Assembly (NCBI RefSeq): GCF_008042275.1
Contig: NZ_RDBK01000043.1
Span: 1,645,319 to 1,709,318 of the forward strand
Direction of reading: 5' to 3'
DNA length: 64,000 nt
DNA from: Streptomyces sp. OR43
Lineage (GTDB): Bacteria > Actinomycetota > Actinomycetes > Streptomycetales > Streptomycetaceae
Shown: positions 1 through 64,000 of the stretch, piece after piece
How the letters are laid out: every line of letters starts with the position of its first letter
Position numbering within the stretch: position 1 is the first letter of the stretch
The notes under the pieces: generated by a model
Database searches by the model: none
Told to the model about the DNA's origin: nothing
Seen by the model: the letters and a program-made list of their open reading frames with translations, nothing else
Made by a program: the position numbers and the translations under genes

Positions 1-85
1 TGCCGAACACGACGATCGCGATGACGGGCACCGCGATCCACTTCACCCACCAGGGCATTCCCGCGAATATCTCCCGCACCGCCAT
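1..85 (-). CDS. DUF5326-like small membrane protein, N-terminal part only
   Basis: Reading leftward from an ATG at 85 gives 28 residues with the core AGMPWWVKWIAVPVIAIVVFG before the window ends. The tryptophan pair followed by a hydrophobic run is what I remember of the Streptomyces DUF5326 family, small membrane proteins of unknown function. A purine-rich stretch (GAGGTAGGGA) lies just upstream and fits a ribosome binding site. The C-terminal part is outside the window, so the family call rests on a short piece. Confidence 0.65.
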   Translation of the reverse strand, partial: MAVREIFAGMPWWVKWIAVPVIAIVVFG

Positions 86-131
86 CGTCCCTACCTCGTC
101 TCTGTGAGTTCCTGCTTCGATGCTAGAGGTG

Positions 132-156
132 TCGCGGCCGGCTGAGGGGGCCGCGA
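132..156 (-). terminator. Hairpin downstream of the cupin gene
   Basis: TCGCGGCC at 132-139 pairs with GGCCGCGA at 149-156 around a 9-base loop. It lies about 90 bases past the end of the leftward cupin gene. There is no U-run, which is usual for Streptomyces terminators. The short stem makes this a weak call. Confidence 0.35.
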
Positions 157-247
157 TCCCTTGAACTCCCCTGATCGATCCCCTAGGGATCCCCGAGACG
201 CGGCCCTGCCCCCGGGCCGGTGCGGCCCTGCCCTCGTCGCGTGCGGC

Positions 248-565
248 TCAGCCCTCGGGCGGCGAGAAGACCACCATCACGCGCAGGTCCTCCGTGATGT
301 GATGGAACTTGTGGGCGGTGCCGGCAGGTACGTACACGACACTTCCTCTGCCCACCTGCGTCGTTTCCATGCCCACGGTGATCGAAGCGCGCCCGCTGAC
401 GACGAGGTAGACCTCGTCCTGCTGGTGCGGCTGCTGTGGGTCGAGTTCACCGGCGTCCAGTGCGTACAGACCGACAGACATGTTCCGTTCGCGGACGAAC
501 TGGAGATAAGCACCGTCGTTGGCGGCCCGTTCCGCCTCCAGTTCGTCCAGTCTGAATGCCTTCAT
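248..565 (-). CDS. Small cupin-fold protein
   Basis: This is a 105-residue single-domain cupin. Motif 1 is seen as PHQQDEVYLVVSG and motif 2 as VPAGTAHKFHH, which supply the His and Glu residues that normally bind a metal in the small beta barrel. Family members include sugar and amino-acid isomerases, dioxygenases and sensors, so the substrate cannot be assigned. I chose the ATG at 565, which begins MKAFRLDEL and has a GGGGCGG-like site upstream; a GTG at 607 would add 14 unlikely residues. The gene is divergent from the holin-like gene, with a 68-base gap. It is cytosolic, with no signal peptide. Confidence 0.8.
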   Translation of the reverse strand: MKAFRLDELEAERAANDGAYLQFVRERNMSVGLYALDAGELDPQQPHQQDEVYLVVSGRASITVGMETTQVGRGSVVYVPAGTAHKFHHITEDLRVMVVFSPPEG

Positions 566-633
566 GGCCCGTCCGCCCCTTGCCTCTGTCCAGCCGGTGT
601 CCGCCACCGATCATGTCTGCCACGATCAGACAC

Positions 634-1011
634 ATGAAGAATTTCGTAGTCAAGACGATCGCCAACGCGGGTGCGCTGGCCGTGGCCATCTGGCTGCTCC
701 ACGACATCACGCTGACCGGCGGCAGCACCGGCCGCAAGGTACTGACCCTGATCGTGGTCGCGCTGATCTTCGGCCTGGTCAACTTCGTGGTCAAGCCGGT
801 GGTGAAGCTGCTCACGCTGCCGCTCTTCATCCTCACCCTGGGGCTGATCACCCTCGTGGTGAACGCCCTGATGCTGCTGCTGACCTCATGGCTGGCCGAT
901 GTGCTGAATCTGAGTTTCCATGTCGACGGCTTCTGGACCGCCGTCCTCGGCGGCCTGATCATTTCGATCGTGTCCTGGGCGCTGAACGTCGTCCTGCCCG
1001 ACGAGGACTGA
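634..1011 (+). CDS. Phage-holin family 4 type membrane protein
   Basis: The 125-residue product is almost wholly hydrophobic. It has about four membrane segments, at roughly 12-30, 33-55, 57-80 and 98-118, separated by short charged turns such as KPVVKLL. It resembles the DUF/holin superfamily IV proteins that occur widely in actinomycete chromosomes and are not part of prophages. I see no lysis genes nearby, so a phage role is not implied and the function is unknown. The start is the ATG at 634 (MKNFVVKTIANAG). An in-frame ATG at 613 is possible, and neither has a convincing ribosome binding site. Confidence 0.8.
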   Translation: MKNFVVKTIANAGALAVAIWLLHDITLTGGSTGRKVLTLIVVALIFGLVNFVVKPVVKLLTLPLFILTLGLITLVVNALMLLLTSWLADVLNLSFHVDGFWTAVLGGLIISIVSWALNVVLPDED

Positions 1012-1079
1012 CCACCTGGTGCCTGAGACAGTGACGGCAGGACCGGTGACAGACCGGGGAGAGAAGCGAGGACACGTAA

Positions 1080-2210
1080 ATGAGCACGATGGGCGACGGA
1101 ACCCGGGCGGTACGTGCGGGTCTGCCGGAACCGGAGCAGTACGAGCCCACTCTCCCCGGTCCGGTCTTCGCCGCGCACTTCCACCTGTCCGGCGAGCCGA
1201 CCGGGCCGTACACCTACGGCCGTGACACCAACCCGACCTGGACCCACCTGGAGCGGGCCATCGGCGAGCTGGAAGCGCCGGGCGAGAACGTCGAGACCAC
1301 GGTCTTCGCGTCCGGCATGGCGGCGATCTCGGCGGTGCTGCTGTCCCAGGTACGCACCGGCGATGTCGTCGTGCTCCCCGACGACGGCTACCAGGCCCTT
1401 CCGCTGGTACGTGCGCAGCTGGAGGCCTACGGCGTCGAGGTGCGCACCGCCCCGACCGGGGGCGATGCCCAGCTGGCCCTTCTTGAGGGGGCGCGGCTGC
1501 TGTGGATCGAGACCCCGTCGAACCCCGGGCTCGACGTCTGTGACGTGCGCCGGCTCGTCGAGGCGGCGCACGCGGGCGGCACGCTCGTCGCCGTGGACAA
1601 CACCCTCGCCACTCCGCTCGGCCAGCGCCCGCTGGAGCTCGGAGCCGACTTCTCGGTGGCCAGCGACACCAAGGGCATGACCGGGCACGGCGACATCCTG
1701 CTCGGTCATGTGACCTGCCGGGATTCCGAGCTGGCGGCGGGAGTGCGGCGCTGGCGCAAGGTCGTGGGCGCCATCCCGGGGCCCATGGAGGCCTGGCTCG
1801 CTCACCGCTCCCTGGCCACACTGGAGCTGCGGATCGAGCGGCAGTGCGCGAACGCCCTACTGCTGGCCGAGACCCTCGCCAAGCATCCCGAGGTGAGCGG
1901 GCTGCGCTACCCCGGGCTGCCGGCCGACGCCTCGTATCCGAACGCGGTGCGGCAGATGCGGCGCTTCGGATCCGTCGTGTCGTTCGTGCTGGCGGACCGC
2001 GGCACCGCCGAGCGGTTCCTGTCTGCGCTGCGCCTCGCCGAGGACGCCACGAGCTTCGGCGGCGTGCGTTCCACCGCCGAACGCCGGGCCCGCTGGGGCG
2101 GCGACGCCGTACCGGAAGGCTTCATCCGCTTCTCCGTCGGAGCCGAGAACGCCGAGGACCTGGTGGCCGACGTGGAGCGCGCGCTGGCCGCGGCCGTCGC
2201 CGGGAGCTGA
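1080..2210 (+). CDS. Cys/Met metabolism PLP enzyme (cystathionine gamma-lyase type)
   Basis: This 376-residue protein is a fold-type I PLP enzyme of the cystathionine gamma-synthase/lyase family. The pyridoxal lysine is K198 in the motif SDTKGMTGHGDILLGHV. The upstream motifs RDTNPTW and FASGMAAISAVLL are the usual family signatures. Members cleave or form C-S bonds in cystathionine, homocysteine or methionine. The lyase assignment rests on my memory of the Streptomyces locus and is not firm. GCGAGG about 8 bases upstream supports the ATG at 1080; an ATG at 1089 is also possible. The gene ends 24 bases before a strong hairpin terminator. Confidence 0.85.
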   Translation: MSTMGDGTRAVRAGLPEPEQYEPTLPGPVFAAHFHLSGEPTGPYTYGRDTNPTWTHLERAIGELEAPGENVETTVFASGMAAISAVLLSQVRTGDVVVLPDDGYQALPLVRAQLEAYGVEVRTAPTGGDAQLALLEGARLLWIETPSNPGLDVCDVRRLVEAAHAGGTLVAVDNTLATPLGQRPLELGADFSVASDTKGMTGHGDILLGHVTCRDSELAAGVRRWRKVVGAIPGPMEAWLAHRSLATLELRIERQCANALLLAETLAKHPEVSGLRYPGLPADASYPNAVRQMRRFGSVVSFVLADRGTAERFLSALRLAEDATSFGGVRSTAERRARWGGDAVPEGFIRFSVGAENAEDLVADVERALAAAVAGS

Positions 2211-2234
2211 GGCTTCCGCAACCGGTGCGGTACG

Positions 2235-2271
2235 GACGGTCCGAGCCTCCCCCCTCGTGGCTCGGACCGTC
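2235..2271 (+). terminator. Terminator after the PLP enzyme gene
   Basis: A 12-base perfect stem (GACGGTCCGAGC at 2235-2246 with its complement at 2260-2271) surrounds a 13-base C-rich loop, 24 bases past the stop codon. Confidence 0.75.
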
Positions 2272-2417
2272 CCGGTTCCCGCCTTCTCCTCGCGAAGAAC
2301 CGCCTCGACAAGGCTAGTTGACTCTGCGTCAGTGTCCAATCACAGTAGCGGCAGCGACCTATCGACATATTTATAGTTACCGGAGTCCGACGAGCCGCAC
2401 GGCGAGAGGGAACGGAC

Positions 2418-3314
2418 ATGGACCTGGCCCTGCTGCGCACCTTCGTCACCGTGCACCGCGCGGGCTCGTTCACCCGCGCCGCCGCACTCCTCGGCCTCTC
2501 CCAGCCCGCCGTGACCTCGCAGATCCGCACCCTGGAACGTCAGCTGGGCCGACCGCTCTTCCTCCGCCGGGCCCGCGGCGTGACACCCACCACCATCGGC
2601 GACGAACTCGCGCACCGGGCCGCGCCGCACCTGGACGCGCTGGTCGAGATCACCGAGACGGAACTCGACGAGGAGTCGGGCGTACGGACGCTCCATCTGG
2701 CGGGTCCACCGGAGTTCACCTCGCTGCGGGCCCTCCCCGCACTCACCCCGCTCATCGCCCAAGGGCTCGCCCTGCGCAGCTCGTTCTCCGCCGACACCGA
2801 CGAGACGCTCGACGGTCTGGCCGCCGGCCACCACGACCTGGCCATCGTGACGGCCCGGCCGCGCGGCGGCCTGCTGACCGCGGCCCCGCTCTGCGACGAG
2901 GAGCACGTCCTGGTCGCAGCACCGCGGTGGGCGGGGCGTCTGGGCCCGGGGACCCTGCGCCGCAACGGCCCGGTGGTCCTGGAACAGCTGCCGGTGGTGG
3001 AGGTGCACGAGAGCCTGCCCCTCGTCTCCCGGTACTGGGCGGCGGTCTTCGACAGCCGGCCCGCGGCGGCAGGAGCCGTCATCACACCTGACCTGCGGGC
3101 GGTCCTGGAATGCGCGGTCGCCGGGGCAGGGCTGGCCGTGCTGCCCCGGTATCTGTGCGAGGACGCGTTGGAGAGGGGAGAGCTGGTGGCACTCCTCGAT
3201 CCACCGGTCCCACCTCTGCGCACGTACTTCCTGGCAGCGCGGACCGGCACGCTCGCACTGCCGCATCTCGCACGGGCACACGAGGTACTGCTGCGTGCCG
3301 CGGCCGCCTGGTGA
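2418..3314 (+). CDS. LysR-family transcriptional regulator
   Basis: The 298-residue product has an N-terminal winged helix-turn-helix (residues about 3-60) with the LysR signature SFTRAAALLGLSQPAVTSQ. An effector-binding periplasmic-binding-protein-like domain follows (about 85-295). LysR proteins normally activate a divergent or adjacent gene, but both neighbours point the same way here, so the target is unclear. AGAGGG 7 bases upstream supports the ATG at 2418. The AT-rich stretch at about 2365-2385, unusual for this genome, probably contains its promoter and autoregulatory site. Confidence 0.9.
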   Translation: MDLALLRTFVTVHRAGSFTRAAALLGLSQPAVTSQIRTLERQLGRPLFLRRARGVTPTTIGDELAHRAAPHLDALVEITETELDEESGVRTLHLAGPPEFTSLRALPALTPLIAQGLALRSSFSADTDETLDGLAAGHHDLAIVTARPRGGLLTAAPLCDEEHVLVAAPRWAGRLGPGTLRRNGPVVLEQLPVVEVHESLPLVSRYWAAVFDSRPAAAGAVITPDLRAVLECAVAGAGLAVLPRYLCEDALERGELVALLDPPVPPLRTYFLAARTGTLALPHLARAHEVLLRAAAAW

Positions 3315-3377
3315 CCGCAGGACGGGCCGGAAGCCGCCAGGTGTTTCAGAACCTGTTCCGCGGGCCACTCTCTTGCC

Positions 3378-3857
3378 ATGACCGAACGTCCTGTGGTCAA
3401 GCGCACCGCACGCGCCGTCCTGCTCGACGGCAACGACCTGATCCTCATCAAGCGCACCAAACCCGGGGTGGATCCGTACTGGCTCACGCCCGGCGGCGGG
3501 GTGGAGCCCGAGGACGCGACCGTCGTCGACGCCCTGCACCGTGAACTGGACGAGGAACTCGGCGCCAAGATCACTGATGTGGTGCCCTGCTTCGTCGACA
3601 CCGTGGAACACATCGAGGGCGGCGGCGTGAAGGGCGTCAAGGTCCAGCACTTCTTCGTCTGCCGTCTCGAATCCATGGACCTGTCCCTGCGCCACGGCCC
3701 CGAGATCGATGACCCCTGCGGGGAGTACGACGTCGTCCGGGTGCCCTTCAGCCGGGTCGGAATCGCCGCCGTGCACCTCGTACCGCTGTCACTCAGGCAT
3801 TACCTGGACGGCAACATCGAAGGCGTCCGGGCGATGCACGCACCCGACCTGGGATAA
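3378..3857 (+). CDS. Nudix hydrolase
   Basis: This is a 159-residue Nudix-fold protein. The Nudix box reads GGGVEPEDATVVDALHRELDEELG, split here as the GG-VEPED start and the catalytic core RELDEELG, which supplies the metal-binding glutamates. The glutamate usually seen 8 residues before the core arginine is Ala, with acidic residues two and one positions earlier, so the box is slightly off consensus. Substrates of the family are nucleoside diphosphates linked to another group; the specific one cannot be read. The gene starts 63 bases after the LysR gene, without an obvious ribosome binding site, and may be co-transcribed. Confidence 0.85.
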   Translation: MTERPVVKRTARAVLLDGNDLILIKRTKPGVDPYWLTPGGGVEPEDATVVDALHRELDEELGAKITDVVPCFVDTVEHIEGGGVKGVKVQHFFVCRLESMDLSLRHGPEIDDPCGEYDVVRVPFSRVGIAAVHLVPLSLRHYLDGNIEGVRAMHAPDLG

Positions 3858-3980
3858 CCCCTGCCAGTTCCGGACCCGCGGCCTGTGCCACGTCGAGGGC
3901 ACAGGCCGCGCGTACGCCGAGGCCAGTACGTCGGGATACTCCCCCCGTCAGATGACCTGCCCCGCGGTTCCCTGCACCGT

Positions 3981-3994
3981 GTTTCACGTGAAAC
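3981..3994. other. parS site
   Basis: Exact GTTTCACGTGAAAC, the ParB-binding palindrome of Streptomyces. It overlaps the probable GTG start (3988) of the membrane protein gene, so ParB binding or spreading could affect that gene's expression. It has no extended symmetry. Confidence 0.9.
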
Positions 3995-4515
3995 CACTCA
4001 AGCGCCACACCCGCAGAGGCCTCCTGGTCGCCCATGTATCGGTATCCGTCAGCTGGCTCGGTCTCACCGTCGGTCTGCTGGCACTCGGCGTCACCGCCTT
4101 CTCGACCGGAGATCCCGCGACCGCCCGGGCCGCCACCCGCGCCATGAAGATCTTCGGCGACTGGCTGGTCATCCCGGTCGCGTTGGCCACTCTGCTCAGC
4201 GGCCTGATCCTGTCGCTCGGCACTCCCTGGGGGCTGGCCAGGTACCGCTGGGTCTGGACGAAGTTCTGGCTCACCCTGGTGACGACCGGTCTGTCGGTCT
4301 TCTCCTTGCGCCCCGGCATCAACGAAGCCGCGGAACGGGGAGCCGTCGACATCAGCCTGGTCGTCGCTCCCTCGGTCGCCACGGCGGCCTATCTCTTCAT
4401 GACCGCGATCTCGGTGCTGAAGCCATGGGGGCCGACCCGGCGCGGCCGACGGCTGCGCGTCTCCACCAGATCCGTTAAAGCGGTGGACGAGCGATCACTG
4501 CGTCGGACAGCCTGA
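3988..4515 (+). CDS. Integral membrane protein, DUF2269-like
   Basis: From the GTG at 3988 the product is 175 residues and begins VKPLKRHTRRGLL. It has about four hydrophobic segments, at roughly 15-37, 57-77, 88-105 and 125-145. The pattern of HV..SVSWLG, the conserved aromatic GTPWGLARYRWVW and the final VLKPWG resembles DUF2269-type proteins of unknown function. The start is uncertain. ATG 3952 and GTG 3979 are also in frame, none has a good ribosome binding site, and the start zone coincides with a parS site. The next gene begins 6 bases after the stop, suggesting an operon. Confidence 0.7.
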   Translation: MKPLKRHTRRGLLVAHVSVSVSWLGLTVGLLALGVTAFSTGDPATARAATRAMKIFGDWLVIPVALATLLSGLILSLGTPWGLARYRWVWTKFWLTLVTTGLSVFSLRPGINEAAERGAVDISLVVAPSVATAAYLFMTAISVLKPWGPTRRGRRLRVSTRSVKAVDERSLRRTA

Positions 4516-4520
4516 CTCCT

Positions 4521-5429
4521 ATGTCCCGCTCACTGCCCCGCCCGCCCGCCGAACTGCCCCTACGGCGTCTCACCCGGGATGATCTGGTCCCGTGCGCCGA
4601 TCTCAGCGAGGACCGCGGCTGGCCCCGCGATGAGCACCGGTGGGGCCTGCTGCTGGCCGCGGGCACGGCCTACGGCATCGACGATCCGGAGAGCAAGGGC
4701 CTGATGGCGACGTGCGTGGTGACCGCGTACGGCTCCCGCATGGCCGCCGTCGGCATGCTGCTGGTCGCCGGACGCTACGCCCGGCAGGGGGTCGGGCGGT
4801 ATCTGATGCAGCGGGTGATCGAGTCGACCGAGGGCGTGCCTCTCAGCCTCTACGCGACGGATGCGGGCCGACCGCTCTACGAAGAGCTCGGATTCCTTGC
4901 CGTGGGGCGGGCCGAGCGGGTGAGCGGGCTTTTCCGGCCCCTCGCGGAGCCGGGCCGTCCCGGCACGGCCGGTCACCCGGGTACGGCGGCCGGTTCGGGG
5001 CTGACGGTTCGCCCGGCCTCGGCGGGAGATCTGCAAGCCATACTCCGCTTGGACGCGGACGCCTTCGGCCTCGACCGAACGCACCTCCTGGTCCGCCTCC
5101 CGGCCTTCGCCGATCATCTGCGGGTGGCCGAGGAAGACGGGGAGCTGGTCGGCTACGCCGCGTTGTGGCCCAGCTCGGAGAGCCATGTGGTCGGCCCGCT
5201 GATCGCGCGGGACACCGCCACAGCGAAGCGGCTCGTGACCTCACTGGCCGCGGCGACGGACCGGCCGCTGCGTGCGGACATCGACGCGCGCCACGAGGAA
5301 CTGCTGGACTGGTTCAGGGAGTGCGGGCTGGAGTCCGGACCGGCGACCACGGTGATGAGTCTCGGGGGCCCGGAACAGCCGGGGGACTGGACGCACCGCT
5401 TCGCCCCGCTGAGCGTGGCGACGGGCTGA
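4521..5429 (+). CDS. GNAT-family acetyltransferase with two domains
   Basis: The 302-residue protein has an N-terminal GNAT domain (about 13-140) with the acetyl-CoA loop ARQGVGRYLMQRV. A second, diverged GNAT-like domain (about 160-295) contains VAEEDGELVGYAALWPS. Tandem GNAT proteins of this kind are common in actinomycetes, and the acceptor substrate is unknown. The ATG at 4521 lies 6 bases after the upstream membrane protein gene without its own clear ribosome binding site, so translational coupling is likely. The gene converges on the next one with a 54-base gap. Confidence 0.85.
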   Translation: MSRSLPRPPAELPLRRLTRDDLVPCADLSEDRGWPRDEHRWGLLLAAGTAYGIDDPESKGLMATCVVTAYGSRMAAVGMLLVAGRYARQGVGRYLMQRVIESTEGVPLSLYATDAGRPLYEELGFLAVGRAERVSGLFRPLAEPGRPGTAGHPGTAAGSGLTVRPASAGDLQAILRLDADAFGLDRTHLLVRLPAFADHLRVAEEDGELVGYAALWPSSESHVVGPLIARDTATAKRLVTSLAAATDRPLRADIDARHEELLDWFRECGLESGPATTVMSLGGPEQPGDWTHRFAPLSVATG

Positions 5430-5483
5430 CAGCCGGCCGGCCGATCCGAGCCTCCGGGACCACCGCTCCGGCGGACATCCTGC

Positions 5484-6101
5484 TCAGTTGTCGAACCACA
5501 CGGTGAGACGGACGTTCTCGTCGCCGTGTACGACGGCGAGGGCTTCCATCACGGACCAGACCGGCTTCCACTCGCCCTCCGCCGGCACTGCCTCGCGCCG
5601 GGTCATCCGCTCCACCCGGTAGAGGCGGTCGCCGTCCCGCCACTCGGTGCCTTCCGCCCAGTCATGGCTGCCGTAGCCGGTCGCGGGATCGGGCGGGAGT
5701 CCCGCAGCCCGGGCGAAGCGGGGGCTCCAGCCCGCCTTGCCGACGAGGGCCCACGCACCGTTCACCACTTCGTACTCATGGATCCGCCGGTCCGTGGTCT
5801 CGGCGTGTTCGTCCCAGTCCACGCGTGTCAGTTCGCTCCAGGAGATCCAGCTGGGGCTGTGCGCGTCGGAGCCCCAGTCATCGAACTCCTCGCGCGCTGC
5901 GTCGGAGATCCTCTCGGGCAGCCCGCGCTCCGCCGCGAGCGGTGCGAAGCCTGCGTGATTGCGCACACCGAACAGACAGCCGAACGCGTCGTAGTCCCGG
6001 CCCGGATACAGCAGGTCGAGATCAACAGCCGCCGACCAGGCGTCCTCCGGTTCCGCCCACCGCGACCGGCACTCGATGAACCCGTGAATGTCAGCTCCCA
6101 T
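5484..6101 (-). CDS. Conserved hypothetical protein of unknown function
   Basis: The 205-residue soluble product starts MGADIHGFIECR, an N-terminus I have seen in actinobacterial and phage hypothetical proteins. It is rich in Trp, Asp and Arg, with no membrane segment, signal peptide or catalytic motif that I recognise. GGAG lies about 11 bases upstream of the ATG at 6101. It is convergent with the GNAT gene. Codon use matches its neighbours, so there is no sign of recent transfer. Confidence 0.75.
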   Translation of the reverse strand: MGADIHGFIECRSRWAEPEDAWSAAVDLDLLYPGRDYDAFGCLFGVRNHAGFAPLAAERGLPERISDAAREEFDDWGSDAHSPSWISWSELTRVDWDEHAETTDRRIHEYEVVNGAWALVGKAGWSPRFARAAGLPPDPATGYGSHDWAEGTEWRDGDRLYRVERMTRREAVPAEGEWKPVWSVMEALAVVHGDENVRLTVWFDN

Positions 6102-6172
6102 GAACGAGAATTCTCCGGCCTCATGAAAGCTGACACCAACGAATTAGCCGCGTGCGCACGGCAGATGGGACT

Positions 6173-6598
6173 TCAGGCGAGCACGGCGACGGCTGCGGTC
6201 GCGAACCCGTGGTCCTGCCCAGGAGCGCCGCCACCGACCCCGATCGCGCCGATCAGCCGTCCGTCGCGGTGCACCGGGACTCCGCCGGCGATGAAGAGCA
6301 GCGGCCGGTCCAGTGCGGTCGGCAGGGTGTGGAAGAGCCCGCCAGGCTGCACCGCGTCGACGAGGTCGGCCGTGGGGGCGTTGAGCTGCAGCGCTGTGTA
6401 CGCCTTGCGGGTGCTGGTTTCGCCGGCGATGAGGACAGCCCGGTCGTCGCGGCGGAAGGCCAGCAGATGACCGCCCGCGTCCAGGACCGTGACGGCTGCC
6501 GCGACCCCCGCCGTCTCGGCGGCGGCACGGGCCGCTTCGATCAGCGCCTCCGCGTCCTGCGTGGTCAGCGGGGCTACAGCGGTGGGGAGGGTGCTCAT
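6173..6598 (-). CDS. GlcG/HbpS-family heme-binding-like protein
   Basis: The 141-residue product is a single GlcG/HbpS domain (PF03928 type). It contains VTVLDAGGHLLAFRRDD and the C-terminal GVGGGAPGQDHGFA. The family includes the heme-binding HbpS of Streptomyces reticuli and many cobalamin-operon proteins. This copy shows no signal peptide, so it is predicted cytosolic. AAGGAG sits 11 bases before the ATG at 6598. It starts 50 bases downstream of the MFS gene on the same strand, so the two are probably co-transcribed and controlled by the divergent MarR regulator. Ligand unknown. Confidence 0.8.
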   Translation of the reverse strand: MSTLPTAVAPLTTQDAEALIEAARAAAETAGVAAAVTVLDAGGHLLAFRRDDRAVLIAGETSTRKAYTALQLNAPTADLVDAVQPGGLFHTLPTALDRPLLFIAGGVPVHRDGRLIGAIGVGGGAPGQDHGFATAAVAVLA

Positions 6599-6648
6599 GG
6601 GGGATGGCTCCTTGATGGGGTGCAGTGGTGTGGGGGGATCAGGGATGG

Positions 6649-7860
6649 TCAGCGCCGGACCGCGGGTACGGCGGCCGGCTCCGGTACGTGCGTGGCCACG
6701 AGACGGCTCCGGGCGGTCGTGCGGCGCTCCAGGGTGCTGGAGACGACGGCGAGCACCAGGGCGGAGGCGGCGAGCGCCGCGCCGACCCAGTTGGGCGCCG
6801 TATAACTGAGACCGGCGGCGATGACCATGCCGCCGAGCCACGCGGACAGGGCGTTACCGAGGTTGAAGGCGCCGATGTTCACCGCGGAGGCGAGCGTCGG
6901 GGCGCCGGCTGCCTGGTCGAGCACCCGCTTCTGCAGCGGGGGGACGGTCGCGAAGCCCAGGCCGCCGATCAGGAAGATGGTGACGGCTGCCGCGATCTTG
7001 TTGTGGGCGGTGAGAGTGAACAGCGACAGGACGACGGCGAGGCCGCCCAGCGACACGTACAGCAGGGGCATCAGACGGCGGTCGGCGAACTTGCCGCCGA
7101 GCAGATTGCCTCCGACCATTCCGAGGCCGAAAAGCACCAGCAGCCAGGTGACGGACGAGGCCGAGTAGCCGGCGATCTCGGTCATCATCGGTGTGATGTA
7201 CGTGATCGCGGCGAAGACCCCGCCGAACCCCAGCACGGTCATCGCCATAGCGAGCAGGACCTGCACGTTGCGGAACGCGGCGAGCTCGTGGCGGAGCCGG
7301 ACGCCTTCGGGGCGGGGCTGGTCCGGAACGAGCCTGGCCACACCGAGCAGACCGATGACGCCGAGCGCGGCGACGACGAAGAACGTGCTCCGCCAGCCGA
7401 CGCTCTGGCCGATGTACGTGCCCAGCGGCACACCGACGACGTTCGCGACGGTGAGGCCCGTGAACATCATGGCGATCGCGCCGGCCTTCTTGTGCGGGGC
7501 GACCAGATCGGCTGCCACCACCGACCCGATGCCGAAGAAGGCACCGTGGGCGAGCGAGGCGACCACCCGCCCCGCGAGCATCACTCCGAAGACGGGGGCG
7601 GTCGCGGAGACCACGTTGCCGATGACGAACAGGGCCATCAGGATCATCAGCATGCGCTTACGGCTGACCTTGGTGCCGAGGAGGGTCATCAGAGGCGCCC
7701 CGATGACGACGCCGAGCGCGTAGCCGGTGACGAGGAAGCCTGCGGTCGGAATCGAGACCTGGAAGTCCGCAGCCACCTCGGGCAGCAGCCCCATGATCAC
7801 GAACTCGGTCGTTCCGATGCCGAATGCCCCGATGGCGAGGGCGAGGAGCGCGAGCGGCAT
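6649..7860 (-). CDS. MFS transporter (drug:H+ antiporter type)
   Basis: This is a 403-residue major facilitator with 12 predicted membrane helices. The first helix motif GAFGIGTTEFVIMGLLPEV is typical of the AraJ/Bcr-like DHA1 exporters. The conserved loop between helices 2 and 3 reads GTKVSRKRML. It probably exports a small hydrophobic compound. The ATG at 7860 follows a GGGAAGG site; a GTG at 7908 would add 16 hydrophilic residues. It is divergent from the marR gene with repeated operator-like elements between them, and is followed by the GlcG-like gene. Confidence 0.88.
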   Translation of the reverse strand: MPLALLALAIGAFGIGTTEFVIMGLLPEVAADFQVSIPTAGFLVTGYALGVVIGAPLMTLLGTKVSRKRMLMILMALFVIGNVVSATAPVFGVMLAGRVVASLAHGAFFGIGSVVAADLVAPHKKAGAIAMMFTGLTVANVVGVPLGTYIGQSVGWRSTFFVVAALGVIGLLGVARLVPDQPRPEGVRLRHELAAFRNVQVLLAMAMTVLGFGGVFAAITYITPMMTEIAGYSASSVTWLLVLFGLGMVGGNLLGGKFADRRLMPLLYVSLGGLAVVLSLFTLTAHNKIAAAVTIFLIGGLGFATVPPLQKRVLDQAAGAPTLASAVNIGAFNLGNALSAWLGGMVIAAGLSYTAPNWVGAALAASALVLAVVSSTLERRTTARSRLVATHVPEPAAVPAVRR

Positions 7861-7880
7861 GGGTTTCACCTTCCCTGGAG

Positions 7881-7974
7881 ATTGCGTCTGCGCCTTACGA
7901 GCGTTCACAATAATTGCAGACGCGGGTTAATTGCAAGCGCGGGCTATTGCGTCCGTCGCCTATCCTGGACGCAA
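7881..7974. promoter_or_regulatory. Putative MarR operators: tandem 17-base repeat and inverted repeat
   Basis: Two adjacent 17-base direct repeats, AATTGCAGACGCGGGTT (7912-7928) and AATTGCAAGCGCGGGCT (7929-7945), are followed by an inverted repeat TTGCGTCC (7947-7954)/GGACGCAA (7967-7974). ATTGCGTCTG at 7881 is a further half-site. The inverted repeat surrounds TATCCT (7961-7966), a plausible -10 for marR, so binding there would block transcription in both directions. Confidence 0.65.
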
Positions 7975-8000
7975 GCAGCTCCGGCACGGAGGAGAGACCC

Positions 8001-8459
8001 ATGACAGCGACGGACCCGGCACTGACCGCCCTCTCCCAGGGCTGGTGCGCGCTCTCCCTGCTCCACGGGCAGATCGAGTCCCGTATCGAGCGGGCTCTTC
8101 AGGCCGGGCACGGCCTCAGCGTCAGGGAGTACTCCCTGCTGGACGTCCTGAGCCGACAGCACAACGGACCCGGTGGACACCTTCAGATGAAGCAGGTGGC
8201 CGACGCCGTCGTGCTCAGCCAGAGCGCCACCACCCGCCTGGTCACCCGCCTCGAAGACCGGGGCCTGCTGACCCGGTACCTCTGCGACACCGACCGGAGG
8301 GGCATTTACACCGATGTCACCGAAGCCGGTCTCGCGCTCCTCTCCGAGGCCCGGCCGACCAACGACACCGCTCTGCGCGCCGCCCTGGACGAGGCTGCCG
8401 AGAACCCCGAACTGGCCCCGCTCGTCCGTGCGGTCGAGGAGCTGAAGGTTCCCGTATGA
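8001..8459 (+). CDS. MarR-family transcriptional regulator
   Basis: The 152-residue product has the MarR winged-helix core: MKQVADAVVLSQSATTRLV is the recognition helix region and LEDRGLLTRYLCDTDRRG the wing with the conserved DxR. These dimeric repressors release DNA on binding small phenolic or drug-like ligands. GGAGGAGAG lies 5 bases before the ATG at 8001. It is divergent from the MFS exporter, with tandem and inverted repeats between them, the classic layout for a ligand-induced efflux pump and its repressor. Confidence 0.9.
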   Translation: MTATDPALTALSQGWCALSLLHGQIESRIERALQAGHGLSVREYSLLDVLSRQHNGPGGHLQMKQVADAVVLSQSATTRLVTRLEDRGLLTRYLCDTDRRGIYTDVTEAGLALLSEARPTNDTALRAALDEAAENPELAPLVRAVEELKVPV

Positions 8460-8496
8460 GGGACCCGGTCCGAGGGTGCGGCGTAGGCTGCCGATC

Positions 8497-8949
8497 ATGA
8501 GCGATCTGGAAATCCGCCCTGCGGCCGTCGGCGATCTCGCCGAGATCGTGGCCATGCTCGCCGACGATCCGCTGGGTGCCGCGCGGGAGTCGCCGTCCGA
8601 CCTCACCCCGTATCTCGCGGCGTTCCGGCGGCTCGCCGACGATCCCCACCAGCACGTGATGGTCGCCGTACGGACGGACCGCGTCGTCGGGACGCTCCAG
8701 CTGACCGTGATCCCCGGTCTCTCCAGGCGCGGCTCCACCCGCTCGGTGATCGAGGGCGTCCGCGTCCACGGGGACGAGCGCGGCAGCGGTCTCGGCACAC
8801 AGCTGATCCAGTGGGCCGTGGATGAATCACGGCGTCAGGACTGCCAGTTGGTTCAGCTGACCTCCGATGCGACCCGCACCGACGCGCATCGGTTCTACGA
8901 ACGGCTCGGCTTCGTGGCCAGCCATGTGGGCTTCAAGCTCACCCTCTGA
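8497..8949 (+). CDS. GNAT-family acetyltransferase
   Basis: This is a 150-residue single-domain GNAT. Acetyl-CoA motif A is RVHGDERGSGLGTQLIQWA, and the C-terminal motif THAHRFYERLGF-like stretch (TDAHRFYERLGF) closes the fold. The acceptor is unknown. TAGGCT at about 8484 lies 8 bases before the ATG at 8497, which has no ribosome binding site, suggesting a leaderless transcript. It follows marR by 37 bases. Confidence 0.88.
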   Translation: MSDLEIRPAAVGDLAEIVAMLADDPLGAARESPSDLTPYLAAFRRLADDPHQHVMVAVRTDRVVGTLQLTVIPGLSRRGSTRSVIEGVRVHGDERGSGLGTQLIQWAVDESRRQDCQLVQLTSDATRTDAHRFYERLGFVASHVGFKLTL

Positions 8950-8977
8950 CCGCAGCCCGGCGTCCAAGGGAGCGACT

Positions 8978-10141
8978 GTGCACCGCATCAGCGACGAGCA
9001 GCGCCGCATCAGAATCGGTCGACGCCACCTCCTGGCCCCATCGACGCGGTCGGAGTCCCCCGTCGCCGTGGCCGATGCCCTCGTCGCCCTGCATGCCACC
9101 GACGCGGCCACCGTGTTCCTGTCGGCGTGCGCTCGGCTGAGGGCGCCCGAGGCCGCCACCGTGGAGAAACACCTCTACGAGGACGTCTCGCTGGTCCGGC
9201 TGCTCTCCATGCGCAACACCCTCTTCGTCGTATCGGAGGAGATGGCGCCTCTGGTCGAGGCGTCGAACGCACGCGCCGTCGCCGCCAAGGAACGCCGGAC
9301 CCTCCTGAAACACCTGGTGGAGGACGGCAACGGGCTGGACGGGCGATGGCTGGCAGCCACCGAGGCATCCGTCCTCACGGCCCTCACGGCCCGGGGCTCC
9401 GCCACGGGCAGCGAGCTCTCCGCCGCCGTACCTGCCCTGCGCACCAAGATCACGGTCTTCCCCGGGAAGAAGCAGGAGGCGGTGCAGGGCGTCGCCTCAC
9501 GGGTCATCCGCGTACTGGCCGCCGAAGGAAAGATCCGGCGGGACCGGCCGCGAGGAACCTGGACCTCCAGCCAGTTTCGGTGGACGGCTTCCGAGCCACG
9601 TGCCGGACTCGAAACCGACCGGGCGCAGTCAAAGTTGGCGCTGCGCTGGCTCCGTTCGTACGGCCCCGCAACTGAGGGAGACCTCAAGTGGTGGACGGGC
9701 TGGGGAATCGGCCAGGTCCGCAGAGCACTGGCCGAGGTGGGGGCGGAAGAGGTACGGCTCGACAACGGCGCCACGGCCTGGGTCTCGCCCGGGGACCAGG
9801 CGCCCGAGCAGGCGCCCGAGCCCTGGGCCGCCCTGCTGCCGGCGCTCGACCCGAGCGCCATGGGATGGGCCGATCGCGGATTCCACCTCCCGGCCGAACA
9901 CCGTGGGGCGCTCTTCGACCGCTCCGGCAACATCGGCCCCACCGTGTGGTGGAACGGCCGCATCGTGGGCGGATGGGCTCTGCGTGACGGCGGCGAGCCG
10001 GTCTGGCGGCTGCTCACCGACGTCGGCCGGGATGCCTCCAAGACGATCGAGGCGGAGGCATCCCGGTTGGCGCGCTGGGTCGGCGAGGCCCGGATCACGC
10101 CGCGCTTTCGCACGCCGCTGGAACGGGAGTTGACGGCCTGA
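8978..10141 (+). CDS. Winged-helix protein of the AlkZ (HTH_42) family
   Basis: The 387-residue product matches the winged-helix DNA-binding family that includes the interstrand-crosslink glycosylases AlkZ/AlkX. It has RRHLLAPSTRS near the N-terminus, RNTLFVVSEEM, and a C-terminal region ending in VWWNGRIVGGWALR. In AlkZ a QxQ or related motif is catalytic; I could not place it confidently, so a DNA-repair role is inferred only from the family. AAGGGAG 5 bases upstream selects the GTG at 8978 rather than an ATG at 8867 inside the GNAT gene. Antibiotic producers often carry several paralogues. Confidence 0.8.
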   Translation: MHRISDEQRRIRIGRRHLLAPSTRSESPVAVADALVALHATDAATVFLSACARLRAPEAATVEKHLYEDVSLVRLLSMRNTLFVVSEEMAPLVEASNARAVAAKERRTLLKHLVEDGNGLDGRWLAATEASVLTALTARGSATGSELSAAVPALRTKITVFPGKKQEAVQGVASRVIRVLAAEGKIRRDRPRGTWTSSQFRWTASEPRAGLETDRAQSKLALRWLRSYGPATEGDLKWWTGWGIGQVRRALAEVGAEEVRLDNGATAWVSPGDQAPEQAPEPWAALLPALDPSAMGWADRGFHLPAEHRGALFDRSGNIGPTVWWNGRIVGGWALRDGGEPVWRLLTDVGRDASKTIEAEASRLARWVGEARITPRFRTPLERELTA

Positions 10142-10156
10142 CCGGCCCCGCACGCC

Positions 10157-10170
10157 GTTTCACGTGAAAC
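10157..10170. other. parS site
   Basis: Exact GTTTCACGTGAAAC, with the symmetry extending to 20 bases (10154-10173). It lies between the convergent AlkZ-like and serine hydrolase genes. Confidence 0.93.
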
Positions 10171-10234
10171 GGCCCGCTCACAACTGCCCACACCACCCCC
10201 CGCCGCTCACCTGCCTATCAGGCCCCCGGGCCGC

Positions 10235-11617
10235 TCAACTCCCCAGGCCTCGCCACCCGTCCTCGTGCACGCCACCCGGAACGGCCGCTGCGGGGTCGTA
10301 CGGCTCACGGGTGAAGACGAACGACCCGAGATCCAGATGGTTCACGCTGCCGTCGTCATTCCGTACGACCCGCAGGGTCTCCCCCGCGTAGTAGCCGTCC
10401 AGCCCGATCCAGGTACCGTCCGGGCGGGCCGTGAAACGGGCACCGCGGCCCTGGCCGTTCAAGGGCTGCAGTTCGAGCCCACGGTCCGATGTCAGCCGCA
10501 GAACGTTCGGACGCGTGCCCCAGTACCAAGGTCCGGTCAGCGCCAGAAGCGCGTCGTCCACCTCGGGCAGCGGGCGCCACGGATCCGGGATACGAGGCTC
10601 CGACTCGGCGACGATGTCCACGAGTTCGGCAGCCACCTCGCCCACCGCCACCCCGGACGTGACATTGGCGAACACGACAGCGGCCACATCGTCCTCCGTG
10701 CTGAACCAGAGCGCTGCCACGAAGCCGGGCAGCGACCCGGTGTGCCCGATGAGCGTACGGCCCTTCCTCCGGACCACCTGAAGGCCCAGGCCGTAGTGGC
10801 CGTCCCAGTCTCCCGGCTCGGGCGGCGCGGCCGGCGCCCTCATCTCTGCCACGGACGCGGCCGCGAGCACCCGGTCGTCTCCCGCGGCAAGGAATGCGGC
10901 GAACCGGAGAAGATCGGCAGTGGTGGACCAGAGCTGCCCGGCCGGAGCCATCAGGCCCAGGTCCTCGGCCGGCTCGGGCAGCATGACGTCCGCCCACGGG
11001 TGCACGGCCCAGCCGCCCGCGTGCGGGGCCTGTGCGTACGGGGTCGTACGGTGCATGCCCAGAGGCTCCAGGATCTCGTTCCGCAGCACCTCCGCCCACG
11101 ACGCTCCGCGTACCGCTGCGACCAGGGCACCGAGCAGTGTGTAGCCGGGATTGGAATAGTGATGCCGGCGGCCGGCGGGATGCATCCCGATCTGCTCGCC
11201 GAGCACGTCCTCAAGTCCGGGACGCAGGCTTCCGGGGGTCCGCTCCCACCAGGGTGCGGGCGACTCGGCACCGAGCCCCGCACTGTGGCCGAGCAGCTGA
11301 TGAAGGGTGACATCGTCCGCGCCCGTGCCGGGCAGGTGCTTCCCCAGCGGGTCGGCCAGATCCAGCAGGCCTTCGTCCCTCAGGCGCAGGACCAGCACGG
11401 CGGTGAACGTCTTGGTCAGCGAGCCGATCCTGAACTGTGTATCCGCATCCGGGGCGTGCCCGTCGACACAGGTGCGAGAACCGTTCCAGGCAACCTGGCC
11501 CTGCCGCTGGACGGCAGCGGCCAGAGAAGGCGACCGGCCCTCGGCCTGGGCGGTGGCGATGCGGTGCAGCAATGCGCGCCGGGTACTCGGCAGCAACTGT
11601 TCATCAGAAGAAGTCAT
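10235..11617 (-). CDS. Serine hydrolase (class C beta-lactamase fold)
   Basis: The 460-residue protein has the three motifs of the beta-lactamase/esterase/DD-peptidase fold: SLTK with nucleophile S66 and K69, YSN in HHYSNPGYTLL, and HTGSLPG replacing KTG. A C-terminal beta domain of about 100 residues follows. No signal peptide is visible, so it is probably cytosolic and more likely an esterase or D-amino-acid peptidase than a resistance enzyme. I chose the ATG at 11617, 12 bases after GGAAGG; TTG codons at 11623 and 11626 are alternatives. It converges on the AlkZ-like gene across a parS site. Confidence 0.85.
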   Translation of the reverse strand: MTSSDEQLLPSTRRALLHRIATAQAEGRSPSLAAAVQRQGQVAWNGSRTCVDGHAPDADTQFRIGSLTKTFTAVLVLRLRDEGLLDLADPLGKHLPGTGADDVTLHQLLGHSAGLGAESPAPWWERTPGSLRPGLEDVLGEQIGMHPAGRRHHYSNPGYTLLGALVAAVRGASWAEVLRNEILEPLGMHRTTPYAQAPHAGGWAVHPWADVMLPEPAEDLGLMAPAGQLWSTTADLLRFAAFLAAGDDRVLAAASVAEMRAPAAPPEPGDWDGHYGLGLQVVRRKGRTLIGHTGSLPGFVAALWFSTEDDVAAVVFANVTSGVAVGEVAAELVDIVAESEPRIPDPWRPLPEVDDALLALTGPWYWGTRPNVLRLTSDRGLELQPLNGQGRGARFTARPDGTWIGLDGYYAGETLRVVRNDDGSVNHLDLGSFVFTREPYDPAAAVPGGVHEDGWRGLGS

Positions 11618-11798
11618 CGTCAACAACTACCTTCCGCGCAGCCCCTTGGCGACCTCATTCCCGGCGGCCACCGCGTACCCCGGCTGCGGCCGGGCCACCG
11701 AACAGGAGTACTGCATGCGAGCTCAGATCACGCACCGATGAGTTTCCCGTGCCGTGTTGGTCTGCAGGCGTGAGACCGACTCGCGGAAGGCTGGCACC

Positions 11799-12362
11799 AT
11801 GCGGAAACTGATCTACGGCATGAACCTGACCCTGGACGGCTTCATCGCCGCACCCGGCGACGACATCGGCTGGAGTGAGCCGAGCGATGAGCTGTTCCAG
11901 TTCTGGTCCGACCAGTTGCAGGCGACCGCCCTGACCTTGTACGGGCGCAAGCTGTGGCAGACGATGAGCTCCTACTGGCCGACCGGCGACCAACAGCCCG
12001 ACGCCACCCCCGCGGAGATCGAGTTCGCGCGCCGCTGGCGGGACATGTCGAAGGTGGTGTTCTCCTCGACGATCGACAAGGTCGGCTGGAACGCCCGCCT
12101 GGTCACCGGCGACGCCGTCGCCGAGATCGCCCGGCTCAAGGCAGAGGACGGAGGCCCGATGGACATCGGCGGCGCTACGCTCGCCGGGGCAGCCATGCGG
12201 GCCGGGCTGATCGACGAGTACGTGCTGGCCACCGCGCCGGTCCTGGTGGGCGGTGGCACGCCGTTCTTCGCCGCGCTGGACAACTGGGTGAACCTGAACC
12301 TCGTGGAGACGCGGACGCTTCCCGGCGGCGTGATCCTGAACAGGTACGAGACGAGGCGCTGA
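11799..12362 (+). CDS. Dihydrofolate-reductase-like / RibD C-terminal domain protein
   Basis: The 187-residue product has the DHFR fold as found in the RibD C-terminal domain. It begins RKLIYGMNLTLDGFIAAPGD, and contains TLYGRKLWQTM and the nucleotide-binding GGATLAGAAMRAGLIDEY. Such stand-alone proteins are NADPH-dependent reductases of unknown substrate, not the housekeeping DHFR. GGAAGG 8 bases before the ATG at 11799 supports the start. It converges on dnaB with a 22-base gap that holds no clear terminator. Confidence 0.85.
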   Translation: MRKLIYGMNLTLDGFIAAPGDDIGWSEPSDELFQFWSDQLQATALTLYGRKLWQTMSSYWPTGDQQPDATPAEIEFARRWRDMSKVVFSSTIDKVGWNARLVTGDAVAEIARLKAEDGGPMDIGGATLAGAAMRAGLIDEYVLATAPVLVGGGTPFFAALDNWVNLNLVETRTLPGGVILNRYETRR

Positions 12363-12384
12363 GAGGCCCGCGGGGGCAGGCCGG

Positions 12385-13863
12385 TCAGGTCTGCGCCATG
12401 TCCACGAAGCGCGAGTAATGCCCCTGGAAGGCGACGGTGATCGTCGCCGTCGGACCGTTACGGTGCTTGGCCACGATCAGGTCCGCCTCGCCCGCACGCG
12501 GTGACTCCTTCTCGTAGGCGTCCTCACGGTGCAGCAGGATCACCATGTCGGCGTCCTGCTCGATCGATCCGGACTCACGGAGGTCGGAGACCATCGGCTT
12601 CTTGTCGGTGCGCTGCTCGGGGCCACGGTTCAGCTGGGAGAGCGCGATGACCGGCAGTTGGAGCTCCTTGGCCAGCAGCTTGAGGTTTCGGGACATGTCC
12701 GAGACCTCCTGCTGACGGCTCTCGGCCCGCTTGGAGCCACCGGACTGCATCAGCTGCAGATAGTCGATGACCACCAGCTTGAGGTCGTTGCGCTGCTTCA
12801 GACGACGGCACTTGGCCCGGATCTCCATCATGGAGAGGTTCGGGGAGTCGTCGATGTAGAGCGGGGCCGCGGAGACGTCGGGCATCCGCCGGGCCAGCCG
12901 CGTCCAGTCCTCGTCCGTCATGGTGCCCGAGCGCATGTGGTGCAGCGCCACCCTCGCCTCGGCGGAGAGAAGACGCATGGCGATCTCGTTCCGTCCCATT
13001 TCGAGGGAGAAGATCACACTGGGCAGATTGCTCTTGATCGAGCAGGCGCGGGCGAAGTCCAGGGCGAGCGTGGACTTACCCATGGCGGGGCGGGCCGCGA
13101 TGACGACCATCTGGCCCGGGTGAAGGCCGTTGGTCAGGGCGTCGAGGTCGGTGAAACCGGTCGGCACACCGGTCATCTCACCGCTGCGTGAACCGATCGC
13201 CTCGATCTCGTCGAGCGCGCCCTCCATGATGTCGCCCAGCGGCAGGTAGTCCTCACTGGTGCGCTGCTCGGTGACGGCGTAGATCTCGGCCTGGGCGGAG
13301 TTGACGATGTCGTCGACATCGCCGTCGGCCGCGTATCCCATCTGCGTGATCTTCGTGCCGGCCTCGACGAGCCGCCGCAGGACGGCGCGCTCATGGACGA
13401 TCTCCGCGTAGTACGAGGCGTTGGCCGCGGTCGGCACCGACTGGACCAGGGTGTGCAGATACGGGGCGCCACCCACCTTGGTGATCTCGCCGCGCTTGAC
13501 CAGTTCGGCCGCCACCGTGATCGGGTCGGCCGGTTCGCCCTTGGCATAGAGGTCGAGGATCGCCTGGTAGACGGTCTCGTGCGCGGGCCGGTAGAAGTCG
13601 TGTCCCTTGATGATCTCGACGACGTCGGCGATGGCGTCCTTGGACAGGAGCATGCCACCGAGGACGGACTGTTCCGCGTCGAGGTCCTGAGGCGGGACCC
13701 GCTCGAACCCGGGCGAACCACCCTCCCAGCCACTGCTCTCGCGGCCGCGCTCATGCTGCTCGCCGCGGTCCCTGCTCTCACCTCGACGCTGGCGGGAAAC
13801 GGGCAGCCGGTCGCTGGGCCCGGTGTCGGCCCAGGGGTCGTCCAAAGGCTCGGGAATGCTCAT
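12385..13863 (-). CDS. dnaB: Replicative DNA helicase DnaB
   Basis: This is the 492-residue hexameric helicase that unwinds DNA at the replication fork. A basic Ser/Arg-rich N-terminal tail (1-50) precedes the helicase N-domain (about 52-155), the linker, and the RecA-like motor (about 205-485). Walker A is AARPAMGKS, followed by VIFSLEMGRNEI and the Walker B VVIDYLQLM. There is no intein, unlike some actinobacterial dnaB genes. GGAGGAGGTG upstream of the ATG at 13863 is a near-perfect ribosome binding site. The upstream region holds several DnaA boxes. Confidence 0.97.
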   Translation of the reverse strand: MSIPEPLDDPWADTGPSDRLPVSRQRRGESRDRGEQHERGRESSGWEGGSPGFERVPPQDLDAEQSVLGGMLLSKDAIADVVEIIKGHDFYRPAHETVYQAILDLYAKGEPADPITVAAELVKRGEITKVGGAPYLHTLVQSVPTAANASYYAEIVHERAVLRRLVEAGTKITQMGYAADGDVDDIVNSAQAEIYAVTEQRTSEDYLPLGDIMEGALDEIEAIGSRSGEMTGVPTGFTDLDALTNGLHPGQMVVIAARPAMGKSTLALDFARACSIKSNLPSVIFSLEMGRNEIAMRLLSAEARVALHHMRSGTMTDEDWTRLARRMPDVSAAPLYIDDSPNLSMMEIRAKCRRLKQRNDLKLVVIDYLQLMQSGGSKRAESRQQEVSDMSRNLKLLAKELQLPVIALSQLNRGPEQRTDKKPMVSDLRESGSIEQDADMVILLHREDAYEKESPRAGEADLIVAKHRNGPTATITVAFQGHYSRFVDMAQT

Positions 13864-14045
13864 CCGGCCACCTCCTCCCGTCCGCTCCGCGGACCTAGCC
13901 GTGCCACTCTTTCTTACGGCACGGCACCGACAAACAAGACGCCCGACTCCGGTTCCGGTGTGTCGGGTTCAGCGGGTTTCCAGGGCCGAAACGAGGTGGG
14001 GGCGCCGGACCACGGTAGGCGCCCGCGCACCGTCCGCCAATCTGG

Positions 14046-14134
14046 TTATCCACAGGGCATGTGGACGACGGACCAGATGCTGTGGAGAAGTCCGCAGAAC
14101 CTGTGCACGGACCGGGGGACAGCACTGTGGACAA
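14046..14134. promoter_or_regulatory. DnaA-box cluster in the dnaB upstream region
   Basis: The 459-base gap 13864-14322 between dnaB and the MATE gene holds a perfect TTATCCACA at 14046-14054 (+) and a perfect TTGTCCACA at 14126-14134 (-). One-mismatch boxes lie at 14060-14068 (-) and 14081-14089 (-), and weaker ones at 14190-14198 and 14300-14308. DnaA-box clusters outside oriC that titrate DnaA are known in S. coelicolor; whether this is the equivalent of one of them I cannot verify. Proximity to the dnaB start also allows direct regulation of dnaB. Apart from these boxes and the MATE promoter I see nothing in the gap. Confidence 0.7.
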
Positions 14135-14285
14135 ACTCATAGCCGCGTCACCATCAGTAGCTTGACCTGCACTTTCTCCATCCACGGGCTGTGGGGGAGA
14201 AAAACTTTCCGAGTCAGCGCAAGATCGTGGCAACCGGCACATGCCAGAACGTCACTCAGCAGTATTTGTAAGGATCACAAACCGC

Positions 14286-14315
14286 TTGCATCCATTACCT
14301 GTGGAAGATTAGATT
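14286..14315 (+). promoter_or_regulatory. Leaderless-type promoter for the MATE gene
   Basis: TTGCAT (14286-14291), an 18-base spacer and TAGATT (14310-14315) end 7 bases before the ATG at 14323, which has no ribosome binding site. This fits a leaderless mRNA. A weak DnaA box (14300-14308) lies in the spacer. Confidence 0.6.
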
Positions 14316-14322
14316 GACTCCC

Positions 14323-15660
14323 ATGATCCAGGCACCGGCGACCCCGCCGTCCCGTCGCAGGCGACACGATCGCGAGATCATCGCGCTCGCCGTCCCCGCC
14401 TTCGGCGCCCTCGTGGCCGAGCCCCTTTTCGTGATGGTCGACAGTGCCATCGTCGGCCATCTCGGGACTCCGCAGCTGGCCGGTCTGGCCGTTGCCGCAG
14501 CCTTGCTGACGACCGCCGTGAGCATCTTCGTCTTCCTCGCCTACGCCACCACGGCGGCCGTCGCACGACGGGTCGGCGCCGGCGATCTGCCGTCCGCCAT
14601 CCGCCAGGGCATGGACGGCATCTGGCTGGCGATCCTGCTCGGCATCGCCGTCATCGCCCTCGCGCTCCCCCTGGCCCCCTGGCTCGTCGACGTGTTCGGC
14701 GCCTCGGACACCGCAGCGCCCTACGCGACCACCTACCTCCGGATCTCCAGCCTCGGCATCCCCGCGATGCTGGTGGTGATGGCCGCCACCGGTGTGCTCC
14801 GGGGGCTGCAGAACACCCGCACCCCGCTCTACGTCGCCATCGGCGGATTCGCCGCCAACGGAGCCCTCAACGCAGGCCTCGTCTACGGCGCCGGGCTCGG
14901 CATCGCAGGATCGGCCTGGGGCACGGTGCTCGCCCAGATCGGCATGGCGGTCGCCTATCTCGTGGTCGTGGTCCGCGGCGCCCGGCGCCACGGGGCCTCG
15001 CTGCGCCCCGACGCCGCCGGCATCAAGGCCAGCGCCCGGGCAGGCGTGCCGCTTCTCGTCCGTACGCTGTCGCTCCGCGCCGTCCTGCTCATCGCCACCG
15101 CCGTCGCCGCCCGGCTGGGCGACACCGACATCGCCGCACACCAGATCATCCTGTCCCTGTGGAGCCTGATGGCTTTCGCGCTGGACGCCATCGCCATCGC
15201 GGGCCAGGCCATCATCGGACGGTATCTGGGGGCCGGCGACACCAAGGGCGCCCGTGAGGCCTGCCGCCGCATGGTGGAGTGGGGCATCGTCTCCGGCATC
15301 GTGTTCGGAGCGCTGATCGTTCTTGCGCGTCCGCTGTTCGTCCCGCTCTTCACCAGCGACCAGTCCGTGCAGGACACACTGCTCCCCGCCCTGCTGGTGG
15401 TTGCGCTGACCCAGCCGGTCGCCGGAGTCGTCTTCGTCCTGGACGGGGTACTGATGGGCGCCGGGGACGGAACCTATCTGGCCTGGGCCATGCTCGTCAC
15501 CCTGGCGGTATTCGCTCCGGCGGCCCTGCTGGTTCCCGTCCTCGGGGGCGGCCTGACCGCGCTGTGGTGTGCGATGGCCCTCATGATGCTCGTGCGCATG
15601 GCGACGCTCTGGCTTCGCGCCCGCTCCGGCAGATGGATGGTCACGGGCGCCACCCGCTGA
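14323..15660 (+). CDS. MATE-family efflux transporter
   Basis: The 445-residue membrane protein has 12 predicted helices in two similar halves, typical of MATE multidrug/sodium or proton antiporters (DinF/NorM type). The signature regions are FGALVAEPLFVMVDSAIVGH in helix 1, GVLRGLQNTRTPL after helix 4, and the second-half equivalent QPVAGVVFVLDGVLMGAGD. It is expected to expel cationic or hydrophobic compounds at the cell membrane. The ATG at 14323 is chosen over a TTG at 14314 because a promoter ends 7 bases before it. It converges on rplI, with a parS palindrome and a terminator in the gap. Confidence 0.9.
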   Translation: MIQAPATPPSRRRRHDREIIALAVPAFGALVAEPLFVMVDSAIVGHLGTPQLAGLAVAAALLTTAVSIFVFLAYATTAAVARRVGAGDLPSAIRQGMDGIWLAILLGIAVIALALPLAPWLVDVFGASDTAAPYATTYLRISSLGIPAMLVVMAATGVLRGLQNTRTPLYVAIGGFAANGALNAGLVYGAGLGIAGSAWGTVLAQIGMAVAYLVVVVRGARRHGASLRPDAAGIKASARAGVPLLVRTLSLRAVLLIATAVAARLGDTDIAAHQIILSLWSLMAFALDAIAIAGQAIIGRYLGAGDTKGAREACRRMVEWGIVSGIVFGALIVLARPLFVPLFTSDQSVQDTLLPALLVVALTQPVAGVVFVLDGVLMGAGDGTYLAWAMLVTLAVFAPAALLVPVLGGGLTALWCAMALMMLVRMATLWLRARSGRWMVTGATR

Positions 15661-15717
15661 GCCCCACCGCGCAGGACCCGTCTCATGTGAAGAGCCGTCC
15701 TGCTTCTCGTACGCCAC

Positions 15718-15745
15718 GGGCTCCGTTTCACGTGAAACGGAGCCC
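15718..15745. other. parS site within a 28-base perfect palindrome
   Basis: GTTTCACGTGAAAC at 15725-15738 is flanked by GGGCTCC on the left and GGAGCCC on the right, giving a 28-base perfect palindrome. It lies between the convergent MATE and rplI genes, so the RNA hairpin could also end transcription of the MATE gene. Confidence 0.93.
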
Positions 15746-15754
15746 GGCAACGGC

Positions 15755-15784
15755 GAAGGGCCGCACCCGGGGGTGCGGCCCTTC
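15755..15784. terminator. Bidirectional terminator between MATE gene and rplI
   Basis: GAAGGGCCGCACCC (15755-15768) pairs with its complement at 15771-15784, a 14-base stem that lies 26 bases beyond the rplI stop and serves both convergent genes. Confidence 0.85.
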
Positions 15785-15809
15785 ACTGTTCTGCTGAGGT
15801 GCGGCCCAA

Positions 15810-16256
15810 TCAGGCAGCAACAACCTCGACGCCGAGCTTCGCAGCGACCTCGGGGTGCAGACGCACGGACACCTGGTGTCCGCCGAGCGTCTTGATCGGC
15901 GAGCCGAGCTCGACGCGACGCTTGTCGACATCCGGGCCACCGGCAGCCTTGATCGCCGAGGCGATGTCGGCCGGGGTGACAGAGCCGAAGAGACGGCCGG
16001 CGTCGCCGGAGCGAACAGCCAGACGGACCTTCACGGCCTCGAGCTTGGACTTGATCTCGTTGGCCTGCTCGATCGTGGCGATCTCGTGGATCTTGCGGGC
16101 GCGGCGGATCTGCGCCACGTCCTTCTCGCCACCCTTGGTCCAGCGAATGGCGAAGCCACGCGGAACCAGGTAGTTACGGGCGTACCCGTCCTTGACGTCA
16201 ACGACGTCGCCAGCAGCACCGAGGCCGGAGACCTCGTGGGTGAGGATGATCTTCAT
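15810..16256 (-). CDS. rplI: 50S ribosomal protein L9
   Basis: The 148-residue L9 has an N-terminal RNA-binding domain (1-55, starting [19 protein letters not shown] with the [13 protein letters not shown] signature), a long connecting helix, and a C-terminal domain. L9 sits near the L1 stalk and helps frame maintenance. It is the last gene of rpsF-ssb-rpsR-rplI, 18 bases after rpsR, and is followed by a strong terminator. Confidence 0.97.
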
Positions 16257-16274
16257 GATTCGGTCACCCTTCCC

Positions 16275-16511
16275 TTATCGCGCGGTGGACGTGTAGGGCA
16301 GCAGCGCCATCTCACGGCTGTTCTTGACAGCCGTGGCGACGTCACGCTGGTGCTGCGTGCAGTTGCCGGTGACGCGGCGGGCACGGATCTTGCCGCGGTC
16401 GGAAATGAACTTCCGCAGCATGTTCGTGTCCTTGTAGTCCACGTACTGGGTCTTGTCCTTGCAGAACGCGCAGACCTTCTTCTTAGGCTTGCGCACAGGC
16501 GGCTTCGCCAT
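16275..16511 (-). CDS. rpsR: 30S ribosomal protein S18
   Basis: The 78-residue S18 binds the 30S platform together with S6. It is a C+ version: CAFC near residues 14-17 and NCTQHQ further on can bind zinc. Streptomyces often carry a zinc-free paralogue elsewhere, expressed under Zur control, so this is probably the zinc-replete copy. It lies between ssb (43 bases upstream) and rplI. Confidence 0.97.
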
Positions 16512-16554
16512 GGTGTTTCTCCTGTGTGATCAAGAAGTGGGGGTACGAGCTGCC

Positions 16555-17172
16555 CTAGAAGGGAGGCTCGTCCGAGTAGCCGCCGCCAGAACCGCCGGAA
16601 CCGCCGGAGCTTCCGCCCCAACCGCCTCCGCCGCTCTGCTGGCCCCCGCCCTGCTGGCCGCCGGCCGGCGCGCTCGTGGCCCACGGGTCGTCGGCGGGAG
16701 CACCGCCACCACCCTGCTGGCCACCAGCACCGGGACCGCCGCCCCAGTTACCGCCACCCTGCTGGCCGCCGCCGTATCCACCCTGGCCGCCGCCCTGGCC
16801 ACCGCGACCGGTGGTCTTGGTGACCTTGGCAGTCGCGCTCTTGAGACTGGGGCCGACTTCCTCGACGTCCAGCTCGTAGACCGTGCGCTTGACGCCCTCG
16901 CGGTCTTCGTACGACCGCTGCTTCAGCCGGCCCTGCACGACAACGCGCATGCCTCGCGTGAGCGACTCGGCGACGTTCTCCGCCGCCTGACGCCAGACCG
17001 AGCAGGTGAGGAACAGGCCTTCGCCGTCCTTCCACTCATTGGTCTGCCGGTCGAAGATGCGGGGTGTGGACGCGACGCGGAACTTCGCGACCGCCGCACC
17101 GGACGGGGTGAAGCGCAGCTCGGGGTCGTCGACGAGATTGCCGACGACCGTGATGACGGTCTCGCCTGCCAT
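16555..17172 (-). CDS. ssb: Single-stranded DNA-binding protein
   Basis: The 205-residue SSB has an OB fold (about 1-110, beginning [20 protein letters not shown]). A long Gly/Gln-rich linker follows, with repeats of GGGQQGGG-type, and then the acidic tip SDEPPF that docks replication partners such as the clamp loader and RecO. It forms tetramers coating single-stranded DNA at forks. Its position between rpsF and rpsR is the classic bacterial arrangement. Confidence 0.97.
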
Positions 17173-17246
17173 GGATGAACCTCTCGGCGGGGATTGCTTC
17201 TGGCTGCTTGCTGCTACTCGAACCCGATGACCACTGAGCTAGAAGC

Positions 17247-17537
17247 TCAGTGGATCTCGGGACGGAGGACCTTGGTCCGGAGGACCGACTCGTTCAGGTT
17301 CATCTGGCGGTCGAGCTCCTTGACGACCGCAGGCTGGGCCTGCAGGTCGATGACCGAGTAGATGCCCTCGGGCTTCTTCTTGATCTCGTAAGCGAGCCGA
17401 CGACGGCCCCAGGTGTCGACCTTCTCAACCTTTCCTTCGCCCTCACGGACGACGGAGAGGAAGTTCTCGATCAGCGGGGAGACTGCTCGCTCCTCGAGAT
17501 CGGGGTCGAGGATGACCATCACCTCGTAGTGACGCAT
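17247..17537 (-). CDS. rpsF: 30S ribosomal protein S6
   Basis: The 96-residue S6 begins [19 protein letters not shown] and contains the conserved [11 protein letters not shown]. It partners S18 in the 30S platform. The ATG at 17537 is preceded by AAAGGAGGTG, close to the perfect anti-16S complement, so the longer frame upstream (to 18221) is not coding. It is the first gene of the operon; the promoter must lie in 17538-17816, where I could not fix its elements. Confidence 0.97.
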
Positions 17538-17816
17538 GTGGAACCCACCTCCTTTGGACTCAGCGGCCACGGTCGTTCCGTGGCAGGAGGGTCGTGATGC
17601 GTAAGCAACAGTGTCTCCGAGTAAAACAGCCGCCACTGACAACGCCCTCCCTCGAGAGGGGGCTGACTGTGCTGGCCTGGGCAGACACGGGTGCAGACCG
17701 TACAGAGTACCCGCAGACAGGCTTCCGGTTGAAATCCGGTGGTCAGGAGACGCAATCTGTACACATCGGGTGTGAGCGGCGCCACGACGCGCCGCCTTTC
17801 GGCCAGGAGGTACTCC

Positions 17817-18137
17817 ATGGCACAAGCAATGCGATCCCGCCCCCGCTCCTCCGTCTCCCTCTTCGCGACGGACGGCAGGCCCCACCCGCTCCAGGACATC
17901 CTGGTGGCGGTGACGGTGGCGCTCGGCGCCCTCGCGTTCGTGACGGCGATGTTCCACAGCCTGCATCTGATCAGCTCGTGGGCCGGACTCGTCGGAATCA
18001 TCACAGGCGGATACGGGCTGTACATCTCCGCCACCACGCGGGAGAGGTTCCCCCTGCTGGTCGGCATGGGCGCCGCCGGCCTCGGCTTCTTCCTGGGTAT
18101 GGCCCACGGCGGACTCTTCGGCGGCGTGATCAGCTGA
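17817..18137 (+). CDS. Small conserved membrane protein, unknown function
   Basis: The 106-residue product has a basic N-terminus and three hydrophobic segments, at about 27-47, 51-69 and 79-102. They are Gly-rich near the end ([17 protein letters not shown]). I recognise it only as a conserved Streptomyces protein between rpsF and the femX-like gene. CAGGAGG lies 6 bases before the ATG at 17817, ruling out the upstream GTG at 17739. It is divergent from rpsF. Confidence 0.8.
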
Positions 18138-18325
18138 CCGCGGCGTAACAGCGCTCCGGCGGCCTGCGGGGCGGCACCGTCCACGGACGGGGCCGCCCTG
18201 TACGCCATCCCGGAACCGCACGGGTACGACGGGGCCAGACCGCCCGCTTCCCGGTCACAGTAGGCTTCGGCGCGAGAGCCGGAGCCCCTGACCCATGGGG
18301 ACACACCTGCCGAGGAGCGCCCCGC

Positions 18326-19444
18326 ATGAGCCTGACCCTGAGGACCATCAGCCGTGAGCAGCATCTGGCGTACATCCAGAGTCTGCCCGCGGCCAGTCAC
18401 ATGCAGGTCCCGGCATGGGCGGATGTGAAGGCCGAGTGGCGCTCGGAGAGTCTGGGCTGGTTCGACAAGGGCGGTCAGCTCGTCGGTGCCGGTCTGGTGC
18501 TCTACCGGCAGCTGCCCAAGATCAAGCGGTACCTCGCGTATCTGCCCGAGGGCCCGGTCATCAACTGGTACGCCCCCAACCTGAACGACTGGCTGCAGCC
18601 GATGCTGGCGCACCTCAAGCAGCAGGGCGCCTTCTCGGTGAAGATGGGCCCGCCCGTCGTCATCCGCCGCTGGGACGCCCACGCCATCAAGGCCGGCATC
18701 CAGGACCCGGACGTGAAGCGCCTGCGCGATGTCGAGGCCACCCACATCGAGCCCCGCGCCTTCGAAGTGGCGGACCGGCTGCGGAAGATGGGCTGGCAGC
18801 AGGGCGAGGACGGCGGCGCCGGATTCGGTGACGTACAGCCTCGCTACATCTTCCAGGTGCCGCTCGCCAACCGCTCCCTCGAAGACGTGCACAAGGGCTT
18901 CAACCAGCTCTGGCGGCGCAACATCAAGAAGGCCGAGAAGGCCGGTGTAGAGGTCGTCCAGGGCAGCTACGCGGAGCTCGCCGAGTGGCAGCGCCTGTAC
19001 GAGATCACGGCGGAGCGCGACCACTTCCGCCCGCGTCCGCTCGGCTACTTCCAGCGCATGTGGACGGCCCTCAACAACGAGGACCCCAACCGCATGCGGC
19101 TCTACTTCGCCCGTCACGAGGGCGAGAACGTCGCGGCCGCGACCATGCTGATCGTGGGCGGCCACGTCTGGTACTCGTACGGCGCCTCGGCCAACCACAA
19201 GCGCGAGGTCCGGCCCTCGAACGCGATGCAGTGGCGGATGCTGCGCGACGCGTACGCGATGGGCGCCACCGTCTACGACCTGCGCGGCATCTCCGACTCG
19301 CTGGACGAGACCGATCACCTCTTCGGCCTGATCCAGTTCAAGGTGGGCACCGGCGGCCAGGCCGCGGAGTACCTCGGTGAGTGGGACTTCCCGCTCAACA
19401 AGCTGCTGCACAAGGCCCTCGACATCTACATGTCACGCCGCTGA
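18326..19444 (+). CDS. femX: FemX-like peptidoglycan bridge aminoacyltransferase
   Basis: The 372-residue product is a FemABX-family non-ribosomal peptidyltransferase with two GNAT-like halves. The second half carries RRNIKKAEKAGVEV and GASANHKREVRPSNAMQWRM, with the late motif DLRGISD. In Streptomyces, FemX attaches glycine from Gly-tRNA to the LL-diaminopimelate of lipid II, building the interpeptide bridge at the inner membrane face. GAGGAG upstream supports the ATG at 18326. The adjacent alanine-racemase-like gene and downstream PBP gene strengthen a cell-wall role. It could instead be a resistance-type VanK homologue, but the housekeeping location argues for FemX. Confidence 0.87.
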   Translation: MSLTLRTISREQHLAYIQSLPAASHMQVPAWADVKAEWRSESLGWFDKGGQLVGAGLVLYRQLPKIKRYLAYLPEGPVINWYAPNLNDWLQPMLAHLKQQGAFSVKMGPPVVIRRWDAHAIKAGIQDPDVKRLRDVEATHIEPRAFEVADRLRKMGWQQGEDGGAGFGDVQPRYIFQVPLANRSLEDVHKGFNQLWRRNIKKAEKAGVEVVQGSYAELAEWQRLYEITAERDHFRPRPLGYFQRMWTALNNEDPNRMRLYFARHEGENVAAATMLIVGGHVWYSYGASANHKREVRPSNAMQWRMLRDAYAMGATVYDLRGISDSLDETDHLFGLIQFKVGTGGQAAEYLGEWDFPLNKLLHKALDIYMSRR

Positions 19445-19577
19445 TCCGCCGGGCAAGGCTGACGAAACCGGCTTTATTCGTTGTAATGGGCTCTTCCGGC
19501 AGGACCTGAGAAGGCGCTTCCGGAGCACCGCACACCACCGACACCACCGCAGCCACCAGAAAGGTTCCGGACCGGCC

Positions 19578-20609
19578 ATGGCGCTCTCCCTGTACGTCGA
19601 CACCGCGCGCTGGCGGGCGCACCAGAAATCCGTGCTCGACCAGTTCCCCGGCCTCGTACCGGTCTGCAAGGGCAACGGGTACGGCTTCGGCCACGAGCGG
19701 CTGGCCGACGAGGCGATCCGTTTCGGCTCCGACATCCTCGCGGTCGGCACCACCTACGAAGCGGCCCGCATCAAGGACTGGTTCAGCGGTGATCTGCTGG
19801 TGCTCACGCCGTTCCGGCGGGGCGAGGAGCCGGTTCCGCTGCCCGACCGGGTCATCCGCTCCGTCTCCTCCGTGGACGGCGTGCACGCCCTGGTGGGCGC
19901 TCGAGTCGTCATCGAGTGCATGAGCTCGATGAAGCGCCACGGCGTCAAGGAGGAGGAGCTCGGGCAGCTGCACGCCGCCATCGAGGACGTACGCCTCGAG
20001 GGTTTCGCCCTTCACCTGCCGCTGGACCGCACGGACGGCTCCGACGCGGTCGAAGAGGTCATCGCCTGGATGGACCGTCTCCGGGCGGCCCGGCTGCCGC
20101 TGCACACGATGTTCGTGAGCCATCTGCGCGCCGAGGAGCTGGGCCGGCTGCAGCAGCAGTTCCCGCAGACCCGCTTCCGCGCCCGCATCGGTACCCGGCT
20201 GTGGCTGGGCGACCACGAGGCGACGGAGTACCGGGGCGCGGTGCTCGACGTCACGCGCGTCGTCAAGGGCGACCGGTTCGGATACCGGCAGCAGAAGGCG
20301 GCCTCCGACGGCTGGCTGGTCGTGGTCGCGGGCGGCACGTCGCACGGTGTCGGCCTGGAGGCCCCGAAGGCGCTGCACGGTGTGATGCCGCGCGCCAAGG
20401 GGGTGGCGCGGGCGGGTCTCGCCACCGTCAACCGCAACCTGTCGCCGTTCGTCTGGGCCGGCAAGCAGCGCTGGTTCGCCGAGCCGCCGCACATGCAGGT
20501 GTCGATCCTGTTCGTTCCCTCGGACGCGGAGGAGCCGCGCGTGGGCGACGAACTGGTGGCCCATCTGCGTCACACGACGACCCAGTTCGACCGGCTCGTC
20601 GACCGCTGA
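19578..20609 (+). CDS. Alanine racemase-like PLP enzyme
   Basis: The 343-residue protein has the alanine racemase barrel: PVCKGNGYGFGHE carries the PLP lysine (K32) in place of the usual VVKANAYGHG. VVKGDRFGYRQQ holds the opposing tyrosine, and the beta domain reads MQVSILFVPSDAEEPRVGDE. It is diverged and shorter than typical Alr (about 370), so D-Ala production is possible but a paralogous racemase function is equally likely. The ATG at 19578 begins MALSLYVDTARW. The preceding 133 bases contain no recognisable terminator, so it may be read together with the femX-like gene. Confidence 0.75.
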   Translation: MALSLYVDTARWRAHQKSVLDQFPGLVPVCKGNGYGFGHERLADEAIRFGSDILAVGTTYEAARIKDWFSGDLLVLTPFRRGEEPVPLPDRVIRSVSSVDGVHALVGARVVIECMSSMKRHGVKEEELGQLHAAIEDVRLEGFALHLPLDRTDGSDAVEEVIAWMDRLRAARLPLHTMFVSHLRAEELGRLQQQFPQTRFRARIGTRLWLGDHEATEYRGAVLDVTRVVKGDRFGYRQQKAASDGWLVVVAGGTSHGVGLEAPKALHGVMPRAKGVARAGLATVNRNLSPFVWAGKQRWFAEPPHMQVSILFVPSDAEEPRVGDELVAHLRHTTTQFDRLVDR

Positions 20610-20614
20610 GGCCC

Positions 20615-20649
20615 GGCACACCGGTCGCTCAGTCGGCGACCGGTGTGCC
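20615..20649. terminator. Terminator between convergent genes
   Basis: GGCACACCGGTCGC (20615-20628) pairs with its complement (20636-20649), a 14-base stem. The loop contains the stop codon of the leftward glycosyltransferase gene, so the structure overlaps that gene's last codons. Confidence 0.8.
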
Positions 20650-22125
20650 CGCCGTACCCCACTCCACCCGCGGGCCTGTCTCGGCGAAGGCGGCATGGCG
20701 CGTCGGACGCGCCGCCCCGTGCCCGAGGACGAAGACGTCCTCGGCCCCGTCGAGAACCCCGCCCGACGGGTCGTCCGAGCCGTCACGCCGCACGACGTCG
20801 CGCTCCGGCATCAGGATGTCCCGTACGACCACGGCGCAGAGGTAGAGCGTGCCCAGCAGGTGCAGGACGATCGCCAGCTGATAGCCCTCCGTGGGCAGTC
20901 CCTGGTGCTTGTCACCGCTCGTCGTGTAGGCGAGGTACATCCAGATGCCCAGGAAGTACATGACCTCGCACGCCTGCCAGATCAGGAAGTCCCGCCAGCG
21001 CGGCCTGGCCAGCACGGCGAGCGGGATCAGCCACAGGACGTACTGCGGTGAGTAGACCTTGTTGACGAGGATGAACACCGCGACGACGAGGAAGGCGAGC
21101 TGGGCGAAGCGCGGCCGGCGCGGTGCCATCAGCGTCAGCGCCCCGATCGCGGCGCACAGGCCGACCGTCGCCAGCGTGGAGACGGTGTTGACCGTGGAGA
21201 CCTCGATGGATTCGCCGGTGCGCTGGGTGATGACCAGCCAGAAGGAGCCGAAGTCGATCGAGCGCTCCTGGCTGAAGGTGTAGAACTTCTTCCAGCCCTC
21301 GGGCGCGAACACCATCACCGGCAGGTTGACCACCAGCCAGGAGGCGGCGGCGCCGAGCGTCGCCACCGAGAACTCCCGCCATTTCCCGGCCCGCCAGCAC
21401 AGCACGAAGGCCGGGCCCAGCAGGAACACGGGGTAGAGCTTGGCGGCCGTCGCAAGACCGATCAGGATGCCGAACGCGAGAGGGCGGCTCCGGGACCACA
21501 TGAGCATCGCCGCGGCCGTGAGGGCGACAGCCAGCAGGTCCCAGTTGATGGTGGCGGTGAGGGCGAACGCGGGCGCCAGCGCCACCAGCAGGCCGTCCCA
21601 GGGGCGGCGGCGGTGCGTGCGTGCGACACACACGGCGAGGACGGCGGTGCAGATCATCAGCATGCCCGCGTTGACGAGCCAGTAGGCCTGTTCCTGCTCC
21701 TGGAGGGAACCGCCCGGGGTGAACCAGGCGGCGATCTGCATGAACACACCGGTGAGGACCGGATACTCCAGGAACTGCATGTCGCCGGGCAGCCGGTCGA
21801 AGTACGGCACCAGTCCCTCGGCGAAGCCGCGTCCGGAGTACAGATGCGGGATGTCGGAGTAGCAGGCATGGGTGTACTGCGAGCCCGCGCCCCTGAACCA
21901 CGCCCAGTTGTAGCAGGGCAGCTTCTGCACCATGCCGAGCGCGAACATCCCGATCGCCACCAGGGCGACGGCGCCCACGGGGGTGAGTGCGGTGCTGCCG
22001 AGCCGGGTCCAGCGCCCCGACCTCCCACCGATCAGCTCGCTGCCGGCCGCGGCGATCTCGTCCTGGTGCGTCGGCCGTACGACGGACCGTTCCTGGTGCA
22101 CGCTCGTGTCCTCTGCGCTTGGCAT
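20629..22125 (-). CDS. GT87-like membrane glycosyltransferase
   Basis: The 498-residue integral membrane protein has about 10-12 helices. After the first helix comes a large loop with HACYSDIPHLYSGRGFAEG and YFDRLPGDMQFLEYPVLTG, containing the acidic residues expected of GT-C polyprenyl-phosphate mannosyltransferases such as PimE-like and GT87 enzymes. It probably adds mannose or a related sugar to an envelope glycan. The ATG at 22125 (MPSAEDTSVHQE) has AGGA 9 bases upstream. It lies downstream of the PBP gene but a strong terminator separates them, so it needs its own promoter. Confidence 0.75.
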   Translation of the reverse strand: MPSAEDTSVHQERSVVRPTHQDEIAAAGSELIGGRSGRWTRLGSTALTPVGAVALVAIGMFALGMVQKLPCYNWAWFRGAGSQYTHACYSDIPHLYSGRGFAEGLVPYFDRLPGDMQFLEYPVLTGVFMQIAAWFTPGGSLQEQEQAYWLVNAGMLMICTAVLAVCVARTHRRRPWDGLLVALAPAFALTATINWDLLAVALTAAAMLMWSRSRPLAFGILIGLATAAKLYPVFLLGPAFVLCWRAGKWREFSVATLGAAASWLVVNLPVMVFAPEGWKKFYTFSQERSIDFGSFWLVITQRTGESIEVSTVNTVSTLATVGLCAAIGALTLMAPRRPRFAQLAFLVVAVFILVNKVYSPQYVLWLIPLAVLARPRWRDFLIWQACEVMYFLGIWMYLAYTTSGDKHQGLPTEGYQLAIVLHLLGTLYLCAVVVRDILMPERDVVRRDGSDDPSGGVLDGAEDVFVLGHGAARPTRHAAFAETGPRVEWGTAGTPVAD

Positions 22126-22161
22126 GCCGCACATCCTGCCGTACCGGACTGTGGAAACGGT

Positions 22162-22195
22162 GAGGGCCGCCGCACCTTGGGGTGCGGCGGCCCTC
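22162..22195 (-). terminator. Terminator after the PBP gene
   Basis: A 15-base perfect stem, GAGGGCCGCCGCACC (22162-22176) with its complement at 22181-22195, has a 4-base loop and lies 62 bases past the end of the leftward PBP gene. Confidence 0.88.
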
Positions 22196-22257
22196 GTCAT
22201 GCTGCCCGGCTCACCGCGCGCGGACCCGTTCGGGCGCGCGGGTGTCCCGCGGGGGCG

Positions 22258-25002
22258 CTACCCGCCGCCGCCGATCCAGCCGCCGTTCGCGTTCCCGTTG
22301 CCGTTCCCGTTGCCGCCTGTGTCGGGTGACGGGCTGGCGCCGCCGTCGGTCTCGCCCGTCGTGGTCCCGGTGGTGGTCCCGGCATCCGTGCCGCTGGTCC
22401 CGCCGTCGGTCGTCCCGGCGTCGGTGCCCCCGTCGGTCCAGCCGGTGGAGTTGCCGCCGTTGTTGTTCTGGCAGTTCAGGTCCCACGTACCGCAGGTGTC
22501 GGTCGGCGTGGGCGTCGGGACCACGGGGGTGGTCGGCGACGGTGTGACGGTCGCCGTGTCGGTCGGCGTCGGGGTGGGCGTCGGAGTGGGCGTCGGGGTG
22601 GGGCTCTTCGCGCCGCCGCCGTAGACCTTCTCGCCGATCGGCTCAGGCTTCGGGAAGGACAGCTTCTCCTGGCCCTCCAACGCCTCCGCCATGTAGTCGT
22701 GCCAGATCTGCGCCGGGAAGGACGCACCGTGGATCGACGTCTCACCACCGGTGCCGTACATCTTCAGGAACTTGCGGTCCTTGTTCTTCTCGTTGTCGTC
22801 CAGCCGGTACATGCTGATCGCGGTCGACAACTGCGGTGTGTAGCCCACGAACCAGGCGGACAGGTTGTCGTCCGTCGTACCCGTCTTGCCCGCTACGTCC
22901 CGTCCGGGAAGCCTTGCGGGCGTGCCGGTTCCCTTGTCGACGACGTTCTTGAGAACGTCGGTGACGTTGTCGGCGACGATGTTGGAGAAGGCGCTCTTGG
23001 CGACCTCCTTGTGCTGGTAGACCACCTCGCCGCCCTTCTTCACCTCCGTCACCGAGAAGGGCTCACGCTGCTGGCCGCTGGCCGCGAAGGTGGCGTACGC
23101 CCCCGCCATGCGGGTCGCGCTGGGCGAGGAGGTGCCGATGGAGAACGACGGCACGCTCGCGTTCGCCATGTACTGGTCGTCCTTCAGGCCGGCCGCGATG
23201 GCCACGTCCTTCACCTTGTCGGTGCCGACGTCCATGCCCAGCTGCACGTAGGGAGAGTTGGCGGACACCCGCATCGCCTCGCGCAGGGTGACATTGCCCA
23301 GCGAGTCGTCCCCGTCGTTGACCTGGAGCCACTCCTTGCCGTTCTCGTCGGTCCAGACGTCACCGTTGTACTTCTTGATCTTCAGCTTGTTGTCGCCGTT
23401 GTAGATGCTCTTCGGCGACACCTTCGTACGCTGCGACTCGTCCTGCTCGGGACCGCCCGAGGGGTCCCGCTTGCCGTACTCCATCGCGGCCGCCAGCACG
23501 AACGGCTTGAAGGTCGAGCCGACCGCGGCGCCGGTGGGATCGGCGTTGCTGGTGTAGTGCTTCGTCGCGTCCACACCGCCGTAGATCGCCTCGATGGCAC
23601 CGGTCTTCGGGTTCACCGACGAGCCGCCGAACTGGACGTGGGTGTCCTTCGTGGGGCGCTTCTTGGTGTCGATCTTCTCGTCGTAGACCTTCTTGACGGC
23701 CTTGCTGAGCTGGTCGACCTTCTTCTTGTCGAAGGTCGTGTGGATCTCGTAGCCACCCTGGTCGAGCTGGTCGCGGGTGATGTCGTAGTTGCTCAGGAAG
23801 TTGGACCGGGCCATCGCGACGAGGTAACCGATCTGGCCGCCCAGCTGGGCGTCCTTCTTCGGCTTGTCGGGCATCGGGAACTCGGTGTACTTGTCGCGTT
23901 CCGACTGCTCCATGCGGCCGTCCTTGACCTCCTCGTCAAGGATCCACTTCCAGCGCTTGATCGCCCGGTCCGTGTTCTTCGCCGGCGTCGCCTCCACCGA
24001 GTCGACCTCCGTGGCACCCGCGGGGTCGTAGTAGCTGGCCCCCTTGAGCAGGGTGGCCAGGAAGGCACACTCGCTCGGATTCAGCTCCTTGGCGTCCTTG
24101 CCGTAGTACGTACGGGCCGCCGCCTGGATGCCGGAGGCACCACGCCCGTAGTACGAGACGTTGAGGTACCCCGCCATGATTTCTTTCTTGTCCATCTCGC
24201 TGCCGACCTTCAGCGTGATGAAGAGTTCTTCGAACTTGCGGCTCAGCGTCTGGTCCTGGGAGAGCCGGGAGTTCTTCACGTACTGCTGGGTGATCGTTGA
24301 TCCACCCTGGGTCTGACCGCCCTTGGCCATGTTGAACACGGCGCGGGCGATGCCCATCGGGTCGATGCCGTGGTCGGTGTCGAAGGTCTTGTTCTCCGCC
24401 GAGATGACGGCGTTGCGCATCGCTTCGGGGATCTGGGCGTAGTCGATGATCTGACGGTTGGCGGCACCCCCGGTAGCCACCATCTGCGAGCCGTCTTTCC
24501 AGAAGTAGACGTTGTTCTCCGCCTTCGCGGCCGCCTGGACCTCAGGTTTGGCGACCATCGCGTAGGCAAGACCGGCGAGCCCCATCAGAAGGCCGAGGAA
24601 GGCGATGCACAGCCCGGAGACCAGCTTCCACGACGGCATCCAGCGCCGTACGCCGTACTTGCCGGCGCGCGGGTAGTCGATGAAGCGCTTCTTGGCCGGA
24701 CGCTGGCTTCCGCGTCCACGCCCACGGCCGGGGCCCTCGTGGCCACCGTCCCCGCCTCCGCGACGTCGGCCGCCGCCCCCGCCGTCGGAGCCGCCGCGGC
24801 CACCGCCGCCGCGCTGTGCGGCCCGTCTGGCCGCGGCGCGCCCGCCGTACGGGGAATCCTCGCCGTACGAATCGGAAGGTGACTCGGACGTCACTCCGCG
24901 TGACGGTGCCGCGCGGCGTCCAGGGGACTGCTGGGCGGCTCGTCTGGCCGCGGCACGCCCGCCACCTTGCGGTTGCGGCATCTTGCGACGGTGCTCGCTC
25001 AT
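22258..25002 (-). CDS. Bifunctional class A penicillin-binding protein
   Basis: The 914-residue enzyme polymerises and cross-links peptidoglycan outside the membrane. A basic, Arg/Gly-rich cytosolic tail (1-125) is followed by one membrane anchor (about 128-150). The GT51 glycosyltransferase (about 175-350) carries the catalytic ENKTFDTDHG. The transpeptidase (about 430-780) has STFK with nucleophile S496, SAN in VSANSPYVQ, and KTG in GKTGTTDDN. The last 120 residues are low complexity: a run of Thr-Pro repeats followed by Gly/Asn/Thr-rich sequence, likely spanning the wall. The start is the ATG at 25002. It is divergent from the padR gene. Confidence 0.93.
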   Translation of the reverse strand: MSEHRRKMPQPQGGGRAAARRAAQQSPGRRAAPSRGVTSESPSDSYGEDSPYGGRAAARRAAQRGGGGRGGSDGGGGGRRRGGGDGGHEGPGRGRGRGSQRPAKKRFIDYPRAGKYGVRRWMPSWKLVSGLCIAFLGLLMGLAGLAYAMVAKPEVQAAAKAENNVYFWKDGSQMVATGGAANRQIIDYAQIPEAMRNAVISAENKTFDTDHGIDPMGIARAVFNMAKGGQTQGGSTITQQYVKNSRLSQDQTLSRKFEELFITLKVGSEMDKKEIMAGYLNVSYYGRGASGIQAAARTYYGKDAKELNPSECAFLATLLKGASYYDPAGATEVDSVEATPAKNTDRAIKRWKWILDEEVKDGRMEQSERDKYTEFPMPDKPKKDAQLGGQIGYLVAMARSNFLSNYDITRDQLDQGGYEIHTTFDKKKVDQLSKAVKKVYDEKIDTKKRPTKDTHVQFGGSSVNPKTGAIEAIYGGVDATKHYTSNADPTGAAVGSTFKPFVLAAAMEYGKRDPSGGPEQDESQRTKVSPKSIYNGDNKLKIKKYNGDVWTDENGKEWLQVNDGDDSLGNVTLREAMRVSANSPYVQLGMDVGTDKVKDVAIAAGLKDDQYMANASVPSFSIGTSSPSATRMAGAYATFAASGQQREPFSVTEVKKGGEVVYQHKEVAKSAFSNIVADNVTDVLKNVVDKGTGTPARLPGRDVAGKTGTTDDNLSAWFVGYTPQLSTAISMYRLDDNEKNKDRKFLKMYGTGGETSIHGASFPAQIWHDYMAEALEGQEKLSFPKPEPIGEKVYGGGAKSPTPTPTPTPTPTPTDTATVTPSPTTPVVPTPTPTDTCGTWDLNCQNNNGGNSTGWTDGGTDAGTTDGGTSGTDAGTTTGTTTGETDGGASPSPDTGGNGNGNGNANGGWIGGGG

Positions 25003-25305
25003 CGAACGACTACTCCTCGGGCAGGCGAGATCGCCTGGAAGCGGCAGTTGAGATCCGGTCCCCCCGAATTACGGACCAGCCCTGCGACAGGCTCATCCGC
25101 AGTGCATCCGGTCAGTCCGCGAAAACTGACGCACTCGGACGTCACACGGTTCCCGGTGGTCTGCATGCCGCACAGACTACGCACGGTCAAAACCCTCCTG
25201 GGGCCGAACTTCACCCCAAATTACGCAAGTCGGTTGCTACGAATTAGCGATGTGACGCCGCTCACTAAGGCCCCCCTTGTCGCAGCCCCGACTCCGATCT
25301 ATCGT
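25003..25305. other. Gene-free stretch upstream of the PBP gene
   Basis: This is the PBP-side part of the 400-base gap between the PBP and padR genes. It must contain the leftward PBP promoter. I see two short matches, CTCGGACGTCACACGG near 25135 and ACGTCACT-like sequence inside the PBP gene, but no convincing -35/-10 pair. No open frame with typical codon use covers it. Confidence 0.4.
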
Positions 25306-25332
25306 GCTGATGTATCGAGTCGATACATCAGC
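25306..25332. promoter_or_regulatory. Putative PadR operator
   Basis: GCTGATGTATCG (25306-25317) and its complement (25321-25332) form a 27-base inverted repeat with a 3-base centre. The inner ATGT...ACAT spacing matches known PadR operators. Three degenerate copies of the half-site, each starting CTCGG(T/C)ACA, follow at about 25333-25370, reaching to within 35 bases of the padR start. Autoregulation is the likely purpose. Confidence 0.75.
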
Positions 25333-25403
25333 TCGGTACATCGACTCGGCACATCGGCTCGGCACACGGCACGTGAGAGCACTCGGAGAAGGAGGAGGCG
25401 AGG

Positions 25404-26108
25404 TTGAGCAGACGCTCAGGCATCCTCGAGTTCGCCGTCCTCGGACTGCTCCGCGAGTCCCCGATGCACGGTTACGAGCTGCGCAAGCGCCTCAACACGT
25501 CATTGGGGATCTTCCGTGCCTTCAGCTACGGAACCCTTTACCCCTGCCTCAAGACGCTGGTCGCCAACGGCTGGTTGATCGAGGAACCGGGAAATGTTCC
25601 GGCAGACCTTCCGCCCGGCGCCGGCCGTGCGGTCGCCCCCGCCTCCTCACTGGCAGGGCGCCGCGCCAAGATCGTCTACCGGTTGACGGCAGAAGGTAAG
25701 GAGCACTTCGAGGAACTGCTCTCGCACACGGGCCCCGACTCCTGGGAGGACGAGCACTTCGCTGCTCGTTTCGCCTTCTTCGGTCAGACGGAGCACGAGG
25801 TGCGGATGCGGGTGCTGGAAGGCCGTCGCAGCCGGCTGGAGGAGCGCCTGGAGAAGATGAGCGCCTCTCTGGCCCGCACCCGCGAGCGCCTCGACGACTA
25901 CACACTTGAGCTTCAGCGACACGGCATGGAGTCCGTGGAGCGCGAAGTGCGCTGGCTGAACGAGCTCATCGAGAGCGAGCGGTCGGGACGGGATCAGCGA
26001 CGATCCTCGCCCGAGGGCTCAGCTCAGCAGAACACCGCAGGAGAGCCGGACGGCCTGCCCCGGCGGGGTAACAACCCGCCGGATCCGTCCGGCGACACCG
26101 CCAAGTGA
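25404..26108 (+). CDS. PadR-family transcriptional regulator
   Basis: The 234-residue regulator has the PadR winged helix (about 5-95: [21 protein letters not shown], then [14 protein letters not shown]). It then has a long C-terminal coiled coil (about 125-195, [18 protein letters not shown]) for dimerisation, and a hydrophilic tail. The start is a TTG at 25404 directly behind GGAGGAGGCGAGG. It begins 71 bases after the operator-like inverted repeat. The inositol phosphate synthase gene follows with a 62-base gap, so PadR probably regulates itself and perhaps ino1. Confidence 0.9.
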
Positions 26109-26170
26109 GCTCCCCGCAGATCCGCGGGGGCCTCATCAGGAACATCCATTACACACAGGGAGCAACCGGA

Positions 26171-27253
26171 ATGGGTTCGGTTCGCGTAGCCATCGTCGGC
26201 GTGGGCAACTGCGCCGCCTCGCTGGTCCAGGGCGTCGAGTACTACAAGGACGCCGATCCGGCCGGCAAGGTGCCCGGTCTGATGCACGTCCAGTTCGGCG
26301 AGTACCACGTCAGCGACGTCGAGTTCGTCGCCGCCTTCGACGTCGACGCGAAGAAGGTCGGCCTCGACCTCTCGGACGCCATCGGCGCCAGCGAGAACAA
26401 CACCATCAAGCTCTGCGACGTGCCGAACGCCGGCGTGACGGTCCAGCGTGGCCACACCCACGACGGCCTGGGCAAGTACTACCGCGAGACCATCGAGGAG
26501 TCGGCCGAGGCCCCGGTCGACATCGTCCAGATCCTCAAGGACCGCAAGGTCGACGTCCTCGTCTGCTACCTGCCGGTCGGTTCCGAGGTCGCTGCGAAGT
26601 TCTACGCGCAGTGCGCCATCGACGCCAAGGTCGCGTTCGTCAACGCTCTCCCGGTCTTCATCGCCGGCACCAAGGAGTGGGCGGACAAGTTCACCGAGGC
26701 CGGTGTCCCGATCGTCGGCGACGACATCAAGTCGCAGGTCGGCGCCACCATCACGCACCGCGTGATGGCGAAGCTGTTCGAGGACCGGGGCGTCGTCCTG
26801 GACCGCACGATGCAGCTGAACGTCGGCGGCAACATGGACTTCAAGAACATGCTCGAGCGTGAGCGCCTGGAGTCCAAGAAGATCTCGAAGACGCAGGCCG
26901 TGACCTCGCAGATCCGCGACCGCGAGCTCGGTGCGGACAACGTCCACATCGGTCCCTCGGACTACGTGGCCTGGCTGGACGACCGCAAGTGGGCGTACGT
27001 GCGTCTTGAGGGCCGCGCGTTCGGTGACGTTCCGCTGAACCTGGAGTACAAGCTCGAGGTCTGGGACTCCCCGAACTCGGCCGGTGTCATCATCGACGCC
27101 GTCCGCGCTGCGAAGATCGCCAAGGACCGCGGCATCGGCGGCCCGATCCTCTCCGCGTCCTCGTACTTCATGAAGTCCCCGCCGGTTCAGTACTTCGACG
27201 ACGAGGCCCGCGAGAACGTCGAGAAGTTCATCCGCGGTGAGGTCTCCCAGTAA
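26171..27253 (+). CDS. ino1: Inositol-3-phosphate synthase
   Basis: The 360-residue enzyme turns glucose 6-phosphate into inositol 3-phosphate with NAD+, feeding phosphatidylinositol and mycothiol synthesis. The Rossmann start is [18 protein letters not shown], and the myo-inositol-phosphate synthase signature is seen in [25 protein letters not shown], here cited as separate pieces [11 protein letters not shown] and [20 protein letters not shown] upstream supports the ATG at 26171. It ends 67 bases before a very strong terminator. Confidence 0.95.
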
Positions 27254-27320
27254 CGTCACCTGACACGGTGCATCGGCGCGGAGCAGTGAGGAGCGGCAAC
27301 GCTCCTTGACTCACGCACCA

Positions 27321-27357
27321 TTGAGGGTCCCCGGGCAATCCGCCCGGGGACCCTCAA
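27321..27357 (+). terminator. Strong terminator after ino1
   Basis: A 16-base perfect stem (27321-27336 with 27342-27357, starting TTGAGGGTCCCCGGGC) has a 5-base loop. It lies 67 bases after the ino1 stop and 20 bases before the next gene. Confidence 0.92.
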
Positions 27358-27377
27358 CGTGTGTGACCCTTGCTCCC

Positions 27378-28646
27378 ATGCCCGTCGTGCGTGACCTGCG
27401 CGTACTCCTGCGCCTTCGGAACTTCCGCCGCCTGCTGGCCGTGCGGATCCTGTCCCAGTCCGCCGACGGCGTCTACCAGGTCGCCCTCGCCGCACATGTC
27501 GTCTTCTCCCCGGAGAAGCAGGCCTCCGCCGGTGCGATCGCCTCCGCGATGGCCGTACTCCTGCTGCCCTACTCGCTCATCGGCCCCTTCGCCGGTGTGC
27601 TGCTGGACCGTTGGCCACGCAGGCAGGTCTTCCTGTACGGCAATCTGCTGCGCGCCGCACTCGCCTGCTGTACGGCCCTCCTGATCCTCGGCTCAGCCCC
27701 TGACTGGCTCTTCTACGCCTCGGCGCTCTGTGTGACCGCGGTCAACCGCTTCGTCCTGGCCGGGCTCTCCGCCGCGCTGCCACGCGTCGTCGACCGGGAC
27801 CTGCTGGTGCTGGCCAACTCGCTGTCGCCGACTGCGGGCACCCTCGCCGCCACGGCGGGCGGCGGTCTCGCCTTCGCCGTCCGTCTGGTCCTCTCGGACT
27901 CCGACGCCGCGGTGGTACTCCTGGGCGCCGGGCTGTATCTCGCCTCGGCACTGGCATCCCTGAGTCTCGCCTCCGGCCTGCTGGGTCCGGACCGGAGCGA
28001 AAGCCACCTTCGCCTGCGTGCGGCGCTGACCACCACCGCACGCGGTCTGCGCCGCGGATTGCACCATCTGGCAGAACGAAGGAACGCCGCTCGGGCCCTG
28101 GCCGCCATGACGGTGATCCGCTTCTGTTACGGGGCACTCACGGTCATGGTCCTGATGCTGTGCCGGTACGCCTGGACCGACAACGACTCCGACGGGCTGG
28201 CCCTGCTCGGTCTCGCCGTCGGGGTATCCGGTGCGGGCTTCTTCGCAGCGGCCGTGCTGACTCCGTGGGCCGCCGGCCGGCTGGGAAGGTTCCGCTGGAT
28301 GATGGTGTGTGCTGCCGCGGCCGCTGTCCTTGAGCCGGCCCTGGGGCTCTGGTTCAGGCCCGCCCCGATGCTCGTCGCAGCGTTCGTCCTCGGTCTGGTC
28401 ACCCAGGGAGCGAAGATCGCGACGGACACCGTGGTGCAGACGGCGGTGGACGACTCGTTCCGCGGCAGAGTCTTCTCGCTCTATGACGTGCTGTTCAACG
28501 TGGCCTTCGTGGCCGCCGCCGCAGCCTCCGCGCTCCTCCTGCCCGCAGACGGGAGATCGGCAACGGTGGTGATCGGGGTCGCTCTGCTCTACGCCCTCGT
28601 GGCCGCGATGCTGTGGCGATGGAGCAGGACCGTCCGAGGGCGCTGA
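27378..28646 (+). CDS. MFS transporter
   Basis: The 422-residue membrane protein has 10-12 predicted helices. It starts MPVVRDLRVLLRLRNFRRLL, and the DRWPRRQVFLYGN loop after helix 2 is the MFS signature. It resembles the DHA3/enterobactin-exporter-like branch. The substrate is unknown. The ATG at 27378 lies only 20 bases after the ino1 terminator, leaving little room for a leader; a GTG-rich stretch upstream lacks a ribosome binding site. It converges on the CCA-adding enzyme gene across two parS palindromes. Confidence 0.85.
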   Translation: MPVVRDLRVLLRLRNFRRLLAVRILSQSADGVYQVALAAHVVFSPEKQASAGAIASAMAVLLLPYSLIGPFAGVLLDRWPRRQVFLYGNLLRAALACCTALLILGSAPDWLFYASALCVTAVNRFVLAGLSAALPRVVDRDLLVLANSLSPTAGTLAATAGGGLAFAVRLVLSDSDAAVVLLGAGLYLASALASLSLASGLLGPDRSESHLRLRAALTTTARGLRRGLHHLAERRNAARALAAMTVIRFCYGALTVMVLMLCRYAWTDNDSDGLALLGLAVGVSGAGFFAAAVLTPWAAGRLGRFRWMMVCAAAAAVLEPALGLWFRPAPMLVAAFVLGLVTQGAKIATDTVVQTAVDDSFRGRVFSLYDVLFNVAFVAAAAASALLLPADGRSATVVIGVALLYALVAAMLWRWSRTVRGR

Positions 28647-28662
28647 TACAACCGAGGACACT

Positions 28663-28712
28663 GATACATCCGAGGGCGCTGTTTCACGTGAAACAGCGCC
28701 CTCGGATGTATC
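28663..28712. other. parS site at the centre of a 50-base perfect palindrome
   Basis: The parS core is 28681-28694. The arms GATACATCCGAGGGCGCT (28663-28680) and their exact complement (28695-28712) make 50 bases of perfect dyad symmetry. The site starts 17 bases after the stop of the rightward MFS gene, so it can act as that gene's terminator as well as a ParB site. A near copy of the left arm (CTGATACAACCGAGGACA) precedes it at 28643-28660. Confidence 0.95.
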
Positions 28713-28731
28713 TACTGCTGGTGCATCTACT

Positions 28732-28763
28732 GCTGGTCATGTTTCACGTGAAACATGACCAGC
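28732..28763. other. parS site within a 32-base perfect palindrome
   Basis: The parS core 28741-28754 is flanked by GCTGGTCAT and its complement. It lies exactly 60 bases from the preceding parS and 33 bases past the stop of the leftward CCA-adding enzyme gene. CTACTGCTGGT occurs twice between the two sites. Confidence 0.95.
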
Positions 28764-28795
28764 CGGCACCGTAGGCCGGGCGGGTCTTCGCGACC

Positions 28796-30238
28796 TCAGC
28801 TCTGTGCCGCCCACCACTTCTTCAGCTCTGCCACTGCCGTGTCGTGCTCCATCGGCCCGTTCTCCAGACGCAGTTCAAGCAGGAACGCATACGCCTTGCC
28901 GATGACCGGCCCAGGTCCGACGTCAAGGATCTTCATGATCTCGTTGCCGTCCAGGTCCGGCCGGATCGAGTCCAGCTCCTCCTGGTCCTGCAACTGAGCA
29001 ATGCGCTCCTCGAGCCCGTCATAGGTCCGCGAGAGAGCACTGGCCTTGCGCTTGTTGCGCGTGGTGCAGTCCGAGCGGGTCAGCTTGTGCAGCCGCTCCA
29101 GCAAAGGCCCGGCATCGCGCACATAGCGGCGGACAGCCGAGTCGGTCCATTCCCCGTCGCCGTACCCGTGGAAGCGCAGGTGCAGCTCCACCAGCTTGGC
29201 AACGTCCTTGACCATGTCGTTGGAGTACTTGAGATCGGTCATGCGCTTCTTGACCATCTTGGCGCCGACCACTTCGTGGTGGTGGAACGAGACGCGCCCG
29301 TCCTTCTCGAACCGCCGGGTCCGCGGCTTGCCGATGTCATGGAGGAGAGCGGCGAGACGCAGAACGAGATCCGGCCCGTCCTCCTCCAGGTCGATCGCCT
29401 GCTCCAGGACGGTCAGGGAGTGCTCGTAGACATCCTTGTGGCGGTGATGCTCGTCACGTTCCAGCCGGAGCGCGGGGAGCTCGGGAAGGACCCGGTCAGC
29501 CAGTCCCGTGTCGACGAGGAGCGCGAGCCCTTTACGAGGGTGCGAGGAGAGCAGCAGCTTGTTGAGCTCCTCCCGGACCCTCTCGGCAGAGACGATCTCG
29601 ATCCGGCCCGCCATCTCCGTCATCGCGGCGACGACGTCGGGAGCCACCTCGAAGTCGAGCTGCGCAGCGAAGCGCGCGGCGCGGAGCATGCGCAGCGGGT
29701 CGTCGGAGAAGGAATCCTCAGGCGTTCCCGGGGTACGCAGCACGCGCTCCGCCAGGTCATCGAGGCCACCGTACGGGTCGACGAACTCCTTCTGTGGCAG
29801 CGCGACGGCCATCGCGTTCACCGTGAAATCACGGCGGACGAGGTCCTGCTCGATGGAGTCGCCGTAGGAGACCTCGGGTTTCCGTGAAGTCCTGTCGTAC
29901 GCCTCGGACCGGTATGTGGTGACTTCGATCTGGTAGCCGTCCTTCTGCGCGCCCACCGTGCCGAAGGCGATCCCGACCTCCCACACCGAGTCCGCCCAGG
30001 GCCTGACGATCTTCAGCACGTCCTCGGGGCGTGCGTCGGTCGTGAAGTCCAGGTCGTTCCCCAGCCTGCCGAGGAGCGCGTCCCGGACCGACCCGCCGAC
30101 CAGGGCGAGACCGAATCCGGCATCCTGGAATCGGCGGGCGAGATCGTCGGCGACCGGGGACACCCGCAGCAGTTCGCTGACTGCGCGGAGCTGCACCTGG
30201 GTCAGGGCGCTGGAGTTGTCTTCATTGGCGTTCGGCAC
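28796..30238 (-). CDS. cca: CCA tRNA nucleotidyltransferase
   Basis: The 480-residue class II nucleotidyltransferase adds or repairs the 3' CCA of tRNAs. The head carries GLALVGGSVRDALLG and the two catalytic aspartates in DLDFTTDARPEDV. The neck RRDFTVNAMA and the RMLRAARFAAQLDF helix follow. An HD domain is present (LLHDIGKPRTRR) with phosphohydrolase potential. The window's tRNA-Ile gene lacks an encoded CCA and would need this enzyme. The start is a GTG at 30238 without a ribosome binding site; TACCCT 8 bases upstream suggests a leaderless mRNA. Confidence 0.93.
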   Translation of the reverse strand: MPNANEDNSSALTQVQLRAVSELLRVSPVADDLARRFQDAGFGLALVGGSVRDALLGRLGNDLDFTTDARPEDVLKIVRPWADSVWEVGIAFGTVGAQKDGYQIEVTTYRSEAYDRTSRKPEVSYGDSIEQDLVRRDFTVNAMAVALPQKEFVDPYGGLDDLAERVLRTPGTPEDSFSDDPLRMLRAARFAAQLDFEVAPDVVAAMTEMAGRIEIVSAERVREELNKLLLSSHPRKGLALLVDTGLADRVLPELPALRLERDEHHRHKDVYEHSLTVLEQAIDLEEDGPDLVLRLAALLHDIGKPRTRRFEKDGRVSFHHHEVVGAKMVKKRMTDLKYSNDMVKDVAKLVELHLRFHGYGDGEWTDSAVRRYVRDAGPLLERLHKLTRSDCTTRNKRKASALSRTYDGLEERIAQLQDQEELDSIRPDLDGNEIMKILDVGPGPVIGKAYAFLLELRLENGPMEHDTAVAELKKWWAAQS

Positions 30239-30421
30239 AACAGAAAAGGGTACGTGCCCGGACCGGCCCGGGCGTCATGGTTTCCGTTCACCCCGCGAGA
30301 CGCTCCCCTTCGTGTGACCCACTCCCTGGCACTTGACCGCGGCGCAGATCGTTACCATGCGGGGACGCAGCGACGGAGACAATGATCGACAGCAGCTGAC
30401 GACGACGAGGGACGGATACGC

Positions 30422-32719
30422 GTGGCCGAGGCGGCAGACAACCAGGGGACGAGTCCCTCTCCTGCCCGTCGGTGGCTGCGGCGCACAGCCGCCGTGCTCG
30501 CCGGGGCCCCGCTCGTTGCCGCTCTGCTCGCCGGGGCTGCCGCTCCACAGGCGCAGGCCGGCGGGACGAGCAAGGCACCCACGGGCTCCAGCACCGTCTC
30601 GGTATCCCTGGACACCCTGACACCGAGCGCCCCGGTGAAGGGGGACACGCTCACCGTCTCCGGCACCCTGGTCAACAAGGGCAAGGAAGCCATCACCGAC
30701 GCCCAGGTCGATCTGCGCGTGGGCCCACGGCTCTACGGCAGGACCTCGGTCGACGCGGCCGCTCAGCGCACGGGGTACGTCCCCGGGGTGGATCCCTACC
30801 CGGTCGGCGACAAGTACACCGTCAAGATCGCCAAGCTTCCTTCGGGCATCAGCCAGGACTTCACGCTGTCCGTACCGGTCAACAAACTGGACCTCGGCGA
30901 CGACGGGGTCTACCAGCTGGGCGTCTCGTTGTCGGGTCAGACGGCGGGCGCTCAGTACGACCACGTGCTCGGCATCAAGCGGACGTTCCTGCCCTGGCAG
31001 AACAAGGACAGTGACTCCAAGACCGGCATCAGCTACCTGTGGCCGCTGATCGCGTCGGCACATCTCACCGCGGAGACCGGCTCCGACGAGCAGCAGACCC
31101 CGGTGTTCGCCGATGACGATCTGGCCGCCGAGATCGCACCGGGCGGCCGCCTCGAACGGATGGTGTCGCTCGGCAGCCAGCTGCCCGTGACCTGGGTCAT
31201 CGACCCTGATCTGCTTGCCAGCGTCGACGCCATGACCAAGAGCTATCGCGTCAAGTCGGGTGACACCACGGTCGCCGGGACGAACCAGGCAGTGGCCAAG
31301 AAGTGGCTCAGCTCGCTGGAGGCTGCCGTGGCCGACGGCAAGGTCGTCGCGCTGCCCTTCGGGGACCCCGATCTGGCTTCCATCGCGCACCGCGGCAAGA
31401 ACGTGTCGGGCACGCTCAGCCACCTCCAGACGGCGAGCGAGGTCGCCGGCGTGACGGTGGAGACGATCCTCCACCTGAAGCCGTCGACCGACTTCGCCTG
31501 GCCCGTCGACGGTGCGATCGATCCTTCCATCGTGGATGTCGCCACCTCGACGGGTGCCCACAACGTGATCGCCCGCAGCGACAGCCTCCAGGAGACCGCC
31601 GGCCTGTTGTACACGCCGAGCGCCGCGCGGCCCATCGGCGGCGGCACCACCGCGGTGGTGTCCGACGCCCGGCTCTCCACTGCCTTCCAGGGCGACATGG
31701 CGAAGGCCGGGGACTCCACACTCGCCGTACAGAAGTTCCTGGCCCTCACGCTGGCCCTGTCCGAGCAGGACACGGACAAGGACAGAAGCATCGTCGTGGC
31801 TCCCCAGCGGATGCCGACCATCGCCCAGGCCCAGTCGATGGCCGGCGCGCTTCACGCCCTCGACGACGGACGCTGGACCGAGTCCCAGACCCTGATCGAG
31901 GCGGCGGCGGCGAAGCCCGACGCCAAGGCGACCACCACGGTCCCCCGGACATCGCAGTACCCGAAGAAGCTGCGCAGCCAGGAGCTGCCCACCCAGGCCT
32001 TCCAGGACATCAAGTCCACCCAGGCCTCCCTCGACAACTTCCAGGTCATCCTCACCCAGCCCGAGCGGGTGGTGACCCCCTTCGGTAACGCCGTCAACCG
32101 GTCCATGTCGACGTCGTGGCGGGGCAAGCCCCTGAAGGCCCAGCAGTACCGGGACTCGGTGCGCACCTACCTCCAGGGCCTCATCAACGAGGTCCAGCTC
32201 ATCTCGAAGTCGGACGTCACCCTGTCCGGCCGCAGCGCCACGATTCCCGTGACCGTGCAGAACAGGCTGCTCCAGGACGTCGATCATCTGGTGCTCCGGC
32301 TGAAGTCGGAGAACGCGACGCGCCTTGAGCTGAACGACGGCGGCGCCGTGGCGGAGCAGCCGATCCGGATCGGCGCCGGCCACAGCCAGTCCGTGAAGTT
32401 CGATGCCGCGGCCAACATCAACGGTCAGGTACAGATGACCGCGCAGCTCTACACGGATGACGGCAGGCCGTACGGCGCTGAGATGGCGTTCACCGTGAAG
32501 GTGTCCGAGCTCACCCCCACCGTGCTGCTCGTGATCGCCGGTGGCCTCCTGCTCCTGGTCCTCGCCGGCATCCGGATGTATGCACATCGCAAGCGTGCCA
32601 ACGCGGGCGGCGCGGCGGGCGACGACGGCAGTGAACCCGAGCAGCCGAGTGACCCGACGCCGGACACCGGTCCCGAAAGCACGGAGCCGTCCGGCACGGG
32701 TGAGAAAGTGGACCGTTGA
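30422..32719 (+). CDS. Secreted/membrane-anchored DUF6049 family protein
   Basis: The 765-residue product has a signal peptide (about 1-46, with RRW at the front and a cut near AQAGG). A large extracellular part follows, then a membrane helix (about 708-730, TVLLVIAGGLLLLVLAGI) and a short acidic cytosolic tail. I recognise the family only as DUF6049, found next to murJ in Streptomyces, with no enzymatic motif visible. The start is a GTG at 30422. It is 49 bases upstream of murJ, so the two are probably one operon and linked to cell-wall export. Confidence 0.82.
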   Translation: MAEAADNQGTSPSPARRWLRRTAAVLAGAPLVAALLAGAAAPQAQAGGTSKAPTGSSTVSVSLDTLTPSAPVKGDTLTVSGTLVNKGKEAITDAQVDLRVGPRLYGRTSVDAAAQRTGYVPGVDPYPVGDKYTVKIAKLPSGISQDFTLSVPVNKLDLGDDGVYQLGVSLSGQTAGAQYDHVLGIKRTFLPWQNKDSDSKTGISYLWPLIASAHLTAETGSDEQQTPVFADDDLAAEIAPGGRLERMVSLGSQLPVTWVIDPDLLASVDAMTKSYRVKSGDTTVAGTNQAVAKKWLSSLEAAVADGKVVALPFGDPDLASIAHRGKNVSGTLSHLQTASEVAGVTVETILHLKPSTDFAWPVDGAIDPSIVDVATSTGAHNVIARSDSLQETAGLLYTPSAARPIGGGTTAVVSDARLSTAFQGDMAKAGDSTLAVQKFLALTLALSEQDTDKDRSIVVAPQRMPTIAQAQSMAGALHALDDGRWTESQTLIEAAAAKPDAKATTTVPRTSQYPKKLRSQELPTQAFQDIKSTQASLDNFQVILTQPERVVTPFGNAVNRSMSTSWRGKPLKAQQYRDSVRTYLQGLINEVQLISKSDVTLSGRSATIPVTVQNRLLQDVDHLVLRLKSENATRLELNDGGAVAEQPIRIGAGHSQSVKFDAAANINGQVQMTAQLYTDDGRPYGAEMAFTVKVSELTPTVLLVIAGGLLLLVLAGIRMYAHRKRANAGGAAGDDGSEPEQPSDPTPDTGPESTEPSGTGEKVDR

Positions 32720-32768
32720 GCGATGTCTGTCGTGGCCGGTCGGCCGGGGACGATGAGGTGGGGTTTCG

Positions 32769-34928
32769 ATGAACGCGCCGTACGACGGTGACCGCGGTCA
32801 GGGTACGGGCGGAGCCGGGTATCCCGGGGGGCCACCGGTGCCCACGGGTCCGGAGCAGGTACCCCCGGCCCCGGACCCGTATCTGCAGGACGCGTATGAC
32901 TACGACCCCTACCGGTCCCAGGACCTCTCCGCCCAGGACCCGGTGAGCGAGGCGCTGTACGACCGCGCCGCGCATCCGCCGCCGCCCCCCGGGACCTACC
33001 AGCAGCCACAGCCGCTCTACCAGCAGCCGCCGGCCGCCCAGTACCCGCCCGATCCGCGGATCTGGGCGCAGACACCGCCCCCCGAGCCGGACGGCCCGTC
33101 GCGCCACCTGCCGTACGGCGACGACGCCGCGACCACCCAGTTCGTGGGCATCGACGATCTCGTCACCCAGGCATCGACGAGCCGCGAGGAGCCGGACGCT
33201 TTCGCGCACCTCTTCCGGGACCAGGAGGGCCCGGCAGGGACCCCGGCCCCGGAACGGCCCGAGCCGGTCCCCGCGCCCGCGCCTCAGAAGTCGGGCGGCG
33301 GACGGGCGTCCAGCCTGCTGAAGTCCAGCGCGGTCATGGCCGCCGGCACCCTCGTCTCACGGCTCACCGGCTTCGTCCGCAGCCTGGTGATCACCGCCGC
33401 GCTCGGCGCCGCCCTGCTCGGCGACAGCTTCACCATCGCGTACACGTTGCCGACGATGATCTACATCCTCACCGTGGGCGGCGGCCTCAACTCCGTCTTC
33501 GTCCCGCAGCTCGTGCGCTCGATGAAGGACGACGAGGACGGCGGCGAGGCCTATGCCAACCGGCTGCTGACCCTGGTGATGGTCGCGCTCGCGCTGATCG
33601 TCGCCGTAGCCGTCTTCGCGGCGCCCTTCCTCATCCGCCTGATGTCCTCGACGATCGCCGGCGATCCCGCGGCCAACAACGTGGCCACCACGTTCGCCCG
33701 GTACTGCCTGCCCACCATCTTCTTCATGGGTGTGCACGTCGTCATGGGGCAGATCCTCAACGCCCGCGGGAAGTTCGGCGCGATGATGTGGACCCCGGTC
33801 CTCAACAACATCGTCATGATCGTCACGTTCGGCCTGTTCATCTGGGTGTACGGCACGTCGCACGAGTCCCAGATGGGTGTCACGACGATTCCGGCGGAGG
33901 GCGTCCGGCTGCTGGGCATCGGCACGCTGCTCGGCCTCGTCGTCCAGGCCCTGGCCATGATCCCGTATCTGCGCGAGGCCGGATTCCGCTTCCGTCCGCG
34001 CTTCGACTGGAGGGGCCACGGGCTCGGCAAGACGGTCAAGCTGGCCAAGTGGACGGTCCTGTTCGTCCTTGCCAACCAGGCCGGTGTGCTGGTCGTCACC
34101 CAGCTCGCGACCTCTGCGGGCAAGGCGTCCGGCCAGAACGGGGCGGGCTTCCTCGCCTACTCCAACGCTCAGCTGATCTGGGGCATGCCGCAGGCGATCA
34201 TCACCGTGTCGGTCATGGCCGCGCTGCTGCCGCGCATCTCCCGTGCCGCCCACGACAACGACCCGGGCGCGGTCCGCGACGACATCTCGCAGGGCCTGCG
34301 CAACTCGGCGGTGGCCATCGTGCCGGTCGCCTTCGGCTTCCTCGCCCTGGGTGTGCCGATGTGCACCCTGCTCTACGCCTCCAGCGGCCCCGAGGCCGCC
34401 CGCTCCATGGGATTCATCCTGATGGCCTTCGGCCTCGGCCTGATTCCCTACTCCGTGCAGTACGTGGTGCTGCGCGGGTTCTACGCGTACGAGGACACCC
34501 GGACGCCCTTCTACAACACCGTCATCGTCGCCCTCGTCAACGCGGCCGCATCGGCCGTCTGCTACGTCGTGCTGCCCGCCCACTGGGCCGTGGTCGGCAT
34601 GGCCGCCTCCTACGGGCTGGCCTACGCCGTCGGCGTCGGCATCGCGTGGCGCCGGCTCCGCAACCGCCTGGGCGGGGACCTGGACGGCGCGCACGTCCTG
34701 CGTACCTACGCCCGGCTGTGCCTCGCGGCGATCCCTGCGGCAGTGATCGCCGGCGTGGTGGGTTTCGGTCTTCTCCACGTGCTCGGCGATGGCGCCTCGG
34801 GCTCGCTCCTGGCCCTGCTCTGCGGCGGGATCGTGCTGCTGGGAGTCTTCGTCGTCGCGGCCAAGCGGATGCGGATCGAAGAGATCAACGGCATGGTCGG
34901 CATGATCAGGGGAAGGCTCGGTCGCTGA
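32769..34928 (+). CDS. murJ: Lipid II flippase MurJ
   Basis: The 719-residue MurJ/MviN protein moves lipid II across the membrane for cell-wall synthesis. The first 175 residues are a Pro/Gln/Tyr-rich cytosolic tail. The 14-helix MOP-fold core starts at about 178 with LKSSAVMAAGTLVSRLTGF, the usual MurJ entry. QLVRSMKDDEDGGEAYANR and GQILNARGKFGAMMW mark conserved loops. The long tail is normal for Streptomyces. The pseudokinase encoded next is fused to MurJ in mycobacteria but separate here. Confidence 0.94.
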   Translation: MNAPYDGDRGQGTGGAGYPGGPPVPTGPEQVPPAPDPYLQDAYDYDPYRSQDLSAQDPVSEALYDRAAHPPPPPGTYQQPQPLYQQPPAAQYPPDPRIWAQTPPPEPDGPSRHLPYGDDAATTQFVGIDDLVTQASTSREEPDAFAHLFRDQEGPAGTPAPERPEPVPAPAPQKSGGGRASSLLKSSAVMAAGTLVSRLTGFVRSLVITAALGAALLGDSFTIAYTLPTMIYILTVGGGLNSVFVPQLVRSMKDDEDGGEAYANRLLTLVMVALALIVAVAVFAAPFLIRLMSSTIAGDPAANNVATTFARYCLPTIFFMGVHVVMGQILNARGKFGAMMWTPVLNNIVMIVTFGLFIWVYGTSHESQMGVTTIPAEGVRLLGIGTLLGLVVQALAMIPYLREAGFRFRPRFDWRGHGLGKTVKLAKWTVLFVLANQAGVLVVTQLATSAGKASGQNGAGFLAYSNAQLIWGMPQAIITVSVMAALLPRISRAAHDNDPGAVRDDISQGLRNSAVAIVPVAFGFLALGVPMCTLLYASSGPEAARSMGFILMAFGLGLIPYSVQYVVLRGFYAYEDTRTPFYNTVIVALVNAAASAVCYVVLPAHWAVVGMAASYGLAYAVGVGIAWRRLRNRLGGDLDGAHVLRTYARLCLAAIPAAVIAGVVGFGLLHVLGDGASGSLLALLCGGIVLLGVFVVAAKRMRIEEINGMVGMIRGRLGR

Positions 34929-35056
34929 GGATCACCGGCCCGCACAACCATCGTCGGTTCCCGCGTGTCGTGCATGGTGCCGGAGTGTGGGCACAATTGG
35001 CGTGACTGTGCGGGGCTGGCTGGCATCGCCCAACGGATGGGGAGGCAGGAACGACG

Positions 35057-36775
35057 GTGGCGGAACGTAGCACGGCTGCCGTCGACGTGGCCGACAACAG
35101 TGGCGACAAGCCGCTGGCCGCGAAGGCGGACGAGGCCACGAGCGACGGTACGGCAGAAGCTCAGGATTCAACGGGTACAAGCCCTCAGGACGCGGAGACC
35201 GAGCCGAACGGCTCCGGAACCACCGTGCCGACCCCTGATCTGCACAGCGGTCACAAGCTTGCCGGGCGCTACCGGCTCGAGGAGTGCGTCACCCGTCTGG
35301 ACGGGTTCAGCAGCTGGCGCGCTGTCGACGAGAAACTGCGCCGTGCGGTGGGAGTGCACCTCCTGCCCGCCGACCATCCACGGGCCCGCTCCGTGCTGGC
35401 TGCGGCCCGTTCATCCGCCCTTCTCGGCGATCCCCGCTTCGTGCAGGTCCTCGACGCCGTGGAGGAGAACGATCTCGTCTACGTCGTCCATGAGTGGCTT
35501 CCGGACGCCACCGAGCTGACCGCCCTCCTGGGCGCGGGCCCAATGGACGCGCACGACGCCTACCAGCTCGTCAGCCAGCTCTCCCAGGCCATGGCCGCCG
35601 CACACCGCGAGGGCCTGGCCCATCTGAGGCTCACGCCCGGGGCAGTGCTGCGCAGTTCCTCCGGCCAGTACCGCATCCGCGGCCTCGCGGTGAACGCCGC
35701 ACTGAGGGGGATCACCTCCGATGGCCCCCAGCGCGCCGATACCGAGGCGATCGGGGCCCTGCTGTACGCGGCGCTGACCCGGCGCTGGCCCTACGAGAGC
35801 GACGCCTACGGCCTCACCGGGCTTCCCAAGGGCGTCGGGCTGATCGCACCCGACCAGGTGAGGGCCGGAGTCCACCGCGGCCTCTCCGAGATCGCCATGC
35901 GGGCGCTCGCCAACGACGGAGCCACGGCCTCCCGCCAGGAGCAGCCGTGCACCACCCCGGACGAGCTCGCCAAGGCCGTCGCGGCGATGCCGCGGATCCG
36001 CCCGCCCGAGCCCACGTTCACCGCCCCGCCGGAGTACCAGCGGACCACGTACCAGCAGGGCACGTACGGGCGCCCGGCCGGCCCCGGCAACGGTGTCGTC
36101 ACCCAGCCCGTCGTCGTGCCTCCCGCCCCCCTCCAGAGCCGCACCGGTAAGGCCCTCAAGTGGGCCGTGTCCGCGCTGCTCATCGCCGCGCTGGGCCTCG
36201 GCAGCTGGCAGCTGGCGGAGACGCTCCTGAACCGCGACAAGGGCGCGGAGGACCCGGGGACCACGCAGACCAACCCGGAGAACGGTGACAAGCCGAAACC
36301 CCGGACTCCCGTGCCCTTGAAGATCTCCGACGCCACGGAGTTCACACCCAGCGGGTCGGGGATCAGCCAGGACGAGGCTCCGAACACCGTCGACGGCAAG
36401 CCGGGCACGTCCTGGATCACTCCGCAGTACAAGGGCTACCCGAATTTCGGCAACCTCGCGCCCCGAAAGGACGGCAGCGGGATCGTCGTCGATCTCGGCA
36501 GCGTGCAGGACGTCTCGGGGATCGACATCACCATGTACCGCAGCGGGCAGAAGGCTGAGGTCCTGGCGGCCGAGGAGAACGCCTCCGGGCCTTCGTCCCT
36601 CTCCGACTTCTCTCAGCGCCTCACTCAGCTGGGAACGGCGGGAAGCAGCCTCAAGGAGACCCTCGCCGAGCCGGTGCGCACCCGCTACGTCCTGATCCAC
36701 ATCACGGAGCTTCCGCAGGACGACACCGGCAGTGGATATCGCGGAGGAATCTCGGAGATCTCCGTTCTCGGCTGA
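35057..36775 (+). CDS. Membrane-anchored pseudokinase with discoidin-like domain
   Basis: The 572-residue protein has a Ser/Thr-kinase fold (about 70-300, LAGRYRLEECVTRLDG). It lacks the catalytic residues: the lysine position reads AVGVHLL, the HRD loop HLRLTP and the DFG region RIRGLAV. A membrane helix (about 372-394) and an extracellular F5/8-type-C-like domain (about 425-572, EAPNTVDGKPGTSW) follow. It parallels the kinase-like part of mycobacterial MviN (Rv3910), which binds FhaA when phosphorylated, so a role as MurJ regulator is likely. The start is a GTG at 35057. Confidence 0.85.
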   Translation: MAERSTAAVDVADNSGDKPLAAKADEATSDGTAEAQDSTGTSPQDAETEPNGSGTTVPTPDLHSGHKLAGRYRLEECVTRLDGFSSWRAVDEKLRRAVGVHLLPADHPRARSVLAAARSSALLGDPRFVQVLDAVEENDLVYVVHEWLPDATELTALLGAGPMDAHDAYQLVSQLSQAMAAAHREGLAHLRLTPGAVLRSSSGQYRIRGLAVNAALRGITSDGPQRADTEAIGALLYAALTRRWPYESDAYGLTGLPKGVGLIAPDQVRAGVHRGLSEIAMRALANDGATASRQEQPCTTPDELAKAVAAMPRIRPPEPTFTAPPEYQRTTYQQGTYGRPAGPGNGVVTQPVVVPPAPLQSRTGKALKWAVSALLIAALGLGSWQLAETLLNRDKGAEDPGTTQTNPENGDKPKPRTPVPLKISDATEFTPSGSGISQDEAPNTVDGKPGTSWITPQYKGYPNFGNLAPRKDGSGIVVDLGSVQDVSGIDITMYRSGQKAEVLAAEENASGPSSLSDFSQRLTQLGTAGSSLKETLAEPVRTRYVLIHITELPQDDTGSGYRGGISEISVLG

Positions 36776-36847
36776 TCGGCCCTCCCCCTCCCGACCTGAA
36801 CCGTGATAGACAGACGGACCTTGATTCAGAGAGGGAGGGAGGGGGAG

Positions 36848-37570
36848 GTGGCCGCCGAGCCGTCCGGATCACTCAGCGACTCAGACCTCCTCGCTCGCCA
36901 TGTAGCCGGCGACCCCGACGCCTTCGGTGAGCTCGTAGGACGTCATCGCGACCGGCTGTGGGCCGTGGCGTTGCGGACGCTGGGCGACCGCGAGGAAGCG
37001 GCCGATGCCGTGCAGGACGCACTGATCTCCGCCTTCCGCGCCGCCCACACCTTCCGCGGCCAGTCCGCCGTCACCACCTGGCTGCACCGGATCACGGTCA
37101 ACGCCTGCCTCGACCGGGTCCGGAAGGCCTCTTCCCGGAAGACCGCCCCGGTCGACGACGCGGAGCGGCTCGACCAGCTCATGGAGCCCCACGAGTCCGC
37201 CGAGGCCCCTGCCGAGCGCCAGGACCTTCAGCGCGAGCTGTTCGCGGCCCTGGCCACACTCCCTGCCGAACAACGCGCCGCCCTCGTCCTCGTCGATATG
37301 CAGGGGTACCCGGTGGCGGAAGCGGCCCGCATCCTCGATGTGCCGGTCGGCACCGTGAAGAGCCGCTGTGCACGGGGACGCGCCAGGCTGGCCCCTCAGC
37401 TCACCCATCTCCGCAGCGGGACCGGCGACGGTGAGCGACCAGGGACGGAAGAGGGGCCGGGAACGGAAGGGAACCGGACGCCGAGGGCATCCGTCCCACC
37501 GGCGGCAGGACCAAGGGACGCGGACACGAGTGATCCAGCGGCAGCGAAGGGCGGAGGTGGACGCACATGA
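36848..37570 (+). CDS. sigM: ECF sigma factor SigM
   Basis: The 240-residue group IV sigma factor has region 2 (about 20-90, LWAVALRTLGDREEAADAVQ) and region 4 (about 130-185, VAEAARILDVPVGTVKSRCA). An unusual hydrophilic Gly/Glu-rich C-terminal tail of about 55 residues follows. GGGAGGGAGGGGGAG directly before the GTG at 36848 selects this start over the GTG at 36803. The anti-sigma gene overlaps the end by 4 bases, implying coupled translation. The target promoters are not visible here. Confidence 0.88.
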   Translation: MAAEPSGSLSDSDLLARHVAGDPDAFGELVGRHRDRLWAVALRTLGDREEAADAVQDALISAFRAAHTFRGQSAVTTWLHRITVNACLDRVRKASSRKTAPVDDAERLDQLMEPHESAEAPAERQDLQRELFAALATLPAEQRAALVLVDMQGYPVAEAARILDVPVGTVKSRCARGRARLAPQLTHLRSGTGDGERPGTEEGPGTEGNRTPRASVPPAAGPRDADTSDPAAAKGGGGRT

Positions 37571-38508
37571 CATCAACGACCGACGCGACCCGGCACCCGG
37601 ACGTCTCGGAGATCTCCGACCTCACCGAGGACCTGCTCCCTCCGTCCCGTGCCGAGGATGTCCGAGGGCATCTGGCCGGCTGTGGAATCTGCTCCGATGT
37701 CCTGTCTTCGCTGGAGGAAATCCGTGGGCTCCTGGGCACCTTGCCCGCCGCGGCACCCATGCCCGCCGATGTCGCGGACCGCATAGACGCCGCCCTAGCG
37801 GACGAAGCACGAGAGCGCGCTCCCTTCGAGGCGCCGTCCTCCACGGCAGATGTTTCACGTGAAACAGACCCCACCGTCACTACGAAGGAGCTCGGGGACC
37901 GCCCCGCAGGGCGCTCACGCGCCGCCACTGGCCCCGGCCGCCGCACTGTCCGCCGACGGCGCCGAAACGCAGTGCTCGGGGCGGCACTCGGCGCCGCTGT
38001 CGTCAGCGTGAGCGTCCTGCTTCTGCAGAACGTCACCTCGTCCGGCAGTTCGGCCGGTCTCAAGTCGGCCGACCAGGGCGTCAGCGCTTCCAGGGACGGG
38101 TCACAGGCGTTCTCGCAGTCCACACTGGAAGAACGGGTACACAGCCTGCTGGGCTCCGGCGCGGACTCGGTCGGCCCGCAGGAATCCAGCGGCGAGAAGC
38201 AGGATCCTTCCGCCGATACGAAGTCTTCGGCGAAATCCACGTCGCCCACATCCGCATCACCCCAAACGCCACTCCGCGCTCCTTCCGTGACCGTCCCCCC
38301 TTGCATCGCTCAGGGCACCGGCCGGAACACCGCCGCCCTCGCCATCGAGCGGGGCACCTACGAAGGTTCCGACGCCTTCCTCGTTGTCCTGCCGCACCCC
38401 ACCGACTCCGCCAGGGTTCAGGCTTACGTCATCGACGCGGCATGTGTCGATGCCAAGCCTGCGGCCAAGGGGCAGCTCCTGCTGACGCACGTCTACGCAC
38501 GCCCCTGA
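37567..38508 (+). CDS. Zinc-type anti-sigma factor for SigM
   Basis: The 313-residue protein has an N-terminal anti-sigma domain with the HLAGCGIC (HxxxCxxC) zinc motif near residues 35-42. A disordered linker, one membrane helix (about 140-160, RRNAVLGAALGAAVVSVSVLL) and an extracellular Ser-rich domain of about 150 residues follow. It should bind SigM at the membrane until an envelope or redox signal frees it. The ATG overlaps the sigM stop (ATGA). A parS site lies inside the linker-coding region, translated as VSRET. Confidence 0.87.
   Translation: MTSTTDATRHPDVSEISDLTEDLLPPSRAEDVRGHLAGCGICSDVLSSLEEIRGLLGTLPAAAPMPADVADRIDAALADEARERAPFEAPSSTADVSRETDPTVTTKELGDRPAGRSRAATGPGRRTVRRRRRNAVLGAALGAAVVSVSVLLLQNVTSSGSSAGLKSADQGVSASRDGSQAFSQSTLEERVHSLLGSGADSVGPQESSGEKQDPSADTKSSAKSTSPTSASPQTPLRAPSVTVPPCIAQGTGRNTAALAIERGTYEGSDAFLVVLPHPTDSARVQAYVIDAACVDAKPAAKGQLLLTHVYARP
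37852..37865. other. parS site inside the anti-sigma gene
   Basis: Exact GTTTCACGTGAAAC read as V-S-R-E-T in the linker of the anti-sigma protein, where sequence is free to vary. Symmetry extends only to 16 bases. Confidence 0.93.
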
Positions 38509-38539
38509 GAATCACGCCTGCTGCCGCCCCGGCACGTCG

Positions 38540-38565
38540 GGAATGCATCCCCCGTAGGATCCGTT
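38540..38565 (+). promoter_or_regulatory. SigR-type promoter of trxBA
   Basis: GGAAT at 38540-38544, an 18-base spacer and GTT at 38563-38565 match the known SigR consensus GGAAT-N18-GTT exactly. It lies 76 bases before trxB. Control of trxBA by the thiol-stress sigma factor SigR is established in S. coelicolor. Confidence 0.88.
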
Positions 38566-38641
38566 GGGTGGGGTGAGAGTCGTTGAACCGACCCCAGTAG
38601 GCGTGGACAGTAGGCAGTCTGCAGAGACGAGGAAGAAACCC

Positions 38642-39604
38642 GTGAGCGACGTGCGTAATGTGATCATCATCGGCTCCGGCCCCGCGGGCTACACAGCCGC
38701 CCTGTACACCGCGCGTGCCTCGCTGAAGCCGCTGGTGTTCGAGGGCGCCGTCACCGCCGGTGGCGCGTTGATGAACACCACCGACGTGGAGAACTTCCCC
38801 GGTTTCCAGGACGGGATCATGGGCCCGGAGCTCATGGACAACATGCGCGCACAGGCCGAGCGTTTCGGTGCCGAGCTCATCCCGGACGACGTGATCTCCG
38901 TGGACCTCACGGGTGACATCAAGACGGTCACCGACACCGCCGGCACGGTGCACCGCGCCAAGGCCGTCATCGTCACCACCGGTTCGCAGCACCGCAAGCT
39001 CGGTCTGCCCAACGAGGACGCCCTCTCCGGACGCGGCGTCTCCTGGTGCGCGACCTGCGACGGCTTCTTCTTCAAGGACCAGGACATCGCCGTGGTCGGC
39101 GGCGGTGACACCGCGATGGAAGAGGCGACATTCCTCTCCCGCTTCGCCAAGTCGGTCACCATCGTCCACCGCCGTGACTCCCTGCGTGCCTCCAAGGCCA
39201 TGCAGGATCGCGCGTTCGCCGACCCGAAGATCAAGTTCGCCTGGGACAGCGAGGTCGCCGGTGTCCACGGCGAGCAGAAGCTGTCCGGTCTGACCTTGCG
39301 CAACACGAAGACCGGCGAGACCTCCGAGCTCCCCGTGACGGGCCTGTTCATCGCCGTCGGACACGACCCGCGCACGGAACTCTTCAAGGGCCAGCTCGAC
39401 CTCGACGACGAGGGCTACCTCAAGGTCGCCGCTCCCTCGACGCGCACCAACCTCACTGGTGTCTTCGGCGCCGGCGATGTCGTCGACCACACCTACCGGC
39501 AGGCCATCACCGCTGCCGGCACTGGCTGCTCCGCCGCCCTCGACGCCGAGCGCTTCCTGGCCGCGCTCGCCGACGACGAAAAGGCCGCCGCAGCCACCGT
39601 CTGA
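38642..39604 (+). CDS. trxB: Thioredoxin reductase
   Basis: The 320-residue flavoprotein transfers electrons from NADPH to thioredoxin. The FAD-binding motif is [15 protein letters not shown] (residues about 6-20), the redox centre WCATCDG with C136 and C139, and the NADPH site [12 protein letters not shown]. It starts at a GTG at 38642 behind GAGGAAG; the longer frame upstream overlaps the SigR promoter and is not coding. trxA follows after 42 bases. Confidence 0.96.
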
Positions 39605-39646
39605 TTCACGCCTCACCCCACACCCCGCGAAGTTAAGGAGGCCGCC

Positions 39647-39976
39647 GTGGCCGGCGCCCTGAAGAACGTGACCGACGACACCTTCGACGAGGTCGTCCTG
39701 AAGAGCGACAAGCCCGTGCTGGTGGACTTCTGGGCTGCCTGGTGCGGCCCGTGCCGTCAGATCGCCCCCTCCCTGGAGGCGATCGCCGCCGAGCACGGCG
39801 AGATCGAGATCGTCAAGCTCAACATCGACGAGAACCCGGCCACCGCTGCCAAGTACGGCGTCATGTCCATCCCGACGCTGAACGTCTACCAGGGTGGCGA
39901 GGTCGCCAAGACCATCGTCGGTGCCAAGCCGAAGGCCGCGATCCTCCGCGACCTCGAAGGCTTCATCGCCGAATAA
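39647..39976 (+). CDS. trxA: Thioredoxin
   Basis: The 109-residue thioredoxin has the active site WCGPC (C33, C36) and the cis-proline region VMSIPTLNVY. It reduces protein disulfides and is recycled by the adjacent TrxB. TTAAGGAGG lies 6 bases before the GTG at 39647, a strong ribosome binding site that ensures more TrxA than TrxB. A parS site and terminator follow. Confidence 0.97.
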   Translation: MAGALKNVTDDTFDEVVLKSDKPVLVDFWAAWCGPCRQIAPSLEAIAAEHGEIEIVKLNIDENPATAAKYGVMSIPTLNVYQGGEVAKTIVGAKPKAAILRDLEGFIAE

Positions 39977-40005
39977 GGCCGATAGAGCCGGACAGCGGTC
40001 CCGCT

Positions 40006-40019
40006 GTTTCACGTGAAAC
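40006..40019. other. parS site
   Basis: Exact GTTTCACGTGAAAC between convergent trxA and GNAT genes. Its right half GAAAC forms the outer end of the adjacent terminator stem. Confidence 0.93.
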
Positions 40020-40050
40020 GGGCCCATCCCTCAGGGGGTGGGCCCGTTTC
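40015..40050. terminator. Terminator between trxA and the GNAT gene
   Basis: GAAACGGGCCCA (40015-40026) pairs with TGGGCCCGTTTC (40039-40050), extended inward by a wobble pair and three C-G pairs. It shares five bases with the parS site. Confidence 0.85.
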
Positions 40051-40060
40051 GCATTCCTGC

Positions 40061-40678
40061 TCACAGAGGCCGGAGTGCGGGCTCCTTCTGCACAGCCCCC
40101 AGCAACCGGTCCAGAGCCATCTCCACGTCTTCCTTCCACGACAACGTCGTGCGCAGCTCCAGTCTCAACCGCGGGTGCGCCGGGTGGGGCCGTACGGTCT
40201 TGAAGCCCACGGCCAGCAGATGATCCGCGGGCAGCACACAGGCGGGTTCCTTCCAGCGAGCGTCCCCGAAGGCCTCAATCGCCTTGAATCCCCGGCGGAT
40301 CAGGTCCTTGGCCACCGTCTGCACCATGACTCGGCCCAGTCCCTGACCTTGATATCCCGGCAGGATCAGGGCAGTCATCAGCTGGACGGCGTCGGGGGAG
40401 ACAGGGCTCGTCGGAAAGGCCGTTGCTCGCGGCACGTAGGCGGGCGGAGCGTAGAGGACGAAGCCGGCCGGAACGTCGTCCACGTAGACGACGCGGCCAC
40501 AGGACCCCCACTCCAGCAGAACGGCGGAGATCCAGGACTCCTTCTCCTGTTCGGCTCTGCCGCCCTTGACCGCAGCGTCTCCCCTGACCGGATCGAGCTC
40601 CCAGAAGACACACGAGCGGCAGCGCTGGGGGAGATCAGGCAGGTTGTCCAGCGTGAGCGGTACAAGCCGACGCCCCAT
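40061..40678 (-). CDS. GNAT-family acetyltransferase
   Basis: The 205-residue single GNAT domain has motif A LILPGYQGQGLGRVMV. The N-terminal part has an unusual Cys pair, CRSCVFWELDP, which I recall in this conserved parB-neighbour of Streptomyces. Substrate unknown; protein or tRNA acetylation cannot be told apart. GAGGAAA upstream supports the ATG at 40678. A gap of 226 bases with the parB terminator separates it from parB. Confidence 0.85.
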   Translation of the reverse strand: MGRRLVPLTLDNLPDLPQRCRSCVFWELDPVRGDAAVKGGRAEQEKESWISAVLLEWGSCGRVVYVDDVPAGFVLYAPPAYVPRATAFPTSPVSPDAVQLMTALILPGYQGQGLGRVMVQTVAKDLIRRGFKAIEAFGDARWKEPACVLPADHLLAVGFKTVRPHPAHPRLRLELRTTLSWKEDVEMALDRLLGAVQKEPALRPL

Positions 40679-40847
40679 GAAGGCTTTTCCTCACTTCCCT
40701 CACCCACCGCATCGTGACGGCCGGTGCACTCCGTTCGCGGAGGGTGGATCACACGGATGTGCCCTACCAGAACGCATCGTATCCACGGAGGGATCAAGCC
40801 GACACCGCGAAAAAGCAAAGGGCAGACGACACCCGCGGAAAGCGAAA

Positions 40848-40887
40848 GGCGGGCCGTGCTCCGTCATCCGCCGGAGCACGGCCCGCC
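40848..40887 (-). terminator. Terminator of the parAB operon
   Basis: GGCGGGCCGTGCTCC (40848-40862) pairs perfectly with 40873-40887, a 15-base stem with a 10-base loop, 18 bases past the parB stop. Confidence 0.9.
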
Positions 40888-40904
40888 ACTCACCACACGA
40901 AACG

Positions 40905-42008
40905 TCAGCCCTCGTCGTCCTCGGCCGGCTCCTCCGCGGTATCGCGGTCCAGGACACGGCCCTCGCCCGGCGCGAGGCTGCCGAGGATGCGGTCCAGGTC
41001 CTCCATCGAGGCGAACTCGACGACGATCTTTCCCTTCTTCTGCCCGAGGTCCACCTTCACCCTGGTCTCGAACCGGTCGGACAGCCGGGACGCCAGGTCC
41101 GTGAGCGCCGGCGACAGCCGGCTGCCGGCTCGCGGTCCCTTCGAACGGGCCGTGCTCGTCGGCCTGGAGCTCATGAGCGTCACGATCTCCTCGACCGCGC
41201 GCACGGAGAGCCCCTCGGCCACGATGCGATGCGCCAGCTTGTCCTGCTCATCGGAGTCGTCCACCGACAGCAGCGCCCGTGCGTGTCCTGCCGACAGCAC
41301 GCCGGCTGCGACCCGGCGCTGAACCGGCGGAGACAGCCGCAGCAGACGCAGGGTGTTGGACACCTGCGGCCGGGAACGCCCGATCCGGTCGGCCAGCTGG
41401 TCATGGGTGCACTTGAAGTCCTTGAGCAGCTGGTCGTACGCGGCGGCCTCCTCCAAGGGGTTCAGCTGAGCCCGGTGAAGGTTCTCCAGAAGCGCGTCCA
41501 GAAGGAGCTTCTCGTCGTCAGTGGCCCGGACGATCGCCGGGATCTGCTTCAGATCGGCCTCACGGCAGGCCCTCCAGCGCCGCTCGCCCATGATGAGCTC
41601 GAAGCGCCCGGACGCCGCCTTTCGTACGACGACGGGCTGGAGAAGACCCACCTCCTTGATAGAGGTGACCAACTCGGCGAGCGCGTCCTCGTCGAACACC
41701 TCACGCGGCTGACGAGGGTTCGGCGTGATGGAGTCGATGGGAAGCTCGGCGAAGTATGCGCCGGCCACCTCTGCCGGGCCCGCGCTGCCGTCGGACACCG
41801 AGACCGGTGCGCTCGGCTCCGGTACCACGGGGCCACCCGAGCCCATGCTGGTCACCTTCGCGACGGCCACACCCCGCTCGGACGTCAGCACCGGCATCGA
41901 GCCGGGCGCTCCCGCGCCCATCCCGGCAGGCGGCACCTGCTTCTCCTGCGGAGCGGCGGGGATCAGGGCACCCAGCCCTCGCCCCAAACCTCTGCGACGC
42001 TCACTCAC
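40905..42008 (-). CDS. parB: Chromosome-partitioning protein ParB
   Basis: The 367-residue ParB clamps at parS sites and spreads to form the segregation complex near oriC. It begins [15 protein letters not shown] and has a linker of about 80 residues. The CTPase/ParB N-domain (about 90-180) shows GERRWRAC and [10 protein letters not shown]. The central helix-turn-helix (about 190-260) contains [15 protein letters not shown], and the C-terminal dimerisation domain is acidic. The GTG at 42008 overlaps the parA stop by 4 bases (GTGA), so the two are translated together. Confidence 0.97.
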
Positions 42009-43081
42009 TGGATCCCCTCCGAAGTATTCTGCTGGCTGTTCCGGCTGCCCGTCCGGGCGTGCTGGGCCTCGTACTGGATCCCGACCCCGCGCAACGCGAT
42101 CTCACGGGCTGCTTCGAGGTAGGACAGGGACCCGCTCGAACCGGGGTCGTACGTGAGCACGGTCTGCCCGTAGCTCGGTGCTTCCGAGATCCGCACCGAC
42201 CGGGGAATGCTGGTCCGCAGCACCTCCTTGCCGAAGTGGCTGCGCACCTCCTCCGCGACCTGCGACGCGAGCCTCGTACGGCCGTCGTACATGGTGAGCA
42301 GGATCGTCGACACATGGAGATCGGGGTTGAGATGCCCCCGCACCAGGTCGACGTTGCGCAGCAGCTGCCCCAGCCCTTCCAGCGCGTAGTACTCGCACTG
42401 GATCGGGATCAGCACCTCCGCGCCGGCCACCAGAGCATTGACCGTCAGCAGGCCGAGCGAGGGCGGGCAGTCGATCAGGATGTAGTCGAGCGGCTGCTCG
42501 TACGCCTGGATCGCTCGCTGAAGCCGACTCTCCCGCGCCACCAGCGACACCAGCTCGATCTCCGCACCGGCGAGATCGATGGTCGCCGGGGCGCAGAAGA
42601 GACCTTCGACGTCCGGGACGGGCTGAACCACGTCGGAGAGCGGTTTGCTCTCTACCAGGACGTCATAGATGGAGGGGACTTCGGCATGGTGGTCGATACC
42701 CAGAGCCGTGGAGGCGTTCCCCTGCGGGTCGAGGTCGACCACCAGGACACGTGCGCCGTGGAGCGCAAGCGAAGCGGCAAGGTTGACCGTCGAGGTGGTC
42801 TTGCCTACCCCGCCCTTCTGGTTGGCCACCACCATGACCCGTGTCTGGTCAGGCCGCGGCAGCCCCTCGCCGGCACGGCCGAGGGCCTCCACCGCCAGCT
42901 GGGCCGCACGGCCGATGGGTGTGTCATCCATCGGCGGCGGTGTTTCACGTGAAACACCGTCCCCCGCCGATTCGGTTCGGGGACCGGGGACCGGATCGGT
43001 CATCGGTCCCGCGATGTTGGCGTCGGACCGCAAGGATTCACTCTCCTCGACTTCAGGCTCGCAATGAGCAGAGCCTGCCAT
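42005..43081 (-). CDS. parA: Chromosome-partitioning ATPase ParA
   Basis: From the ATG at 43081 the product is 358 residues: a hydrophilic N-terminal tail (1-75), then the deviant Walker ATPase with [17 protein letters not shown] and the DLDPQGNAS switch. It binds DNA non-specifically and positions ParB-origin complexes. The frame is open back to a GTG at 43243, but that stretch contains a perfect DnaA box and a parS site and looks regulatory, so I kept the shorter form. A parS site lies in the tail-coding part (VSRET). Confidence 0.93.
42942..42955. other. parS site inside parA
   Basis: Exact GTTTCACGTGAAAC, symmetry extending to 22 bases (42938-42959). It is read as V-S-R-E-T in the disordered tail of ParA, the same frame used in the anti-sigma gene. 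Confidence 0.94.
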
Positions 43082-43117
43082 GGTTTCGGGGTCGCGAACC
43101 AGCGAGGCCCGCTCTTC

Positions 43118-43144
43118 TGTGGATGAATCCACTTCTGTGGACAA
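43118..43144. promoter_or_regulatory. DnaA boxes in the parA upstream region
   Basis: A perfect TTGTCCACA box (43136-43144, minus) and a one-mismatch box (43118-43126, minus) lie 37-63 bases before the parA ATG, in the likely promoter zone. Confidence 0.65.
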
Positions 43145-43227
43145 CTCCGTAGCCCTAACGGGCCTGCGATGGCGAGGGGTGGCGGCCGCACGACCGCGGC
43201 CGATGATTCCATGCAGCAGAGAGCGAC

Positions 43228-43241
43228 GTTTCACGTGAAAC
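43228..43241. other. parS site upstream of parA
   Basis: Exact GTTTCACGTGAAAC, 147 bases before the parA start and about 4 kb from dnaA. It is the closest parS to oriC in this window. Confidence 0.94.
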
Positions 43242-43246
43242 ACGAT

Positions 43247-43271
43247 GCCCCTGCAGCGCAGCTACAGGGGC
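43247..43271 (-). terminator. Short hairpin after rsmG
   Basis: GCCCCTG (43247-43253) pairs with CAGGGGC (43265-43271). It could end rsmG transcription about 100 bases past its stop, but the stem is short. Confidence 0.35.
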
Positions 43272-43288
43272 ACGACACTCCGCGCGGG

Positions 43289-43384
43289 GTACGTACGGCT
43301 CCGCCCAGCGACGACAGCAGGTACGTACAGCTGCGCCCAGCGACGACAGCGAGTACGTACGGCCGCGCTCAGCGACGACGACGG
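43289..43384. repeat. Three tandem 32-base repeats at the end of rsmG
   Basis: Units start at 43289, 43321 and 43353, each opening with the palindrome GTACGTAC and containing CAGCGACGAC. The third unit includes the rsmG stop codon (TCA at 43369-43371 on the plus strand); units one and two have CCA there. The 32-base spacing is about three helical turns. Confidence 0.9.
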
Positions 43385-44085
43385 GTCCGGCTGACCCGCG
43401 CGGCCTTGGCGCGCTTTGCGGCGAACCTCACACCGCCAGGACTCTCGCCCACCACCACACGCACCACGGTGGACATCGGGTCGACGACACCTTCACCCAC
43501 GTGCAGCACCTCGGTCTCCACGACGCCCAGCTTACTGAGGGCCGCTCGCGCGCCGTTGATCTCCTCCTCGGCGGTATCACCCTTGAGCGCCAGCATCTCC
43601 CCGTACGGACGCAGCAGGGGCACTCCCCAGCCCGCCAGGCGATCCAGCGGAGCGACCGCCCGGGCCGTCACCACATGCACCGGCTGCAGCGTGCCCAGAA
43701 CCTCCTCGGCCCGGCCACGCACGACCGTCACATGATCGAGCCCCAGCAGTTCGACGACCTCCTGGAGGAAGTTCGTACGCCGCAGCAACGGTTCCAGCAG
43801 GGTGATCTTCAGATCCGGGCGCACCAGCGCCAGGGGAATCCCCGGAAGGCCCGCGCCGGAGCCCACATCGCAGACCGTGACGCCCTCAGGGACGACCTCG
43901 GAGAGCACCGCGCAGTTCAGCAGGTGCCTCTCCCACAGGCGCGGAACCTCGCGCGGACCGATCAGCCCACGCTTGACCCCCGCGTCGGCCAGCAGCTCCG
44001 CGTACCGGACGGCCTCGGGAAAGCACTCACCGAACACCTCCCGGGCCTCGTCGGGCGCCTGGGGAAGCGCTACTTCCTCCGTCAC
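43369..44085 (-). CDS. rsmG: 16S rRNA m7G527 methyltransferase RsmG
   Basis: The 238-residue enzyme (formerly GidB) methylates G527 of 16S rRNA; loss gives low-level streptomycin resistance in Streptomyces. The SAM site is [16 protein letters not shown] (about 70-85), with RHLLNCAVL before it. The basic tail RTRRRR ends inside a tandem repeat. GGAAGG 9 bases before the GTG at 44085 supports this start; an ATG at 44109 is the alternative. It lies between khpB and parA. Confidence 0.95.
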
Positions 44086-44149
44086 GGGAACCGTCCTTCC
44101 ATACCGCATTACCGCACCATGGGTGGCTGACTATCAGGCTGACAAAGAT

Positions 44150-44177
44150 CGGCCCCGTCTGCGAACAGACGGGGCCG
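44150..44177 (-). terminator. UUCG-capped hairpin between khpB and rsmG
   Basis: On the leftward RNA a 12-base perfect stem (CGGCCCCGTCTG and its complement) is closed by the stable UUCG tetraloop. It lies 17 bases past the khpB stop and may reduce or stop read-through into rsmG. Confidence 0.82.
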
Positions 44178-44193
44178 ACACGAGAGGATCCGG

Positions 44194-44703
44194 TCAGGCC
44201 GGAAGGACGACGACGAAGCGCTGCGGCTCCTCGCCCTCCGATTCGCTGCGCAGACCGGCGGCCGCGACCGCGTCGTGCACAACCTTGCGCTCGAACGGCG
44301 TCATCGGGTCGAGCTTCACCGGCTCACCGGTGCTCTTGACCTCGTCCGCGGCCTTGGCACCCAGCTCGGCGAGTTCCGTGCGCTTCTGGGCGCGGAATCC
44401 GGCGATGTCGAGCATCAGACGACTGCGGTCACCGGTCTCCCGGTGCACGGCCAGCCGCGTCAGCTCCTGGAGTGCCTCCAGCACCTCACCGTCGCGGCCC
44501 ACGAGCTTCTGCAGTTCACGTGCCGATTCACTGATGATCGAGACCGCGGCCCGGTCCGCCTCGACGTCCATGTCGATGTCGCCGTCGAGGTCGGCGATGT
44601 CGAGCAGGCCCTCAAGGTAGTCCGCTGCGATCTCCCCTTCCTGCTCAAGGCGGGTCAAGGTGTCGCTGCCCTCAGCGGCCGTGGAGGTGGTGCCTTCCGT
44701 CAC
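44194..44703 (-). CDS. khpB: RNA-binding protein KhpB (Jag)
   Basis: The 169-residue protein has a KH domain (about 40-105, with the modified loop GRDGEVLEALQELTRL) and a C-terminal R3H domain (about 110-169, PMTPFERKVVHDAVAAAG). It lacks the N-terminal Jag domain of Firmicutes. It binds RNA, possibly with KhpA, and sits next to yidC as in most bacteria. AGGAG upstream supports the GTG at 44703. It starts 14 bases after yidC. Confidence 0.93.
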   Translation of the reverse strand: MTEGTTSTAAEGSDTLTRLEQEGEIAADYLEGLLDIADLDGDIDMDVEADRAAVSIISESARELQKLVGRDGEVLEALQELTRLAVHRETGDRSRLMLDIAGFRAQKRTELAELGAKAADEVKSTGEPVKLDPMTPFERKVVHDAVAAAGLRSESEGEEPQRFVVVLPA

Positions 44704-44717
44704 GGATGGACTCCTTC

Positions 44718-45986
44718 TTACTTCTTGGACGGGTGCTTGGGCCGCTGTGGGCCCTTGCGCTGTCCGGACTTGGCTTGGCGTGAGGAGCCGGACGCGGGCT
44801 TGCCCGCCGGCTTGGGCTTGTCGTCCTGCGGTGCGCTCTTCTGCAGGGAGGTCTTCGAGCCGGACTCGGACTCGCCGGCCTCGGCATCCTTGGCCCCGCC
44901 CGGGTGACCCGCGGTGGTCTGGCGCTTCGCCTTCGTCTGGCGCTTGGGCTGCTGGCGCCGCTGTGCGGCTCCGCCCTCGGCCTCGGCGACGGCGGTGTCG
45001 CTCTTGGCCACCGTGCCGTCCTCCTGGGGGGCGAGGCCGAGCTTGGCCAGGCCGGTCACGAACTTCCGCTCGATGTCGTTGCGGTCCGTGCCCTTGGCCA
45101 CGATGCGCTTGACCGTGTTGCGCCGGGTGCGGCCCTTCACCTCACCGTGCGAGGTGACGCTCTTCAGAAGACGCCCGAGGTACTGCTCCTGCGCCTTGCT
45201 GCCCGGGGTGGGGTTCTGGTTGATCACGTACATCTGCTGACCCATGGTCCAGACGTTCGTGGTGAGCCAGTAGACGAGGACACCGACGGGGAAGTTGATA
45301 CCCATGACCGCGAAGATCAGCGGGAAGATGTACATGAGCATCTTCTGCTGCTGCATGTACGGCGTCTTGACCGTGAGGTCGACGTTCTTCGTCATCAGCT
45401 GGCGCTGGGTGAAGAACTGCGAGGCCGACATCATCACGATCATGACCGCGGTGACGATCCGGACGTCGGTCAGCGAGGCGCCGAGCGCCTCGACCTTCTC
45501 GGCGCTGTCCATGAACTTGGCGGCCAGCGGAGCACCGAAGATGTGAGCCTGACGCGCGCTGTCGAGCAGCGACTGGTCGATGACGCCGATCTTCTTGTTC
45601 GACGCGATGGCCGAGAGCACGTGGTACAGGGCGAAGAAGAACGGCGACTGCGCCAGGATGGGAAGGCACGAGGAGAGCGGGTTGGTACCCGTCTCCTTGT
45701 ACAGCTTCATCATCTCTTCGGACTGACGCTGCTTGTCGCTCTTGTAGCGCTCCTGGATCGCCTTCATCTTCGGCTGGAGCACCTGCATGTTCCGCGTCGA
45801 CTTGATCTGCTTGACGAACAGCGGGATCAGACAGATACGGATCAGCACCACGAGGGACACGATGGAAAGACCCCAGGCCCATCCCGTGTCGGGGCCGAAG
45901 ATCGCCCCGTACAACTTGTGGAACTGGACGATGACCCAGGAAACGGGCCACGTGATGAAGCTGAACAGACTGGCAATCGTGTCCAC
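44718..45986 (-). CDS. yidC: Membrane protein insertase YidC
   Basis: The 422-residue insertase has five membrane helices: the N-terminal [19 protein letters not shown], then four in the core 60-265 with [20 protein letters not shown] in the cytosolic hairpin. The conserved hydrophilic groove arginine falls near [18 protein letters not shown]. The C-terminal 130 residues are Lys/Gln/Arg-rich and may bind ribosomes. AAGGAG 8 bases before the GTG at 45986 supports the start. It is part of rpmH-rnpA-yidD-yidC-khpB. Confidence 0.95.
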
Positions 45987-45989
45987 TAA

Positions 45990-46349
45990 TCAGGCTCCTT
46001 GAGCATTGGGCGAAGTCTCTGCGGCCGGGGCCGGGAGGTCGGTGGCCGACTTCCCGGAAGGCACATCAGCGGCGGAGTCCCCGCCCTTGCTGCCGCGTAC
46101 GGCACTACGCAGCAGTTCGTGCCAGCGCGGACGTTTGCGTGGTGGAACGTGATCCACGCCGCCGGGTGACCACGGATTGCATCGCAGGATGCGCCAGGCT
46201 GTCAGCGCCGTGCCCTTGATCGCTCCGTGCCGGTCGATCGCCGTATATCCATAGTGGGAACACGACGGGTAGTAACGGCAGACAGGCCCGAGTAGTGGGC
46301 TGATCGTCCACTGGTACAGCTTGATGAGAGCCAGCAGCGGGTACTTCAT
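45990..46349 (-). CDS. yidD: Membrane protein insertion efficiency factor YidD
   Basis: The 119-residue protein has the YidD core [20 protein letters not shown], the PSCSHYG motif and [15 protein letters not shown]. It has a longer Ser/Ala-rich tail than most. It acts with YidC at the membrane. The start overlaps the rnpA stop by 4 bases and yidC follows after 3 bases. Confidence 0.95.
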
Positions 46350-46717
46350 CGCGCGCCCCCTCCCAGCAGCCGCTGGAGAGCGGCATCCAGGTCTCGGGCC
46401 AGCTGTTCATGGTCGGCGTCACCCGAGCCGGGCAACGCGCGTACGACAACCAGGCTACCGGGGGGCAGCAGGGCCAGCCGTTCGCGGACCAGATGGCGAA
46501 GCCTTCGCTTCACCGCTGTGCGGACGACCGCGCCACCCACTGCTTTGCTGACAACGAAACCCGCACGCGGCGGGGGAGCAGTCTCCCCAGTCACGTGCGG
46601 GTCCGTTGCACCGCTGCGTAGATGGACGACGAGTAGCGGGCGGCCTGCCCTGCGTCCTCGTCGTACCGCGGTCGCGAAGTCCTCGCGCCGCCTCAGCCGA
46701 TTCTCGGTAGGCAGCAC
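46346..46717 (-). CDS. rnpA: Ribonuclease P protein component
   Basis: The 123-residue basic protein pairs with the RNase P RNA to mature tRNA 5' ends. It starts [21 protein letters not shown] and has the RNR-type motif [13 protein letters not shown]. The start is a GTG at 46717, 21 bases after the rpmH stop. Confidence 0.95.
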
Positions 46718-46738
46718 GTCATGACGACCTGTACGCGA

Positions 46739-46876
46739 TCAGGCGGACAGGCTGGCGCGGCCCTTGCCACGGCGGGACGCGAGGATCGCGCGGCCGGCAC
46801 GGGTCCGCATACGCAGACGGAAACCGTGGGTCTTCGCGCGACGACGGTTGTTCGGCTGGAAGGTGCGCTTGCTCAC
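46739..46876 (-). CDS. rpmH: 50S ribosomal protein L34
   Basis: The 45-residue basic protein reads [18 protein letters not shown] at its start and ends GKGRASLSA, the standard L34. The start is a GTG at 46876, 7 bases after GGAG. It is divergent from dnaA across a 380-base gap, the arrangement common to most bacteria, and leads the rpmH-rnpA-yidD-yidC-khpB series. Confidence 0.97.
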
Positions 46877-47096
46877 TCGGGGGCTCCAGTAATGATCGTT
46901 TGTTGGCGGGACATCGCCTGGCTGTCACCGTGCGCCCACGAGAGACTCGCGTAAACGCTCCAGTTGCACCGCTTCACCATCACAGATCGTGATCTTTGCC
47001 CATCGGAGGCAGGCGGCAGCAGCCATCGACAACTCGACCTGGTCACGGTACGCGCGGCTACGCCATCCGGTCAAACCGACCCTGTCGGACCCCCCA

Positions 47097-47151
47097 TTGT
47101 GCACAGCCTGTGGACAACGACTTGAACCGCACGGGTCGGCCCGCCTACCGT
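47097..47151 (+). promoter_or_regulatory. dnaA promoter with DnaA boxes
   Basis: The 380-base rpmH-dnaA gap holds TTGAAC (47122-47127), an 18-base spacer and TACCGT (47146-47151), a good housekeeping promoter 105 bases before dnaA. A perfect TTGTCCACA box (47109-47117, minus) abuts the -35, and a one-mismatch box (47097-47105, plus) lies just beyond. DnaA autorepression follows naturally. The rest of the gap (46877-47096) must carry the rpmH promoter, which I could not place. Confidence 0.75.
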
Positions 47152-47256
47152 GGCTGAACTCCGGTTCTTTTTCTTCCCGCCTGCCGGTCCTCACCCATCC
47201 CGACCCATACGTCCCGAGAACCACACATTCGTGGGACCTGCGAGAGAGCGTGCCCT

Positions 47257-49056
47257 GTGGCTGACGTACCTGCCGATCTTGCCGCAGTGTGGCCACGCGT
47301 GCTGGAGCAACTCCTCGGGGAGGGCCAGCAGGGCATCGAGCCGAAGGACAAGCAGTGGATCGAGCGCTGCCAGCCGCTCGCCCTGGTCGCCGACACCGCG
47401 CTGCTCGCCGTCCCCAATGAATGGGGCAAGCGCGTCCTGGAGGGCCGGCTCGCCCCGCTCATCAGCGAGACCCTGAGCCGCGAGTGCGGGCGGCCGATCC
47501 GGATCGCGATCACGGTCGACGACTCCGCGGGCGAACCCCCGAATCCGCCGGCGCCCCCCATGCACCAGTCCCAGCAGCCGCAGCAGCACCGCTACCAGGG
47601 GCCGCAGCACGACGACCGGCAGCACAACGACGGCTACGACGGATACGGCCACCGCCCCTCGGACGACGGCATGCCGACGGCCCGGCCCGCCTACCCCGAC
47701 TATCAGCAGCAGCGACCCGAACCGGGCGCCTGGCCGCGCACCCAGGAGGACCTCTCCTGGCAGCAGCCCCGACTCGGCGGGTTCCAGGACCGCGACCCGT
47801 CCCCCGAGCAGTGGCGCGAGCCGTACGGCTCCGGCCGCCCCCCGCAGCAGCCTCAGCACGACTACCGTCCGCAACCGCCCGAGCGCCAGGGGTACGAGTC
47901 CCAGCGCCCCGAGCGCCACGACATGCAGGAGCCCCAGCACCGGCAGGGCGGCACCGGCCGGCCCGGCGGCGGCACCGGTCCCATGGGCGCCCAGCCCGCA
48001 CCGGCACCCGGCCCCGGTGAGCCGCACGCACGGCTGAACCCGAAGTACCTCTTCGACACCTTCGTCATCGGGGCCTCGAACCGGTTCGCGCACGCCGCGG
48101 CCGTCGCGGTGGCCGAGGCGCCGGCGAAGGCGTACAACCCGCTCTTCATCTATGGGGAGTCGGGCCTCGGCAAGACCCACCTGCTGCATGCCATCGGGCA
48201 CTACGCCCGCAGCCTCTATCCGGGCACCCGGGTGCGGTATGTGAGCTCCGAGGAGTTCACCAACGAGTTCATCAACTCGATCCGTGACGGCAAGGGCGAC
48301 ACCTTCCGCAAGCGGTACCGCGACGTGGACATCCTGCTGGTCGACGACATCCAGTTCCTGGCGAGCAAGGAGTCGACGCAGGAGGAGTTCTTCCACACCT
48401 TCAATACGCTCCACAACGCCAACAAGCAGATCGTGCTGTCCTCGGACCGCCCGCCCAAGCAGCTGGTGACCCTGGAGGACAGGCTGCGGAATCGTTTCGA
48501 GTGGGGTCTGACCACCGATGTGCAGCCGCCGGAGCTGGAGACGCGCATCGCGATCCTGCGCAAGAAGGCGGTACAGGAGCAGCTCAACGCCCCGCCGGAG
48601 GTCCTGGAGTTCATCGCCTCACGGATCTCCCGCAACATCCGTGAGCTGGAGGGCGCTCTCATCCGGGTGACGGCCTTCGCCAGCCTCAACCGTCAGCCCG
48701 TGGATCTCGGGCTGACCGAGATCGTGCTGAAGGACCTGATCCCCGGCGGCGAAGACTCCGCTCCGGAGATCACGGCGTCGGCCATCATGGCGGCGACCGC
48801 TGACTACTTCGGTCTGACGGTGGAGGATCTCTGCGGTTCCTCGCGCAGCCGCGTGCTGGTGACGGCACGCCAGATCGCCATGTATCTGTGCCGCGAGCTG
48901 ACGGACCTTTCGCTGCCCAAGATCGGCGCGCAGTTCGGCGGCCGGGACCATACGACGGTGATGCACGCCGACCGCAAGATCCGCGCGCTGATGGCGGAGC
49001 GGCGCTCCATCTACAACCAGGTCACCGAGCTCACCAACCGCATCAAGAACGGCTGA
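47257..49056 (+). CDS. dnaA: Replication initiator DnaA
   Basis: The 599-residue DnaA opens oriC and loads the helicase. Domain I (1-90) begins [20 protein letters not shown]. Domain II (about 95-260) is a very long Pro/Gln/Arg-rich linker typical of Streptomyces. AAA+ domain III (about 262-480) has Walker A GESGLGKT at 300-307 and LLVDDIQFL. Domain IV carries the DnaA-box-binding [15 protein letters not shown]. The start is the GTG at 47257. Confidence 0.98.
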
Positions 49057-49088
49057 CGGCCCTCCCGCAGCCGGCCACGCACGCGACC

Positions 49089-49133
49089 GAAGGGCGCTGT
49101 GCGGACTCGTCAGGAGTCCGCACAGCGCCCTTC
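49089..49133 (+). terminator. dnaA terminator
   Basis: A 20-base stem (19 perfect pairs GAAGGGCGCTGTGCGGACT with its complement, plus C108-G114) with a 5-base loop lies 32 bases past the dnaA stop and marks the left border of oriC. Confidence 0.92.
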
Positions 49134-49252
49134 TCCGTTCCCCGTGGAGCGGCCCGGCAACCCCTCTCGGCGCCCCTCACGGCACGTCGTCGCGGCGATG
49201 ACGAGGGCTTTCGGCCGACCGCGCTGTTCGAATACCTGCCAGGACACGGGTG

Positions 49253-49825
49253 TTCTCCACAGATCTGGGGAGAATTTCCCCTCCACAGCCTGGGGATCCA
49301 AAAGTTGTCCATACTGCTTCCACAGGCGAGGCAGCCGATACTCCATCAGGCCAGCTCAGAGGCCTGGGGATTTGTGGTCAACAATGATCCACAGCCTGTG
49401 GACAAGTTTTTCGTCCACAGGGGGCCTCCGGCGTTGTCCACCGTCGGCCCACAGGACGGCGGCTGTTTTCCCCAGGAAGAACGGGCTTCTCCACACCGCT
49501 GTCCACTGTTCGGCAACGCAACACCCGCTTTCACCGCCCCGAGTGAAAGGCGTCACACCGAGAGGGTCGGTTGGGCTGTGGGGAACGTGGGTAAAGCTGG
49601 GGACAGTCCTGGGGAGAAACCCCCCTGCCCTGTGTACCGGGTGTGCACAACTTTCGGGTGTCCACAGAAACACCGGGTTGTCCACCGGTGCCACCCACAG
49701 GGCCGGTGGACAAAAAACTGGGTCTGACCTGCGAAAACGACGTTATCCACCGTTTCCACAGGCCCTACTACTACTGCCACCTATAGTTAGCCCGGAATCC
49801 GCTTCGAAGTGGGGCCTGTGCACAA
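49253..49825. other. oriC: Chromosomal replication origin oriC
   Basis: The gap between dnaA and dnaN (49057-49998) holds the origin. Boxes matching TT(G/A)TCCACA with at most one mismatch lie in a left group at 49253, 49305, 49385, 49397 (perfect, minus), 49411, 49434 and 49487. A right group lies at 49642, 49658, 49678, 49705, 49743 and 49817; weaker ones are at 49279, 49315, 49499, 49577 and 49752. A spacer of about 145 bases with few boxes separates the groups. Two clusters with a spacer is the known Streptomyces design. I see no AT-rich unwinding element of the E. coli type. Confidence 0.95.
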
Positions 49826-49998
49826 CTCGGCGCCGGAGCGCTCCGGACCTCTCGTCGCGACTTGACCCCGAGCAGCACCGAGTGTCGGTGCCGTACGTCA
49901 GACTGGTCCCCGGCGTCCTCCCCCCGGCAACGGTGGAGCGACCCGACCAGACGACGAAGGCCAGCAGGGCGAGCGAGCAACAGCAGGAGGCGGTTCCG

Positions 49999-51129
49999 GT
50001 GAAGATCCGGGTGGAGCGCGATGTACTCGCGGAGGCTGTGGCCTGGGTGGCCCGTAGCCTCCCGGCCCGTCCGCCGGCGCCCGTTCTTGCGGGCCTTCTG
50101 CTGAAGGCTGAGGACGGCGCCCTCAGCTTCTCGAGCTTCGACTACGAGGTCTCGGCCCGGGTCTCGGTGGATGCCGAGATCGAGGAGGACGGCACGGTGC
50201 TCGTCTCCGGTCGGCTGCTCGCCGACATCTGCCGCGCCCTGCCCAACCGGCCGGTGGAGATTTCCACAGACGGTGTACGGGCGACGGTCGCCTGCGGATC
50301 CTCGCGGTTCACCCTCCACACCCTTCCTGTGGAGGAGTACCCCGCACTTCCGCAGATGCCGACCGCCACCGGCACCGTGCCCGGCGAGGTCTTCGCCTCC
50401 GCCGCCGCCCAGGTCGCCATCGCCGCGGGCCGCGACGACACGCTGCCCGTGCTCACCGGTGTGCGCATCGAGATCGAGGGCGACACCGTCACCCTCGCCT
50501 CCACCGACCGCTACCGCTTCGCGGTCCGCGAGTTCCTCTGGAAGCCGGAGAACGCCGACGCCTCCGCCGTCGCGCTGGTGCCCGCCAAGACGCTGCTGGA
50601 CACCGCCAAGGCGCTGACCAGCGGTGACACCGTGACGCTCGCCCTGTCGGGCTCCGGCGCCGGTGAAGGCCTCATCGGCTTCGAGGGCGCGGGCCGGCGG
50701 ACCACCACCCGGCTGCTCGAGGGCGACCTGCCGAAGTACCGCACGCTCTTCCCCACCGAGTTCAACTCGGTCGCGGTCATCGAGACGGCCCCGTTCGTCG
50801 AGGCCGTCAAGCGCGTGGCCCTGGTGGCCGAGCGCAACACCCCGGTGCGGCTCAGCTTCGAACAGGGCGTCCTGATCCTCGAAGCGGGCTCCAGCGACGA
50901 CGCACAGGCTGTGGAGCGTGTCGACTCCGTGCTGGAGGGCGACGACATCTCGATCGCCTTCAACCCGACCTTCCTGCTCGACGGCCTGAGCGCCATCGAC
51001 TCGCCGGTCGCCCAGCTCTCCTTCACGACGTCCACCAAGCCCGCGCTGCTCAGCGGCCGGCCTGCCGTGGACGCCGAGGCGGACGATGCGTACAAGTACC
51101 TGATCATGCCGGTCCGCCTCTCCGGCTGA
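49999..51129 (+). CDS. dnaN: DNA polymerase III sliding clamp, beta subunit
   Basis: The 376-residue clamp begins VKIRVERDVLAEAVAWVAR and has the three repeated clamp domains, ending YLIMPVRLSG. It tethers the polymerase to DNA. AGGAGG 8 bases before the GTG at 49999 fixes the start; the frame is open back to 49099 through oriC, which is not coding. Transcription must start in or right of the oriC boxes, and TATAGT at 49782-49787 is a possible -10. Confidence 0.97.
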   Translation: MKIRVERDVLAEAVAWVARSLPARPPAPVLAGLLLKAEDGALSFSSFDYEVSARVSVDAEIEEDGTVLVSGRLLADICRALPNRPVEISTDGVRATVACGSSRFTLHTLPVEEYPALPQMPTATGTVPGEVFASAAAQVAIAAGRDDTLPVLTGVRIEIEGDTVTLASTDRYRFAVREFLWKPENADASAVALVPAKTLLDTAKALTSGDTVTLALSGSGAGEGLIGFEGAGRRTTTRLLEGDLPKYRTLFPTEFNSVAVIETAPFVEAVKRVALVAERNTPVRLSFEQGVLILEAGSSDDAQAVERVDSVLEGDDISIAFNPTFLLDGLSAIDSPVAQLSFTTSTKPALLSGRPAVDAEADDAYKYLIMPVRLSG

Positions 51130-51139
51130 TCCGGTCTCC

Positions 51140-51174
51140 GGTCCTGCCGCCGTGCGAGGAAGCGCGGCAGGACC
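51140..51174 (+). terminator. dnaN terminator
   Basis: GGTCCTGCCGC (51140-51150) pairs with 51164-51174 around a 13-base loop, 10 bases past the dnaN stop. Confidence 0.8.
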
Positions 51175-51275
51175 CGACGGGCATGTTCAGCGCCGAGCAT
51201 GCCCGGCGTCCTGTCCCCCGCCGGGCGTAGGCTCGGTCCTGGGTACGAATCGGCACAAGGCTTAAGGAATCTCTG

Positions 51276-52154
51276 ATGGAGCTCGGTCTCGTCGGCCTCG
51301 GCAAGATGGGCGGCAACATGCGCGAGCGCATTCGCCGCGCCGGCCACACCGTCATCGGTTACGACCGCAACCCGGACGTCGCCGATGTCCACAGCCTCGA
51401 AGAGCTTGTGGGCAAGCTGAAGGGCCCCCGCGTCGTGTGGGTCATGGTCCCGGCCGGTGCCGCGACCCAGTCGACGATCGATGAGCTGGCCGAGCTGCTC
51501 TCGCCCGGCGACATCGTCGTGGACGGCGGGAACTCCCGCTGGACCGACGACGAGAAGCACGCGGTCGAGCTGGGCATCAAGGGCATCGGCTTCGTGGACT
51601 GCGGCGTCTCCGGCGGCGTCTGGGGCCTGGAGAACGGCTACGCGCTGATGTACGGCGGCGCCGCCGAGGACGTCGCGAAGGTCCAGCCGGTCTTCGACGC
51701 GCTGAAGCCCGAGGGCGACTTCGGTTCCGTCCACGCGGGCAAGGTCGGCGCCGGCCACTTCGCGAAGATGGTTCACAACGGCATCGAGTACGCCATGATG
51801 CAGGCCTACGCCGAGGGCTGGGAGCTCCTGGAGAAGGTCGACTCCGTCACCGACGTGCGCGAGGTCTTCCGCTCCTGGCAGGAGGGCACGGTCATCCGTT
51901 CCTGGCTGCTCGACCTGGCGGTCAACGCGCTGGACGACGACGAGCACCTGGACCAGCTCCGTGGCTTCGCCGCCGACTCCGGCGAGGGCCGCTGGACGGT
52001 GGAGGCGGCCATCGACAACGCGGTCCCGCTGCCCGCGATCACCGCGTCGCTCTTCGCGCGCTTCGCCTCGCGCCAGGACGACTCCCCGCAGATGAAGATG
52101 ATCGCCGCACTGCGCAACCAGTTCGGCGGCCACGCGGTGGAGAACAAGAAGTAG
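51276..52154 (+). CDS. gnd: 6-phosphogluconate dehydrogenase, short decarboxylating type
   Basis: The 292-residue enzyme converts 6-phosphogluconate to ribulose 5-phosphate. The cofactor site is LGLVGLGKMGGNMRERIRRA, and the catalytic motif is DCGVSGGVWGLENGYALM with GHFAKMVHNGIEYAMM holding the lysine and Glu. The short form usually prefers NAD+. AAGGA precedes the ATG at 51276. Its place between dnaN and recF is a Streptomyces feature unrelated to replication. Confidence 0.95.
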   Translation: MELGLVGLGKMGGNMRERIRRAGHTVIGYDRNPDVADVHSLEELVGKLKGPRVVWVMVPAGAATQSTIDELAELLSPGDIVVDGGNSRWTDDEKHAVELGIKGIGFVDCGVSGGVWGLENGYALMYGGAAEDVAKVQPVFDALKPEGDFGSVHAGKVGAGHFAKMVHNGIEYAMMQAYAEGWELLEKVDSVTDVREVFRSWQEGTVIRSWLLDLAVNALDDDEHLDQLRGFAADSGEGRWTVEAAIDNAVPLPAITASLFARFASRQDDSPQMKMIAALRNQFGGHAVENKK

Positions 52155-52185
52155 CAGCCGCGAACACGCAGTAGCCGCAACGGAG

Positions 52186-52217
52186 GGCGGGACGGTACCG
52201 ACGGTCCGACCCGCCCG
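52186..52217 (+). terminator. Hairpin between gnd and recF
   Basis: GGGCGGG (52186-52192) pairs with CCCGCCC (52211-52217), with the self-complementary CGGTACCG inside the loop. It may be a weak gnd terminator. Confidence 0.4.
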
Positions 52218-52258
52218 ACGAAGCACGGAGCAGGAAGCCGGAAAGGTCGGCGTACACC

Positions 52259-53413
52259 ATGCATGTCACGCATCTGTCGCTGGCCGACTTCCGCTCGTAC
52301 GCCCGGGTCGAGGTGCCTCTCGACCCGGGCGTCACCGCGTTCGTGGGTGCCAACGGGCAGGGCAAGACCAATCTCGTCGAGGCCGTCGGCTATCTCGCGA
52401 CGCTCGGCAGCCACCGTGTCTCCTCCGACGCGCCCCTGGTGCGGATGGGCGCCGACCGGGCTGTCATCAGGGCGGCCGTCACCCAGGGCGAGCGGTCCCA
52501 GCTGGTCGAGCTGGAACTGAACCCGGGCAAGGCCAATCGCGCCCGGATCAACAGGTCGTCGCAGGTCAGACCCCGCGATGTGCTGGGGATCGTGCGCACG
52601 GTGCTGTTCGCGCCGGAGGATCTCGCGCTGGTCAAGGGCGACCCCGGTGAGCGCCGGCGCTTCCTCGACGAACTGGTCACCGCGCGTTCGCCGCGGATGG
52701 CCGGGGTGCGCTCCGACTACGACCGAGTGCTGAAACAGCGCAACACGCTGCTGAAGTCCGCGGCGATGGCGCGCCGCCACGGCGGACGGTCCATGGACCT
52801 GTCGACGCTCGACGTGTGGGACCAGCATCTGGGCCGCGTGGGCGCCGAACTACTGGCGCAGCGGCTGGATCTGATCGCCACGCTCCAGCCCCTGGCCGAC
52901 AAGGCGTACGCGGACGTGGCGCCGGGCGGCGGCCCGGTGACGCTGGAGTACCGGAGCTCGGTGGGCCCCGAGGTGGGCGCCGAGGTCGGCTCGGGAGCGG
53001 AGCCCGCGCGCACGCGCGAGGAACTGTACGGGCAGCTGATCGCGGCCCTCGCCGATGTGCGCAAGCAGGAGATCGAGCGCGGGGTGACGCTGGTCGGCCC
53101 GCACCGCGACGACCTGGTCCTGGGCCTGCGCTCCATGCCGGCCAAGGGGTACGCCAGCCACGGGGAGTCCTGGTCGTACGCGCTGGCCCTGCGGCTGGCC
53201 TCGTACGATCTGCTGCGCTCCGAGGGCAATGAGCCGGTGCTGGTCCTGGACGACGTCTTCGCCGAACTGGACGCGCGGCGCCGGGAGCGGCTGGCCGAAC
53301 TGGTGGCCCCCGGTGAGCAGGTGCTGGTGACGGCCGCGGTGGACGACGACGTCCCCGGGGTGCTCGCGGGCACGCGGTACGCGGTGTCCGCCGGTGAGGT
53401 GGAGCGGCTGTGA
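52259..53413 (+). CDS. recF: DNA replication and repair protein RecF
   Basis: The 384-residue SMC-like ATPase helps load RecA at gaps. Walker A is [17 protein letters not shown] (about 30-46) and the signature/Walker B region appears as [12 protein letters not shown] and [22 protein letters not shown] lies upstream of the ATG at 52259. The stop overlaps the dciA start (GTGA), so the two are translationally coupled. Confidence 0.96.
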
Positions 53414-53970
53414 ACGGCGACGGGGACGGCAAGGACCCGGCCGGCGAGGCGGCGAAGCAGCCGGAGCCCTCGGGCGTGGACCTGGCGCGGGTGGCCCTGC
53501 GCGCGGCGAAGGAGCAGGCGAAGGCACGCGGTGCGGCCGCCCAGCAGAAGAAGCAGGCCCGGCGCGGCGGCGGGCTGCGTTCCGGTGCGCGCGCCGACGG
53601 CCGGGACCCGCTGCCGCTGGGCGCCGCGATCAACCGTCTGATCACCGAGCGCGGCTGGGAGACGCCGGCCGCGGTGGGCGGTGTGATGGGCCGCTGGCCG
53701 CAGATCGTGGGTGACGATCTGGCGAATCACTGTGTGCCGTTGCGTTACGACGAGGACCCCGACGAGCGGGTGCTGACGGTGCAGTGCGACTCCACGGCGT
53801 GGGCGACGCAGCTGAGACTGCTGGCGCCGCAGCTCGTGGCCCGGCTGAACGCGGACCTGGGGCACGGCACCGTACGGATGATCAAGGTCCTGGGTCCGGG
53901 AGGGCCCGCGCGGAGATACGGTCCGCTGCGCGCACCGGGCAGCACGGGCCCCGGCGACACCTATGGATAA
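53410..53970 (+). CDS. dciA: DciA-like (DUF721) helicase loader
   Basis: The 186-residue protein has an Ala/Lys-rich N-terminal helix region and the DUF721 domain (about 75-170: [34 protein letters not shown]). DciA is the ancestral loader that helps DnaB onto origin DNA in bacteria without DnaC or DnaI. The coupled recF-dciA pair upstream of gyrB is typical for actinobacteria. The GTG at 53410 overlaps the recF stop. Confidence 0.9.
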
Positions 53971-56479
<2,509 letters not shown>

Positions 56480-56531
56480 GTCGGCCGTACAAGCAAGCCG
56501 CAGCCGCAGCGCGAAAGGACTTTGACCAGCA

Positions 56532-59201
<2,670 letters not shown>

Positions 59202-59204
59202 AGC

Positions 59205-59906
59205 GTGAGTGGAGCCACGGGCGCAGGTTCGGCCGCTTCAGGAGCCGGCGGGAACGGTGCCCGTGGCTCTGCCACGGACTCCCAAGGGGGCACTGTGACG
59301 GATACCCGGGGCCCTCAGCCCCAGTACGAGGGTTACGCGACCGGGCCGTTGCCCGGTGAGCGGGAACCCGCACCGGGCCAGGCGGGCCCGTACCACCCGC
59401 CGCAGGCCTACCCCTCGCCTCCGGGCGGGACCCAGGGCGGCGGCCGGTCCCACGGGGGCCAGCAGGGCGCCGTACCGGGCATGGGAGCGGCCCAGGCGGC
59501 CCGCAGACCCCGCACGGGCGCGCGGACGACTCCGCGCACCCGCAAGGCGCGTCTGAGGGTGGCCAAGGCGGATCCGTGGTCGGTGATGAAGGTCAGCTTC
59601 CTGCTGTCCATCGCGCTCGGCATCTGCACGGTGGTCGCCTCCGCGGTGCTGTGGATGGTCATGGACGCCATGGGCGTCTTCGAGACCGTCGGCGGCACCA
59701 TCAGCGAGGCGACCGGTTCCAACGAGGGCAACGGCTTCGACCTGCAGTCGTTCCTCTCGCTGCCGCGCGTGCTGATCTTCACCTCGGTCATCGCGGTGAT
59801 CGACGTGGTGCTGGCGACCGCGCTGGCGACGCTGGGCTCGTTCATCTACAACCTGTCGGCGGGCTTCGTGGGCGGAGTCGAGCTCACGCTGGCCGAGGAC
59901 GAGTAG
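59205..59906 (+). CDS. DUF3566 membrane protein
   Basis: The 233-residue product has a 115-residue Gly/Pro/Gln-rich cytosolic tail. A basic region (TPRTRKARLRVAKADPWSV) and the DUF3566 domain follow, with two membrane helices at about 126-148 and 185-215. It is conserved right after gyrA across actinobacteria; function unknown, perhaps membrane attachment near the origin. The GTG at 59205 starts 3 bases after the gyrA stop behind GAGGAG, so it belongs to the gyrase operon. Confidence 0.88.
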   Translation: MSGATGAGSAASGAGGNGARGSATDSQGGTVTDTRGPQPQYEGYATGPLPGEREPAPGQAGPYHPPQAYPSPPGGTQGGGRSHGGQQGAVPGMGAAQAARRPRTGARTTPRTRKARLRVAKADPWSVMKVSFLLSIALGICTVVASAVLWMVMDAMGVFETVGGTISEATGSNEGNGFDLQSFLSLPRVLIFTSVIAVIDVVLATALATLGSFIYNLSAGFVGGVELTLAEDE

Positions 59907-59983
59907 CGGTACGGGTATCGATTTTGGGACTGGCCCCGACGTGCGCTAATCTTCTTCACGTCAGCGCGACACAAAAGCGCGGC

Positions 59984-60057
59984 GGGGCTATAGCTCAGTT
60001 GGTTAGAGCGCATCCCTGATAAGGATGAGGCCACAGGTTCAAATCCTGTTAGCCCCA
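59984..60057 (+). tRNA. tRNA-Ile(GAT)
   Basis: The 74-base cloverleaf has acceptor arms GGGGCTA and TAGCCCC, D-arm sequence AGCTCAGTTGGTTAGAGC, anticodon loop CTGATAA with GAT, and T-arm sequence CAGGTTCAAATCCTG. The discriminator is A. CCA is not encoded (the next bases are CAG), so it must be added after transcription. It lies 77 bases after the DUF3566 gene. Confidence 0.97.
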
Positions 60058-60077
60058 CAGCGGCGTAACGCCAGGTC

Positions 60078-60114
60078 AGAAGGCCGGTAGATCCTCAGGA
60101 TCTACCGGCCTTCT
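60078..60114 (+). terminator. tRNA-Ile terminator
   Basis: AGAAGGCCGGTAGATCCT (60078-60095) is complementary to 60097-60114, up to 18 pairs around a single central base, 20 bases after the tRNA. Between here and the XRE gene (60115-60645) I see only the hairpins, a short palindrome and the small frame listed below. Confidence 0.93.
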
Positions 60115-60285
60115 ACATGTGTGGATCTTGGTACCCCGCTACTGCCCCGTAACTTCTTTTCCGCCCCTTCCTGGGAGCGGTCAGGCGTAGCTCATATATC
60201 GAACAGGCTATCGAATTCAGTTCAAGGGTCGTAATGTACGTGCAGGGCGCACTCGCACACGTTGTCACGAGTCTGTGAGCATCGG

Positions 60286-60300
60286 TCTACACCCTGTAGA
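60286..60300. promoter_or_regulatory. Short palindrome, possible operator
   Basis: TCTACA-CCC-TGTAGA is a 15-base palindrome 8 bases before a small open frame. Its size suits an XRE-type repressor, and an XRE gene lies 346 bases away, but no link is shown. Confidence 0.4.
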
Positions 60301-60307
60301 AGTGCGA

Positions 60308-60444
60308 TGGCCGTGCGTAGAGTGCCTGGTGGGGAGACGGTGCCCCCCTTCATGCGAAGCCGTCTGACGCACAACCCCATACGAGCCCGCCTGGTGAGCT
60401 CGGGAGGCAAGCCAGGCGGAACAGGGACGCCCCCTGCCGAATAG
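60308..60444 (+). CDS. Possible small protein of 45 residues
   Basis: The frame MAVRRVPGGETVPPFMRSRL... ends PGGTGTPPAE and finishes inside a terminator hairpin. A shorter version starts at the ATG at 60351 (30 residues). Neither has a strong ribosome binding site; GGGGAG lies about 14 bases before 60351. It is basic, with no membrane segment. The arrangement palindrome, frame, terminator suggests a real short transcription unit, which could also be a non-coding RNA. Confidence 0.35.
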
Positions 60445-60460
60445 GTCGGCAGGGGGCGTC
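60426..60460 (+). terminator. Strong hairpin after the small frame
   Basis: A 15-base perfect stem GACGCCCCCTGCCGA (60426-60440) with 60446-60460, followed by TTGG. Two smaller hairpins follow: CCGCCCCA/TGGGGCGG (60478-60485/60499-60506) and CGGCCA/TGGCCG (60515-60530). Confidence 0.88.
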
Positions 60461-60645
60461 TTGGTGCACACAGTAAACCGCCCCACCCCGAGACGGGATG
60501 GGGCGGCGACAGCCCGGCCAAAAATGGCCGAGCCGGTGCGGTCGATGTCGGACGCACATCACAACCCGACCGCACGTATCCATGATCGCCAAATTTCCCT
60601 GGCCAGGTAAAGACTTACGATCATGATCGAATCAGCGTTGAAGTT

Positions 60646-60882
60646 GTGTCGGCCGACCCAACCCCGGACTGGGTACTCCCCCTCCGCCAGCAGATCGGCA
60701 CAACCCTGCGCGCAGCCCGCATCGAAGCAGGCCTCACCCAGATACAGCTCGCCGAGCTCGCCGGCATGGACCACAAGACCGTGCACCGCATCGAGTACGC
60801 GGCGTCCGACCCCAGCCTCACGATGCTGCTCCGCCTCGCCTCAGCCCTCGGCAAACCGCTCTCCGATCTCCTGCGGGCTTGA
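60646..60882 (+). CDS. Small XRE-family HTH protein
   Basis: The 78-residue product is essentially one Cro/CI-type helix-turn-helix (about 15-75): LRAARIEAGLTQIQLAELAG, then HKTVHRIEY and LTMLLRLASALGKPLSDLL. It has no effector domain. The start is a GTG at 60646 without a ribosome binding site; TACGAT lies about 25 bases upstream. It converges on the methyltransferase gene with a 22-base gap. Such single-domain XRE proteins are common on genomic islands, but this one could also be a resident gene. Confidence 0.85.
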   Translation: MSADPTPDWVLPLRQQIGTTLRAARIEAGLTQIQLAELAGMDHKTVHRIEYAASDPSLTMLLRLASALGKPLSDLLRA

Positions 60883-60904
60883 CGTTCCCCGCGACACGGG
60901 GCTG

Positions 60905-61567
60905 TCAGCCGTGGGCGCGGACGATCAGGGTGCCGATCTTGCGGCGGCCGGGCGGCGCTGGCACGAGACGGGCAGTGGCTGCGGTGAAGCCGTGCTTGGT
61001 GAGGATCTCCACCCAGCGATCCGGCTCGTAGTCCCAGCGCTTCACGACGAGGGGGTCCTCGTCCTCGGACCGGTTGATGTACGAGGCCTGGCACCCGTAA
61101 CAGCCCTCGATCGGCGGGCGATGGGAGAAGGCGAAGACCCCGCCCGGTCGCAGGCGCCGACGGAGGGCGGGCAGCAGCACAGCCGGGTCGGTGAACCAGG
61201 CGGCTCCGAACACCGAGAACACCGAGTCGAAGTGCTCGCCGCTTTCCTCGAGGAACCGGGTCGCGTCCGTGCGGTGGAGAACCATCCCGGTGTCGGACCA
61301 GCGGGCTTCGGCGGCCTTGATCTGGGCGAGCGAGATGTCGACACCCACGCCGCGGGCGCCGAGGGCAGTGATGTGGGCGAGGTTTCCACCCTTGCCACAG
61401 CCCAGGTCGAGGACGGACGCTCCCGGACCCACGCCGAGGAGCTCGGCGCCGGGGCCATGGTCGGGGTACTGGGTCCAGTTGAACCAGGTGGTCTCGCCCG
61501 CCGCGTTCGCGGGACGGCGCTCCGGCTTCTGCTTCGAGTAGGTGTCCCAGGCCTGGGTCTCGGTCAT
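60905..61567 (-). CDS. Class I SAM-dependent methyltransferase
   Basis: The 220-residue enzyme has SAM motif I VLDLGCGKGGNLAHI (about 50-64), the acidic GVGVDISLAQI that binds the ribose, and RLRPGGVFAFSHRP. A central YGCQASYIN and a C-terminal GTLIVRAHG complete a methyltransferase-11-like fold. Substrate unknown. A GGAG-like site precedes the ATG at 61567. It is the last gene of the leftward run that begins at 62549, separated from the previous gene by 67 bases and a hairpin. Confidence 0.87.
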   Translation of the reverse strand: MTETQAWDTYSKQKPERRPANAAGETTWFNWTQYPDHGPGAELLGVGPGASVLDLGCGKGGNLAHITALGARGVGVDISLAQIKAAEARWSDTGMVLHRTDATRFLEESGEHFDSVFSVFGAAWFTDPAVLLPALRRRLRPGGVFAFSHRPPIEGCYGCQASYINRSEDEDPLVVKRWDYEPDRWVEILTKHGFTAATARLVPAPPGRRKIGTLIVRAHG

Positions 61568-61589
61568 GCCGCTCCGTTCATGAGGCCGA

Positions 61590-61613
61590 CCGCCCGGTGT
61601 CGAACCCGGGCGG
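61590..61613 (-). terminator. Hairpin between cassette genes
   Basis: CCGCCCGG (61590-61597) pairs with CCGGGCGG (61606-61613), with loop TGTCGAAC. It may lower expression of the downstream methyltransferase. Confidence 0.45.
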
Positions 61614-61634
61614 CCGGCTACGGGGGAACTGCTA

Positions 61635-62114
61635 CTACTTCTTGCCGCCGTTCGGGCTGTCGGTGCAACCCGCGTGGCACTGGGAGCACTCGCCCATCCT
61701 GGCGGCTTCGGGCCACAGATCGTGGTCGATACGGAATCCTGCGGCTGCCAGCGCGTCGAGGGTCCGTTGGCGCTCCGCCTTGGGCCCGTGCTCGCTGCTC
61801 TCGCCCTCAGGGGCAGGGACGTGGTGGATGAACCGTCCGGCGATGCGGTCGCAGAACGCGGCGTAGTCGACGGTGTGGAGGATCCAGGTGTGCCAGCCGA
61901 CATCGACGGGCTTGCTCGGCGCCAGTGCGACGCTGGGCAGCGCCGTGCTGGCGGCGAGGAACGCCGCGGTCTGACCGATGATGCGACGGGCCGTGGGCAG
62001 ATCGGTGTCGGTGTGGTCCTTGGTGATGCGGGCGGCGAGCCGCTCCATCATGGCGGGGTCGACGAGCGTCGCCGGGTCGGTGGTGCCCACGGGATGCTCT
62101 AACGCGATGGTCAT
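61635..62114 (-). CDS. GRDP-like protein with Cys-rich tail
   Basis: The 159-residue product contains VDVGWHTWILHTVDYAAFC followed by GRFIHHVP, the pattern I recall from the glycine-rich-domain (GRDP, PF07173-like) proteins of plants and bacteria. The spaced His residues (W-H, L-H, I-H-H) look like metal ligands. The C-terminus GECSQCHAGC is Cys-rich and ends GGKK. The function is not known to me. AGGAGGAAG upstream of the ATG at 62114 is the strongest ribosome binding site of the cassette. Confidence 0.78.
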   Translation of the reverse strand: MTIALEHPVGTTDPATLVDPAMMERLAARITKDHTDTDLPTARRIIGQTAAFLAASTALPSVALAPSKPVDVGWHTWILHTVDYAAFCDRIAGRFIHHVPAPEGESSEHGPKAERQRTLDALAAAGFRIDHDLWPEAARMGECSQCHAGCTDSPNGGKK

Positions 62115-62206
62115 GTGCTTCCTCCTGTTGTGGGGCGATGCCCTCGGCCGAGGGCGGGCCCGTCCGCACCGGGGTGACGGGGTGCACCGGTACGGACGGG
62201 AGTCAT
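62111..62206 (-). CDS. Possible 31-residue coupling peptide
   Basis: An ATG at 62206 overlaps the stop of the upstream small gene (ATGA), and its own TGA overlaps the ATG of the GRDP-like gene. The peptide (MTPVRTGAPRHPG... GGST) is Pro/Gly/Arg-rich with no domain. It may only serve to carry ribosomes through the hairpin at 62159-62200, where CCCGTCCGCACCGG and CCGGTACGGACGGG pair. It could equally be chance. Confidence 0.35.
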   Translation of the reverse strand: MTPVRTGAPRHPGADGPALGRGHRPTTGGST

Positions 62207-62400
62207 TGGGTACTGCTCGCGCAGCAGGGTCCGGCCCAGACCTCGGTGTCGAGGTTGTGGGCGCCGAGCTGGTCGCGGATGATGCCGACGCGGACCGCGC
62301 CGGAGGTGAGCGGGCGGCGGCACCAGATGCAGGCGCGGCCAGCGGACTGATCCCAGGTGAGCTCGCCCGGCGCTGGAAGCGGGCGAGGTAGGGCGCTCAC
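62203..62400 (-). CDS. Small CxxC protein of the cassette, unknown function
   Basis: The 65-residue frame starts MSALPRPLPAPGEL and has ACIWCRRPLT (CxxC), VRVGIIRDQLGAHNL and a final WAGPCCASSTQ. The CxxC and CC could bind one zinc. Its GTG at 62400 overlaps the stop of the upstream gene by 4 bases, implying coupled translation. I recall similar small proteins beside Streptomyces HTH regulators but know no function. Confidence 0.7.
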   Translation of the reverse strand: MSALPRPLPAPGELTWDQSAGRACIWCRRPLTSGAVRVGIIRDQLGAHNLDTEVWAGPCCASSTQ

Positions 62401-62549
62401 TTCGGCGGGCGGACGCACTGCGAGCACTCGCAGTCAGGGAAGGCGGACGTCTCATCCACGGTCTCCACGGGCACGACCTCGACCTCCGGGCGCAGGACGC
62501 GTGTCAGGCCCTGCCGGTCGACCTCGTACACCTTGAGCGTCATTGTCAT
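62397..62549 (-). CDS. Small protein with C-terminal CxCxxC, unknown function
   Basis: The 50-residue product begins MTMTLKVYEVDRQGLTRVL, has an acidic middle (EVEVVPVETVDE) and ends FPDCECSQCVRPPK. The CxCxxC is close to the CSQC in the GRDP-like protein's tail. It is the first gene of the leftward run, and AGGGGC lies before the ATG at 62549; the ATG at 62543 is an alternative. It was found by direct reading, since it is too short for usual gene-size limits. Confidence 0.75.
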   Translation of the reverse strand: MTMTLKVYEVDRQGLTRVLRPEVEVVPVETVDETSAFPDCECSQCVRPPK

Positions 62550-62599
62550 GGGTTGCCCCTGCCGTCGGTTGTCATCGCTTCAATAGCGTCGTCCTGCGG

Positions 62600-62641
62600 C
62601 GGTAACTGCGGGATGACCAGCGGGGGTTACCGAAGCGGTAA
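62600..62641. promoter_or_regulatory. Putative operator of the divergent cassette
   Basis: The 155-base gap between the small gene and the regulator holds a perfect TTACCG-AAG-CGGTAA palindrome (62627-62641) and another CGGTAA half-site at 62600-62605, 36 bases away. TAGGAT at 62681-62686 is a possible -10 for the regulator. Binding by the adjacent HTH regulator is likely. Confidence 0.6.
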
Positions 62642-62704
62642 TACACTCGTTGCTCCTCCAGCAAGGCGCCTGCGTGTGCATAGGATCGCGACGGAAGTCA
62701 GCCC

Positions 62705-64000
62705 ATGGATGCCACCACCCCCGGCCTGCTCAGCCCCGACGTGCTCGACAGAGCAGACGTCCGGGCAGCGCTCATCGAGCACGACTTCGCCGCCGTCTTC
62801 ACCCTGATCAAGAAGTGGGGCGGCCTCTCCCAGAACCGCATCGCGTCCGCCTGCCAACTCACCCCCGGCAAGGTGTCCACGATCATCAACGGGTCCCAGC
62901 GCGTCACCAGCTTCGAGGTCGTCTGCCGGATCGCCGACGGCCTCCGCATTCCCGGCAGCCTGCTCGGGCTCGCACCACGCCCCTGGGAGGGCGCACACGA
63001 CCCAGCACAGCAGGACCAGCCAGACGCTCCAGGTGACCGGCCAGACGCAGACGAGATCCCGTGGCGGCCCGACGCCACCGTGGACCTGGCCACCCACCTC
63101 ACCAGGAGTGATCTCGTGATGGACCGCAGGGCCCTTACCCGCGCCCTCGCTGGCGCCGCGGTAACCGGCGCCGCCCTCCTCGACAGCCTCGAAGGCTGGC
63201 TCGTCCCGGCCGCCACCGTCCCAGGACAACGCCGGCCAGGCCGACTCGGCATGCGCGAAGTCGCGGAACTGGAAACCACCGCGCGGGCCTTCCGCCAGTG
63301 GGACCACCAATACGGCGGCGGCCTCCGAAGGAAAGCAGTCCTCGGCCAGCTTGCCGAAGTCTCCGGTGCCCTCGATGACCACCAGGCCCCGGCCGTCGCC
63401 GCCCGGCTGTACCGCGTCATGGCGCAACTGGCCGGCACCGCCGCGACCATGGCGTGGGACTCCGGACTGCACCGGCGAGCCCAGGACTACTACCGCCTCG
63501 CCCTCCGCGCCGCCCACGCCGGAGGCGACGTCGTCTTCGGGGCCAACGTCCTGGCCGGAATGGCCCGGCAGATGCTCTACCGCGACCGGCCGGACGACGC
63601 GCTCCAGCTGATCCACCTTGCCCAGGAAGGCGCCCGCGACGTGATCGGCCCCCGGGCCCGAGCCATGCTTCACACCCGCGAAGCCTGGGCCTACGCCGCC
63701 CAAGGGCGCGTCGCCGGATTTCACCGGGCCACCACCAAGGCGGCCGAGGACCTCGCCGCAGCGGGCGAGGATGGCGACGAGCCGTACTGGATCGCCTACT
63801 TCGACGAAGCAGAACTCGCAGGCGTCACCGGGGGACGGCTCCTCGACCTCGCCCGCACCGACCCGCGCCAGCACGCCACCAAGGCGGCCGACGAGATCCG
63901 GACCGCCCTCGCGCACCGCGGCCCCGAGGCTGGGCGCTCCCACGCGCTCGACCGCATCGGCCTGGCGGAATGCCAGTTTCTTGCCGGCGACATCAGGGCG
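62705..64000 (+). CDS. HTH regulator with long helical C-terminal domain, C-terminus outside window
   Basis: The frame from the ATG at 62705 stays open for 432 codons to the window end. An N-terminal helix-turn-helix (about 25-75) reads LSQNRIASACQLTPGKVS then TSFEVVCRIADGLRIP. A linker follows, then VMDRRALTRALAGAAVTGAAL, and an all-helical, TPR-like region (from about 200, with RLYRVMAQLAGTAATMAW and RAQDYYRLALRAA). This is a large Streptomyces regulator type often found beside small genes. GGAAG lies about 8 bases upstream. It is divergent from the leftward cassette and probably regulates it. Confidence 0.85.
   Translation, partial: MDATTPGLLSPDVLDRADVRAALIEHDFAAVFTLIKKWGGLSQNRIASACQLTPGKVSTIINGSQRVTSFEVVCRIADGLRIPGSLLGLAPRPWEGAHDPAQQDQPDAPGDRPDADEIPWRPDATVDLATHLTRSDLVMDRRALTRALAGAAVTGAALLDSLEGWLVPAATVPGQRRPGRLGMREVAELETTARAFRQWDHQYGGGLRRKAVLGQLAEVSGALDDHQAPAVAARLYRVMAQLAGTAATMAWDSGLHRRAQDYYRLALRAAHAGGDVVFGANVLAGMARQMLYRDRPDDALQLIHLAQEGARDVIGPRARAMLHTREAWAYAAQGRVAGFHRATTKAAEDLAAAGEDGDEPYWIAYFDEAELAGVTGGRLLDLARTDPRQHATKAADEIRTALAHRGPEAGRSHALDRIGLAECQFLAGDIRA

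Follow-up and report, generated by a model that had tools for sequence, protein, structure and literature searches.

A gene for an MFS transporter and one for a CCA-adding tRNA nucleotidyltransferase face each other in Streptomyces sp. OR43, and the gap between them holds a pair of perfect palindromes, each with a parS core at its centre. In the window (the whole stretch of 64,000 nucleotides analysed here), the relevant features are as follows.

27306-28646, plus strand: MFS transporter gene, convergent partner (PF07690)
28633-28686, plus strand: 18-nt tandem repeat, three copies
28663-28712, no strand assigned: M hairpin (MFS-proximal), 50-bp perfect palindrome, half-arm 25
28681-28694, no strand assigned: parS core 1, GTTTCACGTGAAAC (16-mer at 28680-28695)
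28707-28736, plus strand: 15-nt tandem repeat, two copies, linking both palindromes
28732-28763, no strand assigned: C hairpin (CCA-proximal), 32-bp perfect parS palindrome, half-arm 16
28741-28754, no strand assigned: parS core 2, 60 bp from core 1
28796-30238, minus strand: CCA-adding tRNA nucleotidyltransferase gene, the other convergent partner (PF01743, PF12627, PF01966)
40905-42008, minus strand: parB, the expected binder (ParB_N, HTH_ParB, ParB_C)
42005-43243, minus strand: parA-like ATPase gene, ORF start uncertain

The palindrome at 28663-28712 is the longest inverted repeat of the window. Complementarity between its arms (28663-28688 and 28687-28712) is 100%, with an overlap at the central positions 28687/28688. 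Its half-arm of 25 compares with a maximum of 12 and a mean of 8.84 when the window was simulated 100 times with a first-order Markov model. The 16-bp palindromic parS consensus TGTTNCACGTGAAACA, quoted in PMC7022226, is found with 0 mismatches at 28680 and 28740, and both sites are accordingly assigned to parS; 9 sites of the window lie within 3 mismatches of this 16-mer, against 0.05 expected from shuffles. The dyad extends 17 bases past the 16-mer on each side and 18 past the 14-bp core, the latter being the extent given in an earlier note on this DNA. The same note's description of a 50-base perfect palindrome centred on parS and lying between convergent genes is borne out by the inverted-repeat search, the motif match, the simulations and the gene orientations. 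The second palindrome, spanning 32 bp, occupies the same intergenic gap. The MFS stop codon lies 35 bp ahead of the first core and falls in copy 1 of the 18-nt tandem repeat, while copy 3 overlaps the left arm of the 50-bp palindrome.

The setting is that of a chromosomal partition system. The genome carries 15 exact parS cores, 14 of them clustered in about 350 kb of a single contig, and the window itself holds both parB and the parA-like gene. Published counts are 16 sites for S. venezuelae and 24 for S. coelicolor (PMC4852455), with a mean of 22.8 sites across 20 closed genomes (PMC8743542), and ParB ChIP-seq peaks in S. venezuelae matched the parS sites near oriC (PMC4852455). Another parS palindrome of the window, at 15717-15746 (half-arm 15), also sits between convergent genes. 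Overlapping imperfect inverted repeats at 25295-25361, immediately ahead of the ORF at 25404, are possibly an operator.

As RNA, the 151-nt region folds with an energy of -90.4 kcal/mol (z -11.5), a stable GC-rich hairpin after a stop codon such as an intrinsic terminator would possess. No U-run directly follows either stem, a terminator scan of the window returned 0 sites, and a canonical U-tract terminator was rejected for want of that run. Among the hairpins of relatives, grouped by site and strand, the 8 nt past the stem contain 3 or more U in 14/66, 28/66, 17/69 and 10/69. A known RNA family was likewise rejected, as the 10 Rfam matches (E up to 1) all scored under their family gathering scores. 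Median fold energies of 50-nt segments are about -34 on the MFS side and -27 to -28 on the CCA side of the junction, compared with -20 at an intragenic parS site and -17 for random 50-mers. Long stable stems with few U form a recognised class of Streptomyces 3′ ends, for which U-tract-free termination, Rho or exonuclease protection have been considered; ends of this kind may thus be Rho-dependent or processed (PMC8269248, PMC12207403). The earlier note had proposed a strong terminator for the MFS gene. A very stable hairpin is indeed predicted by folding, the U-tract is absent, and termination would be one of several possible outcomes. Because the element is paired and lies between both convergent genes, it need not serve the MFS gene alone.

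The arrangement is conserved genus-wide at the junction next to the CCA-adding enzyme gene (hereafter the CCA gene). Among the best 80 of 582 confirmed CCA-gene matches, an exact parS core lies 3′ of the CCA gene in 80/80 relatives and two cores in 72/80. A perfect half-arm of at least 12 surrounds 113/152 cores; at least one scored half-arm reaches this length in 79/80 loci (the exception, L040, has a half-arm of 11), and both do so in 54/72 two-core loci. An opposite-strand ORF ends between -17 and +100 nt from the MFS-side core in 79/80 loci, which makes the junction convergent. Some species have MFS as the facing gene and others a small gene of a different kind; the hairpin pair stays. In 7/79 loci (L037, L047, L060, L069, L074, L077 and L086) the stop codon of the facing gene is a TGA within the parS core, so a ribosome terminating there would sit over the hairpin. 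The two cores are spaced 41-47 bp apart in 43/73 pairs, with 0 to 60 bases separating the stems; helical phasing of the cores was considered as well, and the signal was weak and post hoc (p = 0.032, remaining pairs) and was not used.

Several individual loci depart from the common layout, and some of those with one core have the appearance of losses. L081 and L040 have a single parS whose left and right arms match different parent hairpins, and these single cores look like products of deletion between two cores. The single-core loci L018 and L032 have N runs or poor sequence nearby. At the CCA junction of L149 (genome G049), the left arm is lengthened at its outer end by a tandem repeat of 13 nt, comparable to the 18-nt repeat of the window.

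The letters of the arms are variable among relatives, GC-rich and partly conserved, and their complementarity is maintained. In a set of 81 CCA-proximal and 73 MFS-proximal sites, with the window added, Watson-Crick pairing in register across arm positions 2-11 was found for 610/796 CCA-proximal pairs (77%) and 626/730 MFS-proximal pairs (86%), compared with fractions of 0.28-0.31 and 0.38-0.45, respectively, when the partner was slid by 1-3 bases; column-by-column shuffles agree. Parsimony on the CCA-gene tree counts 109 + 75 (about 184) replacements of one Watson-Crick pair by a different one, and 114 + 80 changes to a mismatch. The earlier note had suggested comparing the arms in related species: they are kept as complements there with many compensatory changes, which is good support for a hairpin under selection at parS. 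A compensatorily conserved hairpin between convergent genes is also what a bidirectional, U-lacking 3′ end would present. Covariation by itself cannot tell RNA selection from templated palindrome repair at the DNA level. Among parS hairpins whose stems reach 5 bp or more past the core, 111/135 are perfect, a share equalled by ordinary terminator-like hairpins of the same loci (27/33), whose perfection is biased upward because they were chosen by score. Arm mismatches comprise 10 GT, 13 AC and 7 others; with G-U preference absent on either strand, wobble pairing gave no information on strand-specific RNA selection.

An internal control is provided by the parS at 37852, which lies inside the coding ORF 37567-38508 by an ECF sigma factor gene and reads VSRET. 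It occupies the same position range in 73/80 relatives (74 sites), and a half-arm of at least 12 surrounds only 5/74 of these sites versus 113/152 cores at the CCA junction (Fisher p about 1e-23, for related species that are non-independent). Four of the five long-armed sites belong to close relatives with a common arm (half-arms 15-17).

A wider comparison took in 135 exact cores from 8 assemblies (the window's genome and seven more, of 11 genomes); one of these, G006, may be the source genome of L043, and the wider comparison partly overlaps the set of relatives. Context was scored from stop codons alone because the simple GC-frame ORF caller misplaces some starts. A half-arm of at least 13 was found for 22/86 cores just after a stop codon versus 2/49 others (Fisher p = 0.0018). 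With the CCA junction removed, the proportions are 11/72 versus 1/47 (p = 0.027) and, at a threshold of 12, 11/72 versus 3/47 (p = 0.16). Deep-intragenic sites have such arms in 0/13 cases and sites classed as 5′ or other in 2/36; one of the latter lies at the CCA junction, where the caller missed the stop codons. Long arms therefore tend toward gene ends, yet most gene-end parS sites lack them: 64/86 post-stop sites fall below half-arm 13, as do 61/72 outside the CCA junction and 111/135 of all sites in the 8 assemblies. A rule that every gene-end parS has long arms was rejected on these counts, and it is at the CCA junction that long-armed parS stands out most.

Other sites illustrate how variable the surroundings of parS can be. 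The gene-end tendency has its main exception in a 42-bp parS palindrome (half-arm 21) at position 1545 of L221, where a called stop codon is absent within 130 nt. Two distant parS sites of a single genome (1277 in L009 and 1280 in L010) lie directly after stop codons, with half-arms of 14 and 19. Downstream of the thioredoxin gene (trxA), the parS at 40006 abuts an ordinary hairpin (40015-40050), whose stem base incorporates the GAAAC half of this parS, a layout that recurs in relatives.

Outside the genus the arrangement becomes sparse. In other Streptomycetaceae (19 loci, 16 genera), an exact core adjoins the CCA gene end in 11 loci, 5 of which have a half-arm of at least 12. Among 15 sampled genomes of other actinobacterial families, 0/15 have a parS, whether exact or near, at a distance of up to about 1.6 kb from the end of the CCA gene. 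Long arms are rare in the 25 parS-centred loci from outside the genus, which come from 4 genomes of the family and 11 of the class (15 in total), the longest half-arms being 14 and 12.

Taken as a whole, it is likely that each parS forms the apex of a 3′-end hairpin that ends or protects both convergent transcripts and also loads ParB, one DNA stretch probably doing two jobs. In this model, the two parS-tipped hairpins would constitute a 3′-end module common to two convergent genes. At the DNA level each core would load ParB, as suggested by the exact motif, the intact parB nearby and the published S. venezuelae ChIP-seq. In RNA of either strand, the parS half-sites would form the top of a stem with an ACGU loop, which the gene-specific GC-rich arms would lengthen to 12-25 or more pairs. 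The hairpin might then mark or make the 3′ end of whichever gene's transcript enters it, either through termination or by protecting a Rho-made end, and two stems could serve both directions of transcription. Support comes from the perfect palindrome, the genus-wide conservation of the junction, the covarying arms and the placement right after stop codons. Against the RNA reading, the U-tract is absent, the symmetry could come from template switching, mismatches lack G-U preference, the excess of long arms outside the CCA junction is weak, a clade of four species shows half-arms of 15-17 within a coding gene, and in 7/79 loci the facing gene stops inside parS itself.

If this double function is true, a bacterial centromere site is built into gene ends genus-wide, offering a natural and easily mutated system for studying how ParB loading and transcription use common DNA. 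Core and arms are separable by design, so the interplay of ParB and transcription is directly testable. The two processes are known to meet in Caulobacter, where head-on transcription disturbs SMC travelling away from parS (PMC5583512). A stronger version would make the element a switch between centromere and terminator, in which a ParB-clamp roadblock aids termination and the hairpins shield ParB and SMC from RNA polymerase. Such a switch seems rather improbable; if it did operate, centromere occupancy would set gene-end behaviour during sporulation.

The alternative that survives best is co-location without benefit, whereby parS is tolerated in a noncoding gap that needs a 3′-end hairpin and their fusion gives no advantage. 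This is a genuine possibility, if not a probable one. It overlaps the double-function model and removes only the coupling. The trxA side, where parS stands beside a separate hairpin, is in keeping with it, whereas the genus-wide retention of the fusion at the CCA junction, often in both copies, argues the other way. Even so, a kept fusion shows maintenance and not benefit.

A neutral origin would dispense with selection for the hairpin altogether. The parS palindrome would seed hairpin-templated replication errors that copy one flank onto the other, by template switching or quasipalindrome correction, and long arms would persist wherever coding constraint allows. Perfection far out from the core fits such a process (the longest arms reach 24 bp beyond it, half-arm 31, in L080), as do the tandem repeats by the left arm in the window and in G049, the clade with long half-arms inside a coding ORF and the absence of G-U preference. 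The concentration of arms at one junction rather than at the orthologous coding site is harder to reconcile with it, and so are the rarity of long arms at 5′ or other sites, their absence from deep-intragenic ones, the GC-rich and partly conserved arm sequence and the link of placement to stop codons. A purely neutral account is for these reasons judged unlikely, and templating may provide variation for selection to keep.

A DNA-level function, with the arms enlarging a site for ParB, for SMC loading or for a different dyad-binder, whether by protein binding or as a cruciform, and with the RNA hairpin a by-product, is very improbable: strict Watson-Crick rather than wobble symmetry, the preferred core spacing and the weak helical hint in the remaining pairs speak for it, but variable arm letters make base-specific contacts unlikely, most parS sites of the same genomes are short-armed, and a bidirectional RNA hairpin accounts for the symmetry equally well.

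The double-function reading can be set beside three known systems. The present sites resemble the chromosomal ParABS parS of the Streptomyces origin region in their exact core, clustering and accompanying parB and parA-like gene. The sections of published descriptions considered here present chromosomal parS as a binding site only, with covarying arms and gene-end placement unmentioned. In the open-licence literature searched, parS within a terminator is unreported; an earlier mention elsewhere is possible. The HS-U-lack TEPs of Streptomyces, some of them bidirectional, are alike in having a long GC-rich hairpin with few U at a gene end (PMC8269248, PMC12207403). Those are mapped 3′ ends, in contrast to the present hairpins, which are candidate ones, and the main text of both papers mentions neither parS nor ParB. 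The DNA uptake sequences of Neisseria and Pasteurellaceae are also protein-recognised repeats proposed to build gene-end hairpins, an idea from Ambur 2007 that is cited in PMC2346458 as contentious. There, inverted-repeat pairs make the hairpin, whereas here a single parS palindrome supplies the apex and variable arms the stem. The CCA-junction element would be of this general kind, a protein-recognition repeat doubling as a gene-end hairpin, and the placement of DNA uptake sequences in terminators is the closest known idea.

Follow-up and report, generated by a model that had tools for sequence, protein, structure and literature searches.

A prophage cassette that pairs a methyltransferase with a cysteine-tailed protein in Streptomyces

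Our comparative analyses show that a gene cassette at the end of a 64,000-nucleotide stretch of the Streptomyces sp. OR43 genome (hereafter, the window) is real, conserved, and mobile. The region is a prophage and the cassette its regulated cargo, with a conserved core formed by a GRDP-like protein ending in a cysteine tail and by the methyltransferase encoded next to it. Judged from its sequences, this pair, which recurs across the genus, appears to be an unstudied system for modifying peptides or proteins, the tail-bearing protein being probably the target of the methyltransferase.

Gene content and regulation of the cassette

Four protein-coding genes lie on the minus strand. The first gene of this operon codes for P50 (50 aa; 62397-62549), recognized as a profile family, for which AlphaFold2 predicts a two-strand hairpin carrying an FPxCxCxxC motif. 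It overlaps by four bases (GTGA, 62397-62400) the GTG-started gene of a 65-aa cysteine protein (Cys65; 62203-62400; GRACIWC...GPCC), a zinc-ribbon-like candidate accessory with homologs in six loci (L005, L035, L036, L038, L040, and L136). The GRDP-like protein (159 aa; 61635-62114) comes next, with a helical domain and a C-terminal Cys/His tail, MGECSQCHAGCTDSPNGGKK (61638-61697), of motif CxQ(CH|SY)xGCxDSP, and a class I SAM-dependent methyltransferase (220 aa; 60905-61567; Pfam Methyltransf_11, E 2e-15) ends the run. The original prediction, made from the window's letters, had placed all these genes and the facing regulator correctly, and its 4-base overlap and Cys/His motifs (FPDCECSQC, ACIWC...GPCC, and GECSQCHAGC) are all there. 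Its 31-residue frame (62111-62206, minus strand) also exists and overlaps the GRDP start by ATGA, but is probably not a gene; we rejected it as such since four homologous loci showed no counterpart. Pairwise comparisons indicate purifying selection on each of the four leftward proteins (dN/dS about 0.11-0.6; 0.11-0.30 for the methyltransferase), and P50, GRDP, and methyltransferase genes also occur as a set in loci L036, L038, and L053. The possibility that the small frames are unconserved or the set absent elsewhere is thus refuted, and the idea of a coupled, regulated cassette is supported.

On the plus strand, an NsdA-family XRE-TPR regulator of 485 aa (62705-64000, continuing to 64162) faces this operon and shares its own with a 161-aa protein encoded outside the window (ending at 64657). 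It scores 273.7 bits against the NF053720 subfamily model (cut-off 75) and thereby resembles the NsdA and NsdB regulators of Streptomyces, but it falls far below both of their equivalog cut-offs and differs from them in being prophage-encoded and in having a single-copy operator. This operator-like palindrome, TTACCGAAGCGGTAA (62627-62641, in the divergent gap), has one occurrence in the window (0/100 shuffles) and no further one in the 9.1-Mb genome; four other loci retain its arms, with a single mismatch in one of them. The predicted pairing of a palindromic operator with a dedicated regulator is thereby supported, and the regulator would repress at TTACCG-N3-CGGTAA. A scan for sigma-70-type promoters came back empty, which is little informative in a G+C-rich genome. 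XRE pairs with DUF397/DUF5753 have been described near graspetide groups 11 and 13 (PMC13097080); Pfam detected neither DUF397 nor DUF5753 among the window genes, so that no XRE-DUF397 pair is present there.

A cargo slot in a prophage

The cassette occupies one end of a 48.8-kb prophage inserted in a tRNA-Ile (GAT) gene (59984-60058, plus strand; ARAGORN). Own-genome pattern search and match extension delimited identical 100-bp att repeats, 48.8 kb apart, at 60015-60114 of the window (attL core) and near C79:1754178. A 458-aa protein near attR is the putative integrase by sequence and position, and between the repeats lie terminase-, capsid-, tail-, and endolysin-like genes, as read from sequence and gene order. 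Next to attL, a gene for a 78-aa XRE helix-turn-helix protein (60646-60882, plus strand; Pfam HTH_3) holds the same att-proximal place in the viral loci L126, L128, L134, and L137-L140.

A sister prophage (L042) uses the same tRNA-Ile. Its DNA matches ours up to the end of this small helix-turn-helix gene, shows no match over the methyltransferase, GRDP, and Cys65 genes and the end of P50, and resumes its match within P50, continuing across the regulator and the lysis region. Since regulator and flanks match in the sister prophage while the operon behind P50 is replaced, this position is a cargo slot. Both the prophage setting and the operon swap behind a constant regulator half had escaped the original prediction. 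In another locus (L038), the unit from the methyltransferase to the 161-aa gene matches without flanking phage DNA.

The GRDP-methyltransferase core and its tail types

The methyltransferase does form a unit with the GRDP-like protein, as predicted: the two genes adjoin each other in 35 distinct pairs, whose members diverge in a correlated way (Mantel r 0.82; 0/2000 permutations), pair counts being, like the tail counts below, uncorrected for relatedness, with close homologs dominating some classes. Among the 30 closest methyltransferase loci, 25 have a GRDP gene within the retrieved flank, and no GRDP neighbor was detected in the remaining five. These two genes are the cassette's conserved core, a point that the original prediction had missed; the small cysteine proteins vary between loci.

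The GRDP-like gene is detectable in 246 of 393 sampled Streptomyces genomes, on 33 viral contigs, in isolated phages, and widely beyond recognized prophages. AlphaFold2 models a helical domain at residues 14-140 (pLDDT ≥90 over most of it) and a low-confidence, possibly disordered cysteine tail at residues 143-159 (pLDDT <50). Across the 35 distinct pairs the tail motif is nonetheless more conserved than the domain (mean top-residue frequency 0.81 vs 0.57), and a subgroup (7/37 tails) swaps CH for SY while keeping the remainder. The name GRDP-like is backed by the predicted fold, with a Foldseek match to a GRDP-like protein of Harvfovirus (E 7.7e-4, prob 1.00, TM 0.57/0.64) and to other giant-virus relatives, but not by the Pfam model PF07173, which did not match the window protein; that model matched nothing in the OR43 genome, controls included, so its silence is not evidence of absence. 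Compared with PF07173 proteins of plants and giant viruses, the window protein thus shares a predicted fold with the viral members but lies below Pfam HMM detection and has a bacterial cysteine tail and a partner gene. A PDB sequence profile search found nothing and Foldseek no credible PDB match (Z <3 only in a second look with VIA); literature searches turned up no publication that treats “glycine-rich domain-containing protein” together with Streptomyces, or DUF5753 together with DUF6879.

Comparison of tail type and next gene across 85 GRDPs shows that the tail predicts whether a methyltransferase, a kinase-like protein, or a small protein follows. Among identified partners, the CxQCHxxC tail goes with a methyltransferase in 17/18 cases, KCQH with a 41-86-aa protein in 27/27, and CDSDCG with a kinase-like protein in 5/5; CCGDGPCC goes with a 130-aa protein in 6/6. 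Beyond Streptomyces, the neighbor of similarly tailed GRDP genes is kinase-like in several actinobacterial genomes.

P50, a zinc-type protein heading short operons

Profile searches of whole genomes, used in place of a P50-only scan of genome contigs that yielded a single relative, found the P50 family in 152 of 393 Streptomyces genomes and on 18 viral contigs. Every match in a class-level sample fell within Streptomyces, one of 103 genera; we thus rejected P50 as a general actinobacterial family, and by its sequences the family, marked by a CxCx2C/H motif, is confined to Streptomyces. As third ligand, 67 of 90 members have Cys and 16 have His, and because this interchange is a metal-ligand pattern P50 probably binds zinc; a PDB sequence profile search with P50 found nothing. 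P50 is frequently the first gene of short operons that adjoin XRE-type regulators, including operons of the pamtide/imiditide (L037, L043-L046, L052, and L086) and graspetide types (L041 and L107), with TIGR04188 in L037 (302 bits) and TIGR04187 in L041.

How the pair may work

The reading that we favor, with a confidence somewhat short of probable, is that the methyltransferase modifies the GRDP tail, the two acting as a RiPP-like pair carried as lysogeny cargo. The GRDP-like protein would be the substrate, with a leader-like helical domain and a short conserved tail (CxQCHxGCxDSP) that the neighboring SAM-dependent enzyme would methylate; the zinc-binding-type P50 and Cys65 might assist or sense, the NsdA-family regulator would control the operon through its single operator, and the lysogen would gain a trait from the product. 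We infer all of these, from the tail as methyl acceptor to zinc binding, repression, and lysogen benefit. A “peptide product pathway” was one of the options first proposed, and this candidate reading now draws support from the pamtide/imiditide and graspetide operons headed by P50 relatives and from the conserved, predicted disordered GRDP tail, which is matched to the partner gene. Neither an exporter nor a protease nor a known RiPP enzyme is encoded in the cassette, and no RiPP precursor or class-defining enzyme model of Pfam or NCBIfam exceeded its curated cut-off (20.7 bits for the daptide methyltransferase model, cut-off 175). Moreover, most RiPP cores are variable whereas the GRDP tail is conserved, which fits a cofactor-like, metal-binding, or docking role equally well.

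A docking or metal role of the tail belongs to the less likely alternative that the GRDP-like protein is itself an enzyme or scaffold and acts with the methyltransferase on an outside substrate, be it a nucleic acid, a host protein, or a small molecule. The conserved WHxxILHTxxYxxFC...HH resembles a metal or active site, His and Asp residues of the folded domain are invariant or nearly so, and most partner types are not methyltransferases. In KCQH types, the GRDP could be the enzyme, as its partner is a small protein and no enzyme. Yet tail and partner gene vary together, and the CH-to-SY swap indicates that it is no strictly kept metal site.

We regard as rather unlikely that the pair is prophage defense or superinfection-exclusion cargo blocking competing phages. 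In its favor, the slot adjoins att and lysis genes, GRDP and P50 both occur on viral contigs, and PADLOC comparisons show likeness to mad2 (E 3e-18, to its methyltransferase part) for the methyltransferase and to mad6 (E 2e-7) for the CDSDCG-type kinase. However, generic methyltransferase models score about equally high, the remaining tested cassette proteins have weak or HTH-type PADLOC matches only, and GRDPs also occur in isolated phages and widely beyond recognized prophages. The MADS system was rejected, the mad2 likeness being partial and no other mad gene appearing among the tested cassette proteins.

A zinc- or iron-handling unit based on the small cysteine proteins, another of the purposes first proposed, is improbable: little beyond the zinc-type motifs, that is, the Cys/His ligand of P50 and the zinc-ribbon-like Cys65, speaks for it, while the cassette holds no metal transporter, storage protein, or metal-type regulator and the small proteins differ among loci where the GRDP-methyltransferase pair persists. 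Least of all do we expect P50 or Cys65 to be a peptide modified by the GRDP and the methyltransferase, despite P50 being short, first in the operon, and found ahead of RiPP enzymes, since GRDP-methyltransferase pairs may be accompanied by a different P50 or by none, the C-to-H exchange of P50 fits metal binding instead of a thioether core, and pamtide-type operons hold their own separate precursor.

Relation to known systems and implications

The favored reading, tail methylation by the adjoining enzyme, recalls the pamtides and imiditides, RiPPs modified by PAMT/PIMT, in its two-gene logic of substrate plus SAM methyltransferase and its nearby XRE-type regulators, some of those operons starting with P50. 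They differ in that their substrate is a peptide of ~45 aa, against a 159-aa domain protein here, and the window enzyme is Methyltransf_11-like and not of the PIMT (PAMT) type (PF01135, E 0.22 only). Group 13 graspetides (ATP-grasp plus PIMT) share P50-led operons, but neither an ATP-grasp enzyme nor a graspetide precursor is encoded in the window. Proteusins and Nif11-type RiPPs, which have large folded leaders, resemble our candidate in their folded N-terminal domain, short Cys-rich tail, and adjoining tailoring enzyme, and differ in belonging to another fold family, the window tail being conserved and unaccompanied by protease or exporter.

On a wider and more doubtful reading, cysteine-tailed GRDP-like proteins might be a large undescribed precursor-like family with tail-matched partners, carried as XRE/P50-linked mobile cargo and leading to a shared cofactor-like or signaling product. 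Such a family would span Streptomyces and other actinobacteria, its tails traded among chromosomes, plasmids, and phages behind interchangeable XRE regulators and P50-type zinc proteins; conserved tails would point to a shared product instead of diversified antibiotics.

The match of tail type and partner turns an unnamed family into a set of enzyme-substrate hypotheses, and P50 offers a sequence handle for further short regulated operons, including RiPP operons, missed by standard models. A prophage slot with a constant regulator and changing operons would illustrate how Streptomyces phages trade small biosynthetic or signaling modules.

Results

The cassette at the right end of the window is prophage cargo beside attL, as the 3' end of the tRNA-Ile gene (59984–60058) is duplicated 48.8 kb away, with an identical core of 100 bp, and between the two copies are genes whose sequences look like those for phage lysis, tail, capsid and terminase proteins. 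A 458-aa integrase-like gene lies 1.2 kb from the far copy (all these names derive from sequence and gene order alone). Every gene listed in the original prediction was found in its place: on the minus strand, P50, a 50-aa protein (62397–62549), the 65-aa Cys protein Cys65 (62203–62400), which overlaps the end of P50 by four bases (GTGA), the GRDP-like protein (61635–62114) and a class I methyltransferase (60905–61567); facing them in opposite orientation, a 485-aa XRE/TPR regulator that runs beyond the window to 64162 and scores 273.7 bits against the NsdA-family model NF053720 (cut-off 75). The 31-residue frame also proposed is present in the sequence but lacks a counterpart in four homologous loci. 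Pairwise comparisons indicate purifying selection on the methyltransferase (dN/dS 0.11–0.30), GRDP (0.23–0.44), P50 (about 0.3–0.5) and Cys65 (0.15–0.6).

The palindrome TTACCGAAGCGGTAA (62627–62641) occurs once in the window (0/100 shuffles) and once in the whole 9.1-Mb genome. Its arms are conserved in the compared loci L036, L038 and L042, with one mismatch in L085, and its central bases vary, which together with the single copy makes the pattern of a local operator; we infer that the NsdA-family regulator binds it.

L042, a sister element integrated at the same tRNA-Ile, matches our locus (L003) across the att-proximal small HTH gene until about 6159 (window 60840) and again from 7788 (window 62469), within P50, through the operator, regulator and lysis region, with different genes replacing the operon in between. 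There, a 373-aa protein and a Nudix-like protein occupy the GRDP/methyltransferase place (L042:6272–7948). In L038, the block from the methyltransferase to a 161-aa gene (L003 6232–9951) matches, whereas the phage flanks do not. Judging from these match patterns, the regulator and operon halves can move as separate blocks, with their junction in P50.

That 161-aa protein, located 3' of the regulator (L003:9491–9976, window equivalent 64172–64657), shows weak SLOG/YpsA similarity (E 0.19). It is one of three kinds of small enzyme-like proteins found 3' of cassette regulators (L003, L035, L040, L041, L037, L043–L045), the others being pterin-dehydratase-like and HD-like; they may be the source of the signal that the regulator reads.

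P50 relatives occur in 152 of 393 Streptomyces genomes (profile, E 0.001; the weakest matches may be false) and 18 viral contigs, and are confined to Streptomyces in the class-level sample. Their consensus is MTIKVYEVDRxGxxRVxRPExEVxPLExPExTxxFPxCxCPxC, and the predicted model is a two-strand hairpin followed by a tail. Of 90 distinct members, 67 have Cys and 16 have His at the third Cys position, an exchange that points to a metal ligand rather than a thioether. Across 63 loci, P50 mostly heads a short operon of variable content and has an XRE-type regulator next to it or facing it, although the neighborhood of weaker matches is often unclear. These operons include GRDP ones, pamtide/imiditide-type ones (L037, L043, L044, L045, L046, L052, L086) and graspetide-type ones (L041, L107), with enzymes verified by TIGR04188 (L037) and TIGR04187 (L041). 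Ten of the 63 loci have phage genes for lysis, tail proteins or an integrase nearby (limited query set).

In the viral contig L135 (965–2915), P50 is followed by a PAMT-type methyltransferase, which suggests a pamtide/imiditide-type cluster carried as phage cargo. The small genes located behind P50 in prophages of Streptomyces repeatedly include one for a small protein with a DUF7848 domain (L128:8264–8506 and similar). The second P50 copy of our own genome (C79:134620–134760) adjoins an XRE-DUF5753-type regulator, a DUF6879-type protein and an amidase-like gene, and is possibly in another prophage remnant.

PAMT logic has been described for pamtides (PMC10787088) and in an aspartimide review (PMC13001092); the passages searched in both mention neither regulators nor a P50-like protein. 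DUF397/DUF5753 pairs have been noted in the vicinity of graspetide groups 11 and 13 (PMC13097080), consistent with the XRE setting found here; in S. coelicolor such pairs are regulators, not toxin-antitoxin systems (Riascos et al., PMC10364602).

The GRDP profile has matches in 246 of 393 Streptomyces genomes and, in the class-level sample, in 14 of 103 genera; it also matches 33 viral contigs, a few isolated Streptomyces phages, and actinobacterial and other plasmids. The protein lacks a Pfam PF07173 match and PDB searches gave no useful match, but its domain resembles structures of “glycine-rich domain-containing protein-like” proteins from giant viruses (E 7.7e-4, prob 1.00), so that the predicted label stands on fold.

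A GRDP gene lies within the fetched flank of 25 of the 30 closest methyltransferase loci, and distance matrices of 35 distinct adjacent GRDP–methyltransferase pairs correlate (r = 0.82, 0/2000 permutations). In these pairs the tail motif CxQ(CH|SY)xGCxDSP is more conserved than the GRDP domain (0.81 versus 0.57), even though the predicted model shows the tail as disordered (pLDDT < 50). SY stands in place of CH in 7 of 37 such tails, which speaks against a metal site under strict conservation. Among 85 distinct GRDP proteins, the type of tail matches the kind of gene that comes next (raw counts that ignore kinship; the rest have no called or an unclassified partner). The methyltransferase follows CxQCHxxC (17; kinase-like, 1), and a methyltransferase follows CSPC (3); a 41–86-aa protein follows KCQH (27) and the small protein GGCGPI (6), while the partner is a 130-aa protein for CCGDGPCC (6) and a kinase-like protein for CDSDCG (5). 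In several cases outside Streptomyces, a GRDP gene with a similar Cys-rich tail adjoins a kinase-like (phosphotransferase-like) gene; such neighbors were seen in L264, L267, L268, L271, L272, L275, L281 and L282.

Discussion

The results-based part of our argument is structural, comprising the prophage, the exchange, the pairing and the tail–partner match. Its simplest reading would take the GRDP tail as the target of the methyltransferase, making the two a RiPP-like pair. The GRDP might instead be an enzyme or scaffold with a tail for docking. Prophage defence is another alternative: the methyltransferase resembles the methyltransferase part of PADLOC mad2, as well as generic Methyltransf_11 enzymes, but no MADS system is present. 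Metal handling is a third alternative and would suit the putative ligand in P50.

In the simplest reading, the small Cys proteins, which differ from locus to locus, would be accessories, and the operon would be kept repressed by the regulator until a signal arrives. The conserved tail speaks for a common product, which could be signalling, cofactor-like or metal-binding, more than for a diversified antibiotic.
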